Shown here: in pieces, positions 1 through 64,000 of the stretch
How positions within the stretch are numbered: position 1 is the first letter of the stretch
How the letters are laid out: each line of letters opens with the position of its first letter
Source: Solwaraspora sp. WMMA2056
Lineage (GTDB): Bacteria > Actinomycetota > Actinomycetes > Mycobacteriales > Micromonosporaceae
Direction: 5' to 3'
NCBI RefSeq assembly: GCF_030345095.1
Contig: NZ_CP128360.1
Location: 3,844,001 to 3,908,000 of the forward strand
Length of the DNA: 64,000 nt
Made by a program: the position numbers and the translations under genes
The notes under the pieces: generated by a model
Seen by the model: the letters and a program-made list of their open reading frames with translations, nothing else
Told to the model about the DNA's origin: nothing
The model's database searches: none

Positions 1-1
1 C

Positions 2-628
2 CCGAACGCCGTTCCCACCGGCCGGATCGTTTCCTCGCTGTTCATCTCCCGCTACGGGTTCGACGACCTGCCCAAGCCCGAGAAGTACCGGGCGTTCTTC
101 ATCCTGCGGGACCCGCGTGACGTCGTCGTGTCGAGCTACTTCTCGCTGCGCAGCTCCCACACCCCGATGGGCGACGTCCTGCTGCACCGCAAGGTCCTGC
201 AGGAGCTGCCCGCCAAGGAAGGCCTGCTGTACGTCATCGACCACCTGACGAAGGTGAACCTCTTCTCCGCCATGCATTCGTGGGTGGTCGCGCCGAGCGC
301 GGAGACCGTTGCGCTGTTCCGCTACGAGGACCTCGTCGGCGAGCGGCAGGCGGACGAGTTCGATCAGCTGCTGCGGCACTGCGGCATCACCATCCCCCCG
401 GCCGAGCTGACCGCGCTGCTCGACCGGCACGGCTTCTCCCGGATGCGGAAGAAGCGCCGCGAGGCCGGCCCGACCGCCCACTACCGCAAGGGCAAAGCGG
501 GGGACTGGCTCAACCACTTCGACGACGACATCCACGACGCCTTCGTAGCGGCCACCGGCGACCTCGTCGCACGCTGTGGCTACCCGAGCCGGGAGGAGTC
601 GCTCCGCGCGCTCGACGCGTCGCAGTGA
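2..628 (+). CDS. Sulfotransferase-family protein, 5' end outside the window
   Basis: The reading frame is open from base 2 to the TGA at 626-628, so the start lies upstream of the window; 208 residues are visible. The segment RDPRDVVVSSYFS near residues 38-50 resembles the 3'-phosphate/PAPS-binding loop of P-loop sulfotransferases. The downstream FRYEDLVG segment and a C-terminal motif ending in KGKAGDWLNHF are also typical of that family, where an RKG-type element binds PAPS. Such enzymes move a sulfuryl group from PAPS to hydroxyls or amines of small molecules or glycans; the acceptor here cannot be read from sequence. The internal GTG at 128 lies within the PAPS loop and is not the true start. 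The 47 bp to the next, convergent gene show nothing notable. Confidence 0.75.
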   Translation, partial: PNAVPTGRIVSSLFISRYGFDDLPKPEKYRAFFILRDPRDVVVSSYFSLRSSHTPMGDVLLHRKVLQELPAKEGLLYVIDHLTKVNLFSAMHSWVVAPSAETVALFRYEDLVGERQADEFDQLLRHCGITIPPAELTALLDRHGFSRMRKKRREAGPTAHYRKGKAGDWLNHFDDDIHDAFVAATGDLVARCGYPSREESLRALDASQ

Positions 629-676
629 CAGCCGCAGGTTGACAGCCGCTGCTGGCCGTCGCCGGGTCGACGGCGG

Positions 677-1021
677 TCAGTCGGCGGCCGGCACCAGTAC
701 GGTCGTGCCGGACCAGCTGATGGGCGCGTTGCGGATGTGGTGCCACGGTTCGCCGTTGCTGTCGAGGCCGGTCAGCTCGGCGAGGTAGTGGCCGAAGCCG
801 TACCCGCCGGCCCGCAGGGTGGCGACCGCCCACGGGTGGAGCTGGTCGGCGACGCGGTCGGGGTGGCGCTCGTCGTACGGCACCTCGATGACGCCGAGCA
901 GGTCGTAACGTTCGTCGGCGCCACCGGGGTCGACCACCCGGCACAGCGAGAATCCGTACCGTTCGCGCTGCTCACCGTCCACCCACGCCAGTTGTCCGGC
1001 CACTGTGTCCTCCATGATCAT
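677..1021 (-). CDS. Hypothetical protein, 114 aa
   Basis: A small soluble protein without a signal peptide or membrane segment. It is rich in Trp, Tyr and Gly and has mixed alpha/beta character. I do not recognise the family. Two ATG codons, at 1021 and 1015, could start it and neither has a strong ribosome-binding site. Codon use matches its neighbours. It lies between a sulfotransferase gene and a divergent XRE regulator, and the 121 bp between its start and that regulator (1022-1142) must hold both promoters. A simple function cannot be inferred from the context. Confidence 0.6.
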   Translation of the reverse strand: MIMEDTVAGQLAWVDGEQRERYGFSLCRVVDPGGADERYDLLGVIEVPYDERHPDRVADQLHPWAVATLRAGGYGFGHYLAELTGLDSNGEPWHHIRNAPISWSGTTVLVPAAD

Positions 1022-1142
1022 TGTTCGGATGCTGCGGTGAACGAAGCATCGCGCTAAAACTTGCTTATATCAACCCCTTGTGTTGTTCATGATCGCCTGG
1101 TGTGATGTCGTGGTCACCATCCAATCGCGAGGGAGGCCACCG

Positions 1143-2039
1143 ATGGCACGTGCACCGAGGACCCGCAAGGCACCCGCCAACCCCGCCATGTCGCCCACCG
1201 TGCAGGCCATGGAGCTCGGCATCCGGCTACGCGAGCGCCGCGAGGAGCTGGGCATGACCGCCGTCGGCGTCGGCCGCAGCAGCGGCATCACCCAGGCGTA
1301 CGTCTCCGGAGTGGAGATCGGCAAGGTCAAACTCCCGGCTGACCGGCTCGCCCAGCTCGTCAAGATCTACGAGATCGACGACCAGGAGGCGACCGAGCTG
1401 GAAGCGCTGCGGGTCGGCGCGATGGCCCGCGCCTGGTGGCACACGTACAAGCAGCTCTTCCCGGCCGAGTTCCTGCGCTTCCTCGGCTACGAGGCCGGTG
1501 CCGACCACGTCCGCACCTACCAGAACGAGATCGTCCACGGCCTGTTGCAGACCGAGGCGTACGCCCGCGCGATCCTGCGCGGTGGCAACACCTACGTCCG
1601 GCTCACCGAGACCGAGCAGCGTGTCGAGGTGCGGATGGCCCGGCAACGCCGGCTCACTGAGGACCCACCGCTGCGCGTCACCGCGATCTTCGGCGAGAGC
1701 ACCATCCGCCAGCAGGTCGGCGGCCCCGAAGTGATGCGTGCCCAGCTCGACCACCTGGCCGACCTGATGACCCGGCACCCGGAGCAGATCCGGGTGCACA
1801 TCGTCCCGTTCTCGGCCGGTGCCTACCCGGCGCTCGGCGGGCCGTTCCAGATCCTGTCGTTCCCGTCGGCCCGGGTGCCGGACCTGGTCTGGCAGGAGGT
1901 GCTGACCTCCAGCGACATCATCGACCAGTCGAGCCGGGTCGCCGACTACACAATCACCTTCGGTGAGACGCTGGAACGGGCGCTAAACTCCGAGGAGTCC
2001 CTCGCCCTGATCCGCCAGGTCGCCCAGGAGATGGAATGA
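1143..2039 (+). CDS. XRE-family regulator with C-terminal DUF5753 domain
   Basis: A 298-residue protein. Residues about 22-75 form a helix-turn-helix of the XRE/Cro type (LRERREELGMT, then the ITQAYVSGVE recognition region). The remainder, from about residue 95, matches the DUF5753 domain that commonly follows it in actinomycetes, with its W-H-TYKQLFPAEF opening and the conserved ENEIVHGLLQT-like region. An open frame continues upstream, but the ATG at 1143 has GGGAGG at 1131-1136, so I start it there. Its stop overlaps the next start by 4 nt (ATGA). Members of this family usually pair with a DUF397 protein and are linked to development or antibiotic regulation in Streptomyces and relatives. 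The targets here are unknown. Confidence 0.9.
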   Translation: MARAPRTRKAPANPAMSPTVQAMELGIRLRERREELGMTAVGVGRSSGITQAYVSGVEIGKVKLPADRLAQLVKIYEIDDQEATELEALRVGAMARAWWHTYKQLFPAEFLRFLGYEAGADHVRTYQNEIVHGLLQTEAYARAILRGGNTYVRLTETEQRVEVRMARQRRLTEDPPLRVTAIFGESTIRQQVGGPEVMRAQLDHLADLMTRHPEQIRVHIVPFSAGAYPALGGPFQILSFPSARVPDLVWQEVLTSSDIIDQSSRVADYTITFGETLERALNSEESLALIRQVAQEME

Positions 2040-2236
2040 CCGAGCACGCCCCGGCAGACGGCTGGTTCAAGTCCTCCCGCAGCTCCGACAACGCCGCCTG
2101 CGTCGAGGTCCGCCTCGGTGCCGACACCATCGGCGTACGCGACTCCAAGGACGTCAGCGGCCCGGCGCTCGCCTTCGACCCGGCCGCCTGGACCGGCTTC
2201 CTCACCACCCTCAAGACCGCCGCGCCGGGCTCGTAG
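2036..2236 (+). CDS. DUF397 protein, partner of the XRE regulator
   Basis: A 66-residue protein with the DUF397 pattern: W-F-K-S-S-R-S near residues 9-15, N-x-A-C-V-E-V at 20-26, and V-R-D-S-K near 39-43, followed by a WxGFL-like element near the C terminus. It starts inside the stop codon of the upstream XRE-DUF5753 gene (4-nt overlap), which implies translational coupling. Such pairs are abundant in actinomycetes and have been compared with toxin-antitoxin-like or regulator/co-factor modules. A molecular role for this pair is inference only. Confidence 0.9.
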   Translation: MTEHAPADGWFKSSRSSDNAACVEVRLGADTIGVRDSKDVSGPALAFDPAAWTGFLTTLKTAAPGS

Positions 2237-2245
2237 CGTCTGCGG

Positions 2246-2905
2246 CTATCGCCAGAACATCAACCGCCGCCTGCGCCACGGAGTCGCGGTGTAGGCGGCC
2301 AGCCCGGCACCCAACAGCGCGGCGCTGAGCACGAGGCTGGGCACATCGTCGTACGGCCGGGCGCTGAACTCCCACCACCGGTACTGATCGTTGCCGCCGA
2401 ACCCCCAGTACCACAGGACGACGGCGACGACCGAGGGCAGCGTCCAGGCCAGCCGCCAGCCGAGGACCGCTCCGGCGAGCAGCGCCAGGCCGAACCAGGC
2501 GATCCACCCCCGCGCCATGACCGCAACGACGGCCGGCGGCGTGGTCAGTGCGGAGATGCCCAGGAAAATCACTGCGGATCCGGTGCCCAACCCGGCGAGG
2601 TAGAACCGCTGCATGGACCGTAGCCGTCGGGTGGCTGCCAGCTCCAGGCCCGCGAGGGGACTAGCCAGCCCGATGACCGGCAGGACAGCGGCACCCATGA
2701 CGAGCAGCCGCCACATTGGGACGAACGCCGTGTCGTGTTCGGCCGCCTGAGGTAGCGGTGCCTCGACCATGCCGAACCAGGTCACGAGCGCACCCAGCAG
2801 GACCATGCCGGCGAGGACGGTACGTGCCGGCCGAACCGAAAGAAACAGCCTGACCGGTACGGCGACTGTGGGTACCTCAACGTCCCGGCTGGCAGTAGTG
2901 CCCAT
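2246..2905 (-). CDS. Integral membrane protein of an ABC transporter locus
   Basis: A 219-residue protein with about six hydrophobic segments, spread roughly over residues 25-45, 65-90, 105-125, 130-150, 155-170 and 190-208. It has no recognisable catalytic motif. Its start lies 29 nt inside the end of the upstream 426-residue membrane protein, so the two are translated from one message. Together with the interrupted ATPase gene upstream, it probably forms an ABC-2-type exporter or a related membrane complex. The substrate is unknown. It ends 10 bp from the convergent DUF397 gene. Confidence 0.7.
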   Translation of the reverse strand: MGTTASRDVEVPTVAVPVRLFLSVRPARTVLAGMVLLGALVTWFGMVEAPLPQAAEHDTAFVPMWRLLVMGAAVLPVIGLASPLAGLELAATRRLRSMQRFYLAGLGTGSAVIFLGISALTTPPAVVAVMARGWIAWFGLALLAGAVLGWRLAWTLPSVVAVVLWYWGFGGNDQYRWWEFSARPYDDVPSLVLSAALLGAGLAAYTATPWRRRRLMFWR

Positions 2906-4157
2906 GAATGTACTTCACCTCTTCGTCCGCCCATCGAAACTGATCGGACAGGGAGTCGCCGTTGGCGATCTCGCGTCCATCCGACCAGGCTTCCTGCCTG
3001 TCCGCAGGTGCGTTGGTCTGGTAGTCCGGGCTGCTCTCCCCGGCCAGATACGCCTCCAGCCAGGCTCCAAGCGCCTCGAATTGCCTCCGGTCGGGCGGGC
3101 TCAGATCGTTCCAGTCGCAGGAATCAAACTTGAAAGTCGAGGAAACTATCGCCGTACCGATGTCGCCTGAGAAGGACCACGAACTTCCCTCGAAAATGTA
3201 GAAAATCGGCGGTGCTCCATTGTAGCTGAGGTGCCACTGCCCGTCGGGCAAGCGAATCCAGGCTTTCTGTATACCGGCCTGATTGATGCGTGGCGGGCGG
3301 ACGAAGCTTTCCGGCAGCAGATCGATCCGCGCGCTTACCTCCCGCAGCTGGGGAAGGTACTTCTCGTGCTCCGGCCAGATGCACAAGGTGGTCGTGCCTT
3401 CGACGCACGCCACGTCTTCTCCTGGTTGCTTCCGGTCGGTCACCGCATCTGTGGCGACCAGGGCCACGACGAGCGGTAACACCGCAGGGACCAGCAGCAG
3501 GGTCCTCCGCCGTCGCAGCGCATGGGAAGCCGGTAGGCAGAGCAGCATCAGCAGCAGGACGATGACCGACGCCAGCCGTAGGGTGAGTGCTCCCGGGTCG
3601 ACCGTCATCTCCGGCCGGCCGGAGATGACGACGAATCCGAACCGGTCGAGAAACGCGGTCAGAAACAGGAATCCCAGTGCCGCCGTCAGCGCGGCGAACA
3701 TCGAGCCGAGCAACTTCCCGCACGCCCAGCCCAGTGCGGTCGAGGCCAGAATCACGAAGATTCCCAGGAGGGCGTAGCCCAACCAAAGATGCACGCCGGG
3801 TGGAAACGTCCGAGCCGTGATCATGAAGGCGACGGCCTGACCGACCAGGTACGGAACCAACAGGACGACGACAGTAGCGCCCAGCCGGTTCGCCTCCAGC
3901 CGGGCCGGATGAAAGCGCGAGGCCGTCAGCTGCTCCACGATCCGGTGTCGCTTCGGCGCGCTCGCTGCCCACGCCGCCGCACCGGCACCGACCACACCGA
4001 GCAGGTACGCGGGAGCCAGCGCTGCCGCGCCGGTCTCCGGCCAGACGCCGATCCAGTGGCGGTTGCGGAGGAACAGCACCGCCAGTTCGATGGCGACGAA
4101 CACTGGCAACGCCCACCGGACCGGAGAGTTCCGGACGTGCAACCACAGCCCGCTCAC
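2877..4157 (-). CDS. ABC-transporter-associated membrane protein with large C-terminal extracytoplasmic domain
   Basis: A 426-residue protein. About six membrane segments lie in the first 240 residues, the last being the hydrophobic stretch near LLLVPAVLPLVVALVA. They are followed by a soluble domain of about 180 residues that opens with a CVEGTTTLCIWPEHEKYLP-like segment. A Cys pair with a WPEH element after the last membrane helix is a pattern I associate with actinomycete ABC-2 accessory membrane proteins (DUF7224-like); this assignment is from memory. The GTG start at 4157 overlaps the stop of the ATPase gene by 4 nt. The order ATPase, this protein, then a smaller membrane protein suggests one exporter. 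The ATPase is disrupted, so the system may be inactive. Confidence 0.75.
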   Translation of the reverse strand: MSGLWLHVRNSPVRWALPVFVAIELAVLFLRNRHWIGVWPETGAAALAPAYLLGVVGAGAAAWAASAPKRHRIVEQLTASRFHPARLEANRLGATVVVLLVPYLVGQAVAFMITARTFPPGVHLWLGYALLGIFVILASTALGWACGKLLGSMFAALTAALGFLFLTAFLDRFGFVVISGRPEMTVDPGALTLRLASVIVLLLMLLCLPASHALRRRRTLLLVPAVLPLVVALVATDAVTDRKQPGEDVACVEGTTTLCIWPEHEKYLPQLREVSARIDLLPESFVRPPRINQAGIQKAWIRLPDGQWHLSYNGAPPIFYIFEGSSWSFSGDIGTAIVSSTFKFDSCDWNDLSPPDRRQFEALGAWLEAYLAGESSPDYQTNAPADRQEAWSDGREIANGDSLSDQFRWADEEVKYIHGHYCQPGR

Positions 4158-4868
4158 AGGCTTCGCTCTCCTTCGGGCAGTAGATGCATGTAGGCCCGCT
4201 CCAGCGGGGAGTGCCCCGGGAGCCCGTCGTGGCCCAGCGCCGACAACTCGGCCACCGAACCGTCGAACTGTGCCGATCCACCGTGCATCACGATCACCCG
4301 GTCGCAGACCGCCGCGACATCGTCGATGAGGTGGGTGCTGAGCACCACCACCGTGTCCCGTAACTCTGCGATGATCTTGCGGAACTGGAGTCGTTGGCGT
4401 GGGTCCAGGCCGACGGTGGGCTCGTCGAGCAGCACCACCCGCGGACGTCCGACGATCGCCCAGGCGATGCCGGCGCGCTGGCGCATGCCGCCGGAGAGAC
4501 TGCGCATCCTCGAGCGGCGTCGGTCAGCCAGGTCGACCATCTTCAACGTCTCGTCGACCGCTTGCCGCCACTGGCCCGCCGGCACCCCACGCATCCAGGC
4601 CGCGTAGGTCACAAAGTCGACGACCTTCATCAGCGGGTCGAACCCGAAGTCCTGCGGTAGATAGCCGATGCGGTCCCTGATCTTGCGGGCCGACCGCTCG
4701 TCGTCGATCTCGACGTCGTCGATGTGGATTCGGCCGTTGCGTGGTGGCATGACGGTTGCCAGCGTCCGCAGCAAGGTTGTCTTCCCCGCGCCGTTGGGGC
4801 CCAACAGCGCGGTGATCCCGGGCTGCAGTGTGACGCTGAGGTTGTCGATGATGGTCGACTTCCCATAG
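4154..4868 (-). pseudogene. ABC transporter ATPase, 3' portion left of the IS element
   Basis: This fragment encodes all but the first 12 codons of an ABC ATPase. The Walker A motif (GPNGAGKTT), Q-loop region (YLPQDFGFDP), signature (LSGGMRQR), Walker B (VVLLDEPTVGLD) and switch His (STHLIDD) are all present. It has no start codon of its own upstream of Walker A: reading back, the frame runs through the target duplication into the IS end and meets a TGA inside the element. Joining it to 6354-6389 across the insertion restores a 248-residue protein. A TTG at 4804 could initiate only an N-terminally shortened product, which would lack the beta strands before Walker A. The insertion is read in the same direction as this gene. 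Confidence 0.88.
4865..4868. repeat. Left target-site duplication (ATAG)
   Basis: The four bases ATAG directly before the left inverted repeat of the IS element are repeated directly after the right one, at 6354-6357. Removing one copy together with the element restores the reading frame of the ABC ATPase, which supports this as the duplicated target. Four-base duplications are usual for the IS701 family. Confidence 0.88.
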
Positions 4869-4890
4869 TAGGGCAGCCGTACTTCGTGAC
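4869..4890 (+). repeat. Left terminal inverted repeat of the IS element
   Basis: This 22-bp segment is the exact reverse complement of 6332-6353. The outermost bases are TAGGGCAG. The match continues past a one-base mismatch for TGA at 4892-4894. Confidence 0.95.
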
Positions 4891-4894
4891 TTGA

Positions 4895-6256
4895 TCATGT
4901 GAGTCTGGATCGGTAGTGGTACCAGCGGGCGCGGGCTTGATGGCGGCGGCGCCACCAGGACCAGCGGAGATGGTGTTCGAGGCTGTGCCAGGCTCTGGTC
5001 GCGAGGTTGTACAGCCGTTTGATCTCGACCACGGTCAGCCGGGCGAGTCCGAGGTCGGCCGGTGGTGGTTCGCTGGGGTGGGTGGGTCGGGGTGGTGGCG
5101 TGGTCCCGGCCGCGGCGTCGGCGGCGGTGACCGCGCAGACGGCGAGCGCGGCCATGACCAGCACTATGTGCCGCATGATCGGGGTGTGGAGGCGGTTCTG
5201 GAACTGGTCGAACCCGAAGTGGTCCTTGCCGAAGCCGTGGTCCTCCTCGATCGTCCACCGCCGGCCGGTCACCCTCACCAACGCGGTCAGGGTCGCCGGA
5301 AGGCGCTCCGGTATCCAGCAGTAGAAGTAGGCCAGGTCGTCGGGGTCAGCCAGGCTCCGGCGTACGAGCAGGTAGTGGCGGGGGCTGGCGGTGGCGATCC
5401 ACGCCCACGCGTACCAGCGGTCGCCTTTGGAACCCGCCCCGCAGGACATGGTCTGCCAGGCGGTGTCGGTGGTCAGGGTGGTGGCAGCGGTGTCGGCGCG
5501 GATCTTCGTCTTCCAGCCGGGCAGGGTGATCCGGAACGAGCACGGCACGCCGAGGCTGTAGCCGATTCCCCGGGTCTCGCAGGTGTCGCGTAGTCGCCGG
5601 TCCCGGCCGTAGACGGCGTCGGCGGTGCACCACCGCACGGGTACGCCGGCGTCGAGTGTCTCGGTGAGCAGGTCGGTGGCGAGTCGGGGTTTGGTCGCGA
5701 ACTCGGTGTCGGCGGGGACGCCGGTGGCGGCGCGGCGGGCGTCGTCGTCGAGGTGGGCGGCGGGGATCCACAGGCGGGAGCCGACCAGGGCGTGGCCGGC
5801 GCGGGTGGCGTAGGTGGCGTTGACCAGGTTGACGGCGTTGGTGACCTTTCCCGCGCAGCCCACGTACTGGCGGGTCACGCCGCACGTGCCGGTGCCGGTC
5901 TTCTCCACGCCGCTCTCGTCGAAGATCAGCGTGTTGTCGCCGTCCGGGTCGGCCAGGCGTGCCACGGCGAAGTCACGGACCACGCCCATCGCCTTGTCGG
6001 TGTCCCAGACCGCGCGTTCGAGGAGTCGTTGCATCCGGTCGGGGGTGGTGTCCCCGGCGTGTTCGGCGAGGGTCCAGCAGTTCTTGCGTGGCAGGTCGGC
6101 GATCAGGCCACGGACGTACTTGCCGGCCTGCCGTAGTGGTTCGACCCGGGCGAAACACGCGCCGAGGTCTCCCATCAGCGTGGCGAGGTTCTCCTCGACC
6201 CGACCGGCCTCTACCATGGCCGCTGCGGCCACCTCGTGATCCTTCGTTGTCCACAC
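4895..6256 (-). CDS. IS701-family DDE transposase
   Basis: A 453-residue protein starting at a GTG (6256), of normal length for IS701 transposases. DDE-type landmarks are visible: the first Asp in LIFDESGVEKTG near residue 114, the second in WCTADAVYGRDRRLR near residue 213, and the Glu in RRWTIEEDHGFGKDHFG near residue 335. The C terminus is basic and Trp/Arg-rich (WSWWRRRHQ). The frame is intact, so the element is potentially active. Its stop at 4895 lies just inside the left inverted repeat. A shorter form from the ATG at about residue 14 cannot be excluded. Confidence 0.92.
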   Translation of the reverse strand: MWTTKDHEVAAAAMVEAGRVEENLATLMGDLGACFARVEPLRQAGKYVRGLIADLPRKNCWTLAEHAGDTTPDRMQRLLERAVWDTDKAMGVVRDFAVARLADPDGDNTLIFDESGVEKTGTGTCGVTRQYVGCAGKVTNAVNLVNATYATRAGHALVGSRLWIPAAHLDDDARRAATGVPADTEFATKPRLATDLLTETLDAGVPVRWCTADAVYGRDRRLRDTCETRGIGYSLGVPCSFRITLPGWKTKIRADTAATTLTTDTAWQTMSCGAGSKGDRWYAWAWIATASPRHYLLVRRSLADPDDLAYFYCWIPERLPATLTALVRVTGRRWTIEEDHGFGKDHFGFDQFQNRLHTPIMRHIVLVMAALAVCAVTAADAAAGTTPPPRPTHPSEPPPADLGLARLTVVEIKRLYNLATRAWHSLEHHLRWSWWRRRHQARARWYHYRSRLT

Positions 6257-6331
6257 AACACCGGACGATCATGCGGTGGCCGTCTCCGTCGCCGCACACC
6301 CTGTCCGTCCACACCCCACCGCACCGGTCAG

Positions 6332-6353
6332 GTCACGAAGTACGGCTGCCCTA
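6332..6353 (-). repeat. Right terminal inverted repeat of the IS element
   Basis: Exact 22-bp reverse complement of 4869-4890. It ends in CTGCCCTA and is followed directly by the target duplication ATAG at 6354-6357. Confidence 0.95.
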
Positions 6354-6389
6354 ATAGCCCTGGGTCAGCGCATCGAGCACGATCGTCAC
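6354..6389 (-). pseudogene. ABC transporter ATPase, first 12 codons right of the IS element
   Basis: Reading leftwards from a GTG at 6389-6387, the codons give MTIVLDALTQGY and run into the target duplication. When the IS and one ATAG copy are removed, the next codons continue GKSTIIDNLSVTLQPG and lead to Walker A. This is the expected N terminus of an ABC-type ATPase (LxxLTxGYGKxxxxxNLS). No strong ribosome-binding site precedes the GTG, so the exact start is less certain than the join itself. The 159 bp between 6390 and the next gene hold the original promoter of this operon and the upstream region of the kinase gene. Confidence 0.8.
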
Positions 6390-6548
6390 CTGGCGACTCG
6401 CAATCACAGGTCCGAGGATTGGCAGAGCAAATACTGGCTCCCTGGATTCGCGCCGAACCAGGCCGGGCTGTCGGACCGGCCACAGTAGGCACGTTGACCC
6501 TGGCAGGATAGACCCGTCGGGAGACAATCGTCTCGGTCAGGAGGCGAC

Positions 6549-7568
6549 ATGGCTGAATGTGACTTCGCGCGAGCTCGGTTCATGACTTCGGACAGCACAG
6601 GCGATGCCGGCGGATCGGCCTTCGTGGTCCCGGCGGAGCTGGCCGCATCCCACGGCACCTACTTCGGCGACGCCGGGCGGGCCTGGATCGCGGCGTTGCC
6701 GCACCTGGCGGCAGCCACCATGGACGGGTGGGGGCTGCGCCCTGACGGGCCGGCGAGCTGCGGTGCGATCGCCCTCGTGCTGCCCGTCGTACAGGCCGAC
6801 GGGTCCCCGGCCATGCTGAAGCTGCAGCCGATCGACGAGGAGACCGTCGGCGAGCCGGTGGCGCTGCGGACGTGGGACGGCGACGGCGCTGTCCGACTCC
6901 TACGGCACGACGCACGCTCCGGCACGATGCTGCTGGAACGCCTCGATGCCGGCCGTACCCTCGCCGCCGTACCCGATGATCTGACCGCGCTGCGGATCCT
7001 CAGCCAGCTGCTCGCCCGGCTGACCTCGGTGGCCGCACCGCCCGACGTACGGCGCCTCGCCGATGTCGCCGCCGGGATGCTCGACCGGGTGCCGCAGGCG
7101 CTGGTACGGCTACCCGCAGCCGACTATCCGCTGATCCGGCGGTGCGCGGCGGCCGTCGAGGAGTTGCTGCCGGAGGCCGGGGACCGGCTGCTGCACTGGG
7201 ATCTGCACTACGACAACGTCCTCGCGTCCCGGACCGACTCGTCCGGGTTCGGCTCGGCCGCGTCCGACAGTCGGGAGCCGTGGCTGGCGATCGACCCGAA
7301 ACCACTCGCCGGCGACCCCTGCTTCGAGCTGCTTCCCGCCCTGCACAACCGCTGGGACGAAGTGGCCGCCACCGGCGACGTGCCGCGTGCGGTTCGGTTG
7401 CGCTTCGACCTGATGACCGAGGTGCTGGGCGTCGACCGGGAGCGGGCCATCGGTTGGACGCTCGGCCGCGTACTGCAGAACCTGCTCTGGGAGTCCGAGG
7501 CCGGCGGCCCGGTGTGGCACAGTGCGCCGGACCGGGCTATCACGCACGCCCTGCTGCGCGACGGTTGA
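6549..7568 (+). CDS. Aminoglycoside 6-phosphotransferase-like kinase (APH(6)/hydroxyurea kinase family)
   Basis: A 339-residue protein preceded by a good ribosome-binding site (AGGAGG about 5 bases before the ATG). The catalytic loop HWDLHYDNVL starts at residue 216, and the metal-binding DPKPLAGDPCFEL follows about 35 residues later. That pairing, with Pro-Lys after the Asp, is characteristic of the APH_6_hur family that phosphorylates streptomycin at the 6-hydroxyl or inactivates hydroxyurea. The N-terminal half holds the ATP-binding lobe with a Lys in MLKLQP. Actinomycetes carry many chromosomal homologues, often not proven resistance genes, so the substrate remains open. It lies 195 bp to the right of the IS element and converges on another phosphotransferase-fold gene. 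Confidence 0.82.
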   Translation: MAECDFARARFMTSDSTGDAGGSAFVVPAELAASHGTYFGDAGRAWIAALPHLAAATMDGWGLRPDGPASCGAIALVLPVVQADGSPAMLKLQPIDEETVGEPVALRTWDGDGAVRLLRHDARSGTMLLERLDAGRTLAAVPDDLTALRILSQLLARLTSVAAPPDVRRLADVAAGMLDRVPQALVRLPAADYPLIRRCAAAVEELLPEAGDRLLHWDLHYDNVLASRTDSSGFGSAASDSREPWLAIDPKPLAGDPCFELLPALHNRWDEVAATGDVPRAVRLRFDLMTEVLGVDRERAIGWTLGRVLQNLLWESEAGGPVWHSAPDRAITHALLRDG

Positions 7569-7599
7569 CCGGAGTGTTTCGCCGCCGGTGACCGGCTGA

Positions 7600-8520
7600 T
7601 CAGTCGATCGTGGCGATGAGGCGTCGTAGCGCGGCGTGAGCCGGTGGACCCCAGGTCGGCTTGCCGCCGGGGCGACCGTGGACCCCGGCGTCGCCGATGA
7701 GGATGCCGCCGAGGGCGCGGGCCATCGCCCAGCCACGGGCGCGGTGCATGGTGGCGGCGTCCGGCGTCGGCTGGTACGCCGAGTAAAAGTGGTCGATCAT
7801 GTCGTCCGGGAGCAGGATCCAGCCGGCAGCGAGGTCGTACGCCGGGTCGCCCACGCAGAGATCGCCGAAGTCGATGACGCCGCAGATGGTGCCGTCAGCG
7901 GTCAGAACGTTCGCCGGGTGCAGGTCCGCGTGCAGCCACAGCGCCGGGCCTGACCATCCGGGTGCGTCGACCGCGTCCCGCCAGACAGCCTGGACGGCGT
8001 CTGGGTCGTCGATCAGCCCGCGCTCGGTGACCTCGGCGAGTCCGTGGGTGAACTGGTCGGTGTGGTAGGCCAACGGCCCGCCCCGGCCGCTGCCGCTGCC
8101 CATGGTCGCGCTGTCGGGAGCGGGCCGATGCAGCGCGGTCAGGAACGTCGCCAGGGATTCAGCAGCCGTGTGGGCTCGGGTGACCGGGGCCCGGTCGGCG
8201 GGGGTACCCGGGATCCAGGTGGTGACGAGCCAAGGCCGAGGGAACCGCTCGGACGGCTCGCCGAGCCGCTGCGGTACGGGGACCGGCAACGGCAGATGCG
8301 GTGCCAACGCGGGCAGCCAGGCGTACTCCTTGTACATCGACATGTCGGCGGTGACGGTCGCCCAGGGCAACCGGACAGCGAGATCCTCACCGAGGCGCCA
8401 CATCTGGTTGTCCCAGCCGCGCGCGGCCAGCCGGACCGGCCGATCGGCGAGGTCGGGACACTGGTCGCGGAGCAGTCCCTGGACCAGCTCTGCGGTGACC
8501 TCGACCTCGACGTGGTCCAC
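7600..8520 (-). CDS. Phosphotransferase of the APH fold
   Basis: The catalytic loop LWLHADLHPANVL and the downstream GVIDFGDLCVGDPAYDLA motif identify an aminoglycoside-phosphotransferase-fold kinase. The N-terminal lobe contains GWDNQMWRLGEDLAVRLPW, as in enzymes annotated as APH or macrolide-2'-kinase-like. I use the GTG at 8520 (306 residues); a TTG three codons further upstream is possible, and no clear ribosome-binding site separates them. It converges on the APH(6)-like gene with a 31-bp gap. These two kinases belong to different subfamilies and are not a duplication. The substrate is unknown. Confidence 0.8.
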   Translation of the reverse strand: MDHVEVEVTAELVQGLLRDQCPDLADRPVRLAARGWDNQMWRLGEDLAVRLPWATVTADMSMYKEYAWLPALAPHLPLPVPVPQRLGEPSERFPRPWLVTTWIPGTPADRAPVTRAHTAAESLATFLTALHRPAPDSATMGSGSGRGGPLAYHTDQFTHGLAEVTERGLIDDPDAVQAVWRDAVDAPGWSGPALWLHADLHPANVLTADGTICGVIDFGDLCVGDPAYDLAAGWILLPDDMIDHFYSAYQPTPDAATMHRARGWAMARALGGILIGDAGVHGRPGGKPTWGPPAHAALRRLIATID

Positions 8521-8588
8521 GGCGAGCAACAGTAGCCGTAGCTTGACGCTAGAGCCCAGGAATCGGCGCAGGCCTGGAGGGAGAATTC

Positions 8589-8816
8589 GTGGAGGTGACG
8601 ACCTACTTGGTGGTCTGCCGGCGGGTCGGCGACTGGTGGGCGATCAGTGTGCCTGAACTCAACGGCGTACATACGCAGGCCCGGCGACTCGACCAGGTCG
8701 CTGCGGCGGCTCGAGAAGCGATCGCGTTGCTGCTTGACGTCAATCAAGCCGTGGTGGACGTCGATGTGTTTCCAGATCCTCCAGGTGTCTGCAACGGAGC
8801 TGGTCAGCCGGCCTGA
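8589..8816 (+). CDS. HicB-like small protein without a HicA partner
   Basis: A 75-residue protein with the beta-beta-beta-alpha pattern of the partial RNase-H fold of HicB: a YLVVCRRVGDWWAISVPEL segment, a G-V-H-T-Q-A turn, then an amphipathic helix DQVAAAAREAIALLLDV. GTG start with GGAGG about 8 bases upstream. HicB proteins normally neutralise the HicA mRNA interferase, but no HicA-like frame lies next to it, and the domain ends without a DNA-binding extension. Many actinomycetes have such lone copies. Its last 77 bp overlap the 3' end of the convergent NUDIX gene, which is unusual and makes the exact end of either gene worth checking. Confidence 0.65.
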   Translation: MEVTTYLVVCRRVGDWWAISVPELNGVHTQARRLDQVAAAAREAIALLLDVNQAVVDVDVFPDPPGVCNGAGQPA

Positions 8817-9282
8817 GGCTGGGCCCGCCGGGCGGGCTCGATAGGGTACTCCACCGATGGTCGATGCTGCCGAGTAGTGCGTCTTGGTCGTCGGCCAGAT
8901 GAGAACGAAGCGGCAGCGGGACGAATCGGCAGGCAACCCGTAGCTCGCTGTCCAACCCGGAACCCGTCACAGTGTGCTGCCAGGTATCGGGTGCCTCGGA
9001 TGGAGCCCGCAGGTGGAAGTATGTGGTGCGGCGGGGCTGACCGGTCCCGGGGTGTGGCTTGTCTTCCGCCCCGATCCCGCAGACCACGGTGACGTCGGTC
9101 AGGCCGGTCTCCTCGGCGACTTCGCGTAGTACCGCGTCGTGCAACTCCTCGTCGGGTTGCACGCCACCAGCCGGCACCTGAGTGCCAGCGTCGGGGTGGT
9201 CGATCTGGTCGAAGACGAGGAGTTGCGCACCGCTGCCGGTGGTACGGATGACGTATCCGGCGACGCGGGTTCGTGGCCTCAT
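8740..9282 (-). CDS. NUDIX hydrolase
   Basis: The NUDIX box is complete: with the start used here it runs from Gly40 to Leu61 (GGVQPDEELHDAVLREVAEETGL, shown in parts: GGVQPDEEL, then REVAEETGL) and fits GX5EX7REUXEEXGU. These enzymes hydrolyse nucleoside diphosphates linked to another moiety with a divalent metal. The substrate is not evident. The start is uncertain. The ATG at 9282 opens the conserved MRPRTRVAGYVI strand, while ATGs at 9312 and 9342 would add 10 or 20 residues; none has a convincing ribosome-binding site. The C-terminal 25 codons overlap the convergent HicB-like gene. Confidence 0.82.
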   Translation of the reverse strand: MRPRTRVAGYVIRTTGSGAQLLVFDQIDHPDAGTQVPAGGVQPDEELHDAVLREVAEETGLTDVTVVCGIGAEDKPHPGTGQPRRTTYFHLRAPSEAPDTWQHTVTGSGLDSELRVACRFVPLPLRSHLADDQDALLGSIDHRWSTLSSPPGGPSLRPADQLRCRHLEDLETHRRPPRLD

Positions 9283-9385
9283 CGGTACATCGTGCACGGC
9301 CCCCAGAGGCATGACCGGTTTGCCGAGACGATTGCCCTCCATGCTGGTCGTGGATGCATCCTCACCGTCGTTGTACGGTTCCACC

Positions 9386-10174
9386 GTGCGTGCGCCGGTG
9401 AACGTGACGATCTGGGATGGTCCGGCCGGACCGGCACCCGCGATCCTGATCCACGGCACACTCAGCTGGGCGGTGTCGGCGTTCGAGCGGCAACGGCCGT
9501 TGGCCCGGCGTCGGCGGGTGCTGCTGCCGGACCGACGGGGTTACGGCCGCAGTCCGGACCTCGACGACGGTCAGGTAACCAGTGACTACGCCGTTGACGC
9601 GCGGGACGTGGTCGCTCTGATGACCGGCGGCGTCCATCTGGTCGGGCATTCCTACGGCGGGACGGTTGCGATGATCGCCGCAGCGGCGCGGCCCAACCTG
9701 GTCCGGTCGTTGACGCTCATCGAGCCGTGCGCCCATCAGGTCGCCTCGGACGATCCGGTGGTCGCCGCAGCGGTCCAGGACGCGCGTGAATTCATGTCTG
9801 GTGCCCGCCGGTGGACCGCACAGCAGTATCTCGACTTGGTTTACCCGGCCGGGCAGCCGCGCCCGGAGCCGGCGGATCGGCTGCAGCGGGCAGCCCGGAC
9901 CGCACTGAACGAGCGTCCTTGCTGGCTCGCGGACCTGGCGACCCAGCCGCTCGCGGATGCTGCTTTCGCGAAACTAGTGATCGTCGGCGACTGGGGTACG
10001 GTCCCTGGCGGCTACCGGCCCGGCATGGCGCAGGTGATGGAGAGGGTTGCGGCGACGGTCGCTGACCGGATCGGTGCTCGTCTGGTGCGAGTGCCCGGTG
10101 CCGCGCACGAGCCCCACCGCGAGCAGCCCGACGCGGTCAACAAGGTGCTCGAACAGCTGTGGTCAGCCGAGTGA
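9386..10174 (+). CDS. Alpha/beta hydrolase
   Basis: A 262-residue enzyme from a GTG at 9386. The oxyanion region is ILIHGTLSW, the nucleophile elbow is GHSYGGT (Ser catalytic), and the late PGAAHEPH supplies the His; an acid residue is expected in the VIVGDWG strand. An open frame runs further upstream but would overlap the divergent NUDIX start and lacks the fold. I therefore start just before the first beta strand, VNVTIWDG. The family covers esterases, lipases, epoxide hydrolases and haloperoxidases; the substrate cannot be told. It is convergent with the GH64 gene, and two hairpins between them can end both transcripts. Confidence 0.85.
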   Translation: MRAPVNVTIWDGPAGPAPAILIHGTLSWAVSAFERQRPLARRRRVLLPDRRGYGRSPDLDDGQVTSDYAVDARDVVALMTGGVHLVGHSYGGTVAMIAAAARPNLVRSLTLIEPCAHQVASDDPVVAAAVQDAREFMSGARRWTAQQYLDLVYPAGQPRPEPADRLQRAARTALNERPCWLADLATQPLADAAFAKLVIVGDWGTVPGGYRPGMAQVMERVAATVADRIGARLVRVPGAAHEPHREQPDAVNKVLEQLWSAE

Positions 10175-10273
10175 GGTGGTAGCCCGCTGCTCCTGCCGGT
10201 GGCCGATCGGATGCGCGTGGCCGAACGCGCCGTCGGCGTGTCGGGTCGATGGCGCGTAGTGGATCAAGGCTGG

Positions 10274-10334
10274 GCCTTCGCCCCGCCGAAGGCACCGCCC
10301 CGGACGGGTGCGCCGGTGGCGGGCCGGCGCACCC
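10274..10334. terminator. Two hairpins between convergent genes
   Basis: GCCTTCG at 10274-10280 pairs with CGAAGGC at 10287-10293 across a 6-base loop. GGGTGCGCCGG at 10306-10316 pairs with CCGGCGCACCC at 10324-10334 across a 7-base loop. Neither has a long U tract, as is usual in actinomycetes. They lie just past the end of the GH64 gene (minus strand) and 100 bp past the hydrolase (plus strand). Confidence 0.6.
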
Positions 10335-10358
10335 GGACCGAGGCGGGGGAGGGCCCGG

Positions 10359-11546
10359 TCAGAACGGGCTGAGCACCACTCCGGCGGAGCGGGGGTCGCC
10401 GTCGTGGACGAGGGACTCGAACGCACCGACGTCGTCGAACGCGAACGCGTACGCCTTTCCGTCGCGCATGTTGGCGTGGATGATCCGGGCGTACTGGTTG
10501 GTCGGGTTGCTGCGGTAGAACTCGGCGGCGTTGGTGCTGGGTTGGGTGTGGATGGTGCCGAGGGTGCCACGGTTCAGCGCGGCGCACAGCGTACGGGAGA
10601 TCGGCCCGACCACCTGGTCGTTGGGGGCGGGCAGGTCACCGTCGCAGCCCCACACGCTCGCCGACGAGGGCCGGTTGAACGAGGCGACGACCTGGCCGGC
10701 GCTGTTGGTGAAGGTCATCACCCGGCCCGAGGTCCGGCCGAAGTAGCGGACGTCGGGGCGGTCGCCGAACGGTACGACGGTCAGTGTCCGGCTGGTGTAC
10801 GTGTTCCACGCCGAGGTGATGTAGGAGTCCAGGTAGGTGGGGCTGAACAGGCCGGCGCCGGCCGCCTTGCCCGGAGCGAGCACCCGCAGCACGGTGCCGT
10901 CGCCCCGGGTCTGCACCGTGTTGGCCCAGCCGGACTGGGCGCGGACCCCGTTGATGATCGCGTTTCGGCCGCCCGTGACGACGTCGCCGGTGCGCTTGGT
11001 GACGCCGTTGGCACCGGTCACGGTGACCGCGTGCGGTACGGCGAACATGTCCACCTGGGAGCTGTTGAGCCACAGGCCGGCGTCGTTGTAGGTGAATTCG
11101 CTCCAGTCGAACAGGATGTCGCGGTTGGGGTCGCCGCCGGCCCAGGGGGCGGGCTGGACCAGGCCGGTCGGGGTGAGGAAGAACTTCAGTTTCTCCCCGA
11201 AGGAGAAGTAGACCCGGCCGGAGAAGCCACGCGGGAAGCGGATCGTCGCGCTGGTGCCGTTGGCCGGTCCGGCGATCGAGGCGTCGGGTGCGGGTGACGG
11301 TGGGATCTGTCCGCCGGACCAGGGGATGAACGTGCCAGCCTGGTTGACGTAGCCGAGGCGGCCGGAGGAGAGCTGTACGCCGATCACGTACAGGTGGACG
11401 GACCCGGCCCGGCCGGTGCTGTTGGTGACGGTGACCGGCAGCAGTGCCGGGCCGACGGCCTGGGCGGGGGTGGCGGCGACGAGGCCGGTCGGGACGGCGG
11501 TGAGCAGGGCGGCTGCGACGGCCAGCAGCTTTCTTCGGACAACCAC
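10359..11546 (-). CDS. Secreted beta-1,3-glucanase, GH64 (thaumatin-like fold)
   Basis: A 395-residue protein with a signal peptide (VVVRRKLLAVAAALLTAVPTG, cleavage probably after AATPAQA). The mature part matches GH64 laminaripentaose-producing glucanases: LPVTVTNSTGRAGSVHLYVIG, RVYFSFGEKLKFFL, the acidic FDWSEFTYND segment and a late Cys pair. GH64 enzymes cut beta-1,3-glucan of fungal or algal walls, with an Asp and a Glu as catalytic residues in the cleft. I choose the GTG at 11546 because GAGGAG stands 6 bases upstream; the longer frame has no signal peptide at its start. No carbohydrate-binding module follows. A LacI-type palindrome lies 33 bp upstream, which suggests induction by oligosaccharides. 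Confidence 0.88.
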   Translation of the reverse strand: MVVRRKLLAVAAALLTAVPTGLVAATPAQAVGPALLPVTVTNSTGRAGSVHLYVIGVQLSSGRLGYVNQAGTFIPWSGGQIPPSPAPDASIAGPANGTSATIRFPRGFSGRVYFSFGEKLKFFLTPTGLVQPAPWAGGDPNRDILFDWSEFTYNDAGLWLNSSQVDMFAVPHAVTVTGANGVTKRTGDVVTGGRNAIINGVRAQSGWANTVQTRGDGTVLRVLAPGKAAGAGLFSPTYLDSYITSAWNTYTSRTLTVVPFGDRPDVRYFGRTSGRVMTFTNSAGQVVASFNRPSSASVWGCDGDLPAPNDQVVGPISRTLCAALNRGTLGTIHTQPSTNAAEFYRSNPTNQYARIIHANMRDGKAYAFAFDDVGAFESLVHDGDPRSAGVVLSPF

Positions 11547-11578
11547 GAGGGACTCCTCTGGTCGGAGGTCGGACGTGA

Positions 11579-11590
11579 GAGAGCGCTCTC
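11579..11590. promoter_or_regulatory. Candidate LacI-family operator (GAGAGCGCTCTC)
   Basis: A perfect 12-bp palindrome centred on GC, 33 bp upstream of the GH64 start. The core GAGCGCTC is the core of known actinomycete LacI-type sites such as the CebR box. Further upstream, on the minus strand, TTGACA (from plus-strand TGTCAA at 11619-11624) could serve as -35, with the palindrome downstream of the promoter. A TGTTAACA palindrome lies between the two. No LacI-type gene is adjacent, so the repressor would act in trans. Confidence 0.6.
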
Positions 11591-11698
11591 CGAGAAGAGT
11601 CTTACTGTTAACACTGTTTGTCAATAGATGTACGGCGATGTGGCGACCTATGGGTGTCGACGCCGCCATTCGGCCGGGGAGAGTTCACCGAACCCTGC

Positions 11699-11704
11699 TA
11701 GTTT
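11699..11704 (+). promoter_or_regulatory. Possible -10 element of a leaderless glycosyltransferase transcript
   Basis: TAGTTT at 11699-11704 is followed after only 6 bases by the GTG of the glycosyltransferase at 11711, and no ribosome-binding site lies between. This spacing fits a leaderless mRNA starting at or next to the GTG. No clear -35 element is visible. Confidence 0.4.
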
Positions 11705-11710
11705 CGGCCC

Positions 11711-13360
11711 GTGAGTGAGGCAGACGGATCACCCACCGTCCCACGTGTCGTCCGAAACGACTGGTCGTCGGTCGCCGCGCCCGATCTGGTGGATTGGCGA
11801 CCCACCCTGACGGTGAGCGTCGTCATTCCGGCCTTCAACTGCCAGCCGACCCTCGATCTGACGCTGGCGTCGTTGAGTCGGCAGACGTACCCGACCGAGC
11901 TGCTCGAGGTCGTCGTGGCCGACGACGGCTCGGACCCGCCGCTGACCCTGCCCCCGGTCCGGCCGGCGCGGACGAGGATCGTCCGGGTCGGTGCCGACGG
12001 CATGGCCGGCTGGGGGCGGGCCGCCGCGCTGCGCTGCGGGGTCGCGCACAGCTCCGGTGAGATCCTGCACTGGCTGGACGCCGACATGATCGTCTACCCC
12101 GAGCACGTCGCGGCCCAGGTCCGCTGGCAGCACGTGCTGCCGTACGCGGTGACCCTCGGCTACAAGCGCTTCGTCGAGCCGGACGGCGACGGGCGGTGGC
12201 CGTCGGCCGAGACGGTCGCCGCGACACTCGACCGGGGCGCGGCGGCGGAACTGTTCGGTGACCGGGCCAGCGAGCCGCACAGCTACGTCGAGCGGTACAT
12301 CAACCAGACCGACCAGCTCCGCATCGCCGACCACCACGTCTTCAAGATCCATGTCGGGGCGACCGCCGCGCTGCGCCGCGACCTGTACGAGCAGGCCGGC
12401 GGCTTCGACGCCGACCTGCGCCTCGGCGAGGACACCGAGTTCGGCTACCGCCTCGCCCAGGCAGGCGCGGTGTTCGTGCCGGAGCCGGCCGCGCGCAGCT
12501 GGCATCTCGGGCGTACCCATGTCATGCGGGCCCGCCAGGACGTCGCCCGCTGGAACCGCCCGTTCTTCGCCGACCGGGTCCCGTACCCCCGCACCTGGCG
12601 CAAGGTGGGCGGGACGTCCTGGTCCGTGCCGCTCGCCGAGGTGGTCATGGCCGTCGGTGACGAACCGCTGGAACGGGTACGGGCGGCGGTCGACTCGGTG
12701 CTGCGCGGCACCGAACACGACATCCGGATCACTCTCGTCGGCCCGTGGGACCGGCTCGACGACGCGCGCATGAGGGTCCTCACCGACCCGTCGCGAGACC
12801 TGCGGCTGATCGCCGCGACCTACCGGGGCGAACCACGGGTCCGACTGGCCACCGAGCCGCCCACCAGTGTCTTTCCTACCCCGTACCGGCTGGACCTGCC
12901 GGCCGCGTACGGCCTGGCGCCGGACGCGCTGCGGCGCCTGATCGACGTGGCCGACCGCTACCAGGTCGGGGTGGTCCGGGTCGATCCCGACGGCACCGCC
13001 GACGCTGTTGCGGAGGCCGGCGTCGCGCTGTGGCGGACCGCCGCGCTCGGCCGGGCCCGGTGGGTGCGCTGCGCCGACGAGCCGCTGTTCGACGTGGTGA
13101 CATCGGTGTACGGGCACCGCGACGTCACCGCCGAGGCGGTCGGCGTCGTCGACCTGACCCGGTTCGACGCGGCCGACCTGGCGGGCGGCATGCCCCGGCT
13201 CACCGGTCGGGGCCGGGCACCCGCCCTGGTGCCGACGACGGTCGAGGTGGCGGGCGTGCGGTCGCTGGCCAGGGCCACCGTGGTGGTGGCGTGGATGGCA
13301 GGGCGGCGGGTACGGGCGACGCTGCGCGTACCCGCCCGCAGCGGCACCAGGATCGGCTAG
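11711..13360 (+). CDS. Family 2 glycosyltransferase
   Basis: A 549-residue protein. Residues about 35-230 form a GT-A domain: VSVVIPAFNCQPTLDLTLASL, the VVVADDGSD nucleotide-binding part, and LHWLDADMIVYP carrying the DxD metal motif. The acceptor region is RLGEDTEFGYRLAQAG (the ED of the catalytic base), followed by WHLGRTH. A second region of about 250 residues follows, which may be a degenerate second GT-A-like domain. No membrane helix is evident, so it is probably cytosolic. The donor and acceptor are unknown; surface polysaccharide synthesis is plausible. Its stop overlaps the stop of the convergent glycosyltransferase by 4 bases (CTAG). Confidence 0.85.
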   Translation: MSEADGSPTVPRVVRNDWSSVAAPDLVDWRPTLTVSVVIPAFNCQPTLDLTLASLSRQTYPTELLEVVVADDGSDPPLTLPPVRPARTRIVRVGADGMAGWGRAAALRCGVAHSSGEILHWLDADMIVYPEHVAAQVRWQHVLPYAVTLGYKRFVEPDGDGRWPSAETVAATLDRGAAAELFGDRASEPHSYVERYINQTDQLRIADHHVFKIHVGATAALRRDLYEQAGGFDADLRLGEDTEFGYRLAQAGAVFVPEPAARSWHLGRTHVMRARQDVARWNRPFFADRVPYPRTWRKVGGTSWSVPLAEVVMAVGDEPLERVRAAVDSVLRGTEHDIRITLVGPWDRLDDARMRVLTDPSRDLRLIAATYRGEPRVRLATEPPTSVFPTPYRLDLPAAYGLAPDALRRLIDVADRYQVGVVRVDPDGTADAVAEAGVALWRTAALGRARWVRCADEPLFDVVTSVYGHRDVTAEAVGVVDLTRFDAADLAGGMPRLTGRGRAPALVPTTVEVAGVRSLARATVVVAWMAGRRVRATLRVPARSGTRIG

Positions 13361-14427
13361 GAAGCGACCGACCGATCGGCCGGGCGCGCCGGCTGCGCGG
13401 CGGCTGGTTGCGCTGGTTGCCCGGCGGCTGGTTGCCCGGCGGTCGGCTGCGCGGCGGCTGGTTGCCCGGCGCCCGGTTGCGCGGTCGGCGGCCGGTGACC
13501 CCGCTTGAGCACCATGTCCCGCACGGTACGGCGCAGGTCCGGCGGGATCAGCCAGATCTGCGCGAACGTGAGGTAGTCCAGCAGGCCCGGCCGGCCATGC
13601 CGCCGCGCCTCGCGCAGCAGCGTCGTGAAGACCTTGCCGCTGCGGGTCGGTGCCGCCATCGAGCTGATCACGCTCATCGTGAGGGCGGCGTACGCGCGGG
13701 GGGTCATCAGCGGGCGACTGCGCTGCAGCCACTCGAACTGCGCCTGCCACGGCGAACGCAGGCTGATCCGCGGCCGGTTCTCGTCCTGGTGCCAGATGAC
13801 CAGCGGCTCGTCGGCGAAGACGAGTGCGACGTCGTCGTGGCTCAGCGCCCGCAGCGACCAGTCGAGTTCCTGCATCCGGGGCACCGACGGATCGAACGGC
13901 ACCCGGCGGAACAACTCGGTCGGGGCCATGATCGTCGACGTCTGGATGAACCCGTCACCGTGGAACAGCCCCCGTCGGACGGTGAAGTACTCACTGAGCG
14001 GCTCGTCCGGTCCGGGGAGCCGGCGGGGGATGACGAACTCGGCCCTGGGGGTCCGGTTGATCAGCCGGCTCGCGACGACCGGCAGCGGCGCGGACGCCGT
14101 ACGGGCGACGTCGAGTTGGGCGGCGAGCTTGCCGGGCAGCCACTCGTCGTCGTCGTCGAGCAACGCCACCCAGGGCGCGTACGCGTGCCGTACCCCGGCG
14201 TTGCGGGCCGCCGGCGCGCCACCCCGTTCGGGTAGGCCGACCACCCGGATCCGGGGGTCGGCGATCGAGTCGAGGGCGACCCCGGTCGCCTCGTCGGGCC
14301 CGTCGACCACCACGATCACTTCGAGGTCCTCGACGGTTTGTGCCAGCGCACTGCGGACGGCGCGGGTGACGAGATCCGGACGACCGTGGGTCGGGATGAC
14401 CACGCTGACGGTGGGCGTGTTGAGCAT
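13357..14427 (-). CDS. Family 2 glycosyltransferase with repetitive Ala-Gln-Pro tail
   Basis: A 356-residue protein starting MLNTPTVSVVIPTHGRPDLV. GT-A landmarks are VIVVVDGPD, RNAGVRHA, LLDDDDEWLPGKL (metal-binding DxD region) and MQELDWSLRAL near the acceptor. The last 40 or so residues are a low-complexity run of AQP/AGQP units ending RPADRSVAS. The frame is open further upstream but lacks homology there; an ATG at 14442 five codons earlier is an alternative start. It lies tail to tail with the other glycosyltransferase and shares four bases at the stops. The tail is likely a disordered linker and may vary between strains. Confidence 0.85.
   Translation of the reverse strand: MLNTPTVSVVIPTHGRPDLVTRAVRSALAQTVEDLEVIVVVDGPDEATGVALDSIADPRIRVVGLPERGGAPAARNAGVRHAYAPWVALLDDDDEWLPGKLAAQLDVARTASAPLPVVASRLINRTPRAEFVIPRRLPGPDEPLSEYFTVRRGLFHGDGFIQTSTIMAPTELFRRVPFDPSVPRMQELDWSLRALSHDDVALVFADEPLVIWHQDENRPRISLRSPWQAQFEWLQRSRPLMTPRAYAALTMSVISSMAAPTRSGKVFTTLLREARRHGRPGLLDYLTFAQIWLIPPDLRRTVRDMVLKRGHRPPTAQPGAGQPAAAQPTAGQPAAGQPAQPAAAQPARPADRSVAS
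13390..13490. repeat. Degenerate short tandem repeat inside the glycosyltransferase C terminus
   Basis: The motif GGCTGGTTGC and close variants recur every 12-30 bases (GGCGGCTGGTTGCCCGG and GGCTGCGCGGCGG units). It encodes the Ala-Gln-Pro-rich tail on the minus strand. Length variation by slippage would keep frame when units of 3n are lost. Confidence 0.7.
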
Positions 14428-14565
14428 GCGTCGACCTGCCATGGGTGCGGTTGAGCAGCTACGGGCGATGGCGCAGGGCTGTCCTGTCGTACGGAACCTG
14501 GCCCGGGTGATCCTCGGGCGATGTTCGCCGCCGGGTACGTCCATCAGGTGAAGCCCAGACAGGCA

Positions 14566-14607
14566 ACAGGCGTACAGACCGGGAAACACCCGGGTCTGTA
14601 CGCCTGT
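14566..14607. terminator. Strong hairpin ending the pentose-phosphate operon
   Basis: ACAGGCGTACAGACC (14566-14580) pairs perfectly with GGTCTGTACGCCTGT (14593-14607), and the stem continues with GGG/CCC past a one-base bulge to a 5-base loop. It lies 64 bp downstream of pgl on the minus strand and upstream of the next minus-strand gene, so it most likely ends the six-gene operon. No U tract follows. Confidence 0.75.
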
Positions 14608-14670
14608 CGAAGCGGTGCTCTGCGCCGGCGGAATCCGTCGCTCCGCGCTGCGGAACCCGTCCGCGAGCTG

Positions 14671-15444
14671 TCAGCCGTCCTGGTCCGCTGCCGTGGCGAC
14701 CTCGGCGGCGGCCGCCTGGTCGAGCAGCCACCAGGTGCGCCGCACGCCGCGTACCCCGGACGCCGGGACCGCGACGGCGTCGGCGCCGCCGTACGCCTTG
14801 GCGACCGCCGTCGCCTTGTCCGCGCCGGCCGCGACCAGCCACACCTCGTCGGCGGTGTTGATCGTCGGCAGGGTCAACGTGATCCGGGTCGGCGGCGGCT
14901 TCGGGCTGTTGCGGACCGCCGCCACCGGGCGGGTTTCGCCGGTGACCGGATGGTCTGGGAAGACCGAGGCGACGTGCCCGTCCTCACCGACGCCGAGCAT
15001 CAGCACGTCGAAACGGGGCAGCGGGGCCGTACCCGGGCCGGCGGCGACCCGGTCGAGGACGGCGGCGTACCGGGCGGCGGCGGCCTCCGGGTCGTCACCG
15101 TCGGGGCCGTCCGACGCCGGCATCGCGTGCACCCGCTGCGGGTCCAGCGGCAGTACGTCGAGCAGCGCCGCGCGGGCCTGGGTCTCGTTGCGGTCCGGGT
15201 CGCCGGCCGGCAGGAACCGTTCGTCGCCCCACCACAGGTCCACCCGGGACCAGTCGACCGCGTGCCGGGCCGGCAGTTCGCCGACGGCGCGCAGCACGGC
15301 CGCCGCGACCCGCCCGCCGGTGAGCACCACCGACGCCTCGCCCCGGTCGGCCTGGGCGTCGATCAGTGCGACGACGAGCCGGGACGCCACCGCGCTGGCC
15401 AGCACGGTGGCGTCCGGGTGGACCACGAGTCGGGAGCTACTCAC
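14671..15444 (-). CDS. pgl: 6-phosphogluconolactonase
   Basis: A 257-residue cytosolic enzyme that hydrolyses 6-phosphoglucono-delta-lactone in the second step of the oxidative pentose phosphate path. It has family landmarks of DevB-type lactonases: VVLTGGRVAAAVL, WWGDERFLPAGDPDRNE (a WGDER signature) and LGVGEDGHVASVFPDHP with the catalytic His. The length is normal. The ATG lies within the stop of opcA (4-nt overlap), and it is the last gene of the operon before a strong hairpin. The gene for 6-phosphogluconate dehydrogenase, the next step, is not in this cluster. Confidence 0.95.
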   Translation of the reverse strand: MSSSRLVVHPDATVLASAVASRLVVALIDAQADRGEASVVLTGGRVAAAVLRAVGELPARHAVDWSRVDLWWGDERFLPAGDPDRNETQARAALLDVLPLDPQRVHAMPASDGPDGDDPEAAAARYAAVLDRVAAGPGTAPLPRFDVLMLGVGEDGHVASVFPDHPVTGETRPVAAVRNSPKPPPTRITLTLPTINTADEVWLVAAGADKATAVAKAYGGADAVAVPASGVRGVRRTWWLLDQAAAAEVATAADQDG

Positions 15445-16469
15445 GAGCCGCTCCGTGCCGGTTCGGCCGCGACATCCGCCGGCGGTGCGCCGGCGGCCGA
15501 CTCCGTGGCCTTCGCCGGGTCCTTCCAGATGTGCACCCGCTTGGCGGGCCGGGCCGGCAGATCCGCCAACCCGGCGAGGGTGCCCAGCGCCTCCGAGTAG
15601 ACCTGGTCGGCGTCGAGTCGCCGCAGCTCCTCGGCGAGTTCCTCACCCAACGGCCGGCGTACCAGCGGCATGTGCCGCTCCGGCTGACCGGTGCGGGTGA
15701 ACAGCGCCGAACTGTCCTCGCGGACGATGCTCAGCCCGTCGCCGTTGGCGCAGCGCAGCTCCACCGAACGCATCCGGGGATGCGCCGTGGTCTCCTCCCA
15801 CCGGGGGGTGATGCCGAGCCGGGCCGCCAGCCAGCTGATCATCAGCGCGGCGGTCGGGTCGGCCCGGGGCGCGGTCACCGTGGCGCCGGTGATCTGCGCC
15901 TCGGTGGTGTCGAACGCCCCGGCGACCAGGGTGCGCCACGGGGTGATCCGGGTCCAGGCCAGGTCGGTGTCGCCCGGTGCGTAGTCGACCGCCCGCTGCA
16001 GCAGCGCCTGCACCGGGTTCGGGGCCTGCGCCGAGTCGGTGATCCGCCGGTCGGCGACCACCCCGAGGTAGTCGTTGGCGATCTGCTCCGGCGGCTCGCC
16101 GTGCCACCAGGTGACCACCGGTACGTCCGGCACCAGCAGGGGCATCACCACCGACTCGGCGTGCAGCGCCAGCCGGCCGGAGGTCCGCATGACGACTGCC
16201 TCGCAGGGGCCGAGCCGGCCACCGACGACCACTTCGGCGTCGAGCCGGCTGCGTTTGCGGTCGATGTCGGCGCGGACCACCACGAGCAGCCGGCACGGGT
16301 GGGCGGCGGCGGCGATGGTGGCCGCCGCCTCCGCCTCACGTACCCGCTTCTCGTCGACCACGACGATCAGTGTCAGGGCCATCCCGCTGGCCACGCCGCC
16401 GGCGCTGCGCCGTTCGGCGGCCAGGGCCTTGACCACCTCGTTGCCGGTGGTGTCCCACAGGCTGATCAT
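15441..16469 (-). CDS. opcA: Glucose-6-phosphate dehydrogenase assembly protein OpcA
   Basis: A 342-residue protein starting MISLWDTTGNEVVKAL, the usual OpcA opening. OpcA is found in actinobacteria and cyanobacteria beside zwf and is needed for assembly or redox activation of the dehydrogenase. The segments VVTWWHGEPPEQIANDYLG and ITDSAQAPNPVQ are conserved in the family. The frame is open 20 codons upstream, but the ATG at 16469 overlaps the zwf stop by 4 nt and matches family starts. The C terminus is an Ala/Pro-rich tail. Confidence 0.93.
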   Translation of the reverse strand: MISLWDTTGNEVVKALAAERRSAGGVASGMALTLIVVVDEKRVREAEAAATIAAAAHPCRLLVVVRADIDRKRSRLDAEVVVGGRLGPCEAVVMRTSGRLALHAESVVMPLLVPDVPVVTWWHGEPPEQIANDYLGVVADRRITDSAQAPNPVQALLQRAVDYAPGDTDLAWTRITPWRTLVAGAFDTTEAQITGATVTAPRADPTAALMISWLAARLGITPRWEETTAHPRMRSVELRCANGDGLSIVREDSSALFTRTGQPERHMPLVRRPLGEELAEELRRLDADQVYSEALGTLAGLADLPARPAKRVHIWKDPAKATESAAGAPPADVAAEPARSGS

Positions 16470-17980
16470 GCTCTCCTCCAGGACCGGCCCTCGCGGGCCA
16501 GCATCTCGTCGGCGGCCCGGGGGCCCCACTCGCCGGCCCGGTACTGCTCCGGCCGGGTGCCCTGCCAGGCTTCTTCGAGGGGGTCGATGACCCGCCAGCT
16601 CTGCTCCACCTCGGCGGCGTCCGGGAAGAGCGTGCGGTCACCGATCAGCACGTCGAGTACCAACCGCTCGTACGCCTCCGGGCTGGCCTCGGTGAACGCC
16701 TCGCCGTACTGGAAGTCCATGGCGATGTCGCGGACCTCCATTGTGGTGCCCGGCACCTTGGCGCCGAACTTGAGCACCACGCCTTCGTCCGGCTGCACCC
16801 GGATGACCAGCTGGTTGCTGCTGAGCATCTCCACGTCGGTGCGGTTGAACGGCAGGTGCGGTGCCGTCTTGAACATCACCGCCACCTCGGTCACCCGTCG
16901 GGGCAACCGCTTTCCGGCACGCAGGTAGAACGGCACCCCGGCCCACCGGCGGTTCTGGATGCCCAGCCGCATCGCCACGTACGTCTCGGTGGTCGAGTCG
17001 GCCGGCACGTTCGGCTCCTCCAGGTAGCCGCCCGCCCGCTGACCGGCCACCCAGCCGCGCAGGTACTGCCCCCGGACGGTGCCGGCCGCGACGTCGTCGG
17101 GCAGGCTGATCGCCCGCAGCACCTTCAGCTTCTCGGCCCGGATCTCGGCGGCGTCGAAGCTGGTCGGCTCCTCCATGGTGACCAGGGCGAGCAGTTGCAG
17201 CAGGTGGTTCTGCACCACGTCACGGGCCGCACCGGTGGCGTCGTAGAACCCGGCGCGGCTGCCGATGCCGACGTCCTCGGCCATGGTGATCTGCACCGAG
17301 TCGACGTACTTGGAGTTCCACAGCGGCTCGAACAGGTTGTTCGCGAACCGCAGCGCCATGATGTTCTGGACGGTCTCCTTGCCCAGGTAGTGGTCGATGC
17401 GGAACACGTCGTCGCGGGTGAAGACGTCGTCGACCAGGTCGTTGAGCGCCTTCGCCGACGGCAGGTCGTAGCCGAACGGCTTCTCCACCACCACCCGGCG
17501 CCAGCCGCCGCACCGCTCGTTGTCGGCCATGCCGGTACGCGCCAACTGCTTGAGCACCTGCGGAAACGCCGACGGCGGGATGGAGAAGTAGAACGCCGCG
17601 TTGCCGTGGATGCCGTGCGAGTGGCGCAACCCGTCCAGGCAGTCCGACAGCTTGTCGAACGCGGCGTCGTCGTCGAACGAGCCGCCAACGAACTTGATGT
17701 TGCCGGCCAGTCGGGACCAGACCTCCTCGCGCCAGGGGGTACGTGCGTACTCCTTGGCCGAGTCGTGGGCCAACGACTCGAAGTCGCCGTCGGTCCAGTC
17801 CCGCCGGGCGAACCCGAGCACCACGAAACCGGGTGGCAGCAGCCCTCGGTTGGCCAGGTCGTAGATGCCGGGGAGCAGTTTCTTGCGGGCCAGATCACCG
17901 GTGACGCCGAAGATCACCAGAGCGCAGGGCTCCGGGATGCGCGGCAGCCGCCGGTCCTGCGGGTCGCGCAGGGGGTTCAC
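16466..17980 (-). CDS. zwf: Glucose-6-phosphate 1-dehydrogenase
   Basis: A 504-residue enzyme that oxidises glucose-6-phosphate with NADP to start the oxidative pentose phosphate path. The nucleotide-binding loop FGVTGDLARKKLLP is at residues 24-37, VVVEKPFGYD at about 163-172, and the active-site signature RIDHYLGKE at residues 194-202, whose His and Lys bind substrate. The length is normal. It lies 33 bp downstream of pgi and is translationally coupled to opcA. Confidence 0.97.
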   Translation of the reverse strand: MNPLRDPQDRRLPRIPEPCALVIFGVTGDLARKKLLPGIYDLANRGLLPPGFVVLGFARRDWTDGDFESLAHDSAKEYARTPWREEVWSRLAGNIKFVGGSFDDDAAFDKLSDCLDGLRHSHGIHGNAAFYFSIPPSAFPQVLKQLARTGMADNERCGGWRRVVVEKPFGYDLPSAKALNDLVDDVFTRDDVFRIDHYLGKETVQNIMALRFANNLFEPLWNSKYVDSVQITMAEDVGIGSRAGFYDATGAARDVVQNHLLQLLALVTMEEPTSFDAAEIRAEKLKVLRAISLPDDVAAGTVRGQYLRGWVAGQRAGGYLEEPNVPADSTTETYVAMRLGIQNRRWAGVPFYLRAGKRLPRRVTEVAVMFKTAPHLPFNRTDVEMLSSNQLVIRVQPDEGVVLKFGAKVPGTTMEVRDIAMDFQYGEAFTEASPEAYERLVLDVLIGDRTLFPDAAEVEQSWRVIDPLEEAWQGTRPEQYRAGEWGPRAADEMLAREGRSWRRA

Positions 17981-18013
17981 GTCGCCTCCTCAGTCCGTTC
18001 TCCGGACCAATTG

Positions 18014-19663
18014 TCAGCCGGGCAGGTTTCGAATCGTGTCCAGGAGTTGGGCGACGCCGGCGGCCCGATCGGTCAGGTGCAGCCGCAGCAGCGGCCGGTC
18101 CCGGCCGGCCAGGGCCTGACGGTCGCCGGCGGCCTGCGCCGCCTGCAGCTCACCGAAGCTGTACGGCCGACCCGGCACCGGCAGGTCGTCGGTGACCGCG
18201 CCGGTGATCTGCAGGAACGCGCCGACCTGCGGCCCGCCCTTGTGGTACTGCCCGGTGGAGTGCAGGAACCGGGGCCCCCAGCCGAAGGTGACCGGTCGGC
18301 CGCTGGCAGCGGCCAGCAGCGGGCGTACCCCGGCGGTGTCGGCGTCGCCGAACCGGTCCAGGTACGCCATCACCGCGAGGTAGCCGTCGGTGCCGATGCC
18401 GTCGAGCAACCAGCGCAGCGCACCGGCCAGCTCGCCCGGTACACCGTCGGACCCGTACACCTCGATCGCGCCCTCGACGAACGACGGCGCCTCGGTCGGT
18501 GGACCGGCCGACAGGATCCGGTTGGTGTTCTCCTTCGACTCGGTCACGTTCGGCTGGTTGAACGGGTCGATGCCGAGCACCCGGCCGGCGATCGCGGTGG
18601 CGTACTCCCAGACCAGGAACTGCGCGCCGAGCGGGCCGTTGACCGCCAGGTCGGGCCGGACCCCGCCGCCGGGCACTCCGCCGGGCTGGCCCGACCCGCC
18701 GTAGGTGACGGTCAGCACGTCCGGGCCGGCAGCACCGGGGGAGTCCGGGGCCTCGACGACCACCGGCAGGATGCCGATGCCGTCCTTGCCGGTCGACTCG
18801 GCGACCAGCTGCTCGATCCAGTCGCCGAGCCCTTCGATGCCGGTGCCGTCGGAGATCAGCGCGATCTTGTCCCGGCCGGTGGTGGCCGCCGCGCCCAGGG
18901 CGGCGCCGAGCGCCAGCCCCGGGTTGTCGCGGTCGCCGCCGAGCGCAGCGGACAGCTCCTGCGCCTGGTCGAGCAGTTCGACCACGTCGACGCCGGCCAG
19001 CGCCGACGGCACCAGACCGAACGCGGTCAGCGCCGAGTAGCGTCCGCCGACCTCCGGGTCGGCGAGCACCACGAACGCGCCCATCTCCTCGGCGATGCTG
19101 GCCAGCGGCGAGCCGGGGTCGGTGACGATCACGAACCGTCGGCCGGCCTCGGCCTCGCTCAGCCCGGCGTCGAGGAACGCCTGCCAGTACGCCCGGCGGT
19201 GGCTGTCGGTCTCCACCGTGCCGCCGGACTTGCTGGCGACCACCACGACCGTACGGTCCAGCCGGTCGCCGAGCGCCGCCCGCACCTGGTGCGGGTCGGT
19301 GGTGTCCAGCACCGTCACCGGCTTGCCCATGGTGCAGGAGATCACCTCGGGGGCCAGCGATGAACCACCCATCCCGGCGAGGACCACGTGGTCCAGGTCG
19401 CCCAGCTCGGCCCGCAGCTCGGCGAGCTGCGGCAGCAGGTCGCGGCTGCGGGTGAAGGTGTCCAGCCAGCCGAGCCGGATCTTCGCTTCGGCTTCGGCGT
19501 CGGGACCCCACAGGCTGGAGTCCTTGCCGACCAGCGAGGCGGGTACGCCGTCGGCGACCAGCGCGCCCCGGGTGGACGAGGCGGCCGAGGCGTCGACCGC
19601 CTCGGCGCCGTACACGCTCAGCCCGGCGGCGGCCTCCACCCCGCCGTCGAAGAAGTCGCTCAT
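18014..19663 (-). CDS. pgi: Glucose-6-phosphate isomerase
   Basis: A 549-residue enzyme that interconverts glucose-6-phosphate and fructose-6-phosphate, linking glycolysis to the pentose phosphate path. SIS-fold segments are visible: [34 protein letters not shown] (sugar-phosphate binding), and [19 protein letters not shown] near residue 475. It belongs to the actinobacterial type found inside tal-zwf operons, sometimes annotated as the isomerase part of a transaldolase-isomerase pair. The start overlaps the tal stop by 4 nt. A second pgi copy elsewhere in the genome is possible but not visible. Confidence 0.93.
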
Positions 19664-20838
19664 GCGTTGCCTCCGGCCCGCTTGGCGGCGGCCGCGTTGT
19701 CCTTCGCCGCCGCGTTGGGCTCCCCGGCACCGGCGGCCGCCGCGTCCAGCGACGAACGCACCCCGTCGAGCAGCTCCTGCCAGCTCGCCTCGAACTTCTG
19801 CACGCCCTCGGACTCCAGGACCTTGACCACGTCGTCGAGGTCGACGCCGACGGTGGTCAGGTCGTCGAGGACCTGCCGGGCCGCCGGGTACGAGCCGGTG
19901 ACCGTGTCACCGCGGGTCTCGCCGTGGTCGGCGTAGGCGTGCACCACCGACTCCGGCATCGTGTTGACCGTGCCGGGGGCGATCAGCTCCTCGACGTAGA
20001 TGACGTCGCGGTAGGCGGGGTTCTTCGTCGAGGTGGAGGCCCACAGCGGGCGCTGCGGGTGGGCCCCGGCGTCGGCCAGGGCCTGCCAGCGCGGCGAGGA
20101 GAAGATCTCGGCGTACCGCTCGTAGGCCAGCTGGGCGTTGGCGATGGCGGCCTTGCCCTTGAGTGCCTTGGCCTGCTCGCTGCCGATCTTGTCGAGCCGC
20201 TTGTCGACCTCGGAGTCCACCCGGGAGATGAAGAACGACGCGACCGAGCCGATGGTGGTCAGGTCGTGGCCGTTGGCCTTGGCCTGCTCCAGCCCGTCGA
20301 GGAACGCCTCCATCACCGCGACGTAGCGGTCCAGCGAGAAGATCAGCGTGACGTTGACGCTGATCCCCTCGGCCAGGGTGGCGGTGATCGCCGGCAGCCC
20401 GGCCTCGGTCGCCGGGATCTTGATGAACAGGTTCGGCCGGTCGACCAGCCACCACAGCGCCTTGGCCTCGGCGACGGTCTCGGCGGTGCGGTACGCCAGC
20501 CGGGGGTCGACCTCGATCGACACCCGGCCGTCGACGCCGCCGCTGGTCTCGTACGCCGGGCGCATCACGTCGCAGCCCCAGCGCACGTCGTAGGTGGTGA
20601 GCATCCGGACCGCCTCGTCGACGCTGACGCCCCGGGCGGCCAGGTCACGCAGCTGCCAGTTGTACTCGTCGGCGTTGGCCAGCGCGGCGGCGAAGATGGT
20701 CGGGTTGGTGGTCACGCCGGCGACGTGCTTCTCGCGGCGCAGCTGGTCCAGGTTGCCGGTGCTGAGCCGTTGCCGGGACAGGTCGTCGAGCCAGACCGCC
20801 ACGCCTGCGGCGGTGAGCTCGCCCAATCGGTCCGTCAT
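19660..20838 (-). CDS. tal: Transaldolase
   Basis: A 392-residue enzyme of the non-oxidative pentose phosphate path; it transfers dihydroxyacetone units between sugar phosphates. The Schiff-base Lys lies in [16 protein letters not shown] near residue 140. Other landmarks are [13 protein letters not shown] at about 41-53, [12 protein letters not shown], and [20 protein letters not shown]. The length fits the actinobacterial (about 370-390 residue) class. It follows tkt by 11 bp and is coupled to pgi. The C-terminal 25 residues are an Ala-rich extension. Confidence 0.96.
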
Positions 20839-20849
20839 CTGGAGCCTCC

Positions 20850-22985
20850 TCAGTTTCCGGTGGTGGTGCCGGTGATGGCGCCGACCCGGGTCAGCGACGC
20901 GTGCGCCGCCGCGACCACGGCGTCGGCGGTGAAGCCGAACTGCTCGAACAGCACCTGGTACGGAGCGCTGGCCCCGTAGTGTTCAATGCTGACCGATTCG
21001 CCACAGTCGCCGACCAGGCCGCGCCAGGACATGCCGATGCCGGCCTCGACGCTGACCCGGGCCTTGACCCCGCGCGGCAGCACCGATTCGCGGTACGCCT
21101 CGTCCTGCTCGGCGAACCACTCCTGGCAGGGCATCGAGACGACCCGGGTGGCGGTCCCCTCGGCTTCGAGCCGCTCCCGGGCGGCGAGCAGCAGCTGCAC
21201 CTCCGAGCCGGAGCCCATCAGGATCACCTGCGGCTGGGCGTTGCCGGCCTCGGCCAGTACGTAGCCGCCCTTGCGGACCCCTTCGGCGGAGGCGTAGACG
21301 TCCCGGTCGATCACCGGCACCGCCTGGCGGGTCAATGCCAGTGCGGTCGGCCGGTCGGTGTGTTCGAGGGCGACCCGCCACGCCCAGGCGGTCTCGTTGG
21401 CGTCGGCCGGACGGACCACGTCCAGGCCGGGGATGGCGCGCAGCGCCGAGAGGTGCTCGATCGGCTGGTGGGTGGGGCCGTCCTCGCCGAGACCGATCGA
21501 GTCGTGCGTCCAGACGTAGATCACCGGCAGCTTCATCAGCGCGGCCAGCCGTACGGCCGGGCGCATGTAGTCGCTGAACACCAGGAACGTGCCGCCGTAC
21601 GGGCGGGTGCCGCCGTGCAGCGCGATGCCGTTGAGGATCGCGCCCATGGCGTGCTCGCGGATGCCGAAGTGCAGGGTGCGGCCGTACTCGTGGCCGGGGA
21701 ACTCCTTGGTGGCGTACTCGGCCGGGACGAACGACGGCTCGCCTTTCATCGTGGTGTTGTTGCTCTCCGCCAGGTCGGCCGAGCCGCCCCACAGCTCGGG
21801 CAGTTCGGCGGCGAGGGCGCTGAGCACCTTGCCGGAGGCGGCCCGGGTGGCGACCCCCTTGGGGTCCGCCGGCCAGTCCGGCAGCGCGTCGGTCCAGCCG
21901 CCGGGCAGGGTACGGGTGGCGAGCCGGTCGTGCAGCGTCTTGCGCTCGGGGTTGGCCTGCGCCCAGGCGTTGTACGCCTCGGTCCACTTCGCGTGTGCCT
22001 GCCGGCCACGGTCGAGGACCTCGCGGATGTGGGTGAGCACCTTGTCGTCGACGGCGAAGTGCTGGGCCGGGTCGAAGCCGAGGAGCTCCTTGGTGGCGGC
22101 GACCTCGTCGGCGCCGAGCGCGGAGCCGTGGATCTTGCCGGTGTTGCGCTTTTTCGGCGCCGGCCAGCCGATGATGGTCCGCAGCGCGATGAACGACGGC
22201 CGGTCGGTCTCGGCGCGGGCGGCGGTCAGCGCGGCGTACAGCGCCTCGACGTCCTCGTGGTACTCGCCGTCACCGGCGGTACCGGCCCGCCAGTCGACGG
22301 TCTGCACGTGCCAGCCGTACGCGGCGTACCGGGCGGCGACGTCTTCGCTGAGCGCGATGCGGGTGTCGTCCTCGATGGAGATCTGGTTGTCGTCGTAGAT
22401 GACGGTCAGGTTGCCGAGCTTCTGGTGCCCGGCCAGCGCGCTGGCCTCGTGGGTGATGCCTTCCTCGATGTCACCGTCGGAGGCGATCACCCAGATGTTG
22501 TGGTCGAAGACCGACTCGCCGGCAGCGGCGTCCGGGTCGAGCAGGCCGCGCTCGCGGCGGGCCGCCATCGCCATCCCGACGCCGTTGGCCAGGCCCTGGC
22601 CGAGTGGCCCGGTGGTGGTCTCGACGCCTCGGGTGTGACCGTGCTCCGGGTGCCCCGGGGTCAGCGAGCCCCACTGCCGCAACGCCTTGAGGTCGTCCAG
22701 GCTCAGCCCGTACCCGGAGAAGTAGAGCTGGATGTACAGGGTCAGGCTGGAGTGCCCGGCGGAGAGCACGAACCGGTCCCGGCCGGCCCAGTCCGGGTCG
22801 CTCGGGTCGTGCCGCATCACCCGGTTGAACAGCAGGTACGCCGCAGGGGCGAGGCTCATCGCGGTGCCGGGGTGGCCGTTGCCGGATTTCTCCACGGCGT
22901 CGGCGGCCAGCAGCCGGGCGGTGTCGACCGCGCGGCGGTCGAGGTCGGACCAGTTCAGGGGGGCATCGTTCGGTGTTGCAGCCAC
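20850..22985 (-). CDS. tkt: Transketolase
   Basis: A 711-residue thiamine-diphosphate enzyme that moves two-carbon units in the pentose phosphate path; it is the first gene of the operon. Landmarks are [15 protein letters not shown], the ThDP-binding [17 protein letters not shown] then [26 protein letters not shown] (catalytic Glu) and [19 protein letters not shown] start at the GTG at 22985, with GAGGAG 10 bases upstream, because the longer open frame has no conserved sequence before [21 protein letters not shown]. Transcription is divergent from ctaB. Confidence 0.96.
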
Positions 22986-23299
22986 GGTGGGTGTGCTCCT
23001 CGTCCAGCAGGTAGGCGGAACCCTCGTCACGACCCTATCGAGCAGGGTTGAACGTGCGCCCGCCGATCTCGACAACCGGATGGTCACCGAGGGTCGTCGG
23101 CCGTCGGCGCGGCCGTCGGTCGACTGCCGGGGGATACGTGTCGTGCCCGGTAGAACGGCTGCCCGATGTGACGACGGGCACCGGTCATGGGTCGGCCGGG
23201 CAGGGAAAATACCTGCGCGTAGGCTGTCGGACGTGCGTCGGCCGGTAGGTCGGGCGCCAGTTGGAAGGTCACCCGCGCCGACGCCGGAAGGTGCAGCCC
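22986..23299. other. Divergent intergenic region between tkt and ctaB
   Basis: These 314 bp separate the starts of two divergent operons and must carry both promoters. The only A/T-rich patch is GGGAAAATACCTG near 23204-23216. I see no convincing -35/-10 pair, no riboswitch pattern and no small gene with a ribosome-binding site. Confidence 0.5.
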
Positions 23300-24331
23300 G
23301 TGAGCATGGTCACCGAGCGCCCCGCCTACGACCGGGCGCGGGGCACGTCCACCACCAGCGCCGAACTGGACCGGGTGCGCGGGGTCCAGCCGGTAGCCGG
23401 GGTGGACGCGGCGACCGGGGTGGACGCTTCAGCCGCCGCGGTGCCCGTCACCGGTGGCCGGGACCTGTTGGCGGTCCTCCGGGCGTACGTCTCGTTGACC
23501 AAGCCGCGGATCGTCGAGCTGCTGCTGGTCACGACCGTGCCGACGATGATGATCGCCGCCGGTGGCATGCCGCCGCTGTGGCTCGTCGCGGTGGTGCTGA
23601 TCGGCGGTTCGTTGGCCGCCGGCGCGGCGAACGCGCTGAACTGCTTCATCGACCGTGACATCGACCAGTTGATGCGGCGGACCAAGCGTCGGCCGTTGCC
23701 GACGCACGTGGTCACCCCTCGGCACGCGCTGGCGTTCGGGCTGGCCCTCGCCGTGGTGTCGGTGACGCTGATGGCGGTCTTCACCAACTGGCTCGCGGCC
23801 GGTCTGACGTTGGCCGCGATCGTCTACTACGACCTGGTCTACACCATGTGGCTCAAGCGCAGCACGCCGCAGAACACCTTCTGGGGTGGTGCCTGCGGGG
23901 CGGCACCGGTGCTGATCGGCTGGGCCGCCGTGACCGGCGGGCTGTCCCCGGTGGCGTGGGGCCTGTTCGCCGTGGTCTTCTTCTGGCAACTGCCGCATTT
24001 CTACGCGTTGGCCATCAAGTACAAGGCGGACTACGCCCGGGCCGGTATCCCGATGCTGCCGGTGGTCGCCTCGGCCCGGCGGGTCAACACCGAGATCATC
24101 CTGTTCACCTGGTTGACGGTGGCCTCGTCGTTGGTGATCTGGCCGCTGGGCATGTCGCTGCTCTACGCGGTGCCAGCGGCCGTGGTCGGCGCGATCTTCC
24201 TGCTGGAGGCACACCGGCTGCAGCGGCGCTCGGTACGTGGCGAGCCGCTGCGGCCGATGCGGCTGTTCCACTGGTCGACCACGTACCTGACCGTCCTGTT
24301 CGTCGCGGTGGCGTTGGACGCGCTGGTCTGA
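23300..24331 (+). CDS. ctaB: Protohaem IX farnesyltransferase (haem O synthase)
   Basis: A 343-residue integral membrane prenyltransferase that adds a farnesyl group to haem B to make haem O for cytochrome oxidase. It has the UbiA-family motifs [21 protein letters not shown] (first Asp-rich motif) and [22 protein letters not shown] plus [14 protein letters not shown] (second region), within about nine hydrophobic segments. The N-terminal 65 residues are a variable, probably cytosolic extension. The start is the GTG at 23300, with GGAAGG eight bases upstream; the ATG at 23306 is an alternative. ctaA, which acts next, lies 2.6 kb away. Confidence 0.95.
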
Positions 24332-24536
24332 CCGAGCCCTCGCCCAAGATCGGCCCGGCGGCGTCCTCCAGAGCCTTTGTCGCTTTTCGTCCTCTTTGCT
24401 GCTCGCCGTTTGTCCTGTTTGATGGAATAAATCACCATCAACTGTCGGTGCGAGTTTCTAAACATGCGGGTAATTGGAGTCACAAAAAGCCGACATCCGA
24501 TCGGCGAAACCGGTTCGCTCTGCTTACGCTTCCGCT

Positions 24537-24869
24537 ATGGCAGATGGTTCCGATACGACGCTGGCGACCGAGTCCGTCCCTACGGACGCGCCCTCCGGCC
24601 TGGTCGCCGGCATCCGCTCCTTCGCCGCCGGCCACGGCGGTGCGAAGGCGGTCATCGAGTACGTCGGCAAGCGTGGCGCACGGATCGTGCTGGTAGGTGG
24701 GGACGGCGAGTGGGGTGACCACTTCGCCGACGGCACCGACGTGGCCCGCGCCGCCTGCCTCAAGGCGGGGGTCGAGGTGGAGAACGAGTGGGAGCGGGAG
24801 CTGATGGACCAGATGCGCCCGAGCAACGACCTGTGGCGGTCGATGGCCAAGCGCAGCCTCGCCCGCTGA
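24537..24869 (+). CDS. Conserved actinobacterial small protein, unknown function
   Basis: A 110-residue soluble protein. It has an acidic N terminus and a core with AVIEYVGKRGARIVLVGGDGEWGDHFADGTDVARAACLKAGVEVENEWERELMDQM (shown as consecutive recognisable segments: YVGKRGARIVLVG, DGEWGDHFADG, EVENEWERELMDQM). I recognise it only as a small protein common near cta genes in actinomycetes; its role is unknown. The ATG at 24537 matches the start of conservation. The preceding 205 bp (24332-24536) are unusually A/T-rich for this genome and probably contain its promoter. Confidence 0.6.
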   Translation: MADGSDTTLATESVPTDAPSGLVAGIRSFAAGHGGAKAVIEYVGKRGARIVLVGGDGEWGDHFADGTDVARAACLKAGVEVENEWERELMDQMRPSNDLWRSMAKRSLAR

Positions 24870-24975
24870 CCGCCGCCGAGGGCTGATGGCCGTACGTACC
24901 GTCCTGCACAACGACCGACGACCGGGAGCGTGACTGGCGAGCACCCGCCGAACGCGACCGGAGAATGACGAGAAG

Positions 24976-25008
24976 AGCGCGGCCCGGGCCATCGGCCCGG
25001 GCCGCGCT
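24976..25008. terminator. Perfect 15-bp hairpin between convergent genes
   Basis: AGCGCGGCCCGGGCC (24976-24990) pairs without mismatch with GGCCCGGGCCGCGCT (24994-25008) across the loop ATC. It lies between the convergent small conserved gene and the APC permease, and can end both transcripts. Confidence 0.82.
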
Positions 25009-25060
25009 CGTGTCCCGCCGTGTCGGGCGGGTGGACCGCGCTCGTGTCCCGCCGTGTCGG
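25002..25060. repeat. 25-bp direct repeat next to the terminator
   Basis: A 25-base unit starting CCGCGCTCGTGTCCCGCC is found at 25002-25026 and again, unchanged, at 25036-25060, 34 bp apart. The first copy begins inside the right arm of the hairpin. It looks like a small local duplication rather than a regulatory array. Confidence 0.8.
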
Positions 25061-25065
25061 CGGCG

Positions 25066-26577
25066 CTAGACGCTCGTCGGCAACCGGGCCGGCGGCAGCG
25101 ACACCGGGACGGCCGTGGTGGCGCTGTCGGCACCCCAGCCGATCGCCTGGAACGCCTGCGGCCGGTGGGCCCGCAGCCACATCGCCCACCCGGTGCCGGC
25201 CAGCGCCGCCAGGGCGTACCCGGCGGGGAACCACCACCGCAGCGGCGACGTGTCCGGGAGGCCGAGCAGGTCCCCGAAGCTCGTCACCGTACCGATCAGG
25301 ATCAACCCCAGGACCACGGTGGCCGTGCCCGGGGCCCACCAGCGTCGCCAGGCCGACTCGCCGCGCGGGTGCCCGAGGAAGTAGCCGATCACCGCCACCG
25401 AGGTGGCGGTCATCAGGATCAGCACCCCCAACCCGCCGGTGACGGTCAACCAGAAGAACAGGTGGGTGATCGGATCCAGTCCGGCGAGCGGGTAGGCGAC
25501 GATCACCACCAGGGCCAGCCCGCTCTGGGTGAGCGAGCCCAGTTTGGGGGCACCGGTACGGCGGTTCGTCCGACCGAGGGCGGCCGGCAGCACCCGCTCG
25601 CGGCCGAGCGCGAACAGGTACCGGGCGACGGTGTTGTGGAACGCGAGCAGCGCGGCGAACAGACTGGTCAGGAAGAGCAACCGGCCGGCGTCGACGACAG
25701 CCTGTCCGACATGCGGGCCCACCAGGACGAACATCAGCTCGGTGCCGTGCTGGCGAGCCTGGTCGACGACCGCGTCCGCGCCGGCGGCGACCGACATGGC
25801 CCACGCCGAGCCGGCGTAGCAGGCACCGGTGATCGCCACCGCCAGGTACGTCGCCCGGGCCACCGTCCGGCGTGGGTCACGGGTCTCCTCGGCGAAGACG
25901 GTGCTCGCCTCGATGCCGACGAAGCCGGCGATCCCGCCGACCAGCATCGCCGCCACTCCGGGCGTGAGCAGTTGCCCGGGGGCGAGTGTCTGGGTGTCGA
26001 CCACGCCGTCAGCGGGGTGAGCGACCATCACCAGGCCGTACCCGACGATGACCGCGAGCTCGGCCAGCAGCAGGCCGGCCAGCAGCCGCCCGTTGAGGTC
26101 GACCCGGGCCAGACCCAGTACGGCGACCAGCAGCCAACCGGCGAGGGCACCGGCCCACCACGGCACGGCGGCACCGGTGGCGACGGCGGCCACCTCGGCG
26201 GCGACCACGCCGAACGCTCCGTACAGACCGATCTGCATCGCGTTGTAAGCGACCAGCGCGACGAACGCGGCCGCGATGCCGGGGACGCGGCCGAGTCCGT
26301 GCGCGACGTAGCTGTACATCGCGCCGGCGTTGACCACGTGGCGGCTCATCGCCACGTAGCCCACCGCGAAGATGGCCATGACCACCGCGATGAGCAGGTA
26401 CGCCATGGGCACCGCCGTGGTGCCGGTGACCGCGAAGCCGGTGCTGGCGCCGCCGGCGACCACGGTCAGCGGCGCGGCGGCGGCGAGAACGAAGAAGAGC
26501 ACCTGGGGTACTCCGAGCCGGGACCGGGCCAGCGTGGCGGCGACGGTGCCCGGTTGACGGGAACGTAATTGGGACAC
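25066..26577 (-). CDS. APC-superfamily amino acid permease
   Basis: A 503-residue membrane protein with about twelve hydrophobic helices. The first helix region, GVPQVLFFVLAAAAPLTVVAGGASTGF, shows the unwound Gly-rich ligand site of APC transporters. The segment GGIAGFVGIEASTVFAEETRDPRRTVARATYLAV is the classic GFxxFE..EE..P motif. I start at the GTG at 26577, with GGAG 7 bases upstream; the longer frame upstream is Arg-rich and non-homologous. The substrate is likely an amino acid or amine. It separates the ctaB side from ctaA, with no functional link evident. Confidence 0.88.
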   Translation of the reverse strand: MSQLRSRQPGTVAATLARSRLGVPQVLFFVLAAAAPLTVVAGGASTGFAVTGTTAVPMAYLLIAVVMAIFAVGYVAMSRHVVNAGAMYSYVAHGLGRVPGIAAAFVALVAYNAMQIGLYGAFGVVAAEVAAVATGAAVPWWAGALAGWLLVAVLGLARVDLNGRLLAGLLLAELAVIVGYGLVMVAHPADGVVDTQTLAPGQLLTPGVAAMLVGGIAGFVGIEASTVFAEETRDPRRTVARATYLAVAITGACYAGSAWAMSVAAGADAVVDQARQHGTELMFVLVGPHVGQAVVDAGRLLFLTSLFAALLAFHNTVARYLFALGRERVLPAALGRTNRRTGAPKLGSLTQSGLALVVIVAYPLAGLDPITHLFFWLTVTGGLGVLILMTATSVAVIGYFLGHPRGESAWRRWWAPGTATVVLGLILIGTVTSFGDLLGLPDTSPLRWWFPAGYALAALAGTGWAMWLRAHRPQAFQAIGWGADSATTAVPVSLPPARLPTSV

Positions 26578-26915
26578 GCGGGAACTCCGAGGGAGGATCG
26601 GCGTCGGGGAGGGCGCGCGGAAGGCGGAGGTTGCTCCGTGGCTCGCCGCGCGAGCAGAGCGGGCGGACCGGCGGGTGCGGATCGTCCCGCGGTCCGGCCA
26701 CCCTCGCGCGAACCAGGGGCGCGGCAGCCACGGCACGGGGGAACCTCGGCTGCCGCACCCGGATCGTCGTGCCGGCGGCGATGCTCCGGCACCTGCGTAG
26801 CCTTACCGGTACTTTCCGCTATGAGGAGAGGTCAGCGGTATTCAGCCGTCTTCAGACCGATCCAGGCCCGGCGTCGTGGTGGCCGGTCACGGCCCTATGG
26901 CGGCCTGGTGGTCGG
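26578..26915. other. 338-bp gap upstream of the permease and downstream of ctaA
   Basis: No supported gene. It contains one inverted repeat, GCGGCAGCC (26721-26729) with GGCTGCCGC (26748-26756), across an 18-base loop that includes GGGGGAACC. The A/T-richer patch ACTTTCCGCTATGAGGAG near 26811-26828 may hold the permease promoter. The hairpin could end ctaA transcription. Confidence 0.5.
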
Positions 26916-27893
26916 TCACGGCCTCGCTGCGGCCAGCGGGCGGGCGTCGTGGTCGGCGGCTGCGGCAGCTCCCGGCGTCGTCTCCGCGGCCCCACCGGCC
27001 TGCGCGGCCCGCCCACGGGTCGACCAGAGCGCCGCCAGGGTGGCCAGCCAGACCAGGCAGGCCCCGAGCATGTGGGCGCTGACCAGCGCCACCGGCAGGT
27101 TGGTGAGGTACTGCACCACACCGATCAGCCCCTGGGCCAGCTCGACGACGATCAGGACCACCGCCGCGCGTACCGCCGGGCGGCCGGCGCCGATCGCGCG
27201 CAGGGCGAACCACCAGGCGATCGAGAGCCCGACCAGCAGCGCCACCGAGTTGGCGTGCAGCTGCGACATGGCCTGCGGGTCCAGCCCGGTGCGCCCGGCG
27301 TCGGCGTCGCCGGCGTGTGGACCGCTGCCGGTCACCACGGTGCCGAGCACCAGGACCGCGAAGCTCACCGTGACGATCGCGAAGGCGAGGTGACGTAGTG
27401 GCCGGGGCACGGTGTCGGCGTCGGTGCGGCCACCGTCGCGGGCCCGTCGCCAGAGGGTGTACGCCACCGCCAGCGCCACCATCGACAGCATGAAGTGCAG
27501 TGCGACGACCCACGGGTTGAGCTGCACCCGGACACTGATCCCGCCGATCACGCCCTGCAGGATCACCAGTCCCAGCACGCCGAGCGCCGGCCCGCGCAGG
27601 TCCGGCCGTCGGGGCCGGCCCACCAGCACCGCGACCAGGGTGGCGAGCGCGATCAGGCCGACCAGGATGCCGAGCACCCGGTTGCCGAACTCGATGACGC
27701 CGAGGATGCCCATCTCGGGGGTGGTGACGTACGAGTCCTCGGTGCAGCGGGGCCAGGTCGGGCAGCCGAGCCCGGAGCCGGTGAGCCGCACCCCACCGCC
27801 GGTCACCACGATCGCCACGTTGGCGATCAACGAGGCGAGGCTGAGCCTGCGTACCAGGACGGGTGAGGCGAACTGCCGGCGGGAGTCGGTCAC
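26916..27893 (-). CDS. ctaA: Haem A synthase
   Basis: A 325-residue membrane protein with eight hydrophobic segments that converts haem O to haem A. The first extracytoplasmic loop has the Cys pair in GLGCPTWPRC, followed by E-x-x-NR (EFGNRVLG) with haem-ligand residues. His residues occur in VVALHFMLS, QLHANSVALL and VSAHMLGA. The C-terminal 30 residues are an Ala-rich tail. I start at the GTG at 27893. On the minus strand TACGAT stands 8 bases before it, so the mRNA may be leaderless; a GTG 11 codons upstream is the alternative. Divergent from sufR. Confidence 0.93.
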   Translation of the reverse strand: MTDSRRQFASPVLVRRLSLASLIANVAIVVTGGGVRLTGSGLGCPTWPRCTEDSYVTTPEMGILGVIEFGNRVLGILVGLIALATLVAVLVGRPRRPDLRGPALGVLGLVILQGVIGGISVRVQLNPWVVALHFMLSMVALAVAYTLWRRARDGGRTDADTVPRPLRHLAFAIVTVSFAVLVLGTVVTGSGPHAGDADAGRTGLDPQAMSQLHANSVALLVGLSIAWWFALRAIGAGRPAVRAAVVLIVVELAQGLIGVVQYLTNLPVALVSAHMLGACLVWLATLAALWSTRGRAAQAGGAAETTPGAAAAADHDARPLAAARP

Positions 27894-28093
27894 GGTACGC
27901 AATCGTACGCATGTGGCCGACGCCACAGCGGTGCGGTGCGCGCCCGGTGACCGGCCGGGTCGGCACCCGCGCGGCCCGTCGCCGCCAGCGGGACACGCCC
28001 GGGGCGGGCATGGTCGCCGGCATCCGCCGTCCGGTCACTTCCGGTGGCGGTGTGGTGGATCACCGGCAGCCTGTTTGCGGGTGCCCCCGGAAA

Positions 28094-28110
28094 TACGTAA
28101 CGTTGGCGTA
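28094..28110. promoter_or_regulatory. Candidate autoregulatory operator of sufR
   Basis: TACGTAACGTTGGCGTA directly precedes the sufR GTG. It has a palindromic AACGTT core flanked by TACG on the left and CGTA on the right. Its position at the start codon of a gene whose family represses its own suf operon makes it a plausible SufR site. The spacing is slightly asymmetric, and it does not match the cyanobacterial SufR consensus. Confidence 0.4.
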
Positions 28111-28908
28111 GTGAAAAACAGGGTGGGTCTGCCGGTGGGCGGGTCGACGACCGGTGCGGTCGTCGCCGGCCCGGACGGGCGTACCCGTGACCGGCTGGTC
28201 ACCCTGCTGCTGGAGCGAGGTGCGGCCACCGCCGCGCAGCTCGGTGCGGAGCTGGGCCTGAGCCCGGCGGCGATCCGCCGGCACCTGGACGCCATGCTCG
28301 CCGACGGCGACGTGGTGGCCCGCGACGCTCCGGCCCGCAGCGACCGACGTCGGGGCCGCCCGGCGAAGGTCTTCCGGCTCACTGACACCGCGCGCTCGCG
28401 CCACGGGCGCTACCGCTACGACAGCATGGCCGCCGCCGCACTGCGCTGGATCGCCGGCCACGGCGGCGACGCCGCCGTGGAGGAGTTCGCCGCCGCCCAG
28501 GTGGCCGGGCTGGAGGCCCGCTGCCGGGCGGCCATCGACCAGGCGGGTGACGATCCGCTGGCCCGCGCCGAGGCACTCGCCGAGGCGCTCAGCGCGGAGG
28601 GCTACGCTGCCAACGCGTCCACGATCGCGTCCGGGGGGCAGTTGTGTCAGCACCACTGCCCCGTGGCGCACGTGGCTGCCGAGTTCCCCCAGCTGTGCGA
28701 GGCCGAGACCGCGGTGATCTCGCGCCTCATCGGCACCCACGTGCAGCGCCTGGCCACCATCGCCCACGGTGACGGAGTGTGCACCACGCACATTCCGGAC
28801 CCACGCCGGGCGGAGGCCACCTCGACCGGTGTCGCCGCGACCCGTGGCACGCACCCGACCGATCCACCGACCAACCACGTCACCAGCACTGTGAGGACAG
28901 ATAGATGA
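28111..28908 (+). CDS. sufR: Iron-sulfur sensing transcriptional regulator SufR
   Basis: A 265-residue DNA-binding protein, first gene of the SUF operon. A winged helix occupies about residues 25-90 ([32 protein letters not shown], then [12 protein letters not shown]). The C-terminal half carries the Cys cluster [18 protein letters not shown], which in SufR binds an iron-sulfur cluster and makes repression depend on cluster status. GTG start. The stop overlaps the sufB start by 4 nt. The family represses its own operon when cluster supply is sufficient. Divergent from ctaA across 217 bp. Confidence 0.93.
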
Positions 28909-30335
28909 CCGAGCAGACCGTCGCGCCCATCTCCCAGGAGGAGCACCTCGCGGCCCTCGGCCGGTACGAGTACGGCTGGGCCGACCGCGACGTGGCCGGT
29001 GCCGCCGCCACGCGCGGGCTCAACGAGGCGGTCGTGCGCGACATCTCCGCCAAGAAGAGCGAGCCGCAGTGGATGCTCGACCTGCGGCTCAAGGGCCTGC
29101 GGCTGTTCGGCCGCAAGCCGATGCCGGCCTGGGGCGCCGACCTGACCGGCATCGACTTCGACAACATCAAGTACTTCGTGCGCTCCACCGAGAAGCAGGC
29201 CACCAGCTGGGAGGAACTGCCGGAGGAGATCAAGAACACCTACGACAAGCTGGGCATCCCGGAGGCCGAGAAGCAGCGGCTGATCGCCGGCGTCGCCGCC
29301 CAGTACGAGTCCGAGGTGGTCTACCACAAGATCCGGGAGGACCTGGAGGAGCAGGGGGTCGTCTTCCTCGACACCGACACCGCCCTCAAGGAGCACGAGG
29401 ACCTCTTCAAGGAGTACTTCGGCACCGTCATCCCGGTCGGTGACAACAAGTTCGCCGCGCTGAACACCTCGGTCTGGTCCGGCGGATCGTTCATCTACGT
29501 GCCGAAGGGCGTGCACGTCGAGATCCCGCTGCAGGCCTACTTCCGGATCAACACCGAGAACATGGGCCAGTTCGAGCGGACGCTGATCATCGTCGACGAG
29601 GGTGCCTACGTGCACTACGTCGAGGGCTGCACCGCGCCGATCTACTCCTCCGACTCGCTGCACTCCGCAGTGGTCGAGATCATCGTGAAGAAGAACGCCC
29701 GCTGCCGTTACACGACCATCCAGAACTGGTCCAACAACGTCTACAACCTGGTCACCAAGCGGGCCGTCTGCCACGAAGGCGCCACCATGGAGTGGATCGA
29801 CGGCAACATCGGTTCCAAGGTCACCATGAAGTACCCGGCGGTCTACATGACCGGTGCCCACGCCAAGGGCGAGGTGCTCTCGGTGGCGATGGCCGGCGAG
29901 GGGCAGCACCAGGACGCCGGCGCGAAGATGGTGCACGCGGCCCCGCACACCTCCTCGACGATCGTCTCCAAGTCCATCGCCCGGGGCGGCGGACGCACCT
30001 CCTACCGTGGCCTGGTCCAGGTCCTGGAGGGTTCGCAGCACAGCCGGTCCACGGTCAAGTGCGACGCCCTGCTGGTCGACGCGATCTCCCGGTCGGACAC
30101 CTACCCGTACGTCGACATCCGTGAGGACGACGTGGCCATGGGGCACGAGGCGACCGTCTCCAAGGTCAGCGAGGACCAGCTGTTCTACCTGATGAGCCGG
30201 GGCCTGAGCGAGGACGAGGCGATGGCCATGATCGTGCGTGGCTTCATCGAGCCGATCGCCAAGGAACTCCCCATGGAGTACGCCCTGGAGCTCAACCGCC
30301 TCATCGAGCTGCAGATGGAGGGTGCGGTCGGCTGA
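28905..30335 (+). CDS. sufB: Fe-S cluster assembly protein SufB
   Basis: A 476-residue scaffold subunit of the SufBC2D complex, on which [Fe-S] clusters are built. Family segments are [49 protein letters not shown] and [11 protein letters not shown]. The Cys in EGCTAP, and later Glu and His residues, are implicated in cluster assembly. The C-terminal [28 protein letters not shown] is diagnostic. ATG start, coupled to sufR. No intein, although some actinobacterial sufB genes have one. Confidence 0.98.
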
Positions 30336-30407
30336 CCTGGCCCGACCCTGCCCGTACCCGTCGCCGGTGTGCACCGGCCGTCGAGAAACCGCCGAGAACA
30401 GGAAGAG

Positions 30408-31655
30408 ATGACTATTCAGGCCTCCGCGCCGCCGAAGACCAAGTCCCAGGCGCTGCGCTCACACGACGTCGCCGACTTCCCGGCCATCACCGGCCTGGAG
30501 GAGGAGTGGCGGTTCACCCCGCTCAAGCGGTTGCGCGGGCTCGCCACCGGGACCCCGGCGGCCACCGGGTCGCTCACCCACCGGTACGCCGACCTGCCCG
30601 CCGGGGTGACGGCGCGCCGCGTCGACCGGTCCGATCCCCGGATCGGCAGCGTGCTGACCCCGATCGACCGGATCAGCGCGCTCGCCTACGGGCTGGCCGC
30701 CGACGCGCTGCTGGTCGAGGTGGCCCCCGAGGCCACCCCGACACAGGCCGCGGTGATCACGGTCAGCGGCGACGGCACGGACGCGATCGCGTACGGCCAC
30801 ACCCTGGTCGACGTCGGCCGGTTCGCCGAGGCGACCCTGGTCCTCGAGCAGGTCGGCGCGACCACGCTGGCAGACAACGTCGAGGTGATCGTCGGAGACG
30901 GTGCCGCGCTGACCCTGGTCACCGTCGCGGACTGGGCGTCCGACGCGGTGCAGGCGCAGCACGTGAAGTTCCGGCTCGGCCGCGACGCCCGGGTCGTCCA
31001 CGTCCAGGTGACCCTCGGCGGGGACCTGGTCCGGCAGTTCACCAGCGTCGAGTACACCGGCCGGGGTGGCGACGCCGAACTGTTCGGCCTCTACTTCGCC
31101 GACGCCGGTCAGCACCTGGAGCACCGGCAGCTGGTGGACCACACGGTGCCCGACTGCCGTAGCAACGTCGGCTACCGGGGGGCGCTGCAGGGCGCCAGCG
31201 CACACACCGTCTGGGTCGGCGACGTGTTGATCCGGGCCGAGGCGACCGGCACCGACACGTACGAGATCAACCGGAACCTGCTGCTGACCGACGGCGCGCG
31301 CGCCGACTCGGTGCCCAACCTGGAGATCGAGACCGGTGAGGTGGCCGGGGCCGGGCACGCCAGCGCCACCGGCCGGTTCGACGACGAGCAGCTGTTCTAC
31401 CTGATGGCCCGGGGCATCCCGGAGGCCGAGGCCCGCAAACTGGTGGTCCGGGGCTTCTTCACCGAGCTGGTCAACAAGATCCCGGTCGCCGAGCTGCGTG
31501 ACCGGCTCGGCGACGCCATCGAGCAGCGACTCGTGCGCGCCGAATCGGCCGTCGAAGCCGGTGCCGAGACCACCGGCGCCCCGACCGTGACCGGTGCCGG
31601 TGTGGCACCGACCGTACCGGGCCAGCCCGGGGTGGTCGCCGAGGAGATCCGCTGA
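30408..31655 (+). CDS. sufD: Fe-S cluster assembly protein SufD
   Basis: A 415-residue paralogue of SufB that completes the SufBC2D scaffold and is linked to iron entry. The conserved C-terminal region LFYLMARGIPEAEARKLVVRGFFTELVNKIP and the earlier HRQLVDHTVPDCRSNVGYRGAL are typical. The ATG at 30408 has AGGAAG just upstream. The last 45 residues form an Ala/Thr/Pro-rich tail. Spaced 72 bp from sufB and 2 bp from the Rieske gene. Confidence 0.96.
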   Translation: MTIQASAPPKTKSQALRSHDVADFPAITGLEEEWRFTPLKRLRGLATGTPAATGSLTHRYADLPAGVTARRVDRSDPRIGSVLTPIDRISALAYGLAADALLVEVAPEATPTQAAVITVSGDGTDAIAYGHTLVDVGRFAEATLVLEQVGATTLADNVEVIVGDGAALTLVTVADWASDAVQAQHVKFRLGRDARVVHVQVTLGGDLVRQFTSVEYTGRGGDAELFGLYFADAGQHLEHRQLVDHTVPDCRSNVGYRGALQGASAHTVWVGDVLIRAEATGTDTYEINRNLLLTDGARADSVPNLEIETGEVAGAGHASATGRFDDEQLFYLMARGIPEAEARKLVVRGFFTELVNKIPVAELRDRLGDAIEQRLVRAESAVEAGAETTGAPTVTGAGVAPTVPGQPGVVAEEIR

Positions 31656-31657
31656 CC

Positions 31658-31996
31658 ATGTCCGACCTGATCCGGGTCTGCGCCACCGCCGAGATCCCGT
31701 CCGGATCGGCGGTCAGCGCCGACATCGACGGCGTACCGGTCGCCGTCGTGCACACCGACGAGGGTGCCTTCCACGCGGTGCACGACCAGTGTTCGCACGC
31801 CGCGGTCGCCCTCTCCGAGGGCGAGGTCGACGGCTGCACCCTGGAGTGCTGGCTGCACGGCTCCCGGTTCGACCTGCGGACCGGGCAGCCCACCGGCCTG
31901 CCCGCCACTGAACCCGTCCCCGTCTTTCCCGTCGAGATCCGCGACGGCGACATCTACGTCAGTCTGACGCCGAGCAATGGAGTAGCCGTACCATGA
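31658..31996 (+). CDS. Rieske-type [2Fe-2S] ferredoxin inside the suf operon
   Basis: A 112-residue protein with both Rieske motifs: C45-S-H47 and C64-W-L-H67-G, which bind a [2Fe-2S] cluster through two Cys and two His. It resembles small NirD/BphF-like ferredoxins. Actinobacterial suf operons often contain it between sufD and sufC, where it may supply electrons or act as a client; this is inference. It is coupled to sufC by a 4-nt overlap. Confidence 0.92.
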   Translation: MSDLIRVCATAEIPSGSAVSADIDGVPVAVVHTDEGAFHAVHDQCSHAAVALSEGEVDGCTLECWLHGSRFDLRTGQPTGLPATEPVPVFPVEIRDGDIYVSLTPSNGVAVP

Positions 31997-32766
31997 GCGT
32001 TCTGGAGATCCGCGACCTGCAGGTGTCGGTCAAGCTGCCGGAAGGCGAGCTCAAGCCGATCCTGGCCGGGGTGACGTTGACCATCCGGTCGGGGGAGACG
32101 CACGCCATCATGGGCCCGAACGGCTCCGGCAAGTCGACGCTGGCGTACTCGATCGCCGGCCACCCCAAGTACGAGATCACCGGCGGTGAGGTGCTGCTCG
32201 ACGGCGAAGACGTGCTCGCCATGTCGGTCGACGAGCGGGCCCGCGTCGGGCTGTTCCTCGCCATGCAGTACCCGGTCGAGGTGCCCGGGGTGTCGGTGGC
32301 GAACTTCCTGCGTACCGCCAAGACCGCGGTCGACGGCACGGCGCCGAAGCTGCGCACCTGGGCCGGTGAGCTGCGCGGTGCCATGGAGCGGCTGCAGATG
32401 GACCCGGCGTTCGCCCAGCGCAACGTCAACGAGGGCTTCTCCGGCGGTGAGAAGAAGCGGCACGAGATCGTGCAGCTGGAGCTGCTCAAGCCGAAGATGG
32501 CCATCCTCGACGAGACCGACTCCGGGCTCGACATCGACGCGCTGCGGGTGGTCAGCGAGGGGGTCAACCGGGTACGGGACGCGGGCCAGACCGGTCTGCT
32601 GCTGATCACCCACTACACCCGGATCCTGCGTTACATCAAGCCGGACTTCGTGCACGTCTTCGTCGGCGGTCGGATCGTCGAGGAGGGCGGCCCGGAGCTG
32701 GCGGAGAAGCTGGAAGCCGAAGGCTACGAGCGGTACGTCGCGGGTGCCGGCACGGCTGCGGCCTGA
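31993..32766 (+). CDS. sufC: Fe-S assembly ATPase SufC
   Basis: A 257-residue ABC-type ATPase that powers the SufBCD scaffold. Walker A is GPNGSGKSTL, the Q-loop is in LFLAMQYPVEVPGVSV, the signature is FSGGEKKRHEI, and Walker B is MAILDETDSGLDIDAL, with the extended SufC-type ending TDSGLD. The switch His is in LITHYTRIL. It has no membrane segments, as expected. Length normal. Confidence 0.98.
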   Translation: MSVLEIRDLQVSVKLPEGELKPILAGVTLTIRSGETHAIMGPNGSGKSTLAYSIAGHPKYEITGGEVLLDGEDVLAMSVDERARVGLFLAMQYPVEVPGVSVANFLRTAKTAVDGTAPKLRTWAGELRGAMERLQMDPAFAQRNVNEGFSGGEKKRHEIVQLELLKPKMAILDETDSGLDIDALRVVSEGVNRVRDAGQTGLLLITHYTRILRYIKPDFVHVFVGGRIVEEGGPELAEKLEAEGYERYVAGAGTAAA

Positions 32767-32817
32767 CCGGGCGCCGGGACCACCTCACGATCCGTGCAGA
32801 AGGGCGGCGTCGAGCCG

Positions 32818-34128
32818 ATGAGCACCATAGCCATCCCCCGGGACACGCCGGCCCCCGACGGTCCATCCATGTTGGACGTCGATGCGGTCCGGGCGGACTT
32901 CCCGATCCTCGGCCGGCAGGTCAACGGCCACCCGCTGGTGTATCTGGACAGCGCCAACACCTCCCAGAAACCCCGCCAGGTGCTCGACGCGCTGTCCGAC
33001 TACTACCAGCAGCACAACGCCAACGTCGCCCGGTCGGTGCACACCCTGGGCACCGAGTCGACCGAGGCGTACGAGGGTGCCCGGGCCAAGCTGGCCGCGT
33101 TCATCGGCGCGGCCAGCCCGGACGAGGTGGTCTTCACCAAGAACTCCACCGAGGCGATCAACCTCGTCGCGTACGCCTTCGCCAACGCCTCGACCGGCGC
33201 TGGTGCCGGCGCCGACCCCCGGTTGCGGCTCGGCCCCGGTGACGAGGTGGTGATCTCCGAGATGGAGCACCACTCGAACATCGTCCCCTGGCAGCTGCTG
33301 TGCGAACGTACCGGCGCCACGCTGCGCTGGTTCGGGCTCACCTCCGACGGCCGACTCGACGAGTCGGACCTGACCGGGCTGATCACCGAGCGGACCAAAC
33401 TGGTCTCCCTGGTACACATGTCGAACATCCTCGGCACGGTCAACGACCTGACCGCCATCACCCGCCGGGTCCGCGAGGTCGGCGCCCTGCTGCTGCTGGA
33501 CTGCTCCCAGTCGGTGCCGCACCGGCCGGTGGACGTGGCGGCGCTGGACGCCGACTTCATCGCCTTCACCGGGCACAAGATGTGCGGTCCGACCGGGATC
33601 GGGGTGCTGTGGGGCCGGGCGGCGCTGCTCGACGTGATGCCACCGGTACTCGGCGGCGGCTCGATGATCGAGACGGTGTCGATGAGTGGTTCCACGTTCG
33701 CCCCGGCGCCGGCCCGGTTCGAGGCCGGGACGCCGCCGATCGCCCAGGCGGTCGGCCTCGGCGCCGCTGTCGACTACCTCACCGCACTGGGCATGCCTGC
33801 GGTCGCCGCGCACGAGGAGCAGGTCACCGCGTACGCCCTGGATGCCCTGGCCACCGTGCCGGGTCTGCGGATCGTCGGCCCGCCGACACCTGCCGGGCGC
33901 GGCGGTACGGTGTCGTTCGCGCTGGACGGGATCCACCCGCACGACGTGGGGCAGATCCTCGACGCCCAGGGCGTGCAGGTCCGGGTCGGCCACCACTGCG
34001 CCCGTCCGGTCTGCGTCCGCTACGGCGTCCCGGCGACCACCCGGGCGTCGTTCTACCTCTACACCACGACCGGCGAGGTGGACGCGCTGGTGCGCGGACT
34101 GGAACAGGCGCGGAAGGTCTTCGACTGA
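32818..34128 (+). CDS. sufS: Cysteine desulfurase SufS
   Basis: A 436-residue PLP enzyme of type II that removes sulfur from cysteine for cluster assembly. Lys254 in FTGHKMCGP forms the PLP Schiff base, and Cys394 in VGHHCARPVC is the persulfide-bearing residue. The segment SVHTLGTESTEAYEGAR fits the family. The ATG at 32818 is chosen over an earlier in-frame ATG because family homology begins a few codons later; GAGCCG precedes it. The stop shares one base with the sufU start (TGATG). Confidence 0.96.
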   Translation: MSTIAIPRDTPAPDGPSMLDVDAVRADFPILGRQVNGHPLVYLDSANTSQKPRQVLDALSDYYQQHNANVARSVHTLGTESTEAYEGARAKLAAFIGAASPDEVVFTKNSTEAINLVAYAFANASTGAGAGADPRLRLGPGDEVVISEMEHHSNIVPWQLLCERTGATLRWFGLTSDGRLDESDLTGLITERTKLVSLVHMSNILGTVNDLTAITRRVREVGALLLLDCSQSVPHRPVDVAALDADFIAFTGHKMCGPTGIGVLWGRAALLDVMPPVLGGGSMIETVSMSGSTFAPAPARFEAGTPPIAQAVGLGAAVDYLTALGMPAVAAHEEQVTAYALDALATVPGLRIVGPPTPAGRGGTVSFALDGIHPHDVGQILDAQGVQVRVGHHCARPVCVRYGVPATTRASFYLYTTTGEVDALVRGLEQARKVFD

Positions 34129-34586
34129 TGGAGCTCGACCAGCTGTACCAGGAGATCATCCTGGACCACTACAAGCGTCCACAGGGGCGTGGCCTGCGGG
34201 AGCCCTACGCGGCGGAGGCGCACCACGTCAACCCGACCTGCGGCGACGAGATCACCGTACGGGTGAGTCTGGGCGACGACGACCGGCTCGGGGTGTCCCA
34301 CGACGGCCAGGGCTGCTCGATCAGCCAGGCGTCGGCCAGCGTGCTGTACGAGTTGGTCGACGGACGGTCGGCCGACGAGGCGTTCGCGGTGCACGGCGCC
34401 TTCGTCGAACTGGTGTCCGGCCGTGGCCAGGTCGAGCCGGACGAGGATGTGCTGGGTGACGGGGTGGCGTTCGCCGGAGTGGCGCGCTACCCGGCCCGGG
34501 TGAAGTGTGCGCTGCTGCCGTGGATGGCGTTCAAGGACGCCGCGGCACGCGCCGGTGTGGGCGCGAGCCCGGAGGTGACGCTATGA
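34128..34586 (+). CDS. sufU: Zinc-dependent sulfurtransferase SufU
   Basis: A 152-residue protein of the IscU-like fold. In Gram-positive bacteria SufU accepts sulfur from SufS. The three conserved Cys are in NPTCGDEI, GQGCSISQAS and RVKCALLPW; with an Asp they bind zinc. The characteristic insertion between the second and third Cys is present. Operon context with sufS and absence of sufE fit the Gram-positive SUF type. Overlaps both neighbours (1 nt with sufS, 4 nt with sufT). Confidence 0.95.
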   Translation: MELDQLYQEIILDHYKRPQGRGLREPYAAEAHHVNPTCGDEITVRVSLGDDDRLGVSHDGQGCSISQASASVLYELVDGRSADEAFAVHGAFVELVSGRGQVEPDEDVLGDGVAFAGVARYPARVKCALLPWMAFKDAAARAGVGASPEVTL

Positions 34587-35017
34587 GTGCCGAAGAGACC
34601 ATGACCGAGGCGACGCCGGTGGCGGAGTCGACCGATGCTGCCGCCGGTACGTCCAACGGTGCCGGTACGGCGGCCGGGGCCACCCCGGCCGGTCGGCCGG
34701 CACTGGCCGACATCGAGGAGGCGATGAAGGACGTCGTCGACCCGGAGCTCGGCATCAACGTCGTCGACCTCGGCCTGGTGTACGGCCTGCACGTCGACGA
34801 CGACAACGTCGCGACCATCGACATGACGTTGACCAGCGCGGCGTGCCCGCTGACCGACGTCATCGAGGATCAGGCCCGCCAGGCGTTGACCACCGGACCG
34901 GGCGGTGGCCTGGTCTCCGACATCCGGATCAACTGGGTCTGGCTGCCGCCGTGGGGGCCGGACAAGATCACCGACGAGGGCCGGGACCAGCTGCGGGCCC
35001 TCGGGTTCAACGTCTGA
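34583..35017 (+). CDS. sufT: SufT-type (DUF59/MIP18) Fe-S maturation factor
   Basis: A 144-residue protein. The first 45 residues are a low-complexity Ala/Thr/Gly linker; the rest is a DUF59 domain with IEEAMKDVVDPELGINVVDLGLVYGL and the Cys-containing MTLTSAACPLTDVIEDQ. DUF59 proteins help to deliver clusters to target enzymes. It is the last gene of the suf operon and is followed after 9 bp by a 24-bp perfect hairpin. Confidence 0.92.
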   Translation: MSAEETMTEATPVAESTDAAAGTSNGAGTAAGATPAGRPALADIEEAMKDVVDPELGINVVDLGLVYGLHVDDDNVATIDMTLTSAACPLTDVIEDQARQALTTGPGGGLVSDIRINWVWLPPWGPDKITDEGRDQLRALGFNV

Positions 35018-35026
35018 CCCGACGAC

Positions 35027-35079
35027 ACGCGACGGCGGGGTGGGCGGTCCTGGCCGGACCGCCCACCCCGCCGTCGCGT
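35027..35079. terminator. 24-bp perfect hairpin ending the suf operon
   Basis: The arm 35027-35050 (starting ACGCGACGGCGGGG) is the exact reverse complement of 35056-35079, with the loop TGGCC. It lies between the stop of sufT and the stop of the convergent acylase gene (35083) and serves both. It is the longest perfect stem I found in the window. Confidence 0.88.
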
Positions 35080-35082
35080 CTG

Positions 35083-38000
35083 CTACCTGCCGTACACCTC
35101 GAGTTCGTAGAGCGAGTAGCCGTACTGGCTGCCCCGGGTGACGCCGACCAGCCGCAGGTACCGGGCCGTGGTCACCGGGAAGGCGGCGACGTCGGTGCCG
35201 CCGTCACCGACGGTGGTGGACCAGACGGTCCGCCAGGCGGTGCCGTCGTCGGAGACCTCGATCCGGTACGCCCGGCCGTAGGCCGCCTCCCAGTGCAGCA
35301 CCGCCCGGCCGACCGGGCGGGCACCGCCCAGGTCGACGCGGAGCCACTGGTCGTCGGACCAGTCGCTGGCCCACCGGGTGCCCCGGTGGCCGTCGACCGC
35401 CCGGCCGACCGGGTTGCCCAGCTGGCTGCTGCTGGCGCTGACCGGCCGGCCGGCGGCCAGGTTGGTCACGTCGTCGCCCCGGCCGGCCGGGAAGGACACC
35501 ACCTGCTGGTAGGTGGGGCGGTTCTGCCAGGCGATCAGCGCCTGGTTGATGCCACCCAGTGGGGAGTGCACGATCGCGTCGGCGCACCACTGGTCGCCGG
35601 CCGCGCAGTACGCGTCCCCCGGATAGGTGGTCGTCGCCGGTTCGGCCAGCGCCGCCCGCAGGCTGTCCAGCAGCACCTGCCGGCACGCCGCCGGTGACCC
35701 GCCGCCGCAGAAGGTGTCGCCCAGGCCGGCCGCGACCGGTTCGCCGAGGACGGCGCGCAGGTCCTTGTCGACGTAGCCCCACCAGCCGTACTGGAACGAC
35801 GAGCCCTTGTGGGTCTGCGCCGAGTTGGCCGACGTGGGCAGTTGGGAGACGTCGCCGCGTTGCTGCCCGGACGGCGACTCGTTGATCATCAGAGCGTCGA
35901 TCAGCGACCGGTAGAGCCCGTCGCCGAGTCCGGGCCGGAACTGTGCCCGGACCAGCAGCGGCCACCATGCGTCGAGCACCCGGATCGCCTCGGCGTGCCG
36001 GTAGACCTTGCTGCCGGCGGTGGTCTCCACCCGCAGCGCGCCGTCGGCGTGCCAGGCCCGTAGCGCCGCGATGGCGTCGGCCAGCGCCGAATCGGTGACC
36101 GGCTGGCTGTCGAGCACCCGCAGGATGGTGCCGAGCACCTCGGCGCCGCGCAGGTCGGTCAGTCCGGCCCGCTGCACCAGGGCGACCACGTCGGCGCGGT
36201 CGAGCGTGCGTCCGGCCGCCACGGCGGCCCGGACCGGTACGTCGAGCAGGTCGCCCCGGTGCACGGCACCGAAGCTGAAGTTGCCGTCGGCGGCACCGAA
36301 GTCCTTGGCCTGCTTGTTGTTCCAGCTGATGTAGTAGTCCTGGTCGATCGACTGCGGCTTCGACGACGCCGGGGCGTACCGGGCGGTGTTGGTGGCCGGG
36401 TCGTAGTCGAGCCATTCGTACGCCGGATCGGCCCGCATCGGCAGGTTCGGGTCGGCACCGGGGGCGCGGACCGGGTTGCGTCCGGAGGTGAACGTCGCGG
36501 ACTCGGTCGAGTTGACGTAGAACCAGTTGAAGGCGAACTCGACGTTGTCGGCGGTGTCGATGAAGTCGGCCGCGGTGCCCATCACGGCCGGGTCGTTGAA
36601 CATCTGGAACCCGATCGCCGAGTCGGCCTCGTGCCGGTAGGTGGACCGCAGCTGGGTGAAGGCGTGCGGCTGGCCGTCGACCAGCGCCCGCCAGCCGACC
36701 AGGCCGAGCCGGGTCCGCCAGGTGACCAGCCGGTACGACCCGGCCGGGGTGGGGTCGGCCACCGTGGGCGACCAGCGGTTGACGTGCGACAGCTCCTCCA
36801 TCGCCAGGCACTGCCCCCGGTACCGGTAGTGGTTGCTGGCCAGCGTCGGGGCGGCACCGTCGGGGTTGCACAGCGGTACGGCGTACGTGTCGGTGATGTC
36901 GTGGATGGACGAGGTGGCGCTCCACGCGTAGTCGGCTCCCCGACCGAGCAGGACGTAGAGGTTGAGCCCGGCGAACGCGACACCCCGGGCGCTGATCCCC
37001 GGTCCCTGCAGCTCCTGGACCATCAGCAGTTGCGGGGCGAAGTAGCCGGTCTGCGGGCCGAAGACCGCGATCGGGTGTCCGGTGGCGGAGTGCTCGGCGC
37101 CGATCACGACCGCGTTGGACATGCCACGCGGGGCCGCGCCGATGGTGAGCCCGGCGAGGGCGGCGGCACCGGCGGTTGGCCCGTCGTCGGCCGCTGCCGC
37201 CGTCGGGACGGCCGAGCCGGTGGGGTCGGTGACCACCGGCTCGACCCGCGCGGTGCCGGCGTCGGGCAGCACCACACTGGTGGCGTCGGCCGGGCTGGCG
37301 CCGTACGGGAAGCTCTGCCCGTCGTGCAGGGTCAGCACCGTCTCCGGGTCGTTGGCGGCGCGGAACCCCTGCCATACCTGGTCACCGACGACCGGTCCGT
37401 AGCGGGCCTGGGCGGCCACCCGGACCAGCGCGGACTGCATCTCGGTGCCGCCTCCGCCGCCGAAGAGTCCGCCGATGACCCCGGCGATGGCGATCAGGTC
37501 GGTCAGCTGGAACGGCTTCGGCCCGCCGGCGTTGGTGATCGCGTCGAGGTGCCCGGTGAGGACGTACTCGCCGGGGCAGTTGCGGGCGGCCATGCAGTCG
37601 CGGATGTAGGCGTTGACGCCGGCCACGTAGGCGGTGACGTCCTGGTAGAGCAGCTCGCCCCGGTCGCCGCGCTGACGCAGCGCGGTGACCTGCGCGTCGA
37701 GGTCGGCCTGGGTGTACGGCGCGGTGCGCCACAGGCTCTGCTCCAGCTCCCGGTTACCCGGGGCGCCGCCGGCGAACGAGGTGAGAGTGCCGCGTCCGAC
37801 GTGGCGCAGCAGGTCCATGGTGAACAGCCGGTCCTCGGCTCCGGCGTAGCCGGCACCGTACATGGTGCCGGCCCGGGTGGTCCCGGTGACGTGCGGTACG
37901 CCGGTGGCCCTGTCCCGTACGACGGTCACGTCGGCTCGGGGCTGGTAGCTGCGGGCGACCTGTCCGACGGGTACGCCGAAGGACGCGTCGGTGAAGAAGG

Positions 38001-38346
38001 TGTCGATCTGTTCGTCGGCCAGGCCGGCGTAGCCGTAGACCAGTCTGGCGTAGCGGTCGAGCTGGTCGCGGGCGTGCGGCGGGTAGGTGCCGAAGGCCTG
38101 GTGGCCGAGGATGTCGACGAGGGTGGCGTTGCCGTTCTGCCCGGGCGGCAGGATGTCGGCGCACTCGTCAAGGCAGTGGTCCACGGTGGTGGACGCGGTG
38201 GCGGGGGACTGGTCGAGGGTGGTCACCGGAGCTGGGGTGTCAGGTGGCGCGGCGGCCGTGGCCGGTACGGCGAGGGTCCCACCGCCGAGCGCGGCGGCGG
38301 TCAGGACGGCGACCACGGGTCTGGTGATTGCGGTGCGCAGGGGCAT
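35083..38346 (-). CDS. Secreted penicillin-acylase-family hydrolase with C-terminal discoidin (F5/8 type C) domain
   Basis: A 1087-residue exported protein. Its signal peptide is ITRPVVAVLTAAALGGGTLA up to about residue 33. It has the Ntn-hydrolase layout of penicillin/acyl-homoserine-lactone acylases: an alpha-chain region with TGVPHVTGTTRAGTMYGAGYAGAEDRLFTMDL, a spacer, then the candidate nucleophile Ser410 in RGMSNAVVIG, which starts the beta chain after self-cleavage. Residues about 955-1087 form a galactose-binding-like discoidin domain (NLAAGRPVSASSS, DGHRGTRWASDWS, WLRVDLG). I use the ATG at 38346, with GGAGG 5 bases upstream, not the ATG at 38358. The acylated substrate is unknown; the tail suggests glycan or surface attachment. 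Confidence 0.85.
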   Translation of the reverse strand: MPLRTAITRPVVAVLTAAALGGGTLAVPATAAAPPDTPAPVTTLDQSPATASTTVDHCLDECADILPPGQNGNATLVDILGHQAFGTYPPHARDQLDRYARLVYGYAGLADEQIDTFFTDASFGVPVGQVARSYQPRADVTVVRDRATGVPHVTGTTRAGTMYGAGYAGAEDRLFTMDLLRHVGRGTLTSFAGGAPGNRELEQSLWRTAPYTQADLDAQVTALRQRGDRGELLYQDVTAYVAGVNAYIRDCMAARNCPGEYVLTGHLDAITNAGGPKPFQLTDLIAIAGVIGGLFGGGGGTEMQSALVRVAAQARYGPVVGDQVWQGFRAANDPETVLTLHDGQSFPYGASPADATSVVLPDAGTARVEPVVTDPTGSAVPTAAAADDGPTAGAAALAGLTIGAAPRGMSNAVVIGAEHSATGHPIAVFGPQTGYFAPQLLMVQELQGPGISARGVAFAGLNLYVLLGRGADYAWSATSSIHDITDTYAVPLCNPDGAAPTLASNHYRYRGQCLAMEELSHVNRWSPTVADPTPAGSYRLVTWRTRLGLVGWRALVDGQPHAFTQLRSTYRHEADSAIGFQMFNDPAVMGTAADFIDTADNVEFAFNWFYVNSTESATFTSGRNPVRAPGADPNLPMRADPAYEWLDYDPATNTARYAPASSKPQSIDQDYYISWNNKQAKDFGAADGNFSFGAVHRGDLLDVPVRAAVAAGRTLDRADVVALVQRAGLTDLRGAEVLGTILRVLDSQPVTDSALADAIAALRAWHADGALRVETTAGSKVYRHAEAIRVLDAWWPLLVRAQFRPGLGDGLYRSLIDALMINESPSGQQRGDVSQLPTSANSAQTHKGSSFQYGWWGYVDKDLRAVLGEPVAAGLGDTFCGGGSPAACRQVLLDSLRAALAEPATTTYPGDAYCAAGDQWCADAIVHSPLGGINQALIAWQNRPTYQQVVSFPAGRGDDVTNLAAGRPVSASSSQLGNPVGRAVDGHRGTRWASDWSDDQWLRVDLGGARPVGRAVLHWEAAYGRAYRIEVSDDGTAWRTVWSTTVGDGGTDVAAFPVTTARYLRLVGVTRGSQYGYSLYELEVYGR

Positions 38347-38504
38347 GTACGCCTCCATCGGTGGGCGGGGGTTGACCCCCGATGGCCAGAAGTGAAAAAA
38401 ATTCAGTTACTGGATGGTAGCCAGGCGCCGTGCCGGTGCGGAAGATTTAGCTGGCTCGATTATTGTCGGGCATTTCCTGCCAGACTGAACAGAAGGGACA
38501 ACCG
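38347..38504. promoter_or_regulatory. Divergent promoter region of two secreted-enzyme genes
   Basis: This 158-bp region separates the acylase and nuclease-like genes and is A/T-rich for this genome (GTGAAAAAAATTCAGTTACTG at 38391-38410 and nearby GATTATTG). A short palindrome GGGGGTTGACCCCC lies at 38366-38379. Both genes are likely transcribed from here; promoter hexamers cannot be assigned with confidence. Confidence 0.5.
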
Positions 38505-39923
38505 ATGCGCAGACCTCGACCGCTGGGGCGTCGCCGGACCATCGGCGGCCTCGTCGCGACACTCGCGATCACCGGCGGACTCGCCGCCGGACCGATGCCC
38601 GCCGCCGCGTCGGCCACCGCCACCGGCCCGACGGCGACCCCCGCCGACCCGGCGTCGGTCGCCGTGACCGCCGACCCGGCCGTCACGGGCACCGTCTCGG
38701 TGCTGACCTACAACGTCGCCGGCCTGCCGGCCTGGCTCTCCAGCGGCAACCCCGCCGTCAACACCCGACCGATCGGGCAGCGCATCGACGCCTACGACGT
38801 GGTCCACGTCCAGGAGGACTTCAACTACCACGCCGACCTGTACGCGGCCAACAACCATCCACACCGGACGCCCACGAGCGGCGGCGTGCCCTTCGGGGAC
38901 GGCCTCAACACACTGTCGCACCATCCGTACTCCGACCTGACCCGGGTGCGCTGGAACACCTGCAACGGCACGGACTGCCTCACCCCGAAGGGCTTCACCC
39001 GCACCCGGATCCGACTGGCCGAGGGCGTCGGAATCGACTTCTACAACGCCCACCCCAACGCCGGCAGCACCGACGCCGACCTGGCCGCCCGCCGGGCCAA
39101 CATCACCCAGCTGACCGAGTACATCCTGGCCAACTCAGCGGGCATCGCGGTGGTCGTCGCCGGTGACACCAACACCCGGTGGACCCGGGCCGGGGACAAC
39201 ATCCGCGACCTCGCCAGCGCCGCCGGGCTCACCGACGCCTGGGTCCAGGCCGAGCGTGGCGGTGTACCGCCGGCCGCCGGCAGCCCGGCCCTGGTCTGCG
39301 ACCCGGCGCAGGTCACCTCCGCTTGCGAGGTGGTCGACAAGATCCTCTACCGGGGCAACCGGCTCATCGATCTGGACCTGGTGAGCTACGCCAACGACAA
39401 CGCCGCGTTCCTCGACCCCGCCGGCCGGCCGCTGTCGGACCACTACCCGATCGCCGCCACCCTGCGCTGGAGTCTCGCCGCCGACCTGCGGATGAGCGAC
39501 GACTGGGGCGGCCCGCACGGCACCCCGTTCACCGACGTGGACCAGGTCCGCCCCGGCGGCCAGGTCGGCCGGATCGCCGTACGCGGTGGAGCCAGGCTGG
39601 ACCAGGTGTCGCTGACCCTGTCCGACGGGCCGACCCTTACCCACGGTGGTGCCGGCGGGAACCTGACCAGCCTGGACCTGGCCCCGGGGGAGTACCTCAC
39701 CCAGGCGACCCTGACCCGGGGCCAGCGCGACGGCCGGACCCGGGTCTTCTCCGCGCGGTTCGTCACCAACCTGGGCCGGGTGCTGGCCGCCGGTACGCCG
39801 ACCAGCGACACGGTCACCTACGTCGCCCCGGCCGGCTGGCAGATCGGCGGCTTCCACGGCCGCGCCGGCACCGAGGTCGACCGGCTCGGGATGATCTGGA
39901 CCCCGGCACCGGCGTCCCGTTAG
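38505..39923 (+). CDS. Secreted endonuclease/exonuclease/phosphatase-fold enzyme with jacalin-like lectin domain
   Basis: A 472-residue exported protein with an Arg-rich start and the hydrophobic stretch IGGLVATLAITGGLAAGPMPAAASA as signal. Residues about 64-325 form the EEP fold: VLTYNVAGLPAW, VHVQEDFNYH (metal-binding Glu), VVVAGDTNTRW (catalytic Asp-x-Asn) and LSDHYPIAATL (Asp-His). The C-terminal 130 residues (GGxGGNLTSLDLAPGEYLTQATLTRG, then GWQIGGFHGRAGTEVDRLGMIW) resemble a jacalin-type beta-prism lectin. EEP proteins of this shape include sphingomyelinase-like phosphodiesterases and DNases; the substrate is open. It overlaps the convergent gene by 4 bases at the stops. Confidence 0.83.
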   Translation: MRRPRPLGRRRTIGGLVATLAITGGLAAGPMPAAASATATGPTATPADPASVAVTADPAVTGTVSVLTYNVAGLPAWLSSGNPAVNTRPIGQRIDAYDVVHVQEDFNYHADLYAANNHPHRTPTSGGVPFGDGLNTLSHHPYSDLTRVRWNTCNGTDCLTPKGFTRTRIRLAEGVGIDFYNAHPNAGSTDADLAARRANITQLTEYILANSAGIAVVVAGDTNTRWTRAGDNIRDLASAAGLTDAWVQAERGGVPPAAGSPALVCDPAQVTSACEVVDKILYRGNRLIDLDLVSYANDNAAFLDPAGRPLSDHYPIAATLRWSLAADLRMSDDWGGPHGTPFTDVDQVRPGGQVGRIAVRGGARLDQVSLTLSDGPTLTHGGAGGNLTSLDLAPGEYLTQATLTRGQRDGRTRVFSARFVTNLGRVLAAGTPTSDTVTYVAPAGWQIGGFHGRAGTEVDRLGMIWTPAPASR

Positions 39924-40681
39924 TGGACCAGACTGACCAGGGCCCGCTTGAGGTAGCCGTCGTGCCGGTTGTCCACCCAGCCGACCGCACTGATCGGCCG
40001 CCCCTGTTTGCGGGCCTCGTCGCAGTAGTCCAGCACGTCCGACGCGGGCTGGTAGTCGGTGACTGCCAGCGCCGCGTTGGCGCGTAGCCGGTACGCGGCG
40101 TCCTCGGCGTCCCGTACGGCGATCCGCCCGTCGTCGTCGCGGCGCGCCGCCACCGTGATCTGCCAGCCGAACAACTGCACCAGCACGATGCCGGGAAGAG
40201 CGTCGGCGGGGATGCTCACCTCGGCGTTCGCCCGGGCCAGCGCCTCGGCGACCTCCCGCTGGTAGGTACCCGCCCAGGCAGCCTGAGCCTGCTGCGGACG
40301 CATGACCGACAGCAGTTCGTTCTGCTGGTCGGTGGAGAGCGCGGTGAGCAGTGCGGCCATTGTCGGCTGCGGCAACCGGTCGGCGACCGCGCGGACCTGT
40401 TCGGCGGGGAGCCGGCTCAGCACCGCCACCGCTTCTGCGGTCGGCAGGCTGCGCGCGTAGTCGCCCAGCTGCTCGGTGCTCAGCAGCCTCATCAACTTGG
40501 CCCGCAGGTCGTCGCTGGCGGCGGGGAGGAGCCGGATCAGGTCGGACGTCGTCAGTTCCGCGACCGCGACCGGGATCCGGTCGGCGGGCATCGCCGCCAG
40601 CAACCCGACGGCCTGTCGCGGTGAGGTACTGCGAACCATCGCGATGAGCTGGGTTATGGGCATCATCCCACCGGGCAGCAT
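39920..40681 (-). CDS. Helical-repeat protein resembling the MgtE N-terminal domain
   Basis: A 253-residue soluble protein. Residues about 10-130 consist of short helical repeats with LLAAMPADRI, LIRLLPAASDDL, LLSTEQLGDYARSLP and LSRLPAEQVRAVADRLP, the pattern of the MgtE N-terminal superhelix and of FliG-like folds. There is no CBS or membrane part, so it is not a transporter. The C-terminal 110 residues hold a beta-rich region (VLVQLFGWQITVAARRDDDGRIAV). Function unknown. The ATG at 40681 has GGAG 9 bases upstream. Confidence 0.6.
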   Translation of the reverse strand: MLPGGMMPITQLIAMVRSTSPRQAVGLLAAMPADRIPVAVAELTTSDLIRLLPAASDDLRAKLMRLLSTEQLGDYARSLPTAEAVAVLSRLPAEQVRAVADRLPQPTMAALLTALSTDQQNELLSVMRPQQAQAAWAGTYQREVAEALARANAEVSIPADALPGIVLVQLFGWQITVAARRDDDGRIAVRDAEDAAYRLRANAALAVTDYQPASDVLDYCDEARKQGRPISAVGWVDNRHDGYLKRALVSLVH

Positions 40682-40848
40682 GAGTGTCGTCTCCAGGGAG
40701 TCAGGTGATCGTTACGCGCGCCTGATGTGCCTAACATCCCTGGCCAGCACGTCGCATCAACCCGTCGGCGGAGTTGTGCGGCGTTCGGCCAGGTTTCGGT
40801 GGTCTCGCCCGGCGGCGTCGCGAGCGTCGCTTCGCTAACCTGCCGGGA

Positions 40849-41282
40849 ATGATCCCCCGGCTGCCCCGCCTGTCCCACCCGTTCACCCGGCAGGGTGTCA
40901 CGGTCGGCGTGGTGCTGGTGCTCTGGGCCGCGGTGACCGCAGGGGTCGCCGGACTGTTCCTCGGCAACCGGCAACCGCCGGAGGTGGCCGCGCGGACCGC
41001 CGCCGCGACCTTCGTCAGCCGCCTCGACCAGGCCGCTCCGGCGGCGGCCTACGACCTGCTCTGCGCGCCGGTCCGGGCGCGGCTCGCCCGGACCGACTTC
41101 ACCCGGTGGACCCGGGGACTGCAGATCGCCGACCACTGGGTGGGTGCGGCACGACCGGGCCCGGACCCGACCTCGGCGGTGGCGGGGTCCGGCTGACCGG
41201 GCCGTCCGGCACCGCGCGGGTGGTGGAGTTCACCGTGGTGGCCGAGCGGGGCACCTGGCGGGTCTGTTCCGGCCCGTGGTGA
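40849..41282 (+). pseudogene. Membrane-anchored small protein with a probable frameshift near its C terminus
   Basis: From the ATG at 40849 the frame encodes a cytosolic start, one membrane helix (VTVGVVLVLWAAVTAGVAGLF) and an extracytoplasmic domain with AATFVSRLDQAAPAAAYDLLCAPVRARL, a DUF4878-like pattern. It ends early at 41194-41196 after VAGSG. In the -1 frame, from the G run at 41184-41187, coding-like sequence continues VRLTGPSGTARVVEFTVV and ends with TWRVCSGPW at 41280-41282, as homologous domains usually end. One missing G in that run would restore the gene. It may be a true mutation, a sequencing slip, or -1 slippage during translation. Confidence 0.6.
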
Positions 41283-41403
41283 CCGGGCCGGGACACCGGT
41301 CGGACCGGGCCGGGACACCGCGTCGCGTCGGAGTCGGCCGGGTCGGCGGGCAGGCCACCGCGTGCCGACGGTAATCGGCTGGGAGCCGTGGCCGGCGCAC
41401 CGG

Positions 41404-41409
41404 TAGTAT
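41404..41409 (+). promoter_or_regulatory. -10 element of the ABC-F leader transcript
   Basis: TAGTAT matches the TAnnnT consensus of actinobacterial -10 elements. The next GTG lies 6 bases downstream, so the transcript may begin at or next to it. No clear -35 is visible. Confidence 0.5.
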
Positions 41410-41415
41410 GGGCCC

Positions 41416-41436
41416 GTGCTGCTCTGCGAAGGCTGA
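41416..41436 (+). CDS. Candidate leader peptide of six residues (MLLCEG)
   Basis: GTG CTG CTC TGC GAA GGC TGA forms a minimal ORF directly after a -10 element and 8 bases before an intrinsic-terminator-like hairpin. It ends 83 bases before the ABC-F start. A ribosome stalled on it would cover the left arm of the hairpin. This is the arrangement of ribosome-mediated attenuation reported for antibiotic-inducible ABC-F genes of actinomycetes such as lmrC. Translation of this ORF is inference; so short a frame can arise by chance. Confidence 0.45.
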   Translation: MLLCEG

Positions 41437-41444
41437 ACCGCCCC

Positions 41445-41477
41445 GCGCCGACGGTCGACGACCTGTCGGCGCTTTGT
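41445..41477 (+). terminator. Attenuator hairpin in the ABC-F leader
   Basis: GCGCCGACGGTC (41445-41456) pairs with GACCTGTCGGCGC (41460-41472), giving 12 base pairs with one bulged T around the loop GAC. The stem is followed by TTTGT. A G/C stem plus T run is the form of an intrinsic terminator. It stands inside the transcript 43 bases before the ABC-F ATG rather than after a gene, so it probably controls read-through. Confidence 0.7.
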
Positions 41478-41519
41478 CATGTCCGCGAGTCAGCCCTCGA
41501 CATCAGGAGCGAGTCACCG

Positions 41520-43127
41520 ATGATCACCGCAACCGGCCTGGAACTCCGCGCGGGGTCGCGAATCCTGCTCTCCGACACCACGCTGCGGGTGCAGCCCGGC
41601 GACCGGATCGGTCTGGTCGGCCGCAACGGCGCGGGCAAGACCACCACGCTCAAGGTCCTGGCGGGCGAGGGACTGCCGTACGCGGGGCAGATCGAGCGGC
41701 GCAGCGCCGTCGGCTACCTGCCGCAGGATCCGCGTACCGGCGACCTGAACGTGACCGCCCGCGACCGGGTCCTGTCGGCCCGGGGGTTGGACACCCTGAT
41801 GTCGCAGATGGCCGAGCTGGAGGCCCGGCTGGCCGAGGGGGGCACCGACGAGCGGCTGGTCCGCCGGTACGGCACCCTCGAGGATCAGTTCGCGTCGCTC
41901 GGCGGGTACGCGGCCGAAGCCGAGGCGGCCCGGATCTGCGCGAACCTCGGGCTGCCCGACCGGGTCCTCGGGCAGACGATCGGCACTCTCTCCGGCGGTC
42001 AGCGGCGGCGGATCGAGCTGGCCCGGATCCTGTTCCGGGACGCGGCGGAGAACGGCGGGGGCATTCTGCTGCTCGACGAGCCGACCAACCATCTCGACGC
42101 CGACTCGATCAGCTGGCTGCGGGGCTTCCTCGGCGGGCACAAGGGCGGGCTGGTGGTGATCAGCCACGACGTGGATCTGCTGGACGCCGTCGTCAACAAG
42201 GTGTGGTTCCTCGACGCCACCCGCTCGGTGGTCGATCTGTACAACGTCGGCTGGACGGCGTACCAGCAGCAGCGGGAGACCGACGAACGGCGCCGCCGCC
42301 GGGAGCGCGCCAACGCGGAGAAGAAGGCCGGGGCGCTGATCGCCCAGGCGGACAAGATGCGGGCCAAGGCGACGAAGACGGTGGCCGCGCAGAACATGGC
42401 CCGGCGCGCCGAGAAGCTGCTGGCCGGCCTCGAGGACGAACGGGTCGCGGACAAGGTGGCCAAGGTCCGCTTCCCGAGCCCGGCGCCGTGCGGCAAGACG
42501 CCGCTGACGGCCGCGGGGCTGTCGAAGTCGTACGGCTCGTTGGAGATCTTCTCCGGGGTCGACGTGGCGGTCGACCGGGGGTCGCGGGTGGCGATCCTCG
42601 GGCTCAACGGCGCGGGCAAGACGACTCTGCTGCGGATTCTCGGGGGCCTGCTGGAGCCGGATTCCGGTGCGGTGCACCCCGGGCACGGGCTGCGGCTGGG
42701 CTACTACGCGCAGGAACACGAGACCCTGGACGTCGACCGGTCGGTGCTCGACCACATGCGCAGTGCGGCCGTGGAGCAGTCCGATACCGACCTGCGAAAG
42801 ATTCTCGGCGCGTTCCTGTTCAGCGGTGAGGACGTGAACAAGCCGGCTGGAGTGCTCTCGGGTGGGGAGAAGACCCGGCTCGCCCTGGCGACGCTGGTCT
42901 GTTCCGGTGCGAACGTATTGCTGCTCGACGAACCGACGAACAACCTGGATCCGGTCAGCCGTGAACAGGTTCTGGACGCCATCGCCCGGTATCCCGGTGC
43001 CATCGTGCTCGTCACCCACGACCCGGGTGCGGTGTCGGCGCTCAAGCCTGACCGGGCGATTCTGTTGCCCGACGGCGACGAGGACACCTGGAGCGACGAC
43101 CTGCTCGAACTCGTGGAACTTGCATGA
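41520..43127 (+). CDS. ABC-F family ATPase (ribosome-associated)
   Basis: A 535-residue protein with two ATPase domains and no membrane segments. Domain 1 has Walker A GRNGAGKTT, signature LSGGQRRRIEL and Walker B ILLLDEPTNHLD. Domain 2 has GLNGAGKTTLLRIL, LSGGEKTRLALATLV and VLLLDEPTNNLD. A charged linker with RRRRRERANAEKKAGALI and MARRAEKLLAGLEDE lies between them, as in ABC-F proteins that enter the ribosomal E site. Both catalytic Glu residues are intact. ABC-F members act in translation control or in protection from ribosome-targeting antibiotics. The leader upstream favours an antibiotic-responsive role. The ATG at 41520 has AGGAG 11 bases upstream. Confidence 0.9.
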   Translation: MITATGLELRAGSRILLSDTTLRVQPGDRIGLVGRNGAGKTTTLKVLAGEGLPYAGQIERRSAVGYLPQDPRTGDLNVTARDRVLSARGLDTLMSQMAELEARLAEGGTDERLVRRYGTLEDQFASLGGYAAEAEAARICANLGLPDRVLGQTIGTLSGGQRRRIELARILFRDAAENGGGILLLDEPTNHLDADSISWLRGFLGGHKGGLVVISHDVDLLDAVVNKVWFLDATRSVVDLYNVGWTAYQQQRETDERRRRRERANAEKKAGALIAQADKMRAKATKTVAAQNMARRAEKLLAGLEDERVADKVAKVRFPSPAPCGKTPLTAAGLSKSYGSLEIFSGVDVAVDRGSRVAILGLNGAGKTTLLRILGGLLEPDSGAVHPGHGLRLGYYAQEHETLDVDRSVLDHMRSAAVEQSDTDLRKILGAFLFSGEDVNKPAGVLSGGEKTRLALATLVCSGANVLLLDEPTNNLDPVSREQVLDAIARYPGAIVLVTHDPGAVSALKPDRAILLPDGDEDTWSDDLLELVELA

Positions 43128-43333
43128 ACGGGCGGCTCTCGTCGCCCTCCTGTTGTATCGGTGAACGTCATTATCAGATAGCGCGAATTGTATGAACACG
43201 GCTGGTGTGGCGGCTGCCACCGGAACAACCGGGGCCGCCGGCGGGGATTCTCTCAGGGTGCCGTATCGGGTAACTGACACGGTCGTGCGTGTCGGTTGGC
43301 GAACAGTTGATATCTGGCGCATGATCGTTGGAG

Positions 43334-43355
43334 GCGGTCTAATAGGTGGGACCGC
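43334..43355. promoter_or_regulatory. Inverted repeat upstream of the small HTH gene
   Basis: GCGGTC (43334-43339) and GACCGC (43350-43355) are separated by 10 bases, TAATAGGTGG, 35 bp upstream of the HTH gene ATG. It could be an operator overlapping the promoter or a 5'-UTR hairpin. The surrounding 263-bp gap (43128-43390) is A/T-richer than average and otherwise shows no gene. Confidence 0.4.
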
Positions 43356-43390
43356 ATCGAACCACACAGTCTGGGACGTGAGGAATCAAC

Positions 43391-43618
43391 ATGGCAGCCA
43401 CCGGCACAGCCGCCACCACCGAGAAGGGTCGCCGGATCGTCGGAGCCGAGCGTCAGACCCTGGCCAAGGATCTCGTCAAGCGCTACACCTCCGGGGAGAG
43501 CATCCGCGCCCTGGCGGCCTCCACCGGCCGTTCCTACGGCTTCGTCCACCGGGTGCTCACCGAATCCGGCGTGCAACTGCGTCAGCGTGGCGGCGCTCGG
43601 CGTCGCAAGAAGGGATGA
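43391..43618 (+). CDS. Small helix-turn-helix DNA-binding protein
   Basis: A 75-residue basic protein. The centre TLAKDLVKRYTSGESIRALAASTGRSYGFVHRVLTESG fits a resolvase-type or MarR-like helix-turn-helix (recognition helix near SYGFVHRVLTE). The C terminus is very basic (RQRGGARRRKKG). This family is highly conserved and single-copy in actinomycetes, consistent with a nucleoid-associated or global role, but I do not recognise a named member. Its own promoter region contains a dyad. Confidence 0.75.
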   Translation: MAATGTAATTEKGRRIVGAERQTLAKDLVKRYTSGESIRALAASTGRSYGFVHRVLTESGVQLRQRGGARRRKKG

Positions 43619-43670
43619 CCGCACCTGCGTGTCGCGTCCTCCGTCACGACGGTCAGAGCCCCCGTTGACC

Positions 43671-44417
43671 GTGACCGACGGCGTACGCCTCGACTACGAC
43701 GGGCCGGTTGCGACGGTGACGTTGGACCGGCCCGACGTGCTCAACGCCCAGACGCCCCACATGTGGCGTGCGCTGCGTGACATCGGCCGGGAGTTGCGCG
43801 GCGACACACGGGTGGTGGTGGTCCGTGGCGCGGGCCGGGCCTTCTCCGCCGGCCTCGACCGGCGAGCGATCGAGCAGCTCCGAACCGCGCTGGTCGACCT
43901 TCCCGCAGACCGGGCGGCCGAGCAGATCGCCGGCTTCCAGGAGGCCTTCACCTGGCTGGGGCGACCCGACCTGATCAGCGTGGCCGCGGTGCACGGCCCG
44001 GCGGTCGGCGCGGGATTTCAGCTCGCGCTCGCCTGCGACCTGCGGATCGTCACCGAGGAGGCCCGACTGCGGATGGCCGAGGTGACCCTCGGGCTGGTGC
44101 CCGACCTGGGCGGGACCCGTCGGCTCGTCGAAACGGTCGGCTACGCCCGTGCGGTGGAGATCTGTGTGACCGGCCGGTGGGTCGACGCCGCCGAGGCGCG
44201 GCGGCTCGGGCTGGCAAACCTGGTGGTGCCCGGCGCCGAACTGTCCGCAGCGGTGGCGGACCTGGCGGCCGCCGTACTCGCCGGTCCACGTGACGCCGTG
44301 GTCGAGATCAAGGCACTGCTCGCCGGGGCGACCGACCGTAGCCCGGCGGACCAGCTACGCGCCGAGCGCGACGCCCAGGTCCGCCGGCTCCAGGACCTGG
44401 CCGGCACTGGCGAATGA
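43671..44417 (+). CDS. Enoyl-CoA hydratase/isomerase-family protein
   Basis: A 248-residue crotonase-fold enzyme. The oxyanion-hole elements are GRAFSAGLD and HGPAVGAGFQLALACDLRI. The acid region is MAEVTLGLVPDLGGT: the first catalytic Glu position of enoyl-CoA hydratases appears as Glu in RMAEVTLGL, and a second acid is less clear, so the reaction is uncertain. The start is taken as the GTG at 43671; a TTG two codons earlier is possible. It follows the HTH gene by 52 bp and has no fatty-acid genes around it. Confidence 0.85.
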   Translation: MTDGVRLDYDGPVATVTLDRPDVLNAQTPHMWRALRDIGRELRGDTRVVVVRGAGRAFSAGLDRRAIEQLRTALVDLPADRAAEQIAGFQEAFTWLGRPDLISVAAVHGPAVGAGFQLALACDLRIVTEEARLRMAEVTLGLVPDLGGTRRLVETVGYARAVEICVTGRWVDAAEARRLGLANLVVPGAELSAAVADLAAAVLAGPRDAVVEIKALLAGATDRSPADQLRAERDAQVRRLQDLAGTGE

Positions 44418-44593
44418 CTCAACGACTCCCAGCGGTGGCCGGTCCGACCGGTAAGGTCCAATAGGGGAATACGGTAGTTACCTGCGATCGTTGTCGGAGG
44501 CATCGGGGACACTGGTGTCCTTGAGTCGGTTCGACCCGACCGGGGACACGTCCGCGACAGGGGCGACACGGAAGGTGGGGGTGGCCGGTTTCG

Positions 44594-46588
44594 ATGGCTG
44601 GTGGTGGCGGTGGGATGGGCGGTCCGGGCGGCATGGGGGTCAGTTGGAGCATGCTGCGCGCGATGCGCGACGGTGACCAGGTGCGTGCCCACCGGGTCAG
44701 CCGGGGCACCACCCGACGCATCGTCGCCTTCGCCGGCCCGTACCGCCGGGACATCGTCGTCTTCCTGGTCACCGTGGTGCTGGCCGCCGGCATCGGGGTC
44801 GCCACCCCGGTCCTGGCCGGCAGCGTGGTCAACGCGATCACCGCCGGCGGGGCCGATGCCGGCACGACCGTGGTGCGCCTGGCGTTGTTCATCGCCGGGC
44901 TCGCCGTCGCCGACGCCCTGCTCTCCCTCGCCCAACGCTGGTACGCCGCCCGTATCGGGGAGGGCATCATCCTCGACCTGCGTACCCGGGTCTACGACCA
45001 CGTCCAGCGGATGCCGGTGCAGTTCTTCACCCGCACCCAGACCGGCGCCCTGGTCAGCCGGCTGAACAACGACGTGATCGGTGCCCAGCGGGCCTTCACC
45101 TCCACCCTGTCCGGTGTGGTCAGCAACGTCATCCAGTTGGTGCTCACCGCCGCCGTGATGTTCACCCTCTCCTGGCAGATCACCGCCCTGTCGCTGGTGC
45201 TGCTGCCGATCTTCATCGTGCCGGCCCGCCGGGTCGGCCGCCGGTTGGCCGAGATCACCCGCGAGTCGTACGACCTCGACGCCAAGATGAACGCCACGAT
45301 GACCGAGCGGTTCGGGGTCGCCGGGGCGCTGCTGGTCAAGCTCTTCGGCCAGCCCGACGTGGAAGCCAGACGGTTCGCAGAGCGGGCCGACCGGGTCCGC
45401 CAGATCGGTATCCAGTCCGCGATGTACTCTCGGACCTTCTTCGTGGCGATGCTCCTCGTCGCCTCCCTGGCCCAGGCCCTCACCTACGGCCTCGGCGGAT
45501 GGCTGGCCGTCACCGGGGCGGTCAGCGCCGGCACCGTCGTGACCCTCGCCCTGCTGCTGACCCGGCTGTACGGCCCGCTCACCGCCCTGTCCAACGTCCG
45601 GGTCGACGTGATGAGCGCGCTGGTCTCCTTCGACCGGGTGTTCGAGGTGCTCGACCTCGCCCCGTCGATCAGCGAACGCCCCGACGCCGTCGCGGTGCCG
45701 CCCGGCGCCGGCCGGTTGGAGTTTCGCGACGTCCGGTTCCGTTACCCGAGCGCGGCCGAGGTGTCGCTCGCCTCGCTGGAGGACGTCGCGACGCTGGACC
45801 GTACCAACGCCGAACCGGTGCTGCGCGGGCTGTCGTTCACCGCCGAGCCGGGCCAGCTCGTCGCGCTGGTCGGGCCCTCCGGCGCAGGCAAGAGCACCAC
45901 CGCGATGCTGGTGCCCCGGGTCTACGACGTCACCGACGGCCAGGTCCTGGTCGGCGGGGTGGACGTACGGGACGCGACCCTCGCCTCGCTGCGGGACACC
46001 ATCGGCGTGGTCACCCAGGACTCCCACCTGTTCCACGAGACGATCGCCGAGAACCTGCGGTACGCCCGACCGGAGGCCACCGACGACGAACTCTGGGCGG
46101 CGTTGCGTGGCGCCCAGGTCGACGAGCTGGTCCGTGCCCTGCCGGACGGACTGGACACCGTCGTCGGCGAGCGCGGGTACCGCTTCTCCGGCGGCGAGAA
46201 GCAGCGCATCGCGATCGCCAGGCTGCTGCTCAAGGCACCGTCGATCGTCATCCTCGACGAGGCCACCGCCCACCTGGACTCCGAATCCGAGGCGGCCGTG
46301 CAGCGGGCGCTGTCCGTGGCGTTGACCGGCCGGACGGCGTTGGTGATCGCCCACCGGCTCTCCACGGTCCGCGACGCGGACCAGATCCTGGTGCTCGACG
46401 AGGGCCGGATCGTGGAGCGGGGCCGGCACACCGAGCTGATCGGTGCCGGCGGGCTCTACGCCGAGCTCTACCGCACCCAGTTCGCCGTCGCCGATTCACC
46501 GACGCCGTACACCGACGACACCGGCCCGGATCCGGTCTCGCTCGCCGGGGCGCGGCGCTTCCCGATCGATGCCGAACCGGGCGGCTGA
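44594..46588 (+). CDS. ABC exporter, fused membrane and ATPase domains
   Basis: A 664-residue half-transporter. The Gly/Met-rich start MAGGGGGMGGPGG is common in actinomycete members. Six membrane helices span about residues 50-330, followed by an ATPase domain: Walker A VGPSGAGKSTT, Q-loop VTQDSHLFHETI, signature FSGGEKQRIAIARLLL, Walker B IVILDEATAHLD, switch IAHRLST. It is expected to homodimerise and export lipids, peptides or drugs. An insertion before Walker A (ASLEDVATLDRTNAEP) lengthens the first ATPase strand pair. Substrate unknown. The 176-bp upstream gap shows no other gene. Confidence 0.92.
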   Translation: MAGGGGGMGGPGGMGVSWSMLRAMRDGDQVRAHRVSRGTTRRIVAFAGPYRRDIVVFLVTVVLAAGIGVATPVLAGSVVNAITAGGADAGTTVVRLALFIAGLAVADALLSLAQRWYAARIGEGIILDLRTRVYDHVQRMPVQFFTRTQTGALVSRLNNDVIGAQRAFTSTLSGVVSNVIQLVLTAAVMFTLSWQITALSLVLLPIFIVPARRVGRRLAEITRESYDLDAKMNATMTERFGVAGALLVKLFGQPDVEARRFAERADRVRQIGIQSAMYSRTFFVAMLLVASLAQALTYGLGGWLAVTGAVSAGTVVTLALLLTRLYGPLTALSNVRVDVMSALVSFDRVFEVLDLAPSISERPDAVAVPPGAGRLEFRDVRFRYPSAAEVSLASLEDVATLDRTNAEPVLRGLSFTAEPGQLVALVGPSGAGKSTTAMLVPRVYDVTDGQVLVGGVDVRDATLASLRDTIGVVTQDSHLFHETIAENLRYARPEATDDELWAALRGAQVDELVRALPDGLDTVVGERGYRFSGGEKQRIAIARLLLKAPSIVILDEATAHLDSESEAAVQRALSVALTGRTALVIAHRLSTVRDADQILVLDEGRIVERGRHTELIGAGGLYAELYRTQFAVADSPTPYTDDTGPDPVSLAGARRFPIDAEPGG

Positions 46589-46601
46589 CTAGGCTGTCGG
46601 G

Positions 46602-46925
46602 ATGCAACCCGAGGCACTCGCGGCGGCCCTGCGTGACTTCGCCGACCGGATCGCGCGCTGCGACCCTGGCCCGTCGGACGGGGTTCCGCCCGAGGTGCCG
46701 GTCGAGGTGCGGGTCGGCGCAGCCGACCCCGTCCGGTTGACCGGCTCCGCCGCCGAGGCACTGGTCGCCGCCCTGCGCGCCTATCACGACCCCCGCGACC
46801 GGGGCCGCTGCGACCAGTGCGGTGGACGCCGGCTCGACGAGGCGCTGCAGTGCCTCGACTGTGGTCAGCCCGGTGGGTTGTTCGGTCAGCTGGTCCGGGA
46901 ACGCCTGCAGCGACACCACGGGTGA
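46602..46925 (+). CDS. Zinc-ribbon protein, unknown function
   Basis: A 107-residue protein. Its C-terminal third has two C-X2-C knuckles (CDQCGGRRLDEALQCLDC), a classic zinc ribbon. The N-terminal 75 residues are helical, with an acidic-proline segment in the middle. It lies 13 bp after the ABC exporter and is probably co-transcribed with it. No specific role is recognised. Confidence 0.7.
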   Translation: MQPEALAAALRDFADRIARCDPGPSDGVPPEVPVEVRVGAADPVRLTGSAAEALVAALRAYHDPRDRGRCDQCGGRRLDEALQCLDCGQPGGLFGQLVRERLQRHHG

Positions 46926-46946
46926 GCCGCCGGTCGTGGCTCACCC
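46920..46946. terminator. 9-bp hairpin shared by convergent genes
   Basis: GGGTGAGCC (46920-46928) pairs with GGCTCACCC (46938-46946) across a 9-base loop. It overlaps the stop of the zinc-ribbon gene and the stop of the convergent glycosylase gene, so it can end transcription from both sides. Confidence 0.7.
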
Positions 46947-47480
46947 GCCGGTGACCGCGCGCCGCAGCTCGCCGAACGCGGCCGCCAGGTCGTCCAGTTG
47001 ATAGTGGGCGTTGAGTCCGCTCGGATTCGGCAGCACCCACAGCTGGGCGCCGGCCACCGTCTCGGCCTGCCGGCCGATCACCGCCCGGGTGCGGCCGAAC
47101 CCGGCGCGGTACGCGGTCACCCCGACCACCGCGATCCACCGGGGCCGCAGCTGCTCGACCAGCCGGGCCAGCCGCTGCGCGCCGGCGACGAACTCGTCGG
47201 GGCGCAGCTCGTCGGCGCGGGCGGTGGCCCGGGGCACCACGTTGGTCAGCCCGAGGCCGAGGGCGGGCAGGAGCCGGTCCTCGGTCGGGTGCAGTTGCCG
47301 GCCGGTGAACCCGGACCGGTGCAGCGCCGGCCAGAACCGGTTACCGGGCCGGGCGAAGTGGTGCCCGACCGCTGCCGAGTACAGGCTGGGGTTGATGCCG
47401 CTGAACAGCACGTCGAGATCCGGGCCGACGACGTCGGGCAGCAGCCGTCCGGCACCGCCGGCCGCGATCCGCGCGATCAC
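46941..47480 (-). CDS. mug: Mismatch-specific uracil-DNA glycosylase family protein
   Basis: A 179-residue DNA repair enzyme. Motif 1 is FSGINPSLYSAAVGHHFARPGNRFW, with the GINPS of the Mug/TDG family, where the Asn activates water. Motif 2 is VLPNPSGLNAHY, which intercalates DNA. These enzymes remove U or T opposite G. The GTG at 47480 overlaps the stop of the SDR gene by 4 nt; the longer upstream frame is a shadow of that gene. Co-expression with the SDR is likely but the link is obscure. Confidence 0.9.
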   Translation of the reverse strand: MIARIAAGGAGRLLPDVVGPDLDVLFSGINPSLYSAAVGHHFARPGNRFWPALHRSGFTGRQLHPTEDRLLPALGLGLTNVVPRATARADELRPDEFVAGAQRLARLVEQLRPRWIAVVGVTAYRAGFGRTRAVIGRQAETVAGAQLWVLPNPSGLNAHYQLDDLAAAFGELRRAVTGG

Positions 47481-48238
47481 GGGTACGGCAGCGCGCCACC
47501 GTCGACCGGGATGGTCAGCCCGGTCAGGTAGCTGGCCGCCGGGGACAGCACGAACGCGGCGACCCGGCCGAACTCCGCCGGGTCGCCGAGCCGGCCGAGG
47601 GGGATCGCGGCCTGCGCGTCGGCGCGGGCCTGCTGCGGATCCGGGGCGGCGGCGAAGAGCTCCGCGTTGCGGTCGGTCATGATCCGGCCGGGCAGCAGAC
47701 TGACCACCCGTACGCCGCGTCGGGCGTACCGGTCGGCGAGTTCCTTGCCGACGGCGGCGAGCCCGGGGCGCAGCCCGTTGGAGACGCCCAGCCCCGGCAC
47801 CGGCATCCGGACCGAGGTCGACAGCACCAGCGCCACCGCGCCGCCGGCCGGCAGCGCGTCGGCGACGGTCCGCACCATCCGTACGGTGCCGAGGAAGACG
47901 GTCTCGAAGGCGTCCCGCCACTGCTGGTCGTCGACGGTACCGGCGTCGCCGGCCGTCGGCCCGCCGACCGAGACCAGAGCACCGTCCAGCCGCCCGAAGC
48001 GGTCGGTCGCGGCATCCACCAGCCGCTGGGCGTCCTCGGGTGCCGCCAGGTCCGACGGGACCGCGACGGCGTGCTCCGGGCCGCCGAGCCGCCGCACCGC
48101 AGCCGCCAGCCGGTCGGGGTCACGTGCCCCGAGGACCACCCGGGCACCGTCGGCGACCAGACAGGCGGCGGTGGCGAACCCGAGCCCTCGGGACGCGCCG
48201 GTCAACACGTACACCCGTTCGGTGAGGCCCAGATCCAT
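47477..48238 (-). CDS. Short-chain dehydrogenase-like protein lacking the YxxxK pair
   Basis: A 253-residue Rossmann protein. The cofactor loop TGASRGLGFATA, the following GARDPDRL (favouring NADPH) and the C-terminal SYLTGLTIPVDGGALP are typical of classical SDRs. Ser occurs in LSTSVRMPVPGLG. The expected Tyr and Lys, however, align with Ser and Arg in VSNGLRPGLAAVGKELA, so the normal proton relay is missing. Such SNxLR variants form their own SDR subgroup whose chemistry I cannot state. The start ATG at 48238 fits the family. It lies 44 bp downstream of the DUF692 cassette and could be part of that operon. Confidence 0.83.
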   Translation of the reverse strand: MDLGLTERVYVLTGASRGLGFATAACLVADGARVVLGARDPDRLAAAVRRLGGPEHAVAVPSDLAAPEDAQRLVDAATDRFGRLDGALVSVGGPTAGDAGTVDDQQWRDAFETVFLGTVRMVRTVADALPAGGAVALVLSTSVRMPVPGLGVSNGLRPGLAAVGKELADRYARRGVRVVSLLPGRIMTDRNAELFAAAPDPQQARADAQAAIPLGRLGDPAEFGRVAAFVLSPAASYLTGLTIPVDGGALPYP

Positions 48239-48282
48239 GACGGCGATCCTGCTACACACCGTCGGCATCGCCGTCGGCGGCC

Positions 48283-48762
48283 CTACCGTGCGGCGCGTCG
48301 CCGACGCAGCAGCCGTACCCGACGGGCGACCTGAACCACGACGCCGTCCGGCGTGCGGCGCAGCGCCGGCCACCGCCGCAGTCGGGGCCCGGACCGGCCG
48401 TCGTAGCGCCAGCGGACCTCGGCGACGGCGAGTTCCGCCCGGGCGGTCGCCGGAAGCTGTCCGGTCTCGGCCAGCTCGCGGGCCAGGTCCCAGCCGTCGC
48501 GCCAGCCGCCGACCGGCGTCCTGGCCCGCGCCCAGCTGACGAATACGGCGGGCCACCGGTCGGCGAGCGCACGGACCAGGCCCGGCCAGTGCCGGGCCAG
48601 CTCCCCGGCCCGCTTGTGCAGCAATGCCCGGCGGGCCGCCGCGAGCCGGTGCCGGTCGAAGCCGGCCGGGTCGGCCGCGCCCGTCACGAGTGCGGCGACC
48701 AGTGCCCGCTGGGCAGCGGCCAGCTCGCCGGCGCCGACGGTCGGGGGCAGCGAGTGGCTCAC
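48283..48762 (-). CDS. Small partner protein of the DUF692 enzyme
   Basis: A 159-residue protein, helical and very Arg/Ala-rich, with WPGLVRALADRWPAVFVSWARARTP in the middle and a basic C terminus (RRVRLLRRRRAAR). It overlaps the DUF692 gene by 4 nt. Proteins in this position (in the SCO6045-like group of Streptomyces, from memory) play the place of the substrate-recognition partner seen with other MNIO enzymes, such as MbnC with MbnB. Sequence similarity to MbnC is not obvious to me; the functional parallel is inference from context. Confidence 0.65.
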   Translation of the reverse strand: MSHSLPPTVGAGELAAAQRALVAALVTGAADPAGFDRHRLAAARRALLHKRAGELARHWPGLVRALADRWPAVFVSWARARTPVGGWRDGWDLARELAETGQLPATARAELAVAEVRWRYDGRSGPRLRRWPALRRTPDGVVVQVARRVRLLRRRRAAR

Positions 48763-49580
48763 GTGACCGGCTCCAGCCCGGCCGCCACCGCGATAGCGTC
48801 CAGCTCGGCATGCAGCTGGGCCGCTGGTGGATAGTGGCCGTCGCGTTCCAGCAGCACCGCCGGGGGGCGGCGGCGGGCGGACAGGTCGGCGAGCAGCCCC
48901 AGCACCTCGGCGGGGACCGCGTCGGTGTGCGTGTCGTGGTAGATCCCGTCGTGGTCGACGGCACCGCCGGCCACGTGCAGGTAGGCGATCCGCTCCAGCG
49001 GCATCCGCTCCAGTACGGCGACCGGATCCTGCCCCCGGTTGCGGGCGTTGGCGTACACGTTGGCGACGTCGAGCAGCAGCAGCGCGTCACAGCGCTCGAG
49101 GATCTCGGTGACGAAGTCCGGCTCGTCGAACTCGTCGTCGGGCCAGTCGAAGAGCGCGGCGATCGGTTCGAGGGCCAGCGGCACCGGCAGGTCCGCGCGG
49201 GCGCGGGCCACGTTCGCCACCACCGCGTCGAGGGCGGCCCGGGTCCGTGGCAACGGCAGCAGATGACCGGCCTCGACGCCGCCGGCCCGGACGAACGCGA
49301 TGTGCTCGCTGACCAGCGGGGCGTCCAGCAGCTGCGCGACCCGGGCCAGCCGGGTGACCCGGGCCGCCTCGACCGGCTCGGCGCCACCGAGGGAGAGCCG
49401 TACACCGTGCGCGACGACCGCCACGCCACGTGCGCGCAGCGCGGCCAGCTGCGGGTCGAGCGGCCGGTCCGGGTCGACCGACTCGGCGATCACCTCGGTG
49501 AACCGCAGCCCGGGCAGCGCCGCCACGACGCCAGCGATCTCGGTATGCCAGCCGATGCCGACGCCGTACGGACCGGTCAT
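48759..49580 (-). CDS. DUF692 multinuclear non-haem iron oxidase (MNIO)
   Basis: A 273-residue TIM-barrel enzyme of the DUF692 family, which includes MbnB, TglH and related iron enzymes that modify Cys or other residues of ribosomal peptides using oxygen. Metal-site and family segments are present: VVAHGVRLSLGG, LVSEHIAF, ALEPIAALFDW, LLLDVANVYANARN, IAYLHVAGG and HDTHTDAVPAEV. The ATG at 49580 overlaps the stop of the membrane-protein gene by 4 nt, and the stop overlaps the start of the partner gene by 4 nt, so all three are coupled. The likely substrate is the Cys-containing tail encoded just upstream. Confidence 0.88.
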   Translation of the reverse strand: MTGPYGVGIGWHTEIAGVVAALPGLRFTEVIAESVDPDRPLDPQLAALRARGVAVVAHGVRLSLGGAEPVEAARVTRLARVAQLLDAPLVSEHIAFVRAGGVEAGHLLPLPRTRAALDAVVANVARARADLPVPLALEPIAALFDWPDDEFDEPDFVTEILERCDALLLLDVANVYANARNRGQDPVAVLERMPLERIAYLHVAGGAVDHDGIYHDTHTDAVPAEVLGLLADLSARRRPPAVLLERDGHYPPAAQLHAELDAIAVAAGLEPVT

Positions 49581-50446
49581 CCGCCGCACCCGCCGCAGCC
49601 GCCACCGTCGCCCCCACCACCGTCGCCACTGCCGCCGCCGTCGCCCCCACCGGAGTTGGTGGCGTTGCGCTCGATCTCGGCGGTCTGGGCGAAGTCCGGA
49701 TCCATCGCCCACAGCGCTACCGCCCCGAACAGTGCGACCCCCATCGCGGCATCGGCCGCGCCGTAGGTGGCGTACGAAGGCCGGTTGCTGGGCGCGAGGT
49801 GCCGGTGCCGGCGGGCCAACTCCGCCAGGGCCCGCCGGCCGGCGGCGGTGACCGTGGGGACCTTGACGGTCAGGAAGAGTCCGATCGGGACGGTGAGGGC
49901 CAACAGCAGCATCAGGTAGCCGATCGGGCGGCCGGTCGACATTCCGGCGATCAGCCGCAGCACGCCGACGCCCGTCAGCGCCAGCATTGCGGCACCCAAC
50001 CAACGGGCGGTGGTGCGGCGGGCCGGTGGGACCAGCAGATCCCGATCGGTCAGCCGGTCGTGCAGCCGGTCCAGGCTCTGCCGTACCCAGATGTTGTCCG
50101 GCAGGTCGCGGACCCGGCGCTGCTCGCGGGCGCAGCGGTGGACGGTCGCGGTGAGATCGTCGGCGCCGGCCGGGAGCGGCCCGGGGGCGCTCAGCCGACC
50201 GCCGGCAGCGACGTCGATCGCTCCGGCGGTCCGCAGGGCACCGAGCGCGGCCTGGACGGCCCGCGCGACGCCGCCGGCGAGGTAGGCGACCTCGGTGCCG
50301 GTGAGCTCGTCCGGCCGGGTCTGCTCCCGGCCGGCCAGCGCGAGCAGCCGGTAGGCCACGTTGACCACCAGCAGAATCGCTGCCGCGAATCCGAACAGGG
50401 CCAGGAAGGTGGGGCCGGGGATGCCCCAGGTGTCGCCGGACGTCAT
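49577..50446 (-). CDS. TIGR04222-type membrane protein with Gly/Cys-rich C-terminal tail
   Basis: A 289-residue protein. One membrane helix near the N terminus (TFLALFGFAAAILLVVNVAYRLL) is followed by a soluble domain of about 110 residues (GTEVAYLAGGVARAVQAALGALRTAGAI), then two adjacent hydrophobic helices around residues 155-195 and another near residue 240. The last 24 residues consist only of Gly, Asp, Ser and Cys and end GDGGGCGGCGG; the two Cys in this tail are the only Cys outside one in the soluble domain. The ATG at 50446 has GGAGG four bases upstream, preferable to the earlier in-frame codons. Directly followed by, and coupled to, the MNIO gene. Confidence 0.82.
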   Translation of the reverse strand: MTSGDTWGIPGPTFLALFGFAAAILLVVNVAYRLLALAGREQTRPDELTGTEVAYLAGGVARAVQAALGALRTAGAIDVAAGGRLSAPGPLPAGADDLTATVHRCAREQRRVRDLPDNIWVRQSLDRLHDRLTDRDLLVPPARRTTARWLGAAMLALTGVGVLRLIAGMSTGRPIGYLMLLLALTVPIGLFLTVKVPTVTAAGRRALAELARRHRHLAPSNRPSYATYGAADAAMGVALFGAVALWAMDPDFAQTAEIERNATNSGGGDGGGSGDGGGGDGGGCGGCGG

Positions 50447-50552
50447 CACGCCTCCGAGGTTTGCGAGCGGTCCGTGTCCACGCGGCACCTCCGGGGTCTT
50501 GTCGGGCCGCGTGAATTCAGTGTGGGGCAGCCGCGCCAGTCACCGGAGCGCC

Positions 50553-51131
50553 TCAGCGCCGGGGCCGGCGGACCGCCTCTTCGACCAGGTCCAGCACGGC
50601 ACCCAGGTCGCCGGCGGGTCGGCCCATCGCCAGTTGCAGCACCAGCCCGTCGTAGGCCAGCTCCAGGAACCGGGCCAGCACGTCGATCGGTACGTCGTCG
50701 CGCAGCACTCCGGCGTCGCGTTGCCGCCGCAGCCGGTCCCGGGTGGCCTCGGCGATCGCCGCCGACCGGGCCGTCCACCGGCGGGCGAAGTCGGGGTCGG
50801 TACGCAACCGTCGGGACACCTCCAGCTGGCTGCCCAGCCAGCCGGCGGTGTCCGGCGCGGTGGAGCGGTGCAGCAGATCCCGCATGACCTGGACGAGGCC
50901 GTTGCGGGCCACCGTCTCGACCATGGCGGCGGCGTCGTCCTCGGCGACGGCGAGGAACAGCGAGTCCTTGTCCCGGAAGTGGTGGAAGATGGCTCCCCGG
51001 GACAGGCCGGTCGCTTCCTCCAGCCGCCGCACGGTCGCGCCTTCGTACCCGTGTCGGGCGAAGCAGACCCGCGCCGCTGCGAGGATCTCCTGGCGGCGGG
51101 CGTCGAGTTGGACCTGGCTCACCCGGGGCAT
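50553..51131 (-). CDS. acnR: TetR-family repressor of aconitase (AcnR-like)
   Basis: A 192-residue regulator. The N-terminal helix-turn-helix reads ILAAARVCFARHGYEGATVRRLEEATGLSRGAIFHHFRDK, nearly the same as Corynebacterium glutamicum AcnR from memory, as are LAVAEDDAAAMVE and the C-terminal VLDLVEEAVRRPR. AcnR represses acn. Here the gene lies about 1.1 kb downstream of acnA, separated by DUF2630 and a HAD gene on the opposite strand. A CCGTACGTACGG palindrome in its own promoter region resembles one upstream of acnA, supporting autoregulation and acnA control. Confidence 0.87.
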   Translation of the reverse strand: MPRVSQVQLDARRQEILAAARVCFARHGYEGATVRRLEEATGLSRGAIFHHFRDKDSLFLAVAEDDAAAMVETVARNGLVQVMRDLLHRSTAPDTAGWLGSQLEVSRRLRTDPDFARRWTARSAAIAEATRDRLRRQRDAGVLRDDVPIDVLARFLELAYDGLVLQLAMGRPAGDLGAVLDLVEEAVRRPRR

Positions 51132-51167
51132 GATGTGATCGTGTCAGGTGGGCCGACCTGGTGCAAT

Positions 51168-51179
51168 CCGTACGTACGG
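51168..51179. promoter_or_regulatory. Candidate AcnR operator 1 (CCGTACGTACGG)
   Basis: A perfect 12-bp palindrome 37 bp upstream of acnR and 69 bp upstream of the divergent HAD gene. With its right flank it reads CCGTACGTACGGCTTGTTA, which matches the acnA upstream site (55141 onward) at 16 of 19 positions. Left flank AAT gives AATCCGTACG, shared with a second site near acnA. Confidence 0.65.
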
Positions 51180-51181
51180 CT

Positions 51182-51202
51182 TGTTAAGTCTGCGGTTTAA
51201 CA
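51182..51202. promoter_or_regulatory. TGTTAA...TTAACA dyad between acnR and the HAD gene
   Basis: TGTTAA at 51182-51187 and TTAACA at 51197-51202 form an inverted repeat with 9 bases between. It lies next to the CCGTACGTACGG palindrome in a divergent promoter region and could be a second regulator site or part of the promoters. Confidence 0.35.
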
Positions 51203-51247
51203 CAGCAGGACTGTTCCGCGATACACGCTGTCGCGTAAGGTGCGCCC

Positions 51248-51892
51248 GTGCCACTCCTGCTCCTGGATCTGGACAACACCCTGCTCGACCGGGCAGGGGC
51301 GTTCCGCGTGTGGGGTCAGGAGTTCCTGAACTCGGTCAGCGCCCCGTACGACGACATCGACTGGCTGATCTCCGTCGACGCCGACGGGTTGACCGACCGC
51401 TGGGACCTCGCCGACGCCATCCGCGACCGTTACCAGCTGCGGATGTCGGTGGTCGACCTGGTGGAGGAACTGCACGACGGGGTGGTGGCGCACAGCCGCC
51501 TCGATCCCTTGGTCGCCTGCTCGCTGCGCATCGCCAAGGACGCCGGGTGGGTCCCGGTGGTGGTCACCAACGGTGCGGTCCGCCAGCAGGAGGCGAAGAT
51601 CCGCCGTACCGGGCTCGACCGTTACGTGGCGGACTGGGTGATCTCCGAGGCGGCCGGGGTCAGCAAGCCGAACCCGAGGATCTTCGCGCTGGCCGCGCAG
51701 AGCGTCCGGATGCGGCTGCGTGGAGCCTGGATGGTCGGCGACAGCCCCGAGGCTGACATCGGCGGTGCCGCAGCCACCGGGCTGCCCAGCGTCTGGCTGC
51801 ACCGGGGCCGCAGCTGGCTCGACGACAGGTACGCCCCGACCCGTCAGGCGTCCGGCGTCATCCCGGCCGTCGCCGCCGTACTCGCCGGCTGA
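51248..51892 (+). CDS. HAD-superfamily hydrolase
   Basis: A 214-residue phosphatase-like protein. Motif I is LLLDLDNTLLD with the nucleophile Asp near residue 7; motif II is VVVTNGA; motif III Lys is in GVSKPNPRIF; motif IV is WMVGDSPEADIGGA. The helical cap after motif I (WGQEFLNSV...) places it in subfamily I. The substrate is a phosphoester of unknown identity. GTG start at 51248. Divergent from acnR and convergent with the DUF2630 gene. Confidence 0.85.
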   Translation: MPLLLLDLDNTLLDRAGAFRVWGQEFLNSVSAPYDDIDWLISVDADGLTDRWDLADAIRDRYQLRMSVVDLVEELHDGVVAHSRLDPLVACSLRIAKDAGWVPVVVTNGAVRQQEAKIRRTGLDRYVADWVISEAAGVSKPNPRIFALAAQSVRMRLRGAWMVGDSPEADIGGAAATGLPSVWLHRGRSWLDDRYAPTRQASGVIPAVAAVLAG

Positions 51893-51914
51893 GAAGGTCG
51901 GCCGGCCGCTGCGG

Positions 51915-52160
51915 TCACTGCAGGTAGCTCTCCACCTCGCCGGTCGGGCGGGGCTGGACCGCGTCGGGGTCACCCCCGGACTCGCGGGCGGCCCGACGCC
52001 GCCGCAACAGGTCCCAGCACTGGTCGAGCGCCTCCTCCAGCGCGCCCAACCGGGCGTGCTCCTCGTCGGCGGACAGCTGCCCGGCGCTGTACCGGGTGCG
52101 CAGCTCGTGCTCTTCGTCGACCAGTTGGCGGATCCGGTCCAGCAGCGTCCTGTCGTCCAT
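51915..52160 (-). CDS. DUF2630 protein
   Basis: An 81-residue protein starting MDDRTLLDRIRQLVDEEHELR, which matches DUF2630: two helices (LLDRIRQLVDEEHELR and EEHARLGALEEALDQCWDLLRRRRA), then a short acidic tail. Common in actinomycetes next to acn; role unknown. The ATG at 52160 starts the conserved region; an earlier ATG adds seven non-conserved codons. Confidence 0.75.
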   Translation of the reverse strand: MDDRTLLDRIRQLVDEEHELRTRYSAGQLSADEEHARLGALEEALDQCWDLLRRRRAARESGGDPDAVQPRPTGEVESYLQ

Positions 52161-52182
52161 GCCCCGAGCTTGGCACATCACG

Positions 52183-52222
52183 ACGGTGGGCGGTGACCGG
52201 AACCCCGGTCACCGCCCACCGT
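52183..52222. terminator. 18-bp perfect hairpin downstream of acnA
   Basis: ACGGTGGGCGGTGACCGG (52183-52200) pairs exactly with CCGGTCACCGCCCACCGT (52205-52222) across the loop AACC. It follows the acnA stop at 52238 by 16 bp on the minus strand. Confidence 0.85.
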
Positions 52223-52237
52223 CACCGCGTCGTCGGC

Positions 52238-55033
<2,796 letters not shown>

Positions 55034-55077
55034 GTCGGACTCCTTACCGCTGGTCCCTGGTCGTCCTGGCAGTCTTT

Positions 55078-55087
55078 CGTACGGATT
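55078..55087. promoter_or_regulatory. Candidate AcnR half-site near the acnA start
   Basis: On the minus strand this reads AATCCGTACG, the same ten bases as the left part of the acnR site (51165-51174). It lies 44 bp upstream of the acnA GTG, inside the expected leader. Confidence 0.45.
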
Positions 55088-55140
55088 ACCGCATCGTTCG
55101 GGTGAGGTAACACTTACCCCGACTGCGGATCGCATTAAAA

Positions 55141-55152
55141 CCGTACGTCCGT
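55141..55152. promoter_or_regulatory. Candidate AcnR operator 2 (CCGTACGTCCGT)
   Basis: CCGTACGTCCGTCTTGCTA from 55141 matches the acnR upstream sequence CCGTACGTACGGCTTGTTA at 16 of 19 positions. On the minus strand it directly precedes TTTTAAT, a possible -10 of acnA. Its location 107 bp upstream of the acnA start and the shared sequence favour a common repressor. Confidence 0.6.
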
Positions 55153-55232
55153 CTTGCTAGCGGCGCAACCCCGGTGCCCGACCGGCCGCCGGTGGGGTTT
55201 GCCGCGCGAGGTTTCTGGGCAGATGAGGCCGG

Positions 55233-55622
55233 GTGGACACCTCGACCGATCTGGACGCGCTGACCGACTTCTTCGACCGGTACGGGGCGGCCGTGACCGC
55301 TGGCGACATTCCCGAGTTGGCCGCCTGCTTCGCGTCGCCGGCGATGGTGGTCGCCGACACCTACAGCTTCTCCTTCTCGTCCCCGGCCGCGGTGGCGTTG
55401 TCGTTCATCGGCGCGGCCGCCGACTACCAGGTGCGCCGGATCGTTGCCGCGCATGCCCGCTTCCGTGACGTTCGGCAGGTCAGCGCCGCCCTGATCGCCG
55501 TCGAGGCCGAGTGGGAGTACCTCGACGCCGAGGGTAGGTCGGTGCCGGGGCGGCGATTCCACTACCTGTTGCGGGTCGGTCGCGATGGGGTGTGTATCTG
55601 TACTGTTACCCCACTCGACTAA
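55233..55622 (+). CDS. NTF2-fold (SnoaL-like/DUF4440) protein
   Basis: A 129-residue protein with the cone fold expected of SnoaL-like domains: a long N-terminal helix (LDALTDFFDRYGAAVTAGDIPELAACFASPAMVV), then strands through EWEYLDAEGRSVPGRRFHYLLRV. No catalytic motif is clear; members act as enzymes or ligand-binding proteins. GTG start, divergent from acnA. Its upstream region shares the acnA regulatory region, so co-regulation is possible. Confidence 0.7.
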   Translation: MDTSTDLDALTDFFDRYGAAVTAGDIPELAACFASPAMVVADTYSFSFSSPAAVALSFIGAAADYQVRRIVAAHARFRDVRQVSAALIAVEAEWEYLDAEGRSVPGRRFHYLLRVGRDGVCICTVTPLD

Positions 55623-55703
55623 CTAATGAGTAACTAGCCCTTTTGCGTGCCGGGTCAGGATCGCTACTCTTCCGCGGGACGCTGTCGCGCTAAGGGGGTC
55701 AAC

Positions 55704-56462
55704 GTGGACGGCAGGCACGCCTCTCGAGTCGCGTGGACGCCGTCGAACGTGATCGCAATGGCACCGTGGGTAGTTGTCCTGAGTGGACTGGCCGTCATGA
55801 TGGTCATTTTCCTGGTGGCTGCCGGATGTGTACCGATGCAGACGCGGGCGATCGGGGAGGCTCCGCCGCCGGTGGACGACCGGCCGGCTCCCGAACCTGA
55901 ACCCAGGGTGCCCGTCTCGCCGCCCGCCGTGAACACCGGTGGCCAGTTGGTCGCCGTCGCGCCGCCGCCGTCCGGCGAGGCGATCCTCGCCCCCGCGCCC
56001 CCCTCTCCGACGCCTCCTGTGCCGCCCACACCGGACATGATGCCGTCGCCCACCGGTCCGGCGATGGCCACCGTGCTGCCACCCGGCGTCACGACCGCGC
56101 CGGCGCGGACCACCCCGCCGGCGCCGCCGGCCAATCCCGAGGTGATCGGCCAGTACCGGGTGCTGCAGCAGTTCGGCGACGCCTTCATCGCCGAGGTGCT
56201 GGTGGTGAACACCTCGCGGCGGGATCGTGACTGGACGGTCACGCTGCGGTTCCCGGGCAACGTCGGCCGGCTCTACGCCGCCTGGGTAGAGGGCGCGCCG
56301 CAGGCGACGCTGCGCCAGTCCGGCCGTGACTACATCTTCACCAGCGGTGTTCCGGTCGCCGGGAACTCCTCGGTGCCGCTGCGGTTCCACTTCGAGCGTC
56401 GCGGCCACGGATCAGAGCCGCAGCGGTGCGCCGTCAACGGCGCGGCCTGCCGACTGCGCTGA
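55704..56462 (+). CDS. Membrane-anchored CBM2-domain protein
   Basis: A 252-residue protein. One membrane helix or uncleaved signal (VVVLSGLAVMMVIFLVAAG) is followed by a long Pro-rich linker (about residues 45-145, PPPVDDRPAPEPEP and similar) and a C-terminal cellulose/xylan-binding CBM2-type domain with YRVLQQFGDAFIAEVLVVNTS, DWTVTLRFPG and the closing C-AVNGAAC disulfide region. It has no catalytic domain. It may hold polysaccharide near the cell, consistent with the secreted glycoside hydrolase that follows. The GTG at 55704 has AGGGGG five bases upstream. Confidence 0.78.
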   Translation: MDGRHASRVAWTPSNVIAMAPWVVVLSGLAVMMVIFLVAAGCVPMQTRAIGEAPPPVDDRPAPEPEPRVPVSPPAVNTGGQLVAVAPPPSGEAILAPAPPSPTPPVPPTPDMMPSPTGPAMATVLPPGVTTAPARTTPPAPPANPEVIGQYRVLQQFGDAFIAEVLVVNTSRRDRDWTVTLRFPGNVGRLYAAWVEGAPQATLRQSGRDYIFTSGVPVAGNSSVPLRFHFERRGHGSEPQRCAVNGAACRLR

Positions 56463-56522
56463 CCCCACCAACGGCCTGCCGCACTCCACCCACCGCACCG
56501 GTGTGATGCTCTGCCATCGCTT

Positions 56523-56560
56523 TGCAAGATATTGCAGAATCTTGCAGCAAGGGCTAGCGT
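56523..56560 (+). promoter_or_regulatory. Amylopullulanase promoter with overlapping MalR-like operators
   Basis: A -35-like TTGCAG (56532-56537) and a -10-like TAGCGT (56555-56560) are 17 bp apart. TGCAAGAT (56523-56530) and ATCTTGCA (56539-56546) form a perfect 8-bp inverted repeat with 8 bases between. The palindrome CTTGCAGCAAG occupies 56541-56551, inside the spacer. TTGCA-type repeats at amylase promoters are the targets of LacI-family MalR/Reg1 repressors in Streptomyces, so repression without maltodextrin is likely. Confidence 0.68.
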
Positions 56561-56587
56561 GCGCTCATCGCCAACGGAAGGCTGTCG

Positions 56588-59500
56588 ATGGAAGCCGCAC
56601 CCTGTCGTCCACGCGCGTCCCGCCTGACGCCGTACGCCCTCGCCGCCGCCCTCGCTGGAACCCTGCTCGGCGTACCGTCGCCGGCCACCGCCACCGCCAC
56701 CGCCACCGCCGGCCAGGCCGCCCCGCCGGCGGTCGACGCGCCACAATGGAGCACCGAACCGTCGTCGGCGGCCCTCGCCACAGCCACCGGCGACCGGGAC
56801 CGTGCCGAACAGTTCTACTTCCTGCTGCCCGACCGGTTCGCCAACGGCGACCGGCGCAACGACCGCGGCGGCCTGCGCGGCGACCGGCTCGTCACCGGTC
56901 ACGACCCCACCGACAAGGGCTTCTACCAGGGCGGTGACCTGCAGGGCGTGATCGACAACCTGGACTACATCCAGGGCCTGGGCACCACCGCGATCTGGCT
57001 GGCCCCGGTCTTCGCCAACCGGCCGGTGCAGGGCAGCGGCGACGACGTCTCGGCCGGCTACCACGGCTACTGGATCACCGACTTCACCCGGGTCGACCCG
57101 CACTTCGGCAGCACCGCCGACCTCAAGCGCCTGGTCGAACTCGCCCATGGCCGCGGCATCAAGATCTACCTGGACGTCATCGTCAACCACACCGCCGACG
57201 TCATCTCCTACGCCGAGGACAGCTACACCTACGTCGACAAGGCCACCGAGCCGTACCGCGACGCACAGGGGCGCCCGTTCGAGGACCGCCACTACGCCGA
57301 CGGCGGCCGCACGTTCCCCACCGTCGATGCCGGCTCGTTCCCGTACACCCCGGTGGTCGACCCCGCCGACGCGCGGGTCAAGGTCCCCGCCTGGCTCAAC
57401 GACCCGACGATGTACCACAACCGGGGTGACAGCACCTTCGCCGGCGAGAACAGCGAGTACGGCGACTTCTTCGGCCTCGACGACCTGTGGACCGAACGCC
57501 CCGAGGTCGTCCGGGGCATGACGAAGATCTTCGCCGACTGGATTCGCGACACCGGGGTCGACGGCTACCGACTCGACACCGTCAAGCACGTCAACCTCGA
57601 CTTCTGGCCGCAGTTCAGCCGGGGCATCGACGACGCCGCCGCCCGCGCCGGCAAACCCGACTTCTTCATGTTCGGCGAGGTCTACTCCGCCGACGCCGAC
57701 GTCACCTCGACCTACGTCCGTCGGGGTGGCCTGCCGGCGACCCTCGACTTCGGTTTCCAGGAGGCGGCCCGTGCGTACGTCGCCGACGGCGGCTCCGCGA
57801 CCGCCCTGGCCGACCTGTACGCCGACGACCCGCTGTACGCCGCCCGCGACACCGACGCCGGCCGGCTGCCCACCTTCCTCGGCAACCACGACATGGGGCG
57901 CATCGGCACCTTCATCGCCGACGGCGGCACCGACCCGGCCAGCCACCTGCGTCGCGACCTGCTCGCCCACGAGCTGATGTTCCTCACCCGGGGGCAACCG
58001 GTGATCTACTCCGGCGACGAGCAGGGCTTCACCGGCGCCGGCGGCGACAAGGACTCCCGGCAGACCATGTTCGCCTCCCAGGTCGCCGACTACCTCGACG
58101 ACGACCTGCTCGGCACCGACCGTACCCACGCCGACGACCAGTTCGACCGCCGCCACCCGCTGTACCGGGGCGTCGCCGCACTCGGCAAGCTCCGCGCCGC
58201 CCACCCGGCGCTGCGCGACGGCATCCAGGTCACCCGGTACGCCGCCGACGGCCCCGGCGTGTTCGCCTTCTCCCGCATCGACCCGGCCGACCGCGTCGAG
58301 TACGTCGTCGCCGTCAACAACGCCACCACCGCTCAGCAGGTCACCGTCGACACCTGGTCACCCGGCACCACCTTCACCAGCGTCCACGGTCGACACCGGC
58401 CGGTACGCAGCGACGCCGACGGGCGGATCACGGTCACCGTACCGGCGCTGTCCGCGATCGTGCACCGGGCCGGCGCCCCGATCCCGGCGCCGGGCGGCGC
58501 CCCGACGATCTCGATCAGCGCGCCCGCCGACGGCACCGCCGTCGCCACCCGGGCCGCCGTCACCGCCGAGGTGACCGGCGACCCGCTCGCCGAGGTCACC
58601 GTCGCCGCCCGGGTCGGCACCGGCCCGTGGACCCTGCTCGGCCGGGCGCGTAACGCCCCGTACCAGGTGCACCACGACCTCGCCGGGTTGGCAGCCGGCA
58701 CTCGGATCGAGTACAAGGCGGTGGTGCGCGACAACAGACACCGGACCGCCACCGCCAGGACCACCGCGCTGGTCGGCACCCCGCCGCAGGCCGACGCCCG
58801 GGACTGGCTGGTCGTGCACTACCAGCGCACCGATGGCGACTACGCCGACTGGGGCCTGTACACCTGGGGCGACGTCGACCCGGACTGGCAGACCACCTGG
58901 CCGGCCGGCCACCCGTTCGTCGGGCAGGACAGCTACGGCCGGTTCGCCTGGGTGAAACTCGCCCCCGGCGCGAAGTCGGTCGGTTTCCTGGTCGTCGACG
59001 CCGACGGCACGAAGGACGTCGACGTCGACCGGACCGTCGACGTGGGCGCCACCGGCGAGGTGTGGGTCAAACAGGGCGACCCCGCGCTCTACCCGACCCG
59101 CCGCGACGCCACCGGCGACGCCGACCCGCCGGTCGACGACGGCGTCGCGGTGCTGCACTACCGCCGCGCCGACGGCGACTACACCGGCTGGGGGCTGCAC
59201 GTCTGGGACGGCGCGGCCACCCCCACCGAGTGGGCCGATCCGCTGCCGCCGGCGTCGCGGGACGACTTCGGCGTCACCTTCCGGGTGCCGCTGGCCGACG
59301 ACGCGACCGGGCTCAGCTACATCATCCACCGGGGCGACGACAAGGACCTCCCCACCGACCAGCGGCTCGACTTCGCCGCCGCCGGTCGGGAAGTCTGGCT
59401 GCTCGCCGGCGACCCCCAGCGGCTACTGCCACCGGTCGCCACCACCGGACGTGACCTGGACCTGACGACACAGCGGGCGCACTGGATCGACCGGTCCACC

Positions 59501-62086
59501 ATCGCCTGGGCCACCGGGCCGACCGACGGCAAACGCTACGACCTGGTCTGGGCCCCGGACGGCGGGCTGGCCGTCGACGGCGACGAGCTCACCGGCGACC
59601 ACCGGTCGATCCCGCTGACCGTGCGACCCAACGGGCTCACCGAGGCGCAGCGGGCCAGGTTCCCGCACCTGTGGGCGTACCGCAGCTTCGGCATCGACGC
59701 GCGGCACCATGGCGCGGTCGCCACCGCGCTGCGCGGCCAGGTCGCGGTCACCGAACGCGACCACGAGGGCAACCTGTTGGCGGTCACCGGCGTACAACTG
59801 CCCGGCGTGCTCGACGACCGGTACGCCGCCGCCACGAAGACCCCACTCGGGGTCACCTTCGCTGGCCGGCGGCCGACCCTGTCGGTGTGGGCACCGACTG
59901 CCCGTACCGTCGCGCTGCAGCTGTACGACACCCCGACCGCCGCGCCCCGGACCGTGGCGATGCGCCGCGACGACCGCACCGGGGTCTGGTCGGTACGCGG
60001 CGAACTGTCCTGGTACGGCCGCTACTACCGCTACCAGGTCGACGCCTGGCAGCCGGCCGCCGGACGGATGGTCACCGCCTCGGTCACCGACCCGTACGCG
60101 GTGGCGCTGGCCGCCGACTCCACCCACGGGCTGATCGTCGACCTGGCCGACCCGGCGCTGGCACCGGCCGGCTGGGCGCGGCTGCGCAAACCGGCGGCGG
60201 TGCCGGCCACCCGTACCCAGATCCAGGAGGTGTCGGTCCGCGACTTCTCCATCGCCGACGACAGTGTTCCCGCCGAGCGGCGCGGCACGTACCTGGCGTT
60301 CACCGATCCGCGTACCGCCGGGATGCGGCACCTGACGTCGCTGGCCGACGCCGGCGTCACCCACCTGCACCTGCTGCCGACGTTCGACTTCGCCACCATC
60401 CCCGAACGTCGGGCCGACCAGGCCGTGCCGGACTGCGACCTGGCCGCCCTGCCACCCGACTCGCCCCGCCAGCAGGAGTGCGTCGCCGCGGTCGCCGACC
60501 GCGACGGCTACAACTGGGGTTACGACCCGCTGCACTACACCGTGCCCGAAGGCGGCTACGCCACCGACCCGGACGGTGCCGCCCGTAGCGTCGAGTTCCG
60601 GCAGATGGTCGCCGGGCTCAACGCCGCCGGGCTGCGGGTGGTGCTGGACGTGGTCTACAACCACACGTCGGCGGCCGGGGTGGACCGGCACTCGGTGCTC
60701 GACCAGATCGTGCCCGGCTACTACCACCGGCTGCTCGACGACGGCAGCGTCGCCACCTCCACCTGTTGCGCCAACACCGCGCCGGAACACGCCATGATGG
60801 ACCGGCTGGTCGTCGACTCGGTGGTCACCTGGGCCAAGGCGTACAAAGTGGATGGCTTTCGGTTCGATCTGATGGGCCACCACCCCAAGGCCAACATCCT
60901 GGCGGTACGGGCGGCGCTGGACAAGCTGACACTGGCCCGCGACGGCGTCGACGGTCGCAACATCCTGCTCTACGGCGAAGGCTGGGACTTCGGCGAGGTC
61001 GCTGGCGACGCCCGGTTCGTTCAGGCCACCCAGCTCAACATGGCCGGCACCGGGATCGGCACCTTCACCGACCGGCTGCGCGACGCGGTCCGTGGCGGCG
61101 GGCCGTTCGACGCCAACCCCCGGGTGCAGGGCTTCGCCAGCGGACTGTTCACCGACCCGAACGGGGATCCGGTCAACGGCAGCCGCGCCGAGCAGGAGGC
61201 CCGGCTGCGCCAGCAGCAGGACGTCATCAAGGTCGGCCTGACCGGCAACCTGGCGGGTTACCGGTTCACCGGCGCGTCGGGGGACCAGGTGACCGGCGCG
61301 GACGTCGACTACAACGGCGCGCCGGCCGGGTACACGGCAGCGCCGGGGGAGGCGGTGACCTACGTCGACGCCCACGACAACGAGATCCTCTACGACGCGC
61401 TGGCGTTCAAGCTGCCAGCCGGCACCCCGGCCGCCGACCGCTCCCGCGCCCAGGTGCTCGCCCTTGCCACGGCCGTTCTCGCCCAGGGCGCCGGGTTCGT
61501 CACCGCCGGCAGTGAACGGTTGCGGTCCAAGTCGCTGGACCGCAACTCGTACAACTCGGGGGACTGGTTCAACCAGATCCGTTGGGACTGCGCCGACGGC
61601 AACGGCTTCGGCATCGGGCTGCCGCCAGCGGCCGACAACGCCGACAAGTGGCCGTACGCCGGCCCGCTGCTGGCCGACCCGGCACTGGTTCCGGACTGTG
61701 CCGCGATCGAGATGACCGCTGCCCGGTACGCCGAACTGCTGCGGATCCGTGCCTCGTCGCCGGTGTTCGCCCTGGAAACCGCGCGTGAAGTGCAGCAGCG
61801 GGTCAGTTTCCCGCTGGCCGGCCCTGCCGAGACACCCGGGGTGATCCTGATGCGGTTGCGCTCTGCCGGGCTGGACCAGCGGTGGCGGTCGGTGACGGTG
61901 GTCTTCAACGCGACGCCGCAGACCGCCCGGCAGCGATTGCCCGAGCTGCGTCGGACCAACATCGAGCTGCACCCGGTGCTGCGGGACTCGGCCGACCCGG
62001 TGAGCCGTCAGGCCGCCTTCGACTCCTCGACCGGCACCTTGACCGTGCCGCCGCGAACCGTCGCGGTCTTCGTCGAGCCGCGCTGA
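56588..62086 (+). CDS. Secreted amylopullulanase with two GH13 catalytic domains
   Basis: An 1832-residue exported enzyme. The signal peptide extends to about residue 40. Domain order: GH13 alpha-amylase-like (about 70-620; catalytic Asp330 in GYRLDTVKH, Glu364 in FGEVY, Asp435 in NHDMG), an Ig-like domain (635-735), two pullulanase-associated starch-binding domains (738-830 and 850-943, each with HYxRxDGDYxxWGLxxW), a pullulanase N2-like part, CBM48 (about 1085-1190), then a pullulanase-type GH13 (1205-1745; Asp1427 in FRFDLMGHH, Glu1464 in YGEGWDFG, Asp1597 in AHDNE). It should cut both alpha-1,4 and alpha-1,6 bonds in starch or glycogen. Both sets of catalytic residues are intact. Confidence 0.93.
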   Translation: MEAAPCRPRASRLTPYALAAALAGTLLGVPSPATATATATAGQAAPPAVDAPQWSTEPSSAALATATGDRDRAEQFYFLLPDRFANGDRRNDRGGLRGDRLVTGHDPTDKGFYQGGDLQGVIDNLDYIQGLGTTAIWLAPVFANRPVQGSGDDVSAGYHGYWITDFTRVDPHFGSTADLKRLVELAHGRGIKIYLDVIVNHTADVISYAEDSYTYVDKATEPYRDAQGRPFEDRHYADGGRTFPTVDAGSFPYTPVVDPADARVKVPAWLNDPTMYHNRGDSTFAGENSEYGDFFGLDDLWTERPEVVRGMTKIFADWIRDTGVDGYRLDTVKHVNLDFWPQFSRGIDDAAARAGKPDFFMFGEVYSADADVTSTYVRRGGLPATLDFGFQEAARAYVADGGSATALADLYADDPLYAARDTDAGRLPTFLGNHDMGRIGTFIADGGTDPASHLRRDLLAHELMFLTRGQPVIYSGDEQGFTGAGGDKDSRQTMFASQVADYLDDDLLGTDRTHADDQFDRRHPLYRGVAALGKLRAAHPALRDGIQVTRYAADGPGVFAFSRIDPADRVEYVVAVNNATTAQQVTVDTWSPGTTFTSVHGRHRPVRSDADGRITVTVPALSAIVHRAGAPIPAPGGAPTISISAPADGTAVATRAAVTAEVTGDPLAEVTVAARVGTGPWTLLGRARNAPYQVHHDLAGLAAGTRIEYKAVVRDNRHRTATARTTALVGTPPQADARDWLVVHYQRTDGDYADWGLYTWGDVDPDWQTTWPAGHPFVGQDSYGRFAWVKLAPGAKSVGFLVVDADGTKDVDVDRTVDVGATGEVWVKQGDPALYPTRRDATGDADPPVDDGVAVLHYRRADGDYTGWGLHVWDGAATPTEWADPLPPASRDDFGVTFRVPLADDATGLSYIIHRGDDKDLPTDQRLDFAAAGREVWLLAGDPQRLLPPVATTGRDLDLTTQRAHWIDRSTIAWATGPTDGKRYDLVWAPDGGLAVDGDELTGDHRSIPLTVRPNGLTEAQRARFPHLWAYRSFGIDARHHGAVATALRGQVAVTERDHEGNLLAVTGVQLPGVLDDRYAAATKTPLGVTFAGRRPTLSVWAPTARTVALQLYDTPTAAPRTVAMRRDDRTGVWSVRGELSWYGRYYRYQVDAWQPAAGRMVTASVTDPYAVALAADSTHGLIVDLADPALAPAGWARLRKPAAVPATRTQIQEVSVRDFSIADDSVPAERRGTYLAFTDPRTAGMRHLTSLADAGVTHLHLLPTFDFATIPERRADQAVPDCDLAALPPDSPRQQECVAAVADRDGYNWGYDPLHYTVPEGGYATDPDGAARSVEFRQMVAGLNAAGLRVVLDVVYNHTSAAGVDRHSVLDQIVPGYYHRLLDDGSVATSTCCANTAPEHAMMDRLVVDSVVTWAKAYKVDGFRFDLMGHHPKANILAVRAALDKLTLARDGVDGRNILLYGEGWDFGEVAGDARFVQATQLNMAGTGIGTFTDRLRDAVRGGGPFDANPRVQGFASGLFTDPNGDPVNGSRAEQEARLRQQQDVIKVGLTGNLAGYRFTGASGDQVTGADVDYNGAPAGYTAAPGEAVTYVDAHDNEILYDALAFKLPAGTPAADRSRAQVLALATAVLAQGAGFVTAGSERLRSKSLDRNSYNSGDWFNQIRWDCADGNGFGIGLPPAADNADKWPYAGPLLADPALVPDCAAIEMTAARYAELLRIRASSPVFALETAREVQQRVSFPLAGPAETPGVILMRLRSAGLDQRWRSVTVVFNATPQTARQRLPELRRTNIELHPVLRDSADPVSRQAAFDSSTGTLTVPPRTVAVFVEPR

Positions 62087-62118
62087 CTGACCCCGCCCCC
62101 GCCCCGCTGACCCCGCCC

Positions 62119-62206
62119 CGCCCATGATCGCGACGACCTTGCGCTTATCGCGAAGATTTGTCGGATTCGTCCAACGATAACTGCAAGATCGCGGCGATCA
62201 TGGGCG
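62119..62206. repeat. Long imperfect palindrome between convergent genes
   Basis: Arms of 32 bases (62119-62150 and 62175-62206) match at 27 positions around a 24-base A/T-rich loop. Arms begin CGCCCATGATCGC and end in TTATCG. C- and G-rich tracts continue on both sides (CCCCGCCCCG on the left, GGCGGGGTCGGGG on the right). It lies between the convergent amylopullulanase and aminopeptidase genes. It can act as a terminator for both, but its length and the CATGATCGC core suggest a dispersed palindromic element. Confidence 0.75.
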
Positions 62207-62235
62207 GCTGGGCGGGGTCGGGGCGGGGCGGGAGG

Positions 62236-63810
62236 TCAGGGGAGGCGGGGGCCGGCGTCGCGCTGGGCCAGCAACCAGGCTTCCACCTCGTCGGCCTGCC
62301 GCGGCAGCCCGGCGGACAGGTTCACCGCACCGGCGGCGGTGACCAACACGTCGTCCTCGATCCGGATCCCCATGCCGCGCAGCTCCTCGGGCACCAGATC
62401 GTCCTCCGGCTGGAAGTACAGGCCCGGCTCGACGGTCAACACGTACCCCTCGCCGAGCTCGCCGTCACGGTAGCGCTCCTTGCGGGCCCGGGAACAGTCG
62501 TGTACGTCGATCCCCAACATGTGCCCGAAGCCGTGCAGCGTCCACCGACGGTAGACGGTCGACTCCTTGTCCATCGCCTCGTCCACGCTCACCGGCAGCA
62601 CGCCCAGCTCCGCCAGACCCTCGGCGAGCACCCGCATGCAGGTCTGGTGCACGTCGCTGAACTTCACCCCCGGCTTGATGAAGTCCATCCCGGCCTGCTG
62701 GGAGGCGTACACGATGTCGTAGACCTGCCGCTGCAGCGCGGTGAACCGCCCCGACACCGGCACCGTCCGGGTCACGTCGGCGGTGTAGAGGTGCTCGCCC
62801 TCGACGCCCATGTCCATCAGCAGCAGTTCACCCGGCCGGGTGACGCCGTCGTTGCGGACCCAGTGCAGGATCGTCGCGTGCGCGCCGGCGCCGACGATCG
62901 AGCCGTACCCGACGTCGTTGCCGTCGTGCCGGGCCCGCAGCGCGAAGATTCCCTCCAGCAGCCGTTCGGCGACCGGCCGGTCGGCCGGCAGCCCCCTGGC
63001 CACGTCCTCGAAGCCGCGTACGGTGGCGTCGATCGCCGCCTGCAGTTGGGCGATCTCCCATTCGTCCTTGACCAGCTTCAACTCCGAGATCACCGTCGCC
63101 AGCTCGCGGTCGCGGGCCCCGGCGTCGTCACTGCTGTCGTACGGCAGCACCGCCGCGTCCACCCGCGCGTCGAAGCCGCGCAGCACCCGGGTACGGCCCG
63201 GGGCGCAGCCGGCCAGCGCCGCCGGCAGCTCACTCAGCGGAGCCGTCGTCAGCCCCAGTTCGGTCGACTTCTCCGCCAGGGTGCGGCGCCGACCCACCCA
63301 CAGTTCACCGTCGCGGCTGCGGAAGAACTCGTCGGTCTCCCGCGACGAACGCTGCCGGGTGTAGAGCACCGCGTCGTGACCGCCCCCGGTCGGGTGCAGC
63401 ACCAGCACACTGTCCGGATCGTGGTCGCCGGTCAGGTACACGAAGTCGCTGCCCGGGCGGAACGGGTAGTCGGTGTCGTTGGCCCGGACCTTCTCCACCC
63501 CGGTCGGCACGACCACGGTCTCACCGGTGAACGCCGCCGACAGCGCCGCGCGGCGACGGGCATGGTGGGTGATCTCGGCGCGGGGCGTCAGCGACAACGC
63601 GTCGTCGCGCCAGCCGGTCCGCATGAACTGCAGCAGCTTCTCGGGAAAGTCCGGGTCGTGCGATTCGGTACGGGGCTGTTCGGCGATCACCTCGGCGGCC
63701 ATCTCGGTCGGCGTACCCTCGACCGGGCCCATCACCGCGTCGGCGGCCGGGGTCGCCGCCGGGTCCTCGGCCGGGGTCGCCGTCGGGTCGGCGGTCTGGT
63801 CCTGTGTCAT
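62236..63810 (-). CDS. pepP: Xaa-Pro aminopeptidase
   Basis: A 524-residue metallopeptidase of family M24B, cutting N-terminal residues linked to proline. The metal-ligand segments are LLMDMGVEGEHLYTADVTRTVPVSG (two Asp), TLHGFGHMLGIDVHD (His), TVEPGLYF (Glu) and GIRIEDDVLVT (Glu). The N-terminal domain has DPDFPEKLLQFMRTGWRDDA and RSSRETDEFFRSRDGELWVG, typical of AMP_N. The first 45 residues form an Ala/Thr/Pro-rich extension. The ATG at 63810 has GGAGGAG directly upstream; the longer frame is not supported. Confidence 0.95.
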   Translation of the reverse strand: MTQDQTADPTATPAEDPAATPAADAVMGPVEGTPTEMAAEVIAEQPRTESHDPDFPEKLLQFMRTGWRDDALSLTPRAEITHHARRRAALSAAFTGETVVVPTGVEKVRANDTDYPFRPGSDFVYLTGDHDPDSVLVLHPTGGGHDAVLYTRQRSSRETDEFFRSRDGELWVGRRRTLAEKSTELGLTTAPLSELPAALAGCAPGRTRVLRGFDARVDAAVLPYDSSDDAGARDRELATVISELKLVKDEWEIAQLQAAIDATVRGFEDVARGLPADRPVAERLLEGIFALRARHDGNDVGYGSIVGAGAHATILHWVRNDGVTRPGELLLMDMGVEGEHLYTADVTRTVPVSGRFTALQRQVYDIVYASQQAGMDFIKPGVKFSDVHQTCMRVLAEGLAELGVLPVSVDEAMDKESTVYRRWTLHGFGHMLGIDVHDCSRARKERYRDGELGEGYVLTVEPGLYFQPEDDLVPEELRGMGIRIEDDVLVTAAGAVNLSAGLPRQADEVEAWLLAQRDAGPRLP

Positions 63811-63877
63811 CTGACTCCTCCCACGGTTGGGCGTACTCGACGGTACCGCGTGAGCGTCGCGTGGAAAGATGTCTGCC

Positions 63878-64000
63878 ATGTGCGGACTCCTGGCCTTTTT
63901 CAGCGCCCGCGGTGACGCCGGCGCGCACCGCGACGCGATCGCCCACGCGTTGGAATGCCTGCACCACCGTGGCCCGGACGAGACCGGGGTCGAAGTGATC
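63878..64000 (+). CDS. asnB: Glutamine-hydrolysing asparagine synthetase, 3' end outside the window
   Basis: The first 41 codons, MCGLLAFFSARGD and then HALECLHHRGPDETGVEVI, match the N-terminal Ntn amidotransferase of asparagine synthetase: Cys2 as nucleophile after Met removal, and the HRGPD segment. Related class II amidotransferases share this start, so the synthetase assignment rests on spacing and the HHRGPDE pattern. It is divergent from pepP by 67 bp, with GGAAAGATG about 8 bases upstream. Confidence 0.8.
   Translation, partial: MCGLLAFFSARGDAGAHRDAIAHALECLHHRGPDETGVEVI

Follow-up and report, generated by a model that had tools for sequence, protein, structure and literature searches.

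Characterised MNIO enzymes form copper-binding groups on secreted peptides, among other changes. Among the closest described systems are the bufferins and captophorins (BufA-BufB-BufC, FonABC, HvfABC), in which an MNIO and a partner protein likewise act on Cys and the EGKCG group has Cys-Gly dyads; an MNIO with a partner is also found in the biosynthesis of methanobactin (MbnABC) and pearlin (TglAHI). According to the accessible text of Antoine et al. 2025 (PMC12452194), bufferin and captophorin precursors carry Sec signal peptides and their partners are DUF2063-RRE proteins (PME-type 1). The same source collected more than 3,500 TIGR04222 proteins, many of them adjoining MNIOs and most of them from Actinomycetota, described their Ser/Gly-rich C-terminal regions with Cys and proposed that subsets of them are MNIO substrates. 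It also states that an MNIO is missing from one third of the genomes with TIGR04222 proteins and that over a quarter of these proteins have no C-proximal Cys. Among its examples are a 300-residue TIGR04222 protein of Micromonospora and, from Micromonospora matsumotoense, a PME-type 2 protein of 158 residues; its accessible part reports no bench test of the TIGR04222 family. In the available part of another paper (PMC5183585), a Pseudonocardia cluster is noted to include a TIGR04222 peptide. Among the titles and abstract openings listed, mostly from outside the subscription journals, none besides that of PMC12452194 deals with the combination of all three genes discussed here.

We analysed a window of 64,000 nucleotides from Solwaraspora sp. 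WMMA2056 (contig NZ_CP128360.1, positions 3,844,001 to 3,908,000; positions below are counted within the window). As the first-pass annotation had described, it holds three minus-strand genes joined by two 4-nt overlaps. The first (49577-50446) starts with ATG and encodes a 289-aa membrane protein of family TIGR04222 (near_uncomplex), the presumed MNIO substrate. The second (48759-49580) encodes a 273-aa MNIO/DUF692 enzyme matching PF05114, and the third (48283-48762), with a GTG start, a basic protein of 159 aa that is presumed to be the MNIO partner and resembles PME-type 2. The TIGR04222 stop and the MNIO start share an ATGA (49577-49580), and the MNIO stop and the partner start a GTGA (48759-48762), both on the minus strand. 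The 24-residue C-terminal tail of the TIGR04222 protein, GGGDGGGSGDGGGGDGGGCGGCGG (49580-49651, minus strand), consists purely of Gly, Asp, Ser and Cys, as had been reported, and ends with GDGGGCGGCGG; it contains Cys284 and Cys287 and is the presumed modified segment. TIGR04222-MNIO-PME-type 2 clusters composed of the same families appear in the accessible text of PMC12452194, and the M. matsumotoense locus (L367) carries the same trio. The window trio is therefore a further member, ordinary in composition, of a cluster type already published; what is new here is added support for the substrate and the partner, and a different proposed topology.

The family assignments are clear. The TIGR04222 profile scores 156.6 bits (E 7.5e-46) against an NCBIfam domain cut-off of 43, and the second gene, correctly recognized from the start as a DUF692 protein, scores 254.2 bits (1.6e-75) with PF05114 (MbnB_TglH_ChrH) against a cut-off of 25. 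At the same time, the enzyme stays below all cut-offs of the characterised NCBIfam equivalogs. Its best model is BufB (175.3 bits versus 310); HvfB gives 156.6 versus 360 and MbnB 32.5 versus 325, so that the bufferin and captophorin models NF050167 and NF003818 (BufB, HvfB) do not claim it. The window also differs from bufferin systems in its candidate substrate, which appears to be an integral membrane protein of 289 aa with three strong hydrophobic segments instead of a Cys-rich precursor with a Sec signal, and in a partner without a DUF2063 match. By sequence, the solved relatives of the MNIO are 3bww and 8hci. Positions H58, H93, E138, D171, N174, H202, D216, H218, E245 and D247 are, among others, invariant in 19 aligned MNIOs, and they presumably comprise the conserved His/Asp/Glu/Asn metal ligands together with the catalytic-base Asp. 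D247, which lies in an ERD motif, would correspond to the catalytic base Asp249 of FonB when aligned through 3bww. The residue after this Asp tunes specificity in FonB, as stated in the available portion of PMC13097082; in the window MNIO it is Gly. A more distant likeness of the TIGR04222 protein is to DUF2207 (C-terminal domain PF20990), which 27 of 42 TIGR04222 homologues match weakly (best 5.4e-4). When four homologues were searched singly, three gave DUF2207_C matches, all under the cut-off, and the window protein itself gave none. A fold search with the TIGR04222 model returned 23 weak matches, all unrelated.

The third protein has no significant family match among NCBIfam and Pfam profiles and none to PF09836 (DUF2063); two of its 46 homologues match DUF2063, both weakly (best 0.016). 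Its gene lies straight after that of the MNIO, and this position together with the missing DUF2063 signature agrees with the PME-type 2 partners named by Antoine et al. With a partner profile rebuilt after removal of MNIO domains, 170 of 179 genomes were found to have a homologue following the MNIO, as a separate gene in 139 and joined with it in one uninterrupted ORF in 31. In four of the other nine genomes (G437, G458, G521 and G571) a strong match is scored inside the MNIO interval, two (G397, G565) have the locus at a contig edge, and in three (G566, G735, G785) the enzymes look like other MNIO types. A homologue likewise follows the MNIO in all 80 named GTDB loci that make up the best 80 of at least 587. 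Thus, whereas the accessible text of PMC12452194 gives at least 10 percent as the share of TIGR04222 clusters with a partner, many clusters having none, partners are near-universal and sometimes fused to the MNIO in the loci studied here. The AlphaFold2 model of the third protein (46 sequences, pLDDT 94.6) consists of helices followed by three strands. In a Foldseek search against the PDB, first of 47 matches was chain C of MbnABC (7dz9; E 0.83, TM-score 0.33), and chain A of TglHI occupied ranks 10 and 11 (E 3.6), all non-significant; from the chain lengths these are probably MbnC and TglI. Helices also precede strands in the C-terminal domain of MbnC, according to the available part of PMC12710340. 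The structure 3dee (NGO1945) is missing from the 47 matches, a sequence search against solved structures gave one irrelevant weak match, and a profile search gave none at E <=10. That the third protein is the MNIO partner is supported, not proven, by its linkage and by the MNIO-partner fusions, and we regard it as very probable.

The gene order is strongly conserved. Among the best 80 of at least 587 named GTDB loci, the TIGR04222 gene lies upstream of the MNIO in all 71 that have room for it, and 69 of these 71 have a Gly/Ser/Cys tail; the TIGR04222 protein of named locus L388 lacks a Gly tail and has a single Cys, and in L403 the tail is out of frame. In the 7.0-Mb genome of the window's own strain the single TIGR04222 match and the single PF05114 match both fall at the trio. 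The trio represents the sole genes in common among those compared at 27 named loci outside Micromonosporaceae, bar one ABC-transporter match. The adjacent SDR and Mug glycosylase genes had initially been suggested as further members of the transcript. This does not hold up: among the same best 80 of at least 587 loci they occur in 44 and 40 of the 53 from Micromonosporaceae and in none of the 27 others. On the other side of the trio, a TetR gene (48 of 53) and a HAD gene (46 of 53) are limited to the family in the same way (0 of 27), and we rejected the SDR and the glycosylase as cassette members, their conservation being local synteny. No functional clue came from ten proteins that flank the trio in five other loci, nine being of common unrelated types (an acyltransferase, a two-component kinase, two regulators, phosphofructokinase, ThiI, biotin carboxylase, GNAT and adenosine deaminase) and one having no match. 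Neither a metal gene nor a protease was seen among these ten or the window neighbours scanned. We propose, at about even odds, that the TIGR04222-MNIO-partner trio forms a self-contained modification cassette.

To see how far the tail Cys go together with the MNIO, we looked at the distribution of both families in two draws of genomes, with counts that ignore relatedness. In the 200 genomes drawn from the window's family, both families are present in 132, TIGR04222 only in 5, PF05114 only in 2 and neither in 61; in the class draw of 295 genomes the corresponding numbers are 62, 20, 13 and 200, and G639, counted among the 20, has a partial MNIO at the end of a contig. A subset of the matches from these draws (363 loci) yielded 290 unique TIGR04222 ORFs, of which 272 were used; Cys were counted mainly in the last 40 residues, and genus g9, presumably Streptomyces, was tallied separately. 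In Micromonosporaceae, at least two tail Cys are found in 138 of 142 TIGR04222 proteins encoded beside the MNIO (three of the others have one and one has none), in 15 of 53 whose genome has the MNIO elsewhere (3 with one, 35 with none), and in 0 of 6 from genomes without MNIO, where one protein has a single Cys. For other taxa except g9 the fractions are 28/30, 3/4 and 2/16 (two more with one Cys), and in g9 they are 7/19, 0/1 and 0/1. The two proteins behind the 2/16 (L337, L338) have no Gly tail at the end. With these set aside, all 191 proteins with at least two tail Cys, from 163 genomes, occur in genomes with an MNIO match. The idea that such tails might be as frequent without DUF692, which would have spoken against a substrate role, is therefore not borne out. 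Furthermore, among 36 Micromonosporaceae genomes with both a linked and a remote TIGR04222 copy, 21 have Cys in the linked copy and none in any remote one. In one metagenome-assembled genome (G467, L269) the TetR-TIGR04222 order is kept, the MNIO and the partner are missing there, and the tail, a run of Gly, contains just one Cys.

In the last 28 codons of the window gene the Gly codons are mixed (10 GGC, 4 GGT, 3 GGG and 1 GGA) and the same gene order recurs across the named loci, so the tail is not a product of chance. In 173 linked Cys-tailed proteins, Cys makes up 10 percent of the last 40 residues, 132 proteins end with GCGG, and the residue after Cys is Gly in 602 and Gly or Ser in 689 of 696 cases. 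In comparison with shuffled tails, and with related sequences counted many times, Gly at position +1 is enriched in Micromonosporaceae (476/555 = 0.86 versus 0.51), in g9 (24/32 = 0.75 versus 0.43) and in other taxa (102/108 = 0.94 versus 0.58). At position -1 the respective values are 0.55 versus 0.51, 0.25 versus 0.44 and 0.75 versus 0.58. The same +1 preference (0.91 versus 0.53) is seen in 15 Micromonosporaceae proteins that are Cys-tailed and remote from the MNIO. FonBC, which forms 5-thiooxazole in the fontiphorin system, prefers a small residue after Cys, a Cys-Gly dyad being typical, as the accessible part of PMC13097082 describes.

The association has its exceptions. When the count is widened to as many as 120 residues past the domain, at least two Cys are present in 173 of 191 adjacent proteins, 18 of 58 remote ones and 8 of 23 from genomes without MNIO; in four of the last eight (L325, L339, L340 and L342) the Cys lie before the end, within Gly-rich sequence. 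A true exception is genus g9, where tail Cys are absent from 12 of the 19 TIGR04222 proteins adjacent to an MNIO, though the MNIO and a fused partner are present; the Cys-free type ends like AAFAHRE. In one such locus (L292) the order is a single MNIO-partner ORF, then a gene for a 279-aa protein, that of the Cys-free TIGR04222 protein and lastly a larger ORF of hydrolase-like type. No other ORF with a Gly/Ser-Cys tail was found within 2.5 kb in eight g9 loci, two of which have no TIGR04222 match and one of which (L304) reaches its contig end soon after the MNIO. A FastTree phylogeny of 161 domains, for which 85 of the MNIO-adjacent rows were randomly sampled ahead of length filtering, shows 10 changes of the Cys label and 14 of MNIO adjacency; independent-pair tests for joint change (3 and 6 supported pairs) were non-significant. 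Since the tree gives few independent changes, the Fisher values overstate the evidence. The initial proposal that the tail is the MNIO substrate thus gains from the linkage, the co-occurrence (191/191), the Cys-Gly enrichment and the MNIO-partner fusions, whereas the tree control and the 8 of 23 Cys-bearing proteins from MNIO-less genomes speak against it. On balance, the Cys tail as the MNIO target, already proposed in PMC12452194, is supported, not proven.

If the tail is the substrate, the question is on which side of the membrane it resides. In the available text of PMC12452194 the tail is predicted to be periplasmic, and the first-pass annotation had spoken of a membrane-displayed peptide; our data favour the cytoplasm. 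In the AlphaFold2 model of the TIGR04222 protein (pLDDT 90.4) helices 11-36, 141-171 and 176-194 match the three strong hydrophobic segments; disorder is predicted for the tail (pLDDT below 50 at 268-279, 281-284 and 286-289). A tail modified before insertion and ending up outside, where it would display a metal or redox ligand, could be accommodated by a fourth hydrophobic stretch (232-248) in the window protein. However, the median best-17 hydropathy of this stretch is 1.43 versus 2.54, 2.27 and 2.64 for the strong segments, and the model breaks it into 225-240, 242-248 and 250-255, with the interruption between 240 and 242. Of the 173 linked Cys-tailed proteins, 42 have a charged residue within this stretch, and 18 have at least two, which speaks against a span; charge alone cannot exclude one, because the second hydrophobic segment is also charged in 138 of 167 proteins. 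Finally, the side that holds the domain and the pre-tail loop (and the tail, if there are three spans) is richer in Lys and Arg in 156 of 161 proteins; a further 12 of the 173 had too few residues to be counted. With the N-termini of the MNIO and the partner not strongly hydrophobic, charge bias and hydropathy suggest a cytoplasmic tail within reach of both proteins, and we regard an external, displayed tail as unlikely.

It is also conceivable that the MNIO acts elsewhere on the TIGR04222 protein or on an unlinked peptide, the tail being an unmodified, metal-binding or redox-active thiol segment. The 12 Cys-free g9 proteins adjacent to an MNIO fit such a scheme, as do a genome (G023, L307) with MNIO and partner and no TIGR04222 match and, more generally, the 13 of 295 class-draw genomes that have an MNIO without TIGR04222. 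Nevertheless, it leaves unexplained why the 191 Cys-tailed proteins are all from MNIO-bearing genomes and why Cys-Gly is enriched in the tails, and we consider it rather improbable. A further possibility would be that the tail is ordinary low-complexity sequence, its Cys incidental and its linkage to the MNIO a matter of operon history. The few independent changes on the tree would be in line with this, and so would Gly-rich ends lacking Cys in the last 40 residues, which occur in TIGR04222 proteins of MNIO-less genomes (L325, L327, L328, L332, L333, L340 and L342). Yet a Cys content of 10 percent, the near-invariable Gly or Ser after Cys, the common GCGG terminus and the mixed Gly codons of the window gene are hardly expected of incidental sequence, and we give this possibility very little credence.

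Taken together, the data seem most compatible with partner-assisted MNIO oxidation of Cys-Gly in an anchored cytoplasmic tail, whose most likely role is in copper or redox handling, a scheme that we hold to have roughly one chance in two of being right. The TIGR04222 protein would sit in the membrane with three spanning helices and its N-terminus outside, so that the helical domain and the Gly/Asp/Ser/Cys tail would be on the cytoplasmic side. There the soluble MNIO, bound to the partner encoded by the third gene, might oxidise the tail Cys at Cys-Gly steps. By analogy with the nearest characterised relatives, the product would most likely be a thiooxazole-type or related heterocycle, and the result would be a metal ligand (copper most likely) or a redox group anchored at the inner membrane face. 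It is tempting to speculate further, if somewhat short of even odds, that an MNIO here modifies, in place, the cytoplasmic tail of a resident, DUF2207-related membrane protein and not a secreted peptide, and that such an anchored, never-released, metal-binding tail, of the thiooxazole type or of a new one, is widespread in actinomycetes. If resident membrane proteins are also MNIO targets at the inner face, an anchored, unstudied metal or redox site would be present in many actinomycete genomes; the 62 of 295 class-draw genomes with both families give an idea of the scale.

In genus g9, presumed to be Streptomyces, the MNIO enzyme and its partner are encoded by a single open reading frame at several of the fetched loci (L292, L293, L294, L299, L302, L306 and others), and a Cys-free TIGR04222 protein is found near this fused frame. 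At L292, the g9 locus inspected in full, a 279-aa protein, presumably of the DUF4142 type, lies between the two. In Micromonospora, there is a second TIGR04222 paralogue that is not beside MNIO (L146, L147, L149-L153, L160, L162, L163 and L166); its tail is Cys-free, of the kind VDPERDRPRPDRKPARR.

At L269 (1301-3671), which comes from a metagenome-assembled genome, the TetR-TIGR04222 order is kept, MNIO and partner are absent, and the TIGR04222 tail is a Gly run with a single Cys. The ORF occupying the place of MNIO and partner looks, by eye, like an amidohydrolase. In Verrucosispora sioxanthis (L403, 4880-5010), the sequence coding for the tail does not lie in the reading frame seen in relatives, reflecting either a sequencing error or a broken tail.

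A few actinomycete genomes carry a second, more distant MNIO type (L061-L064 and L317-L319), with identities in the MNIO alignment of 34, 36 and 33 percent for L061, L063 and L317, respectively. The partner profile search found no partner homologue with the second-type MNIO of L061, L317 and L319.

At L028-L031, TIGR04222 matches are sub-threshold and outside the class, within open frames of 548-1204 aa. Weak matches to DUF2207_C (PF20990) also occur among true TIGR04222 members, and together these similarities hint that TIGR04222 and DUF2207 proteins may share common descent.
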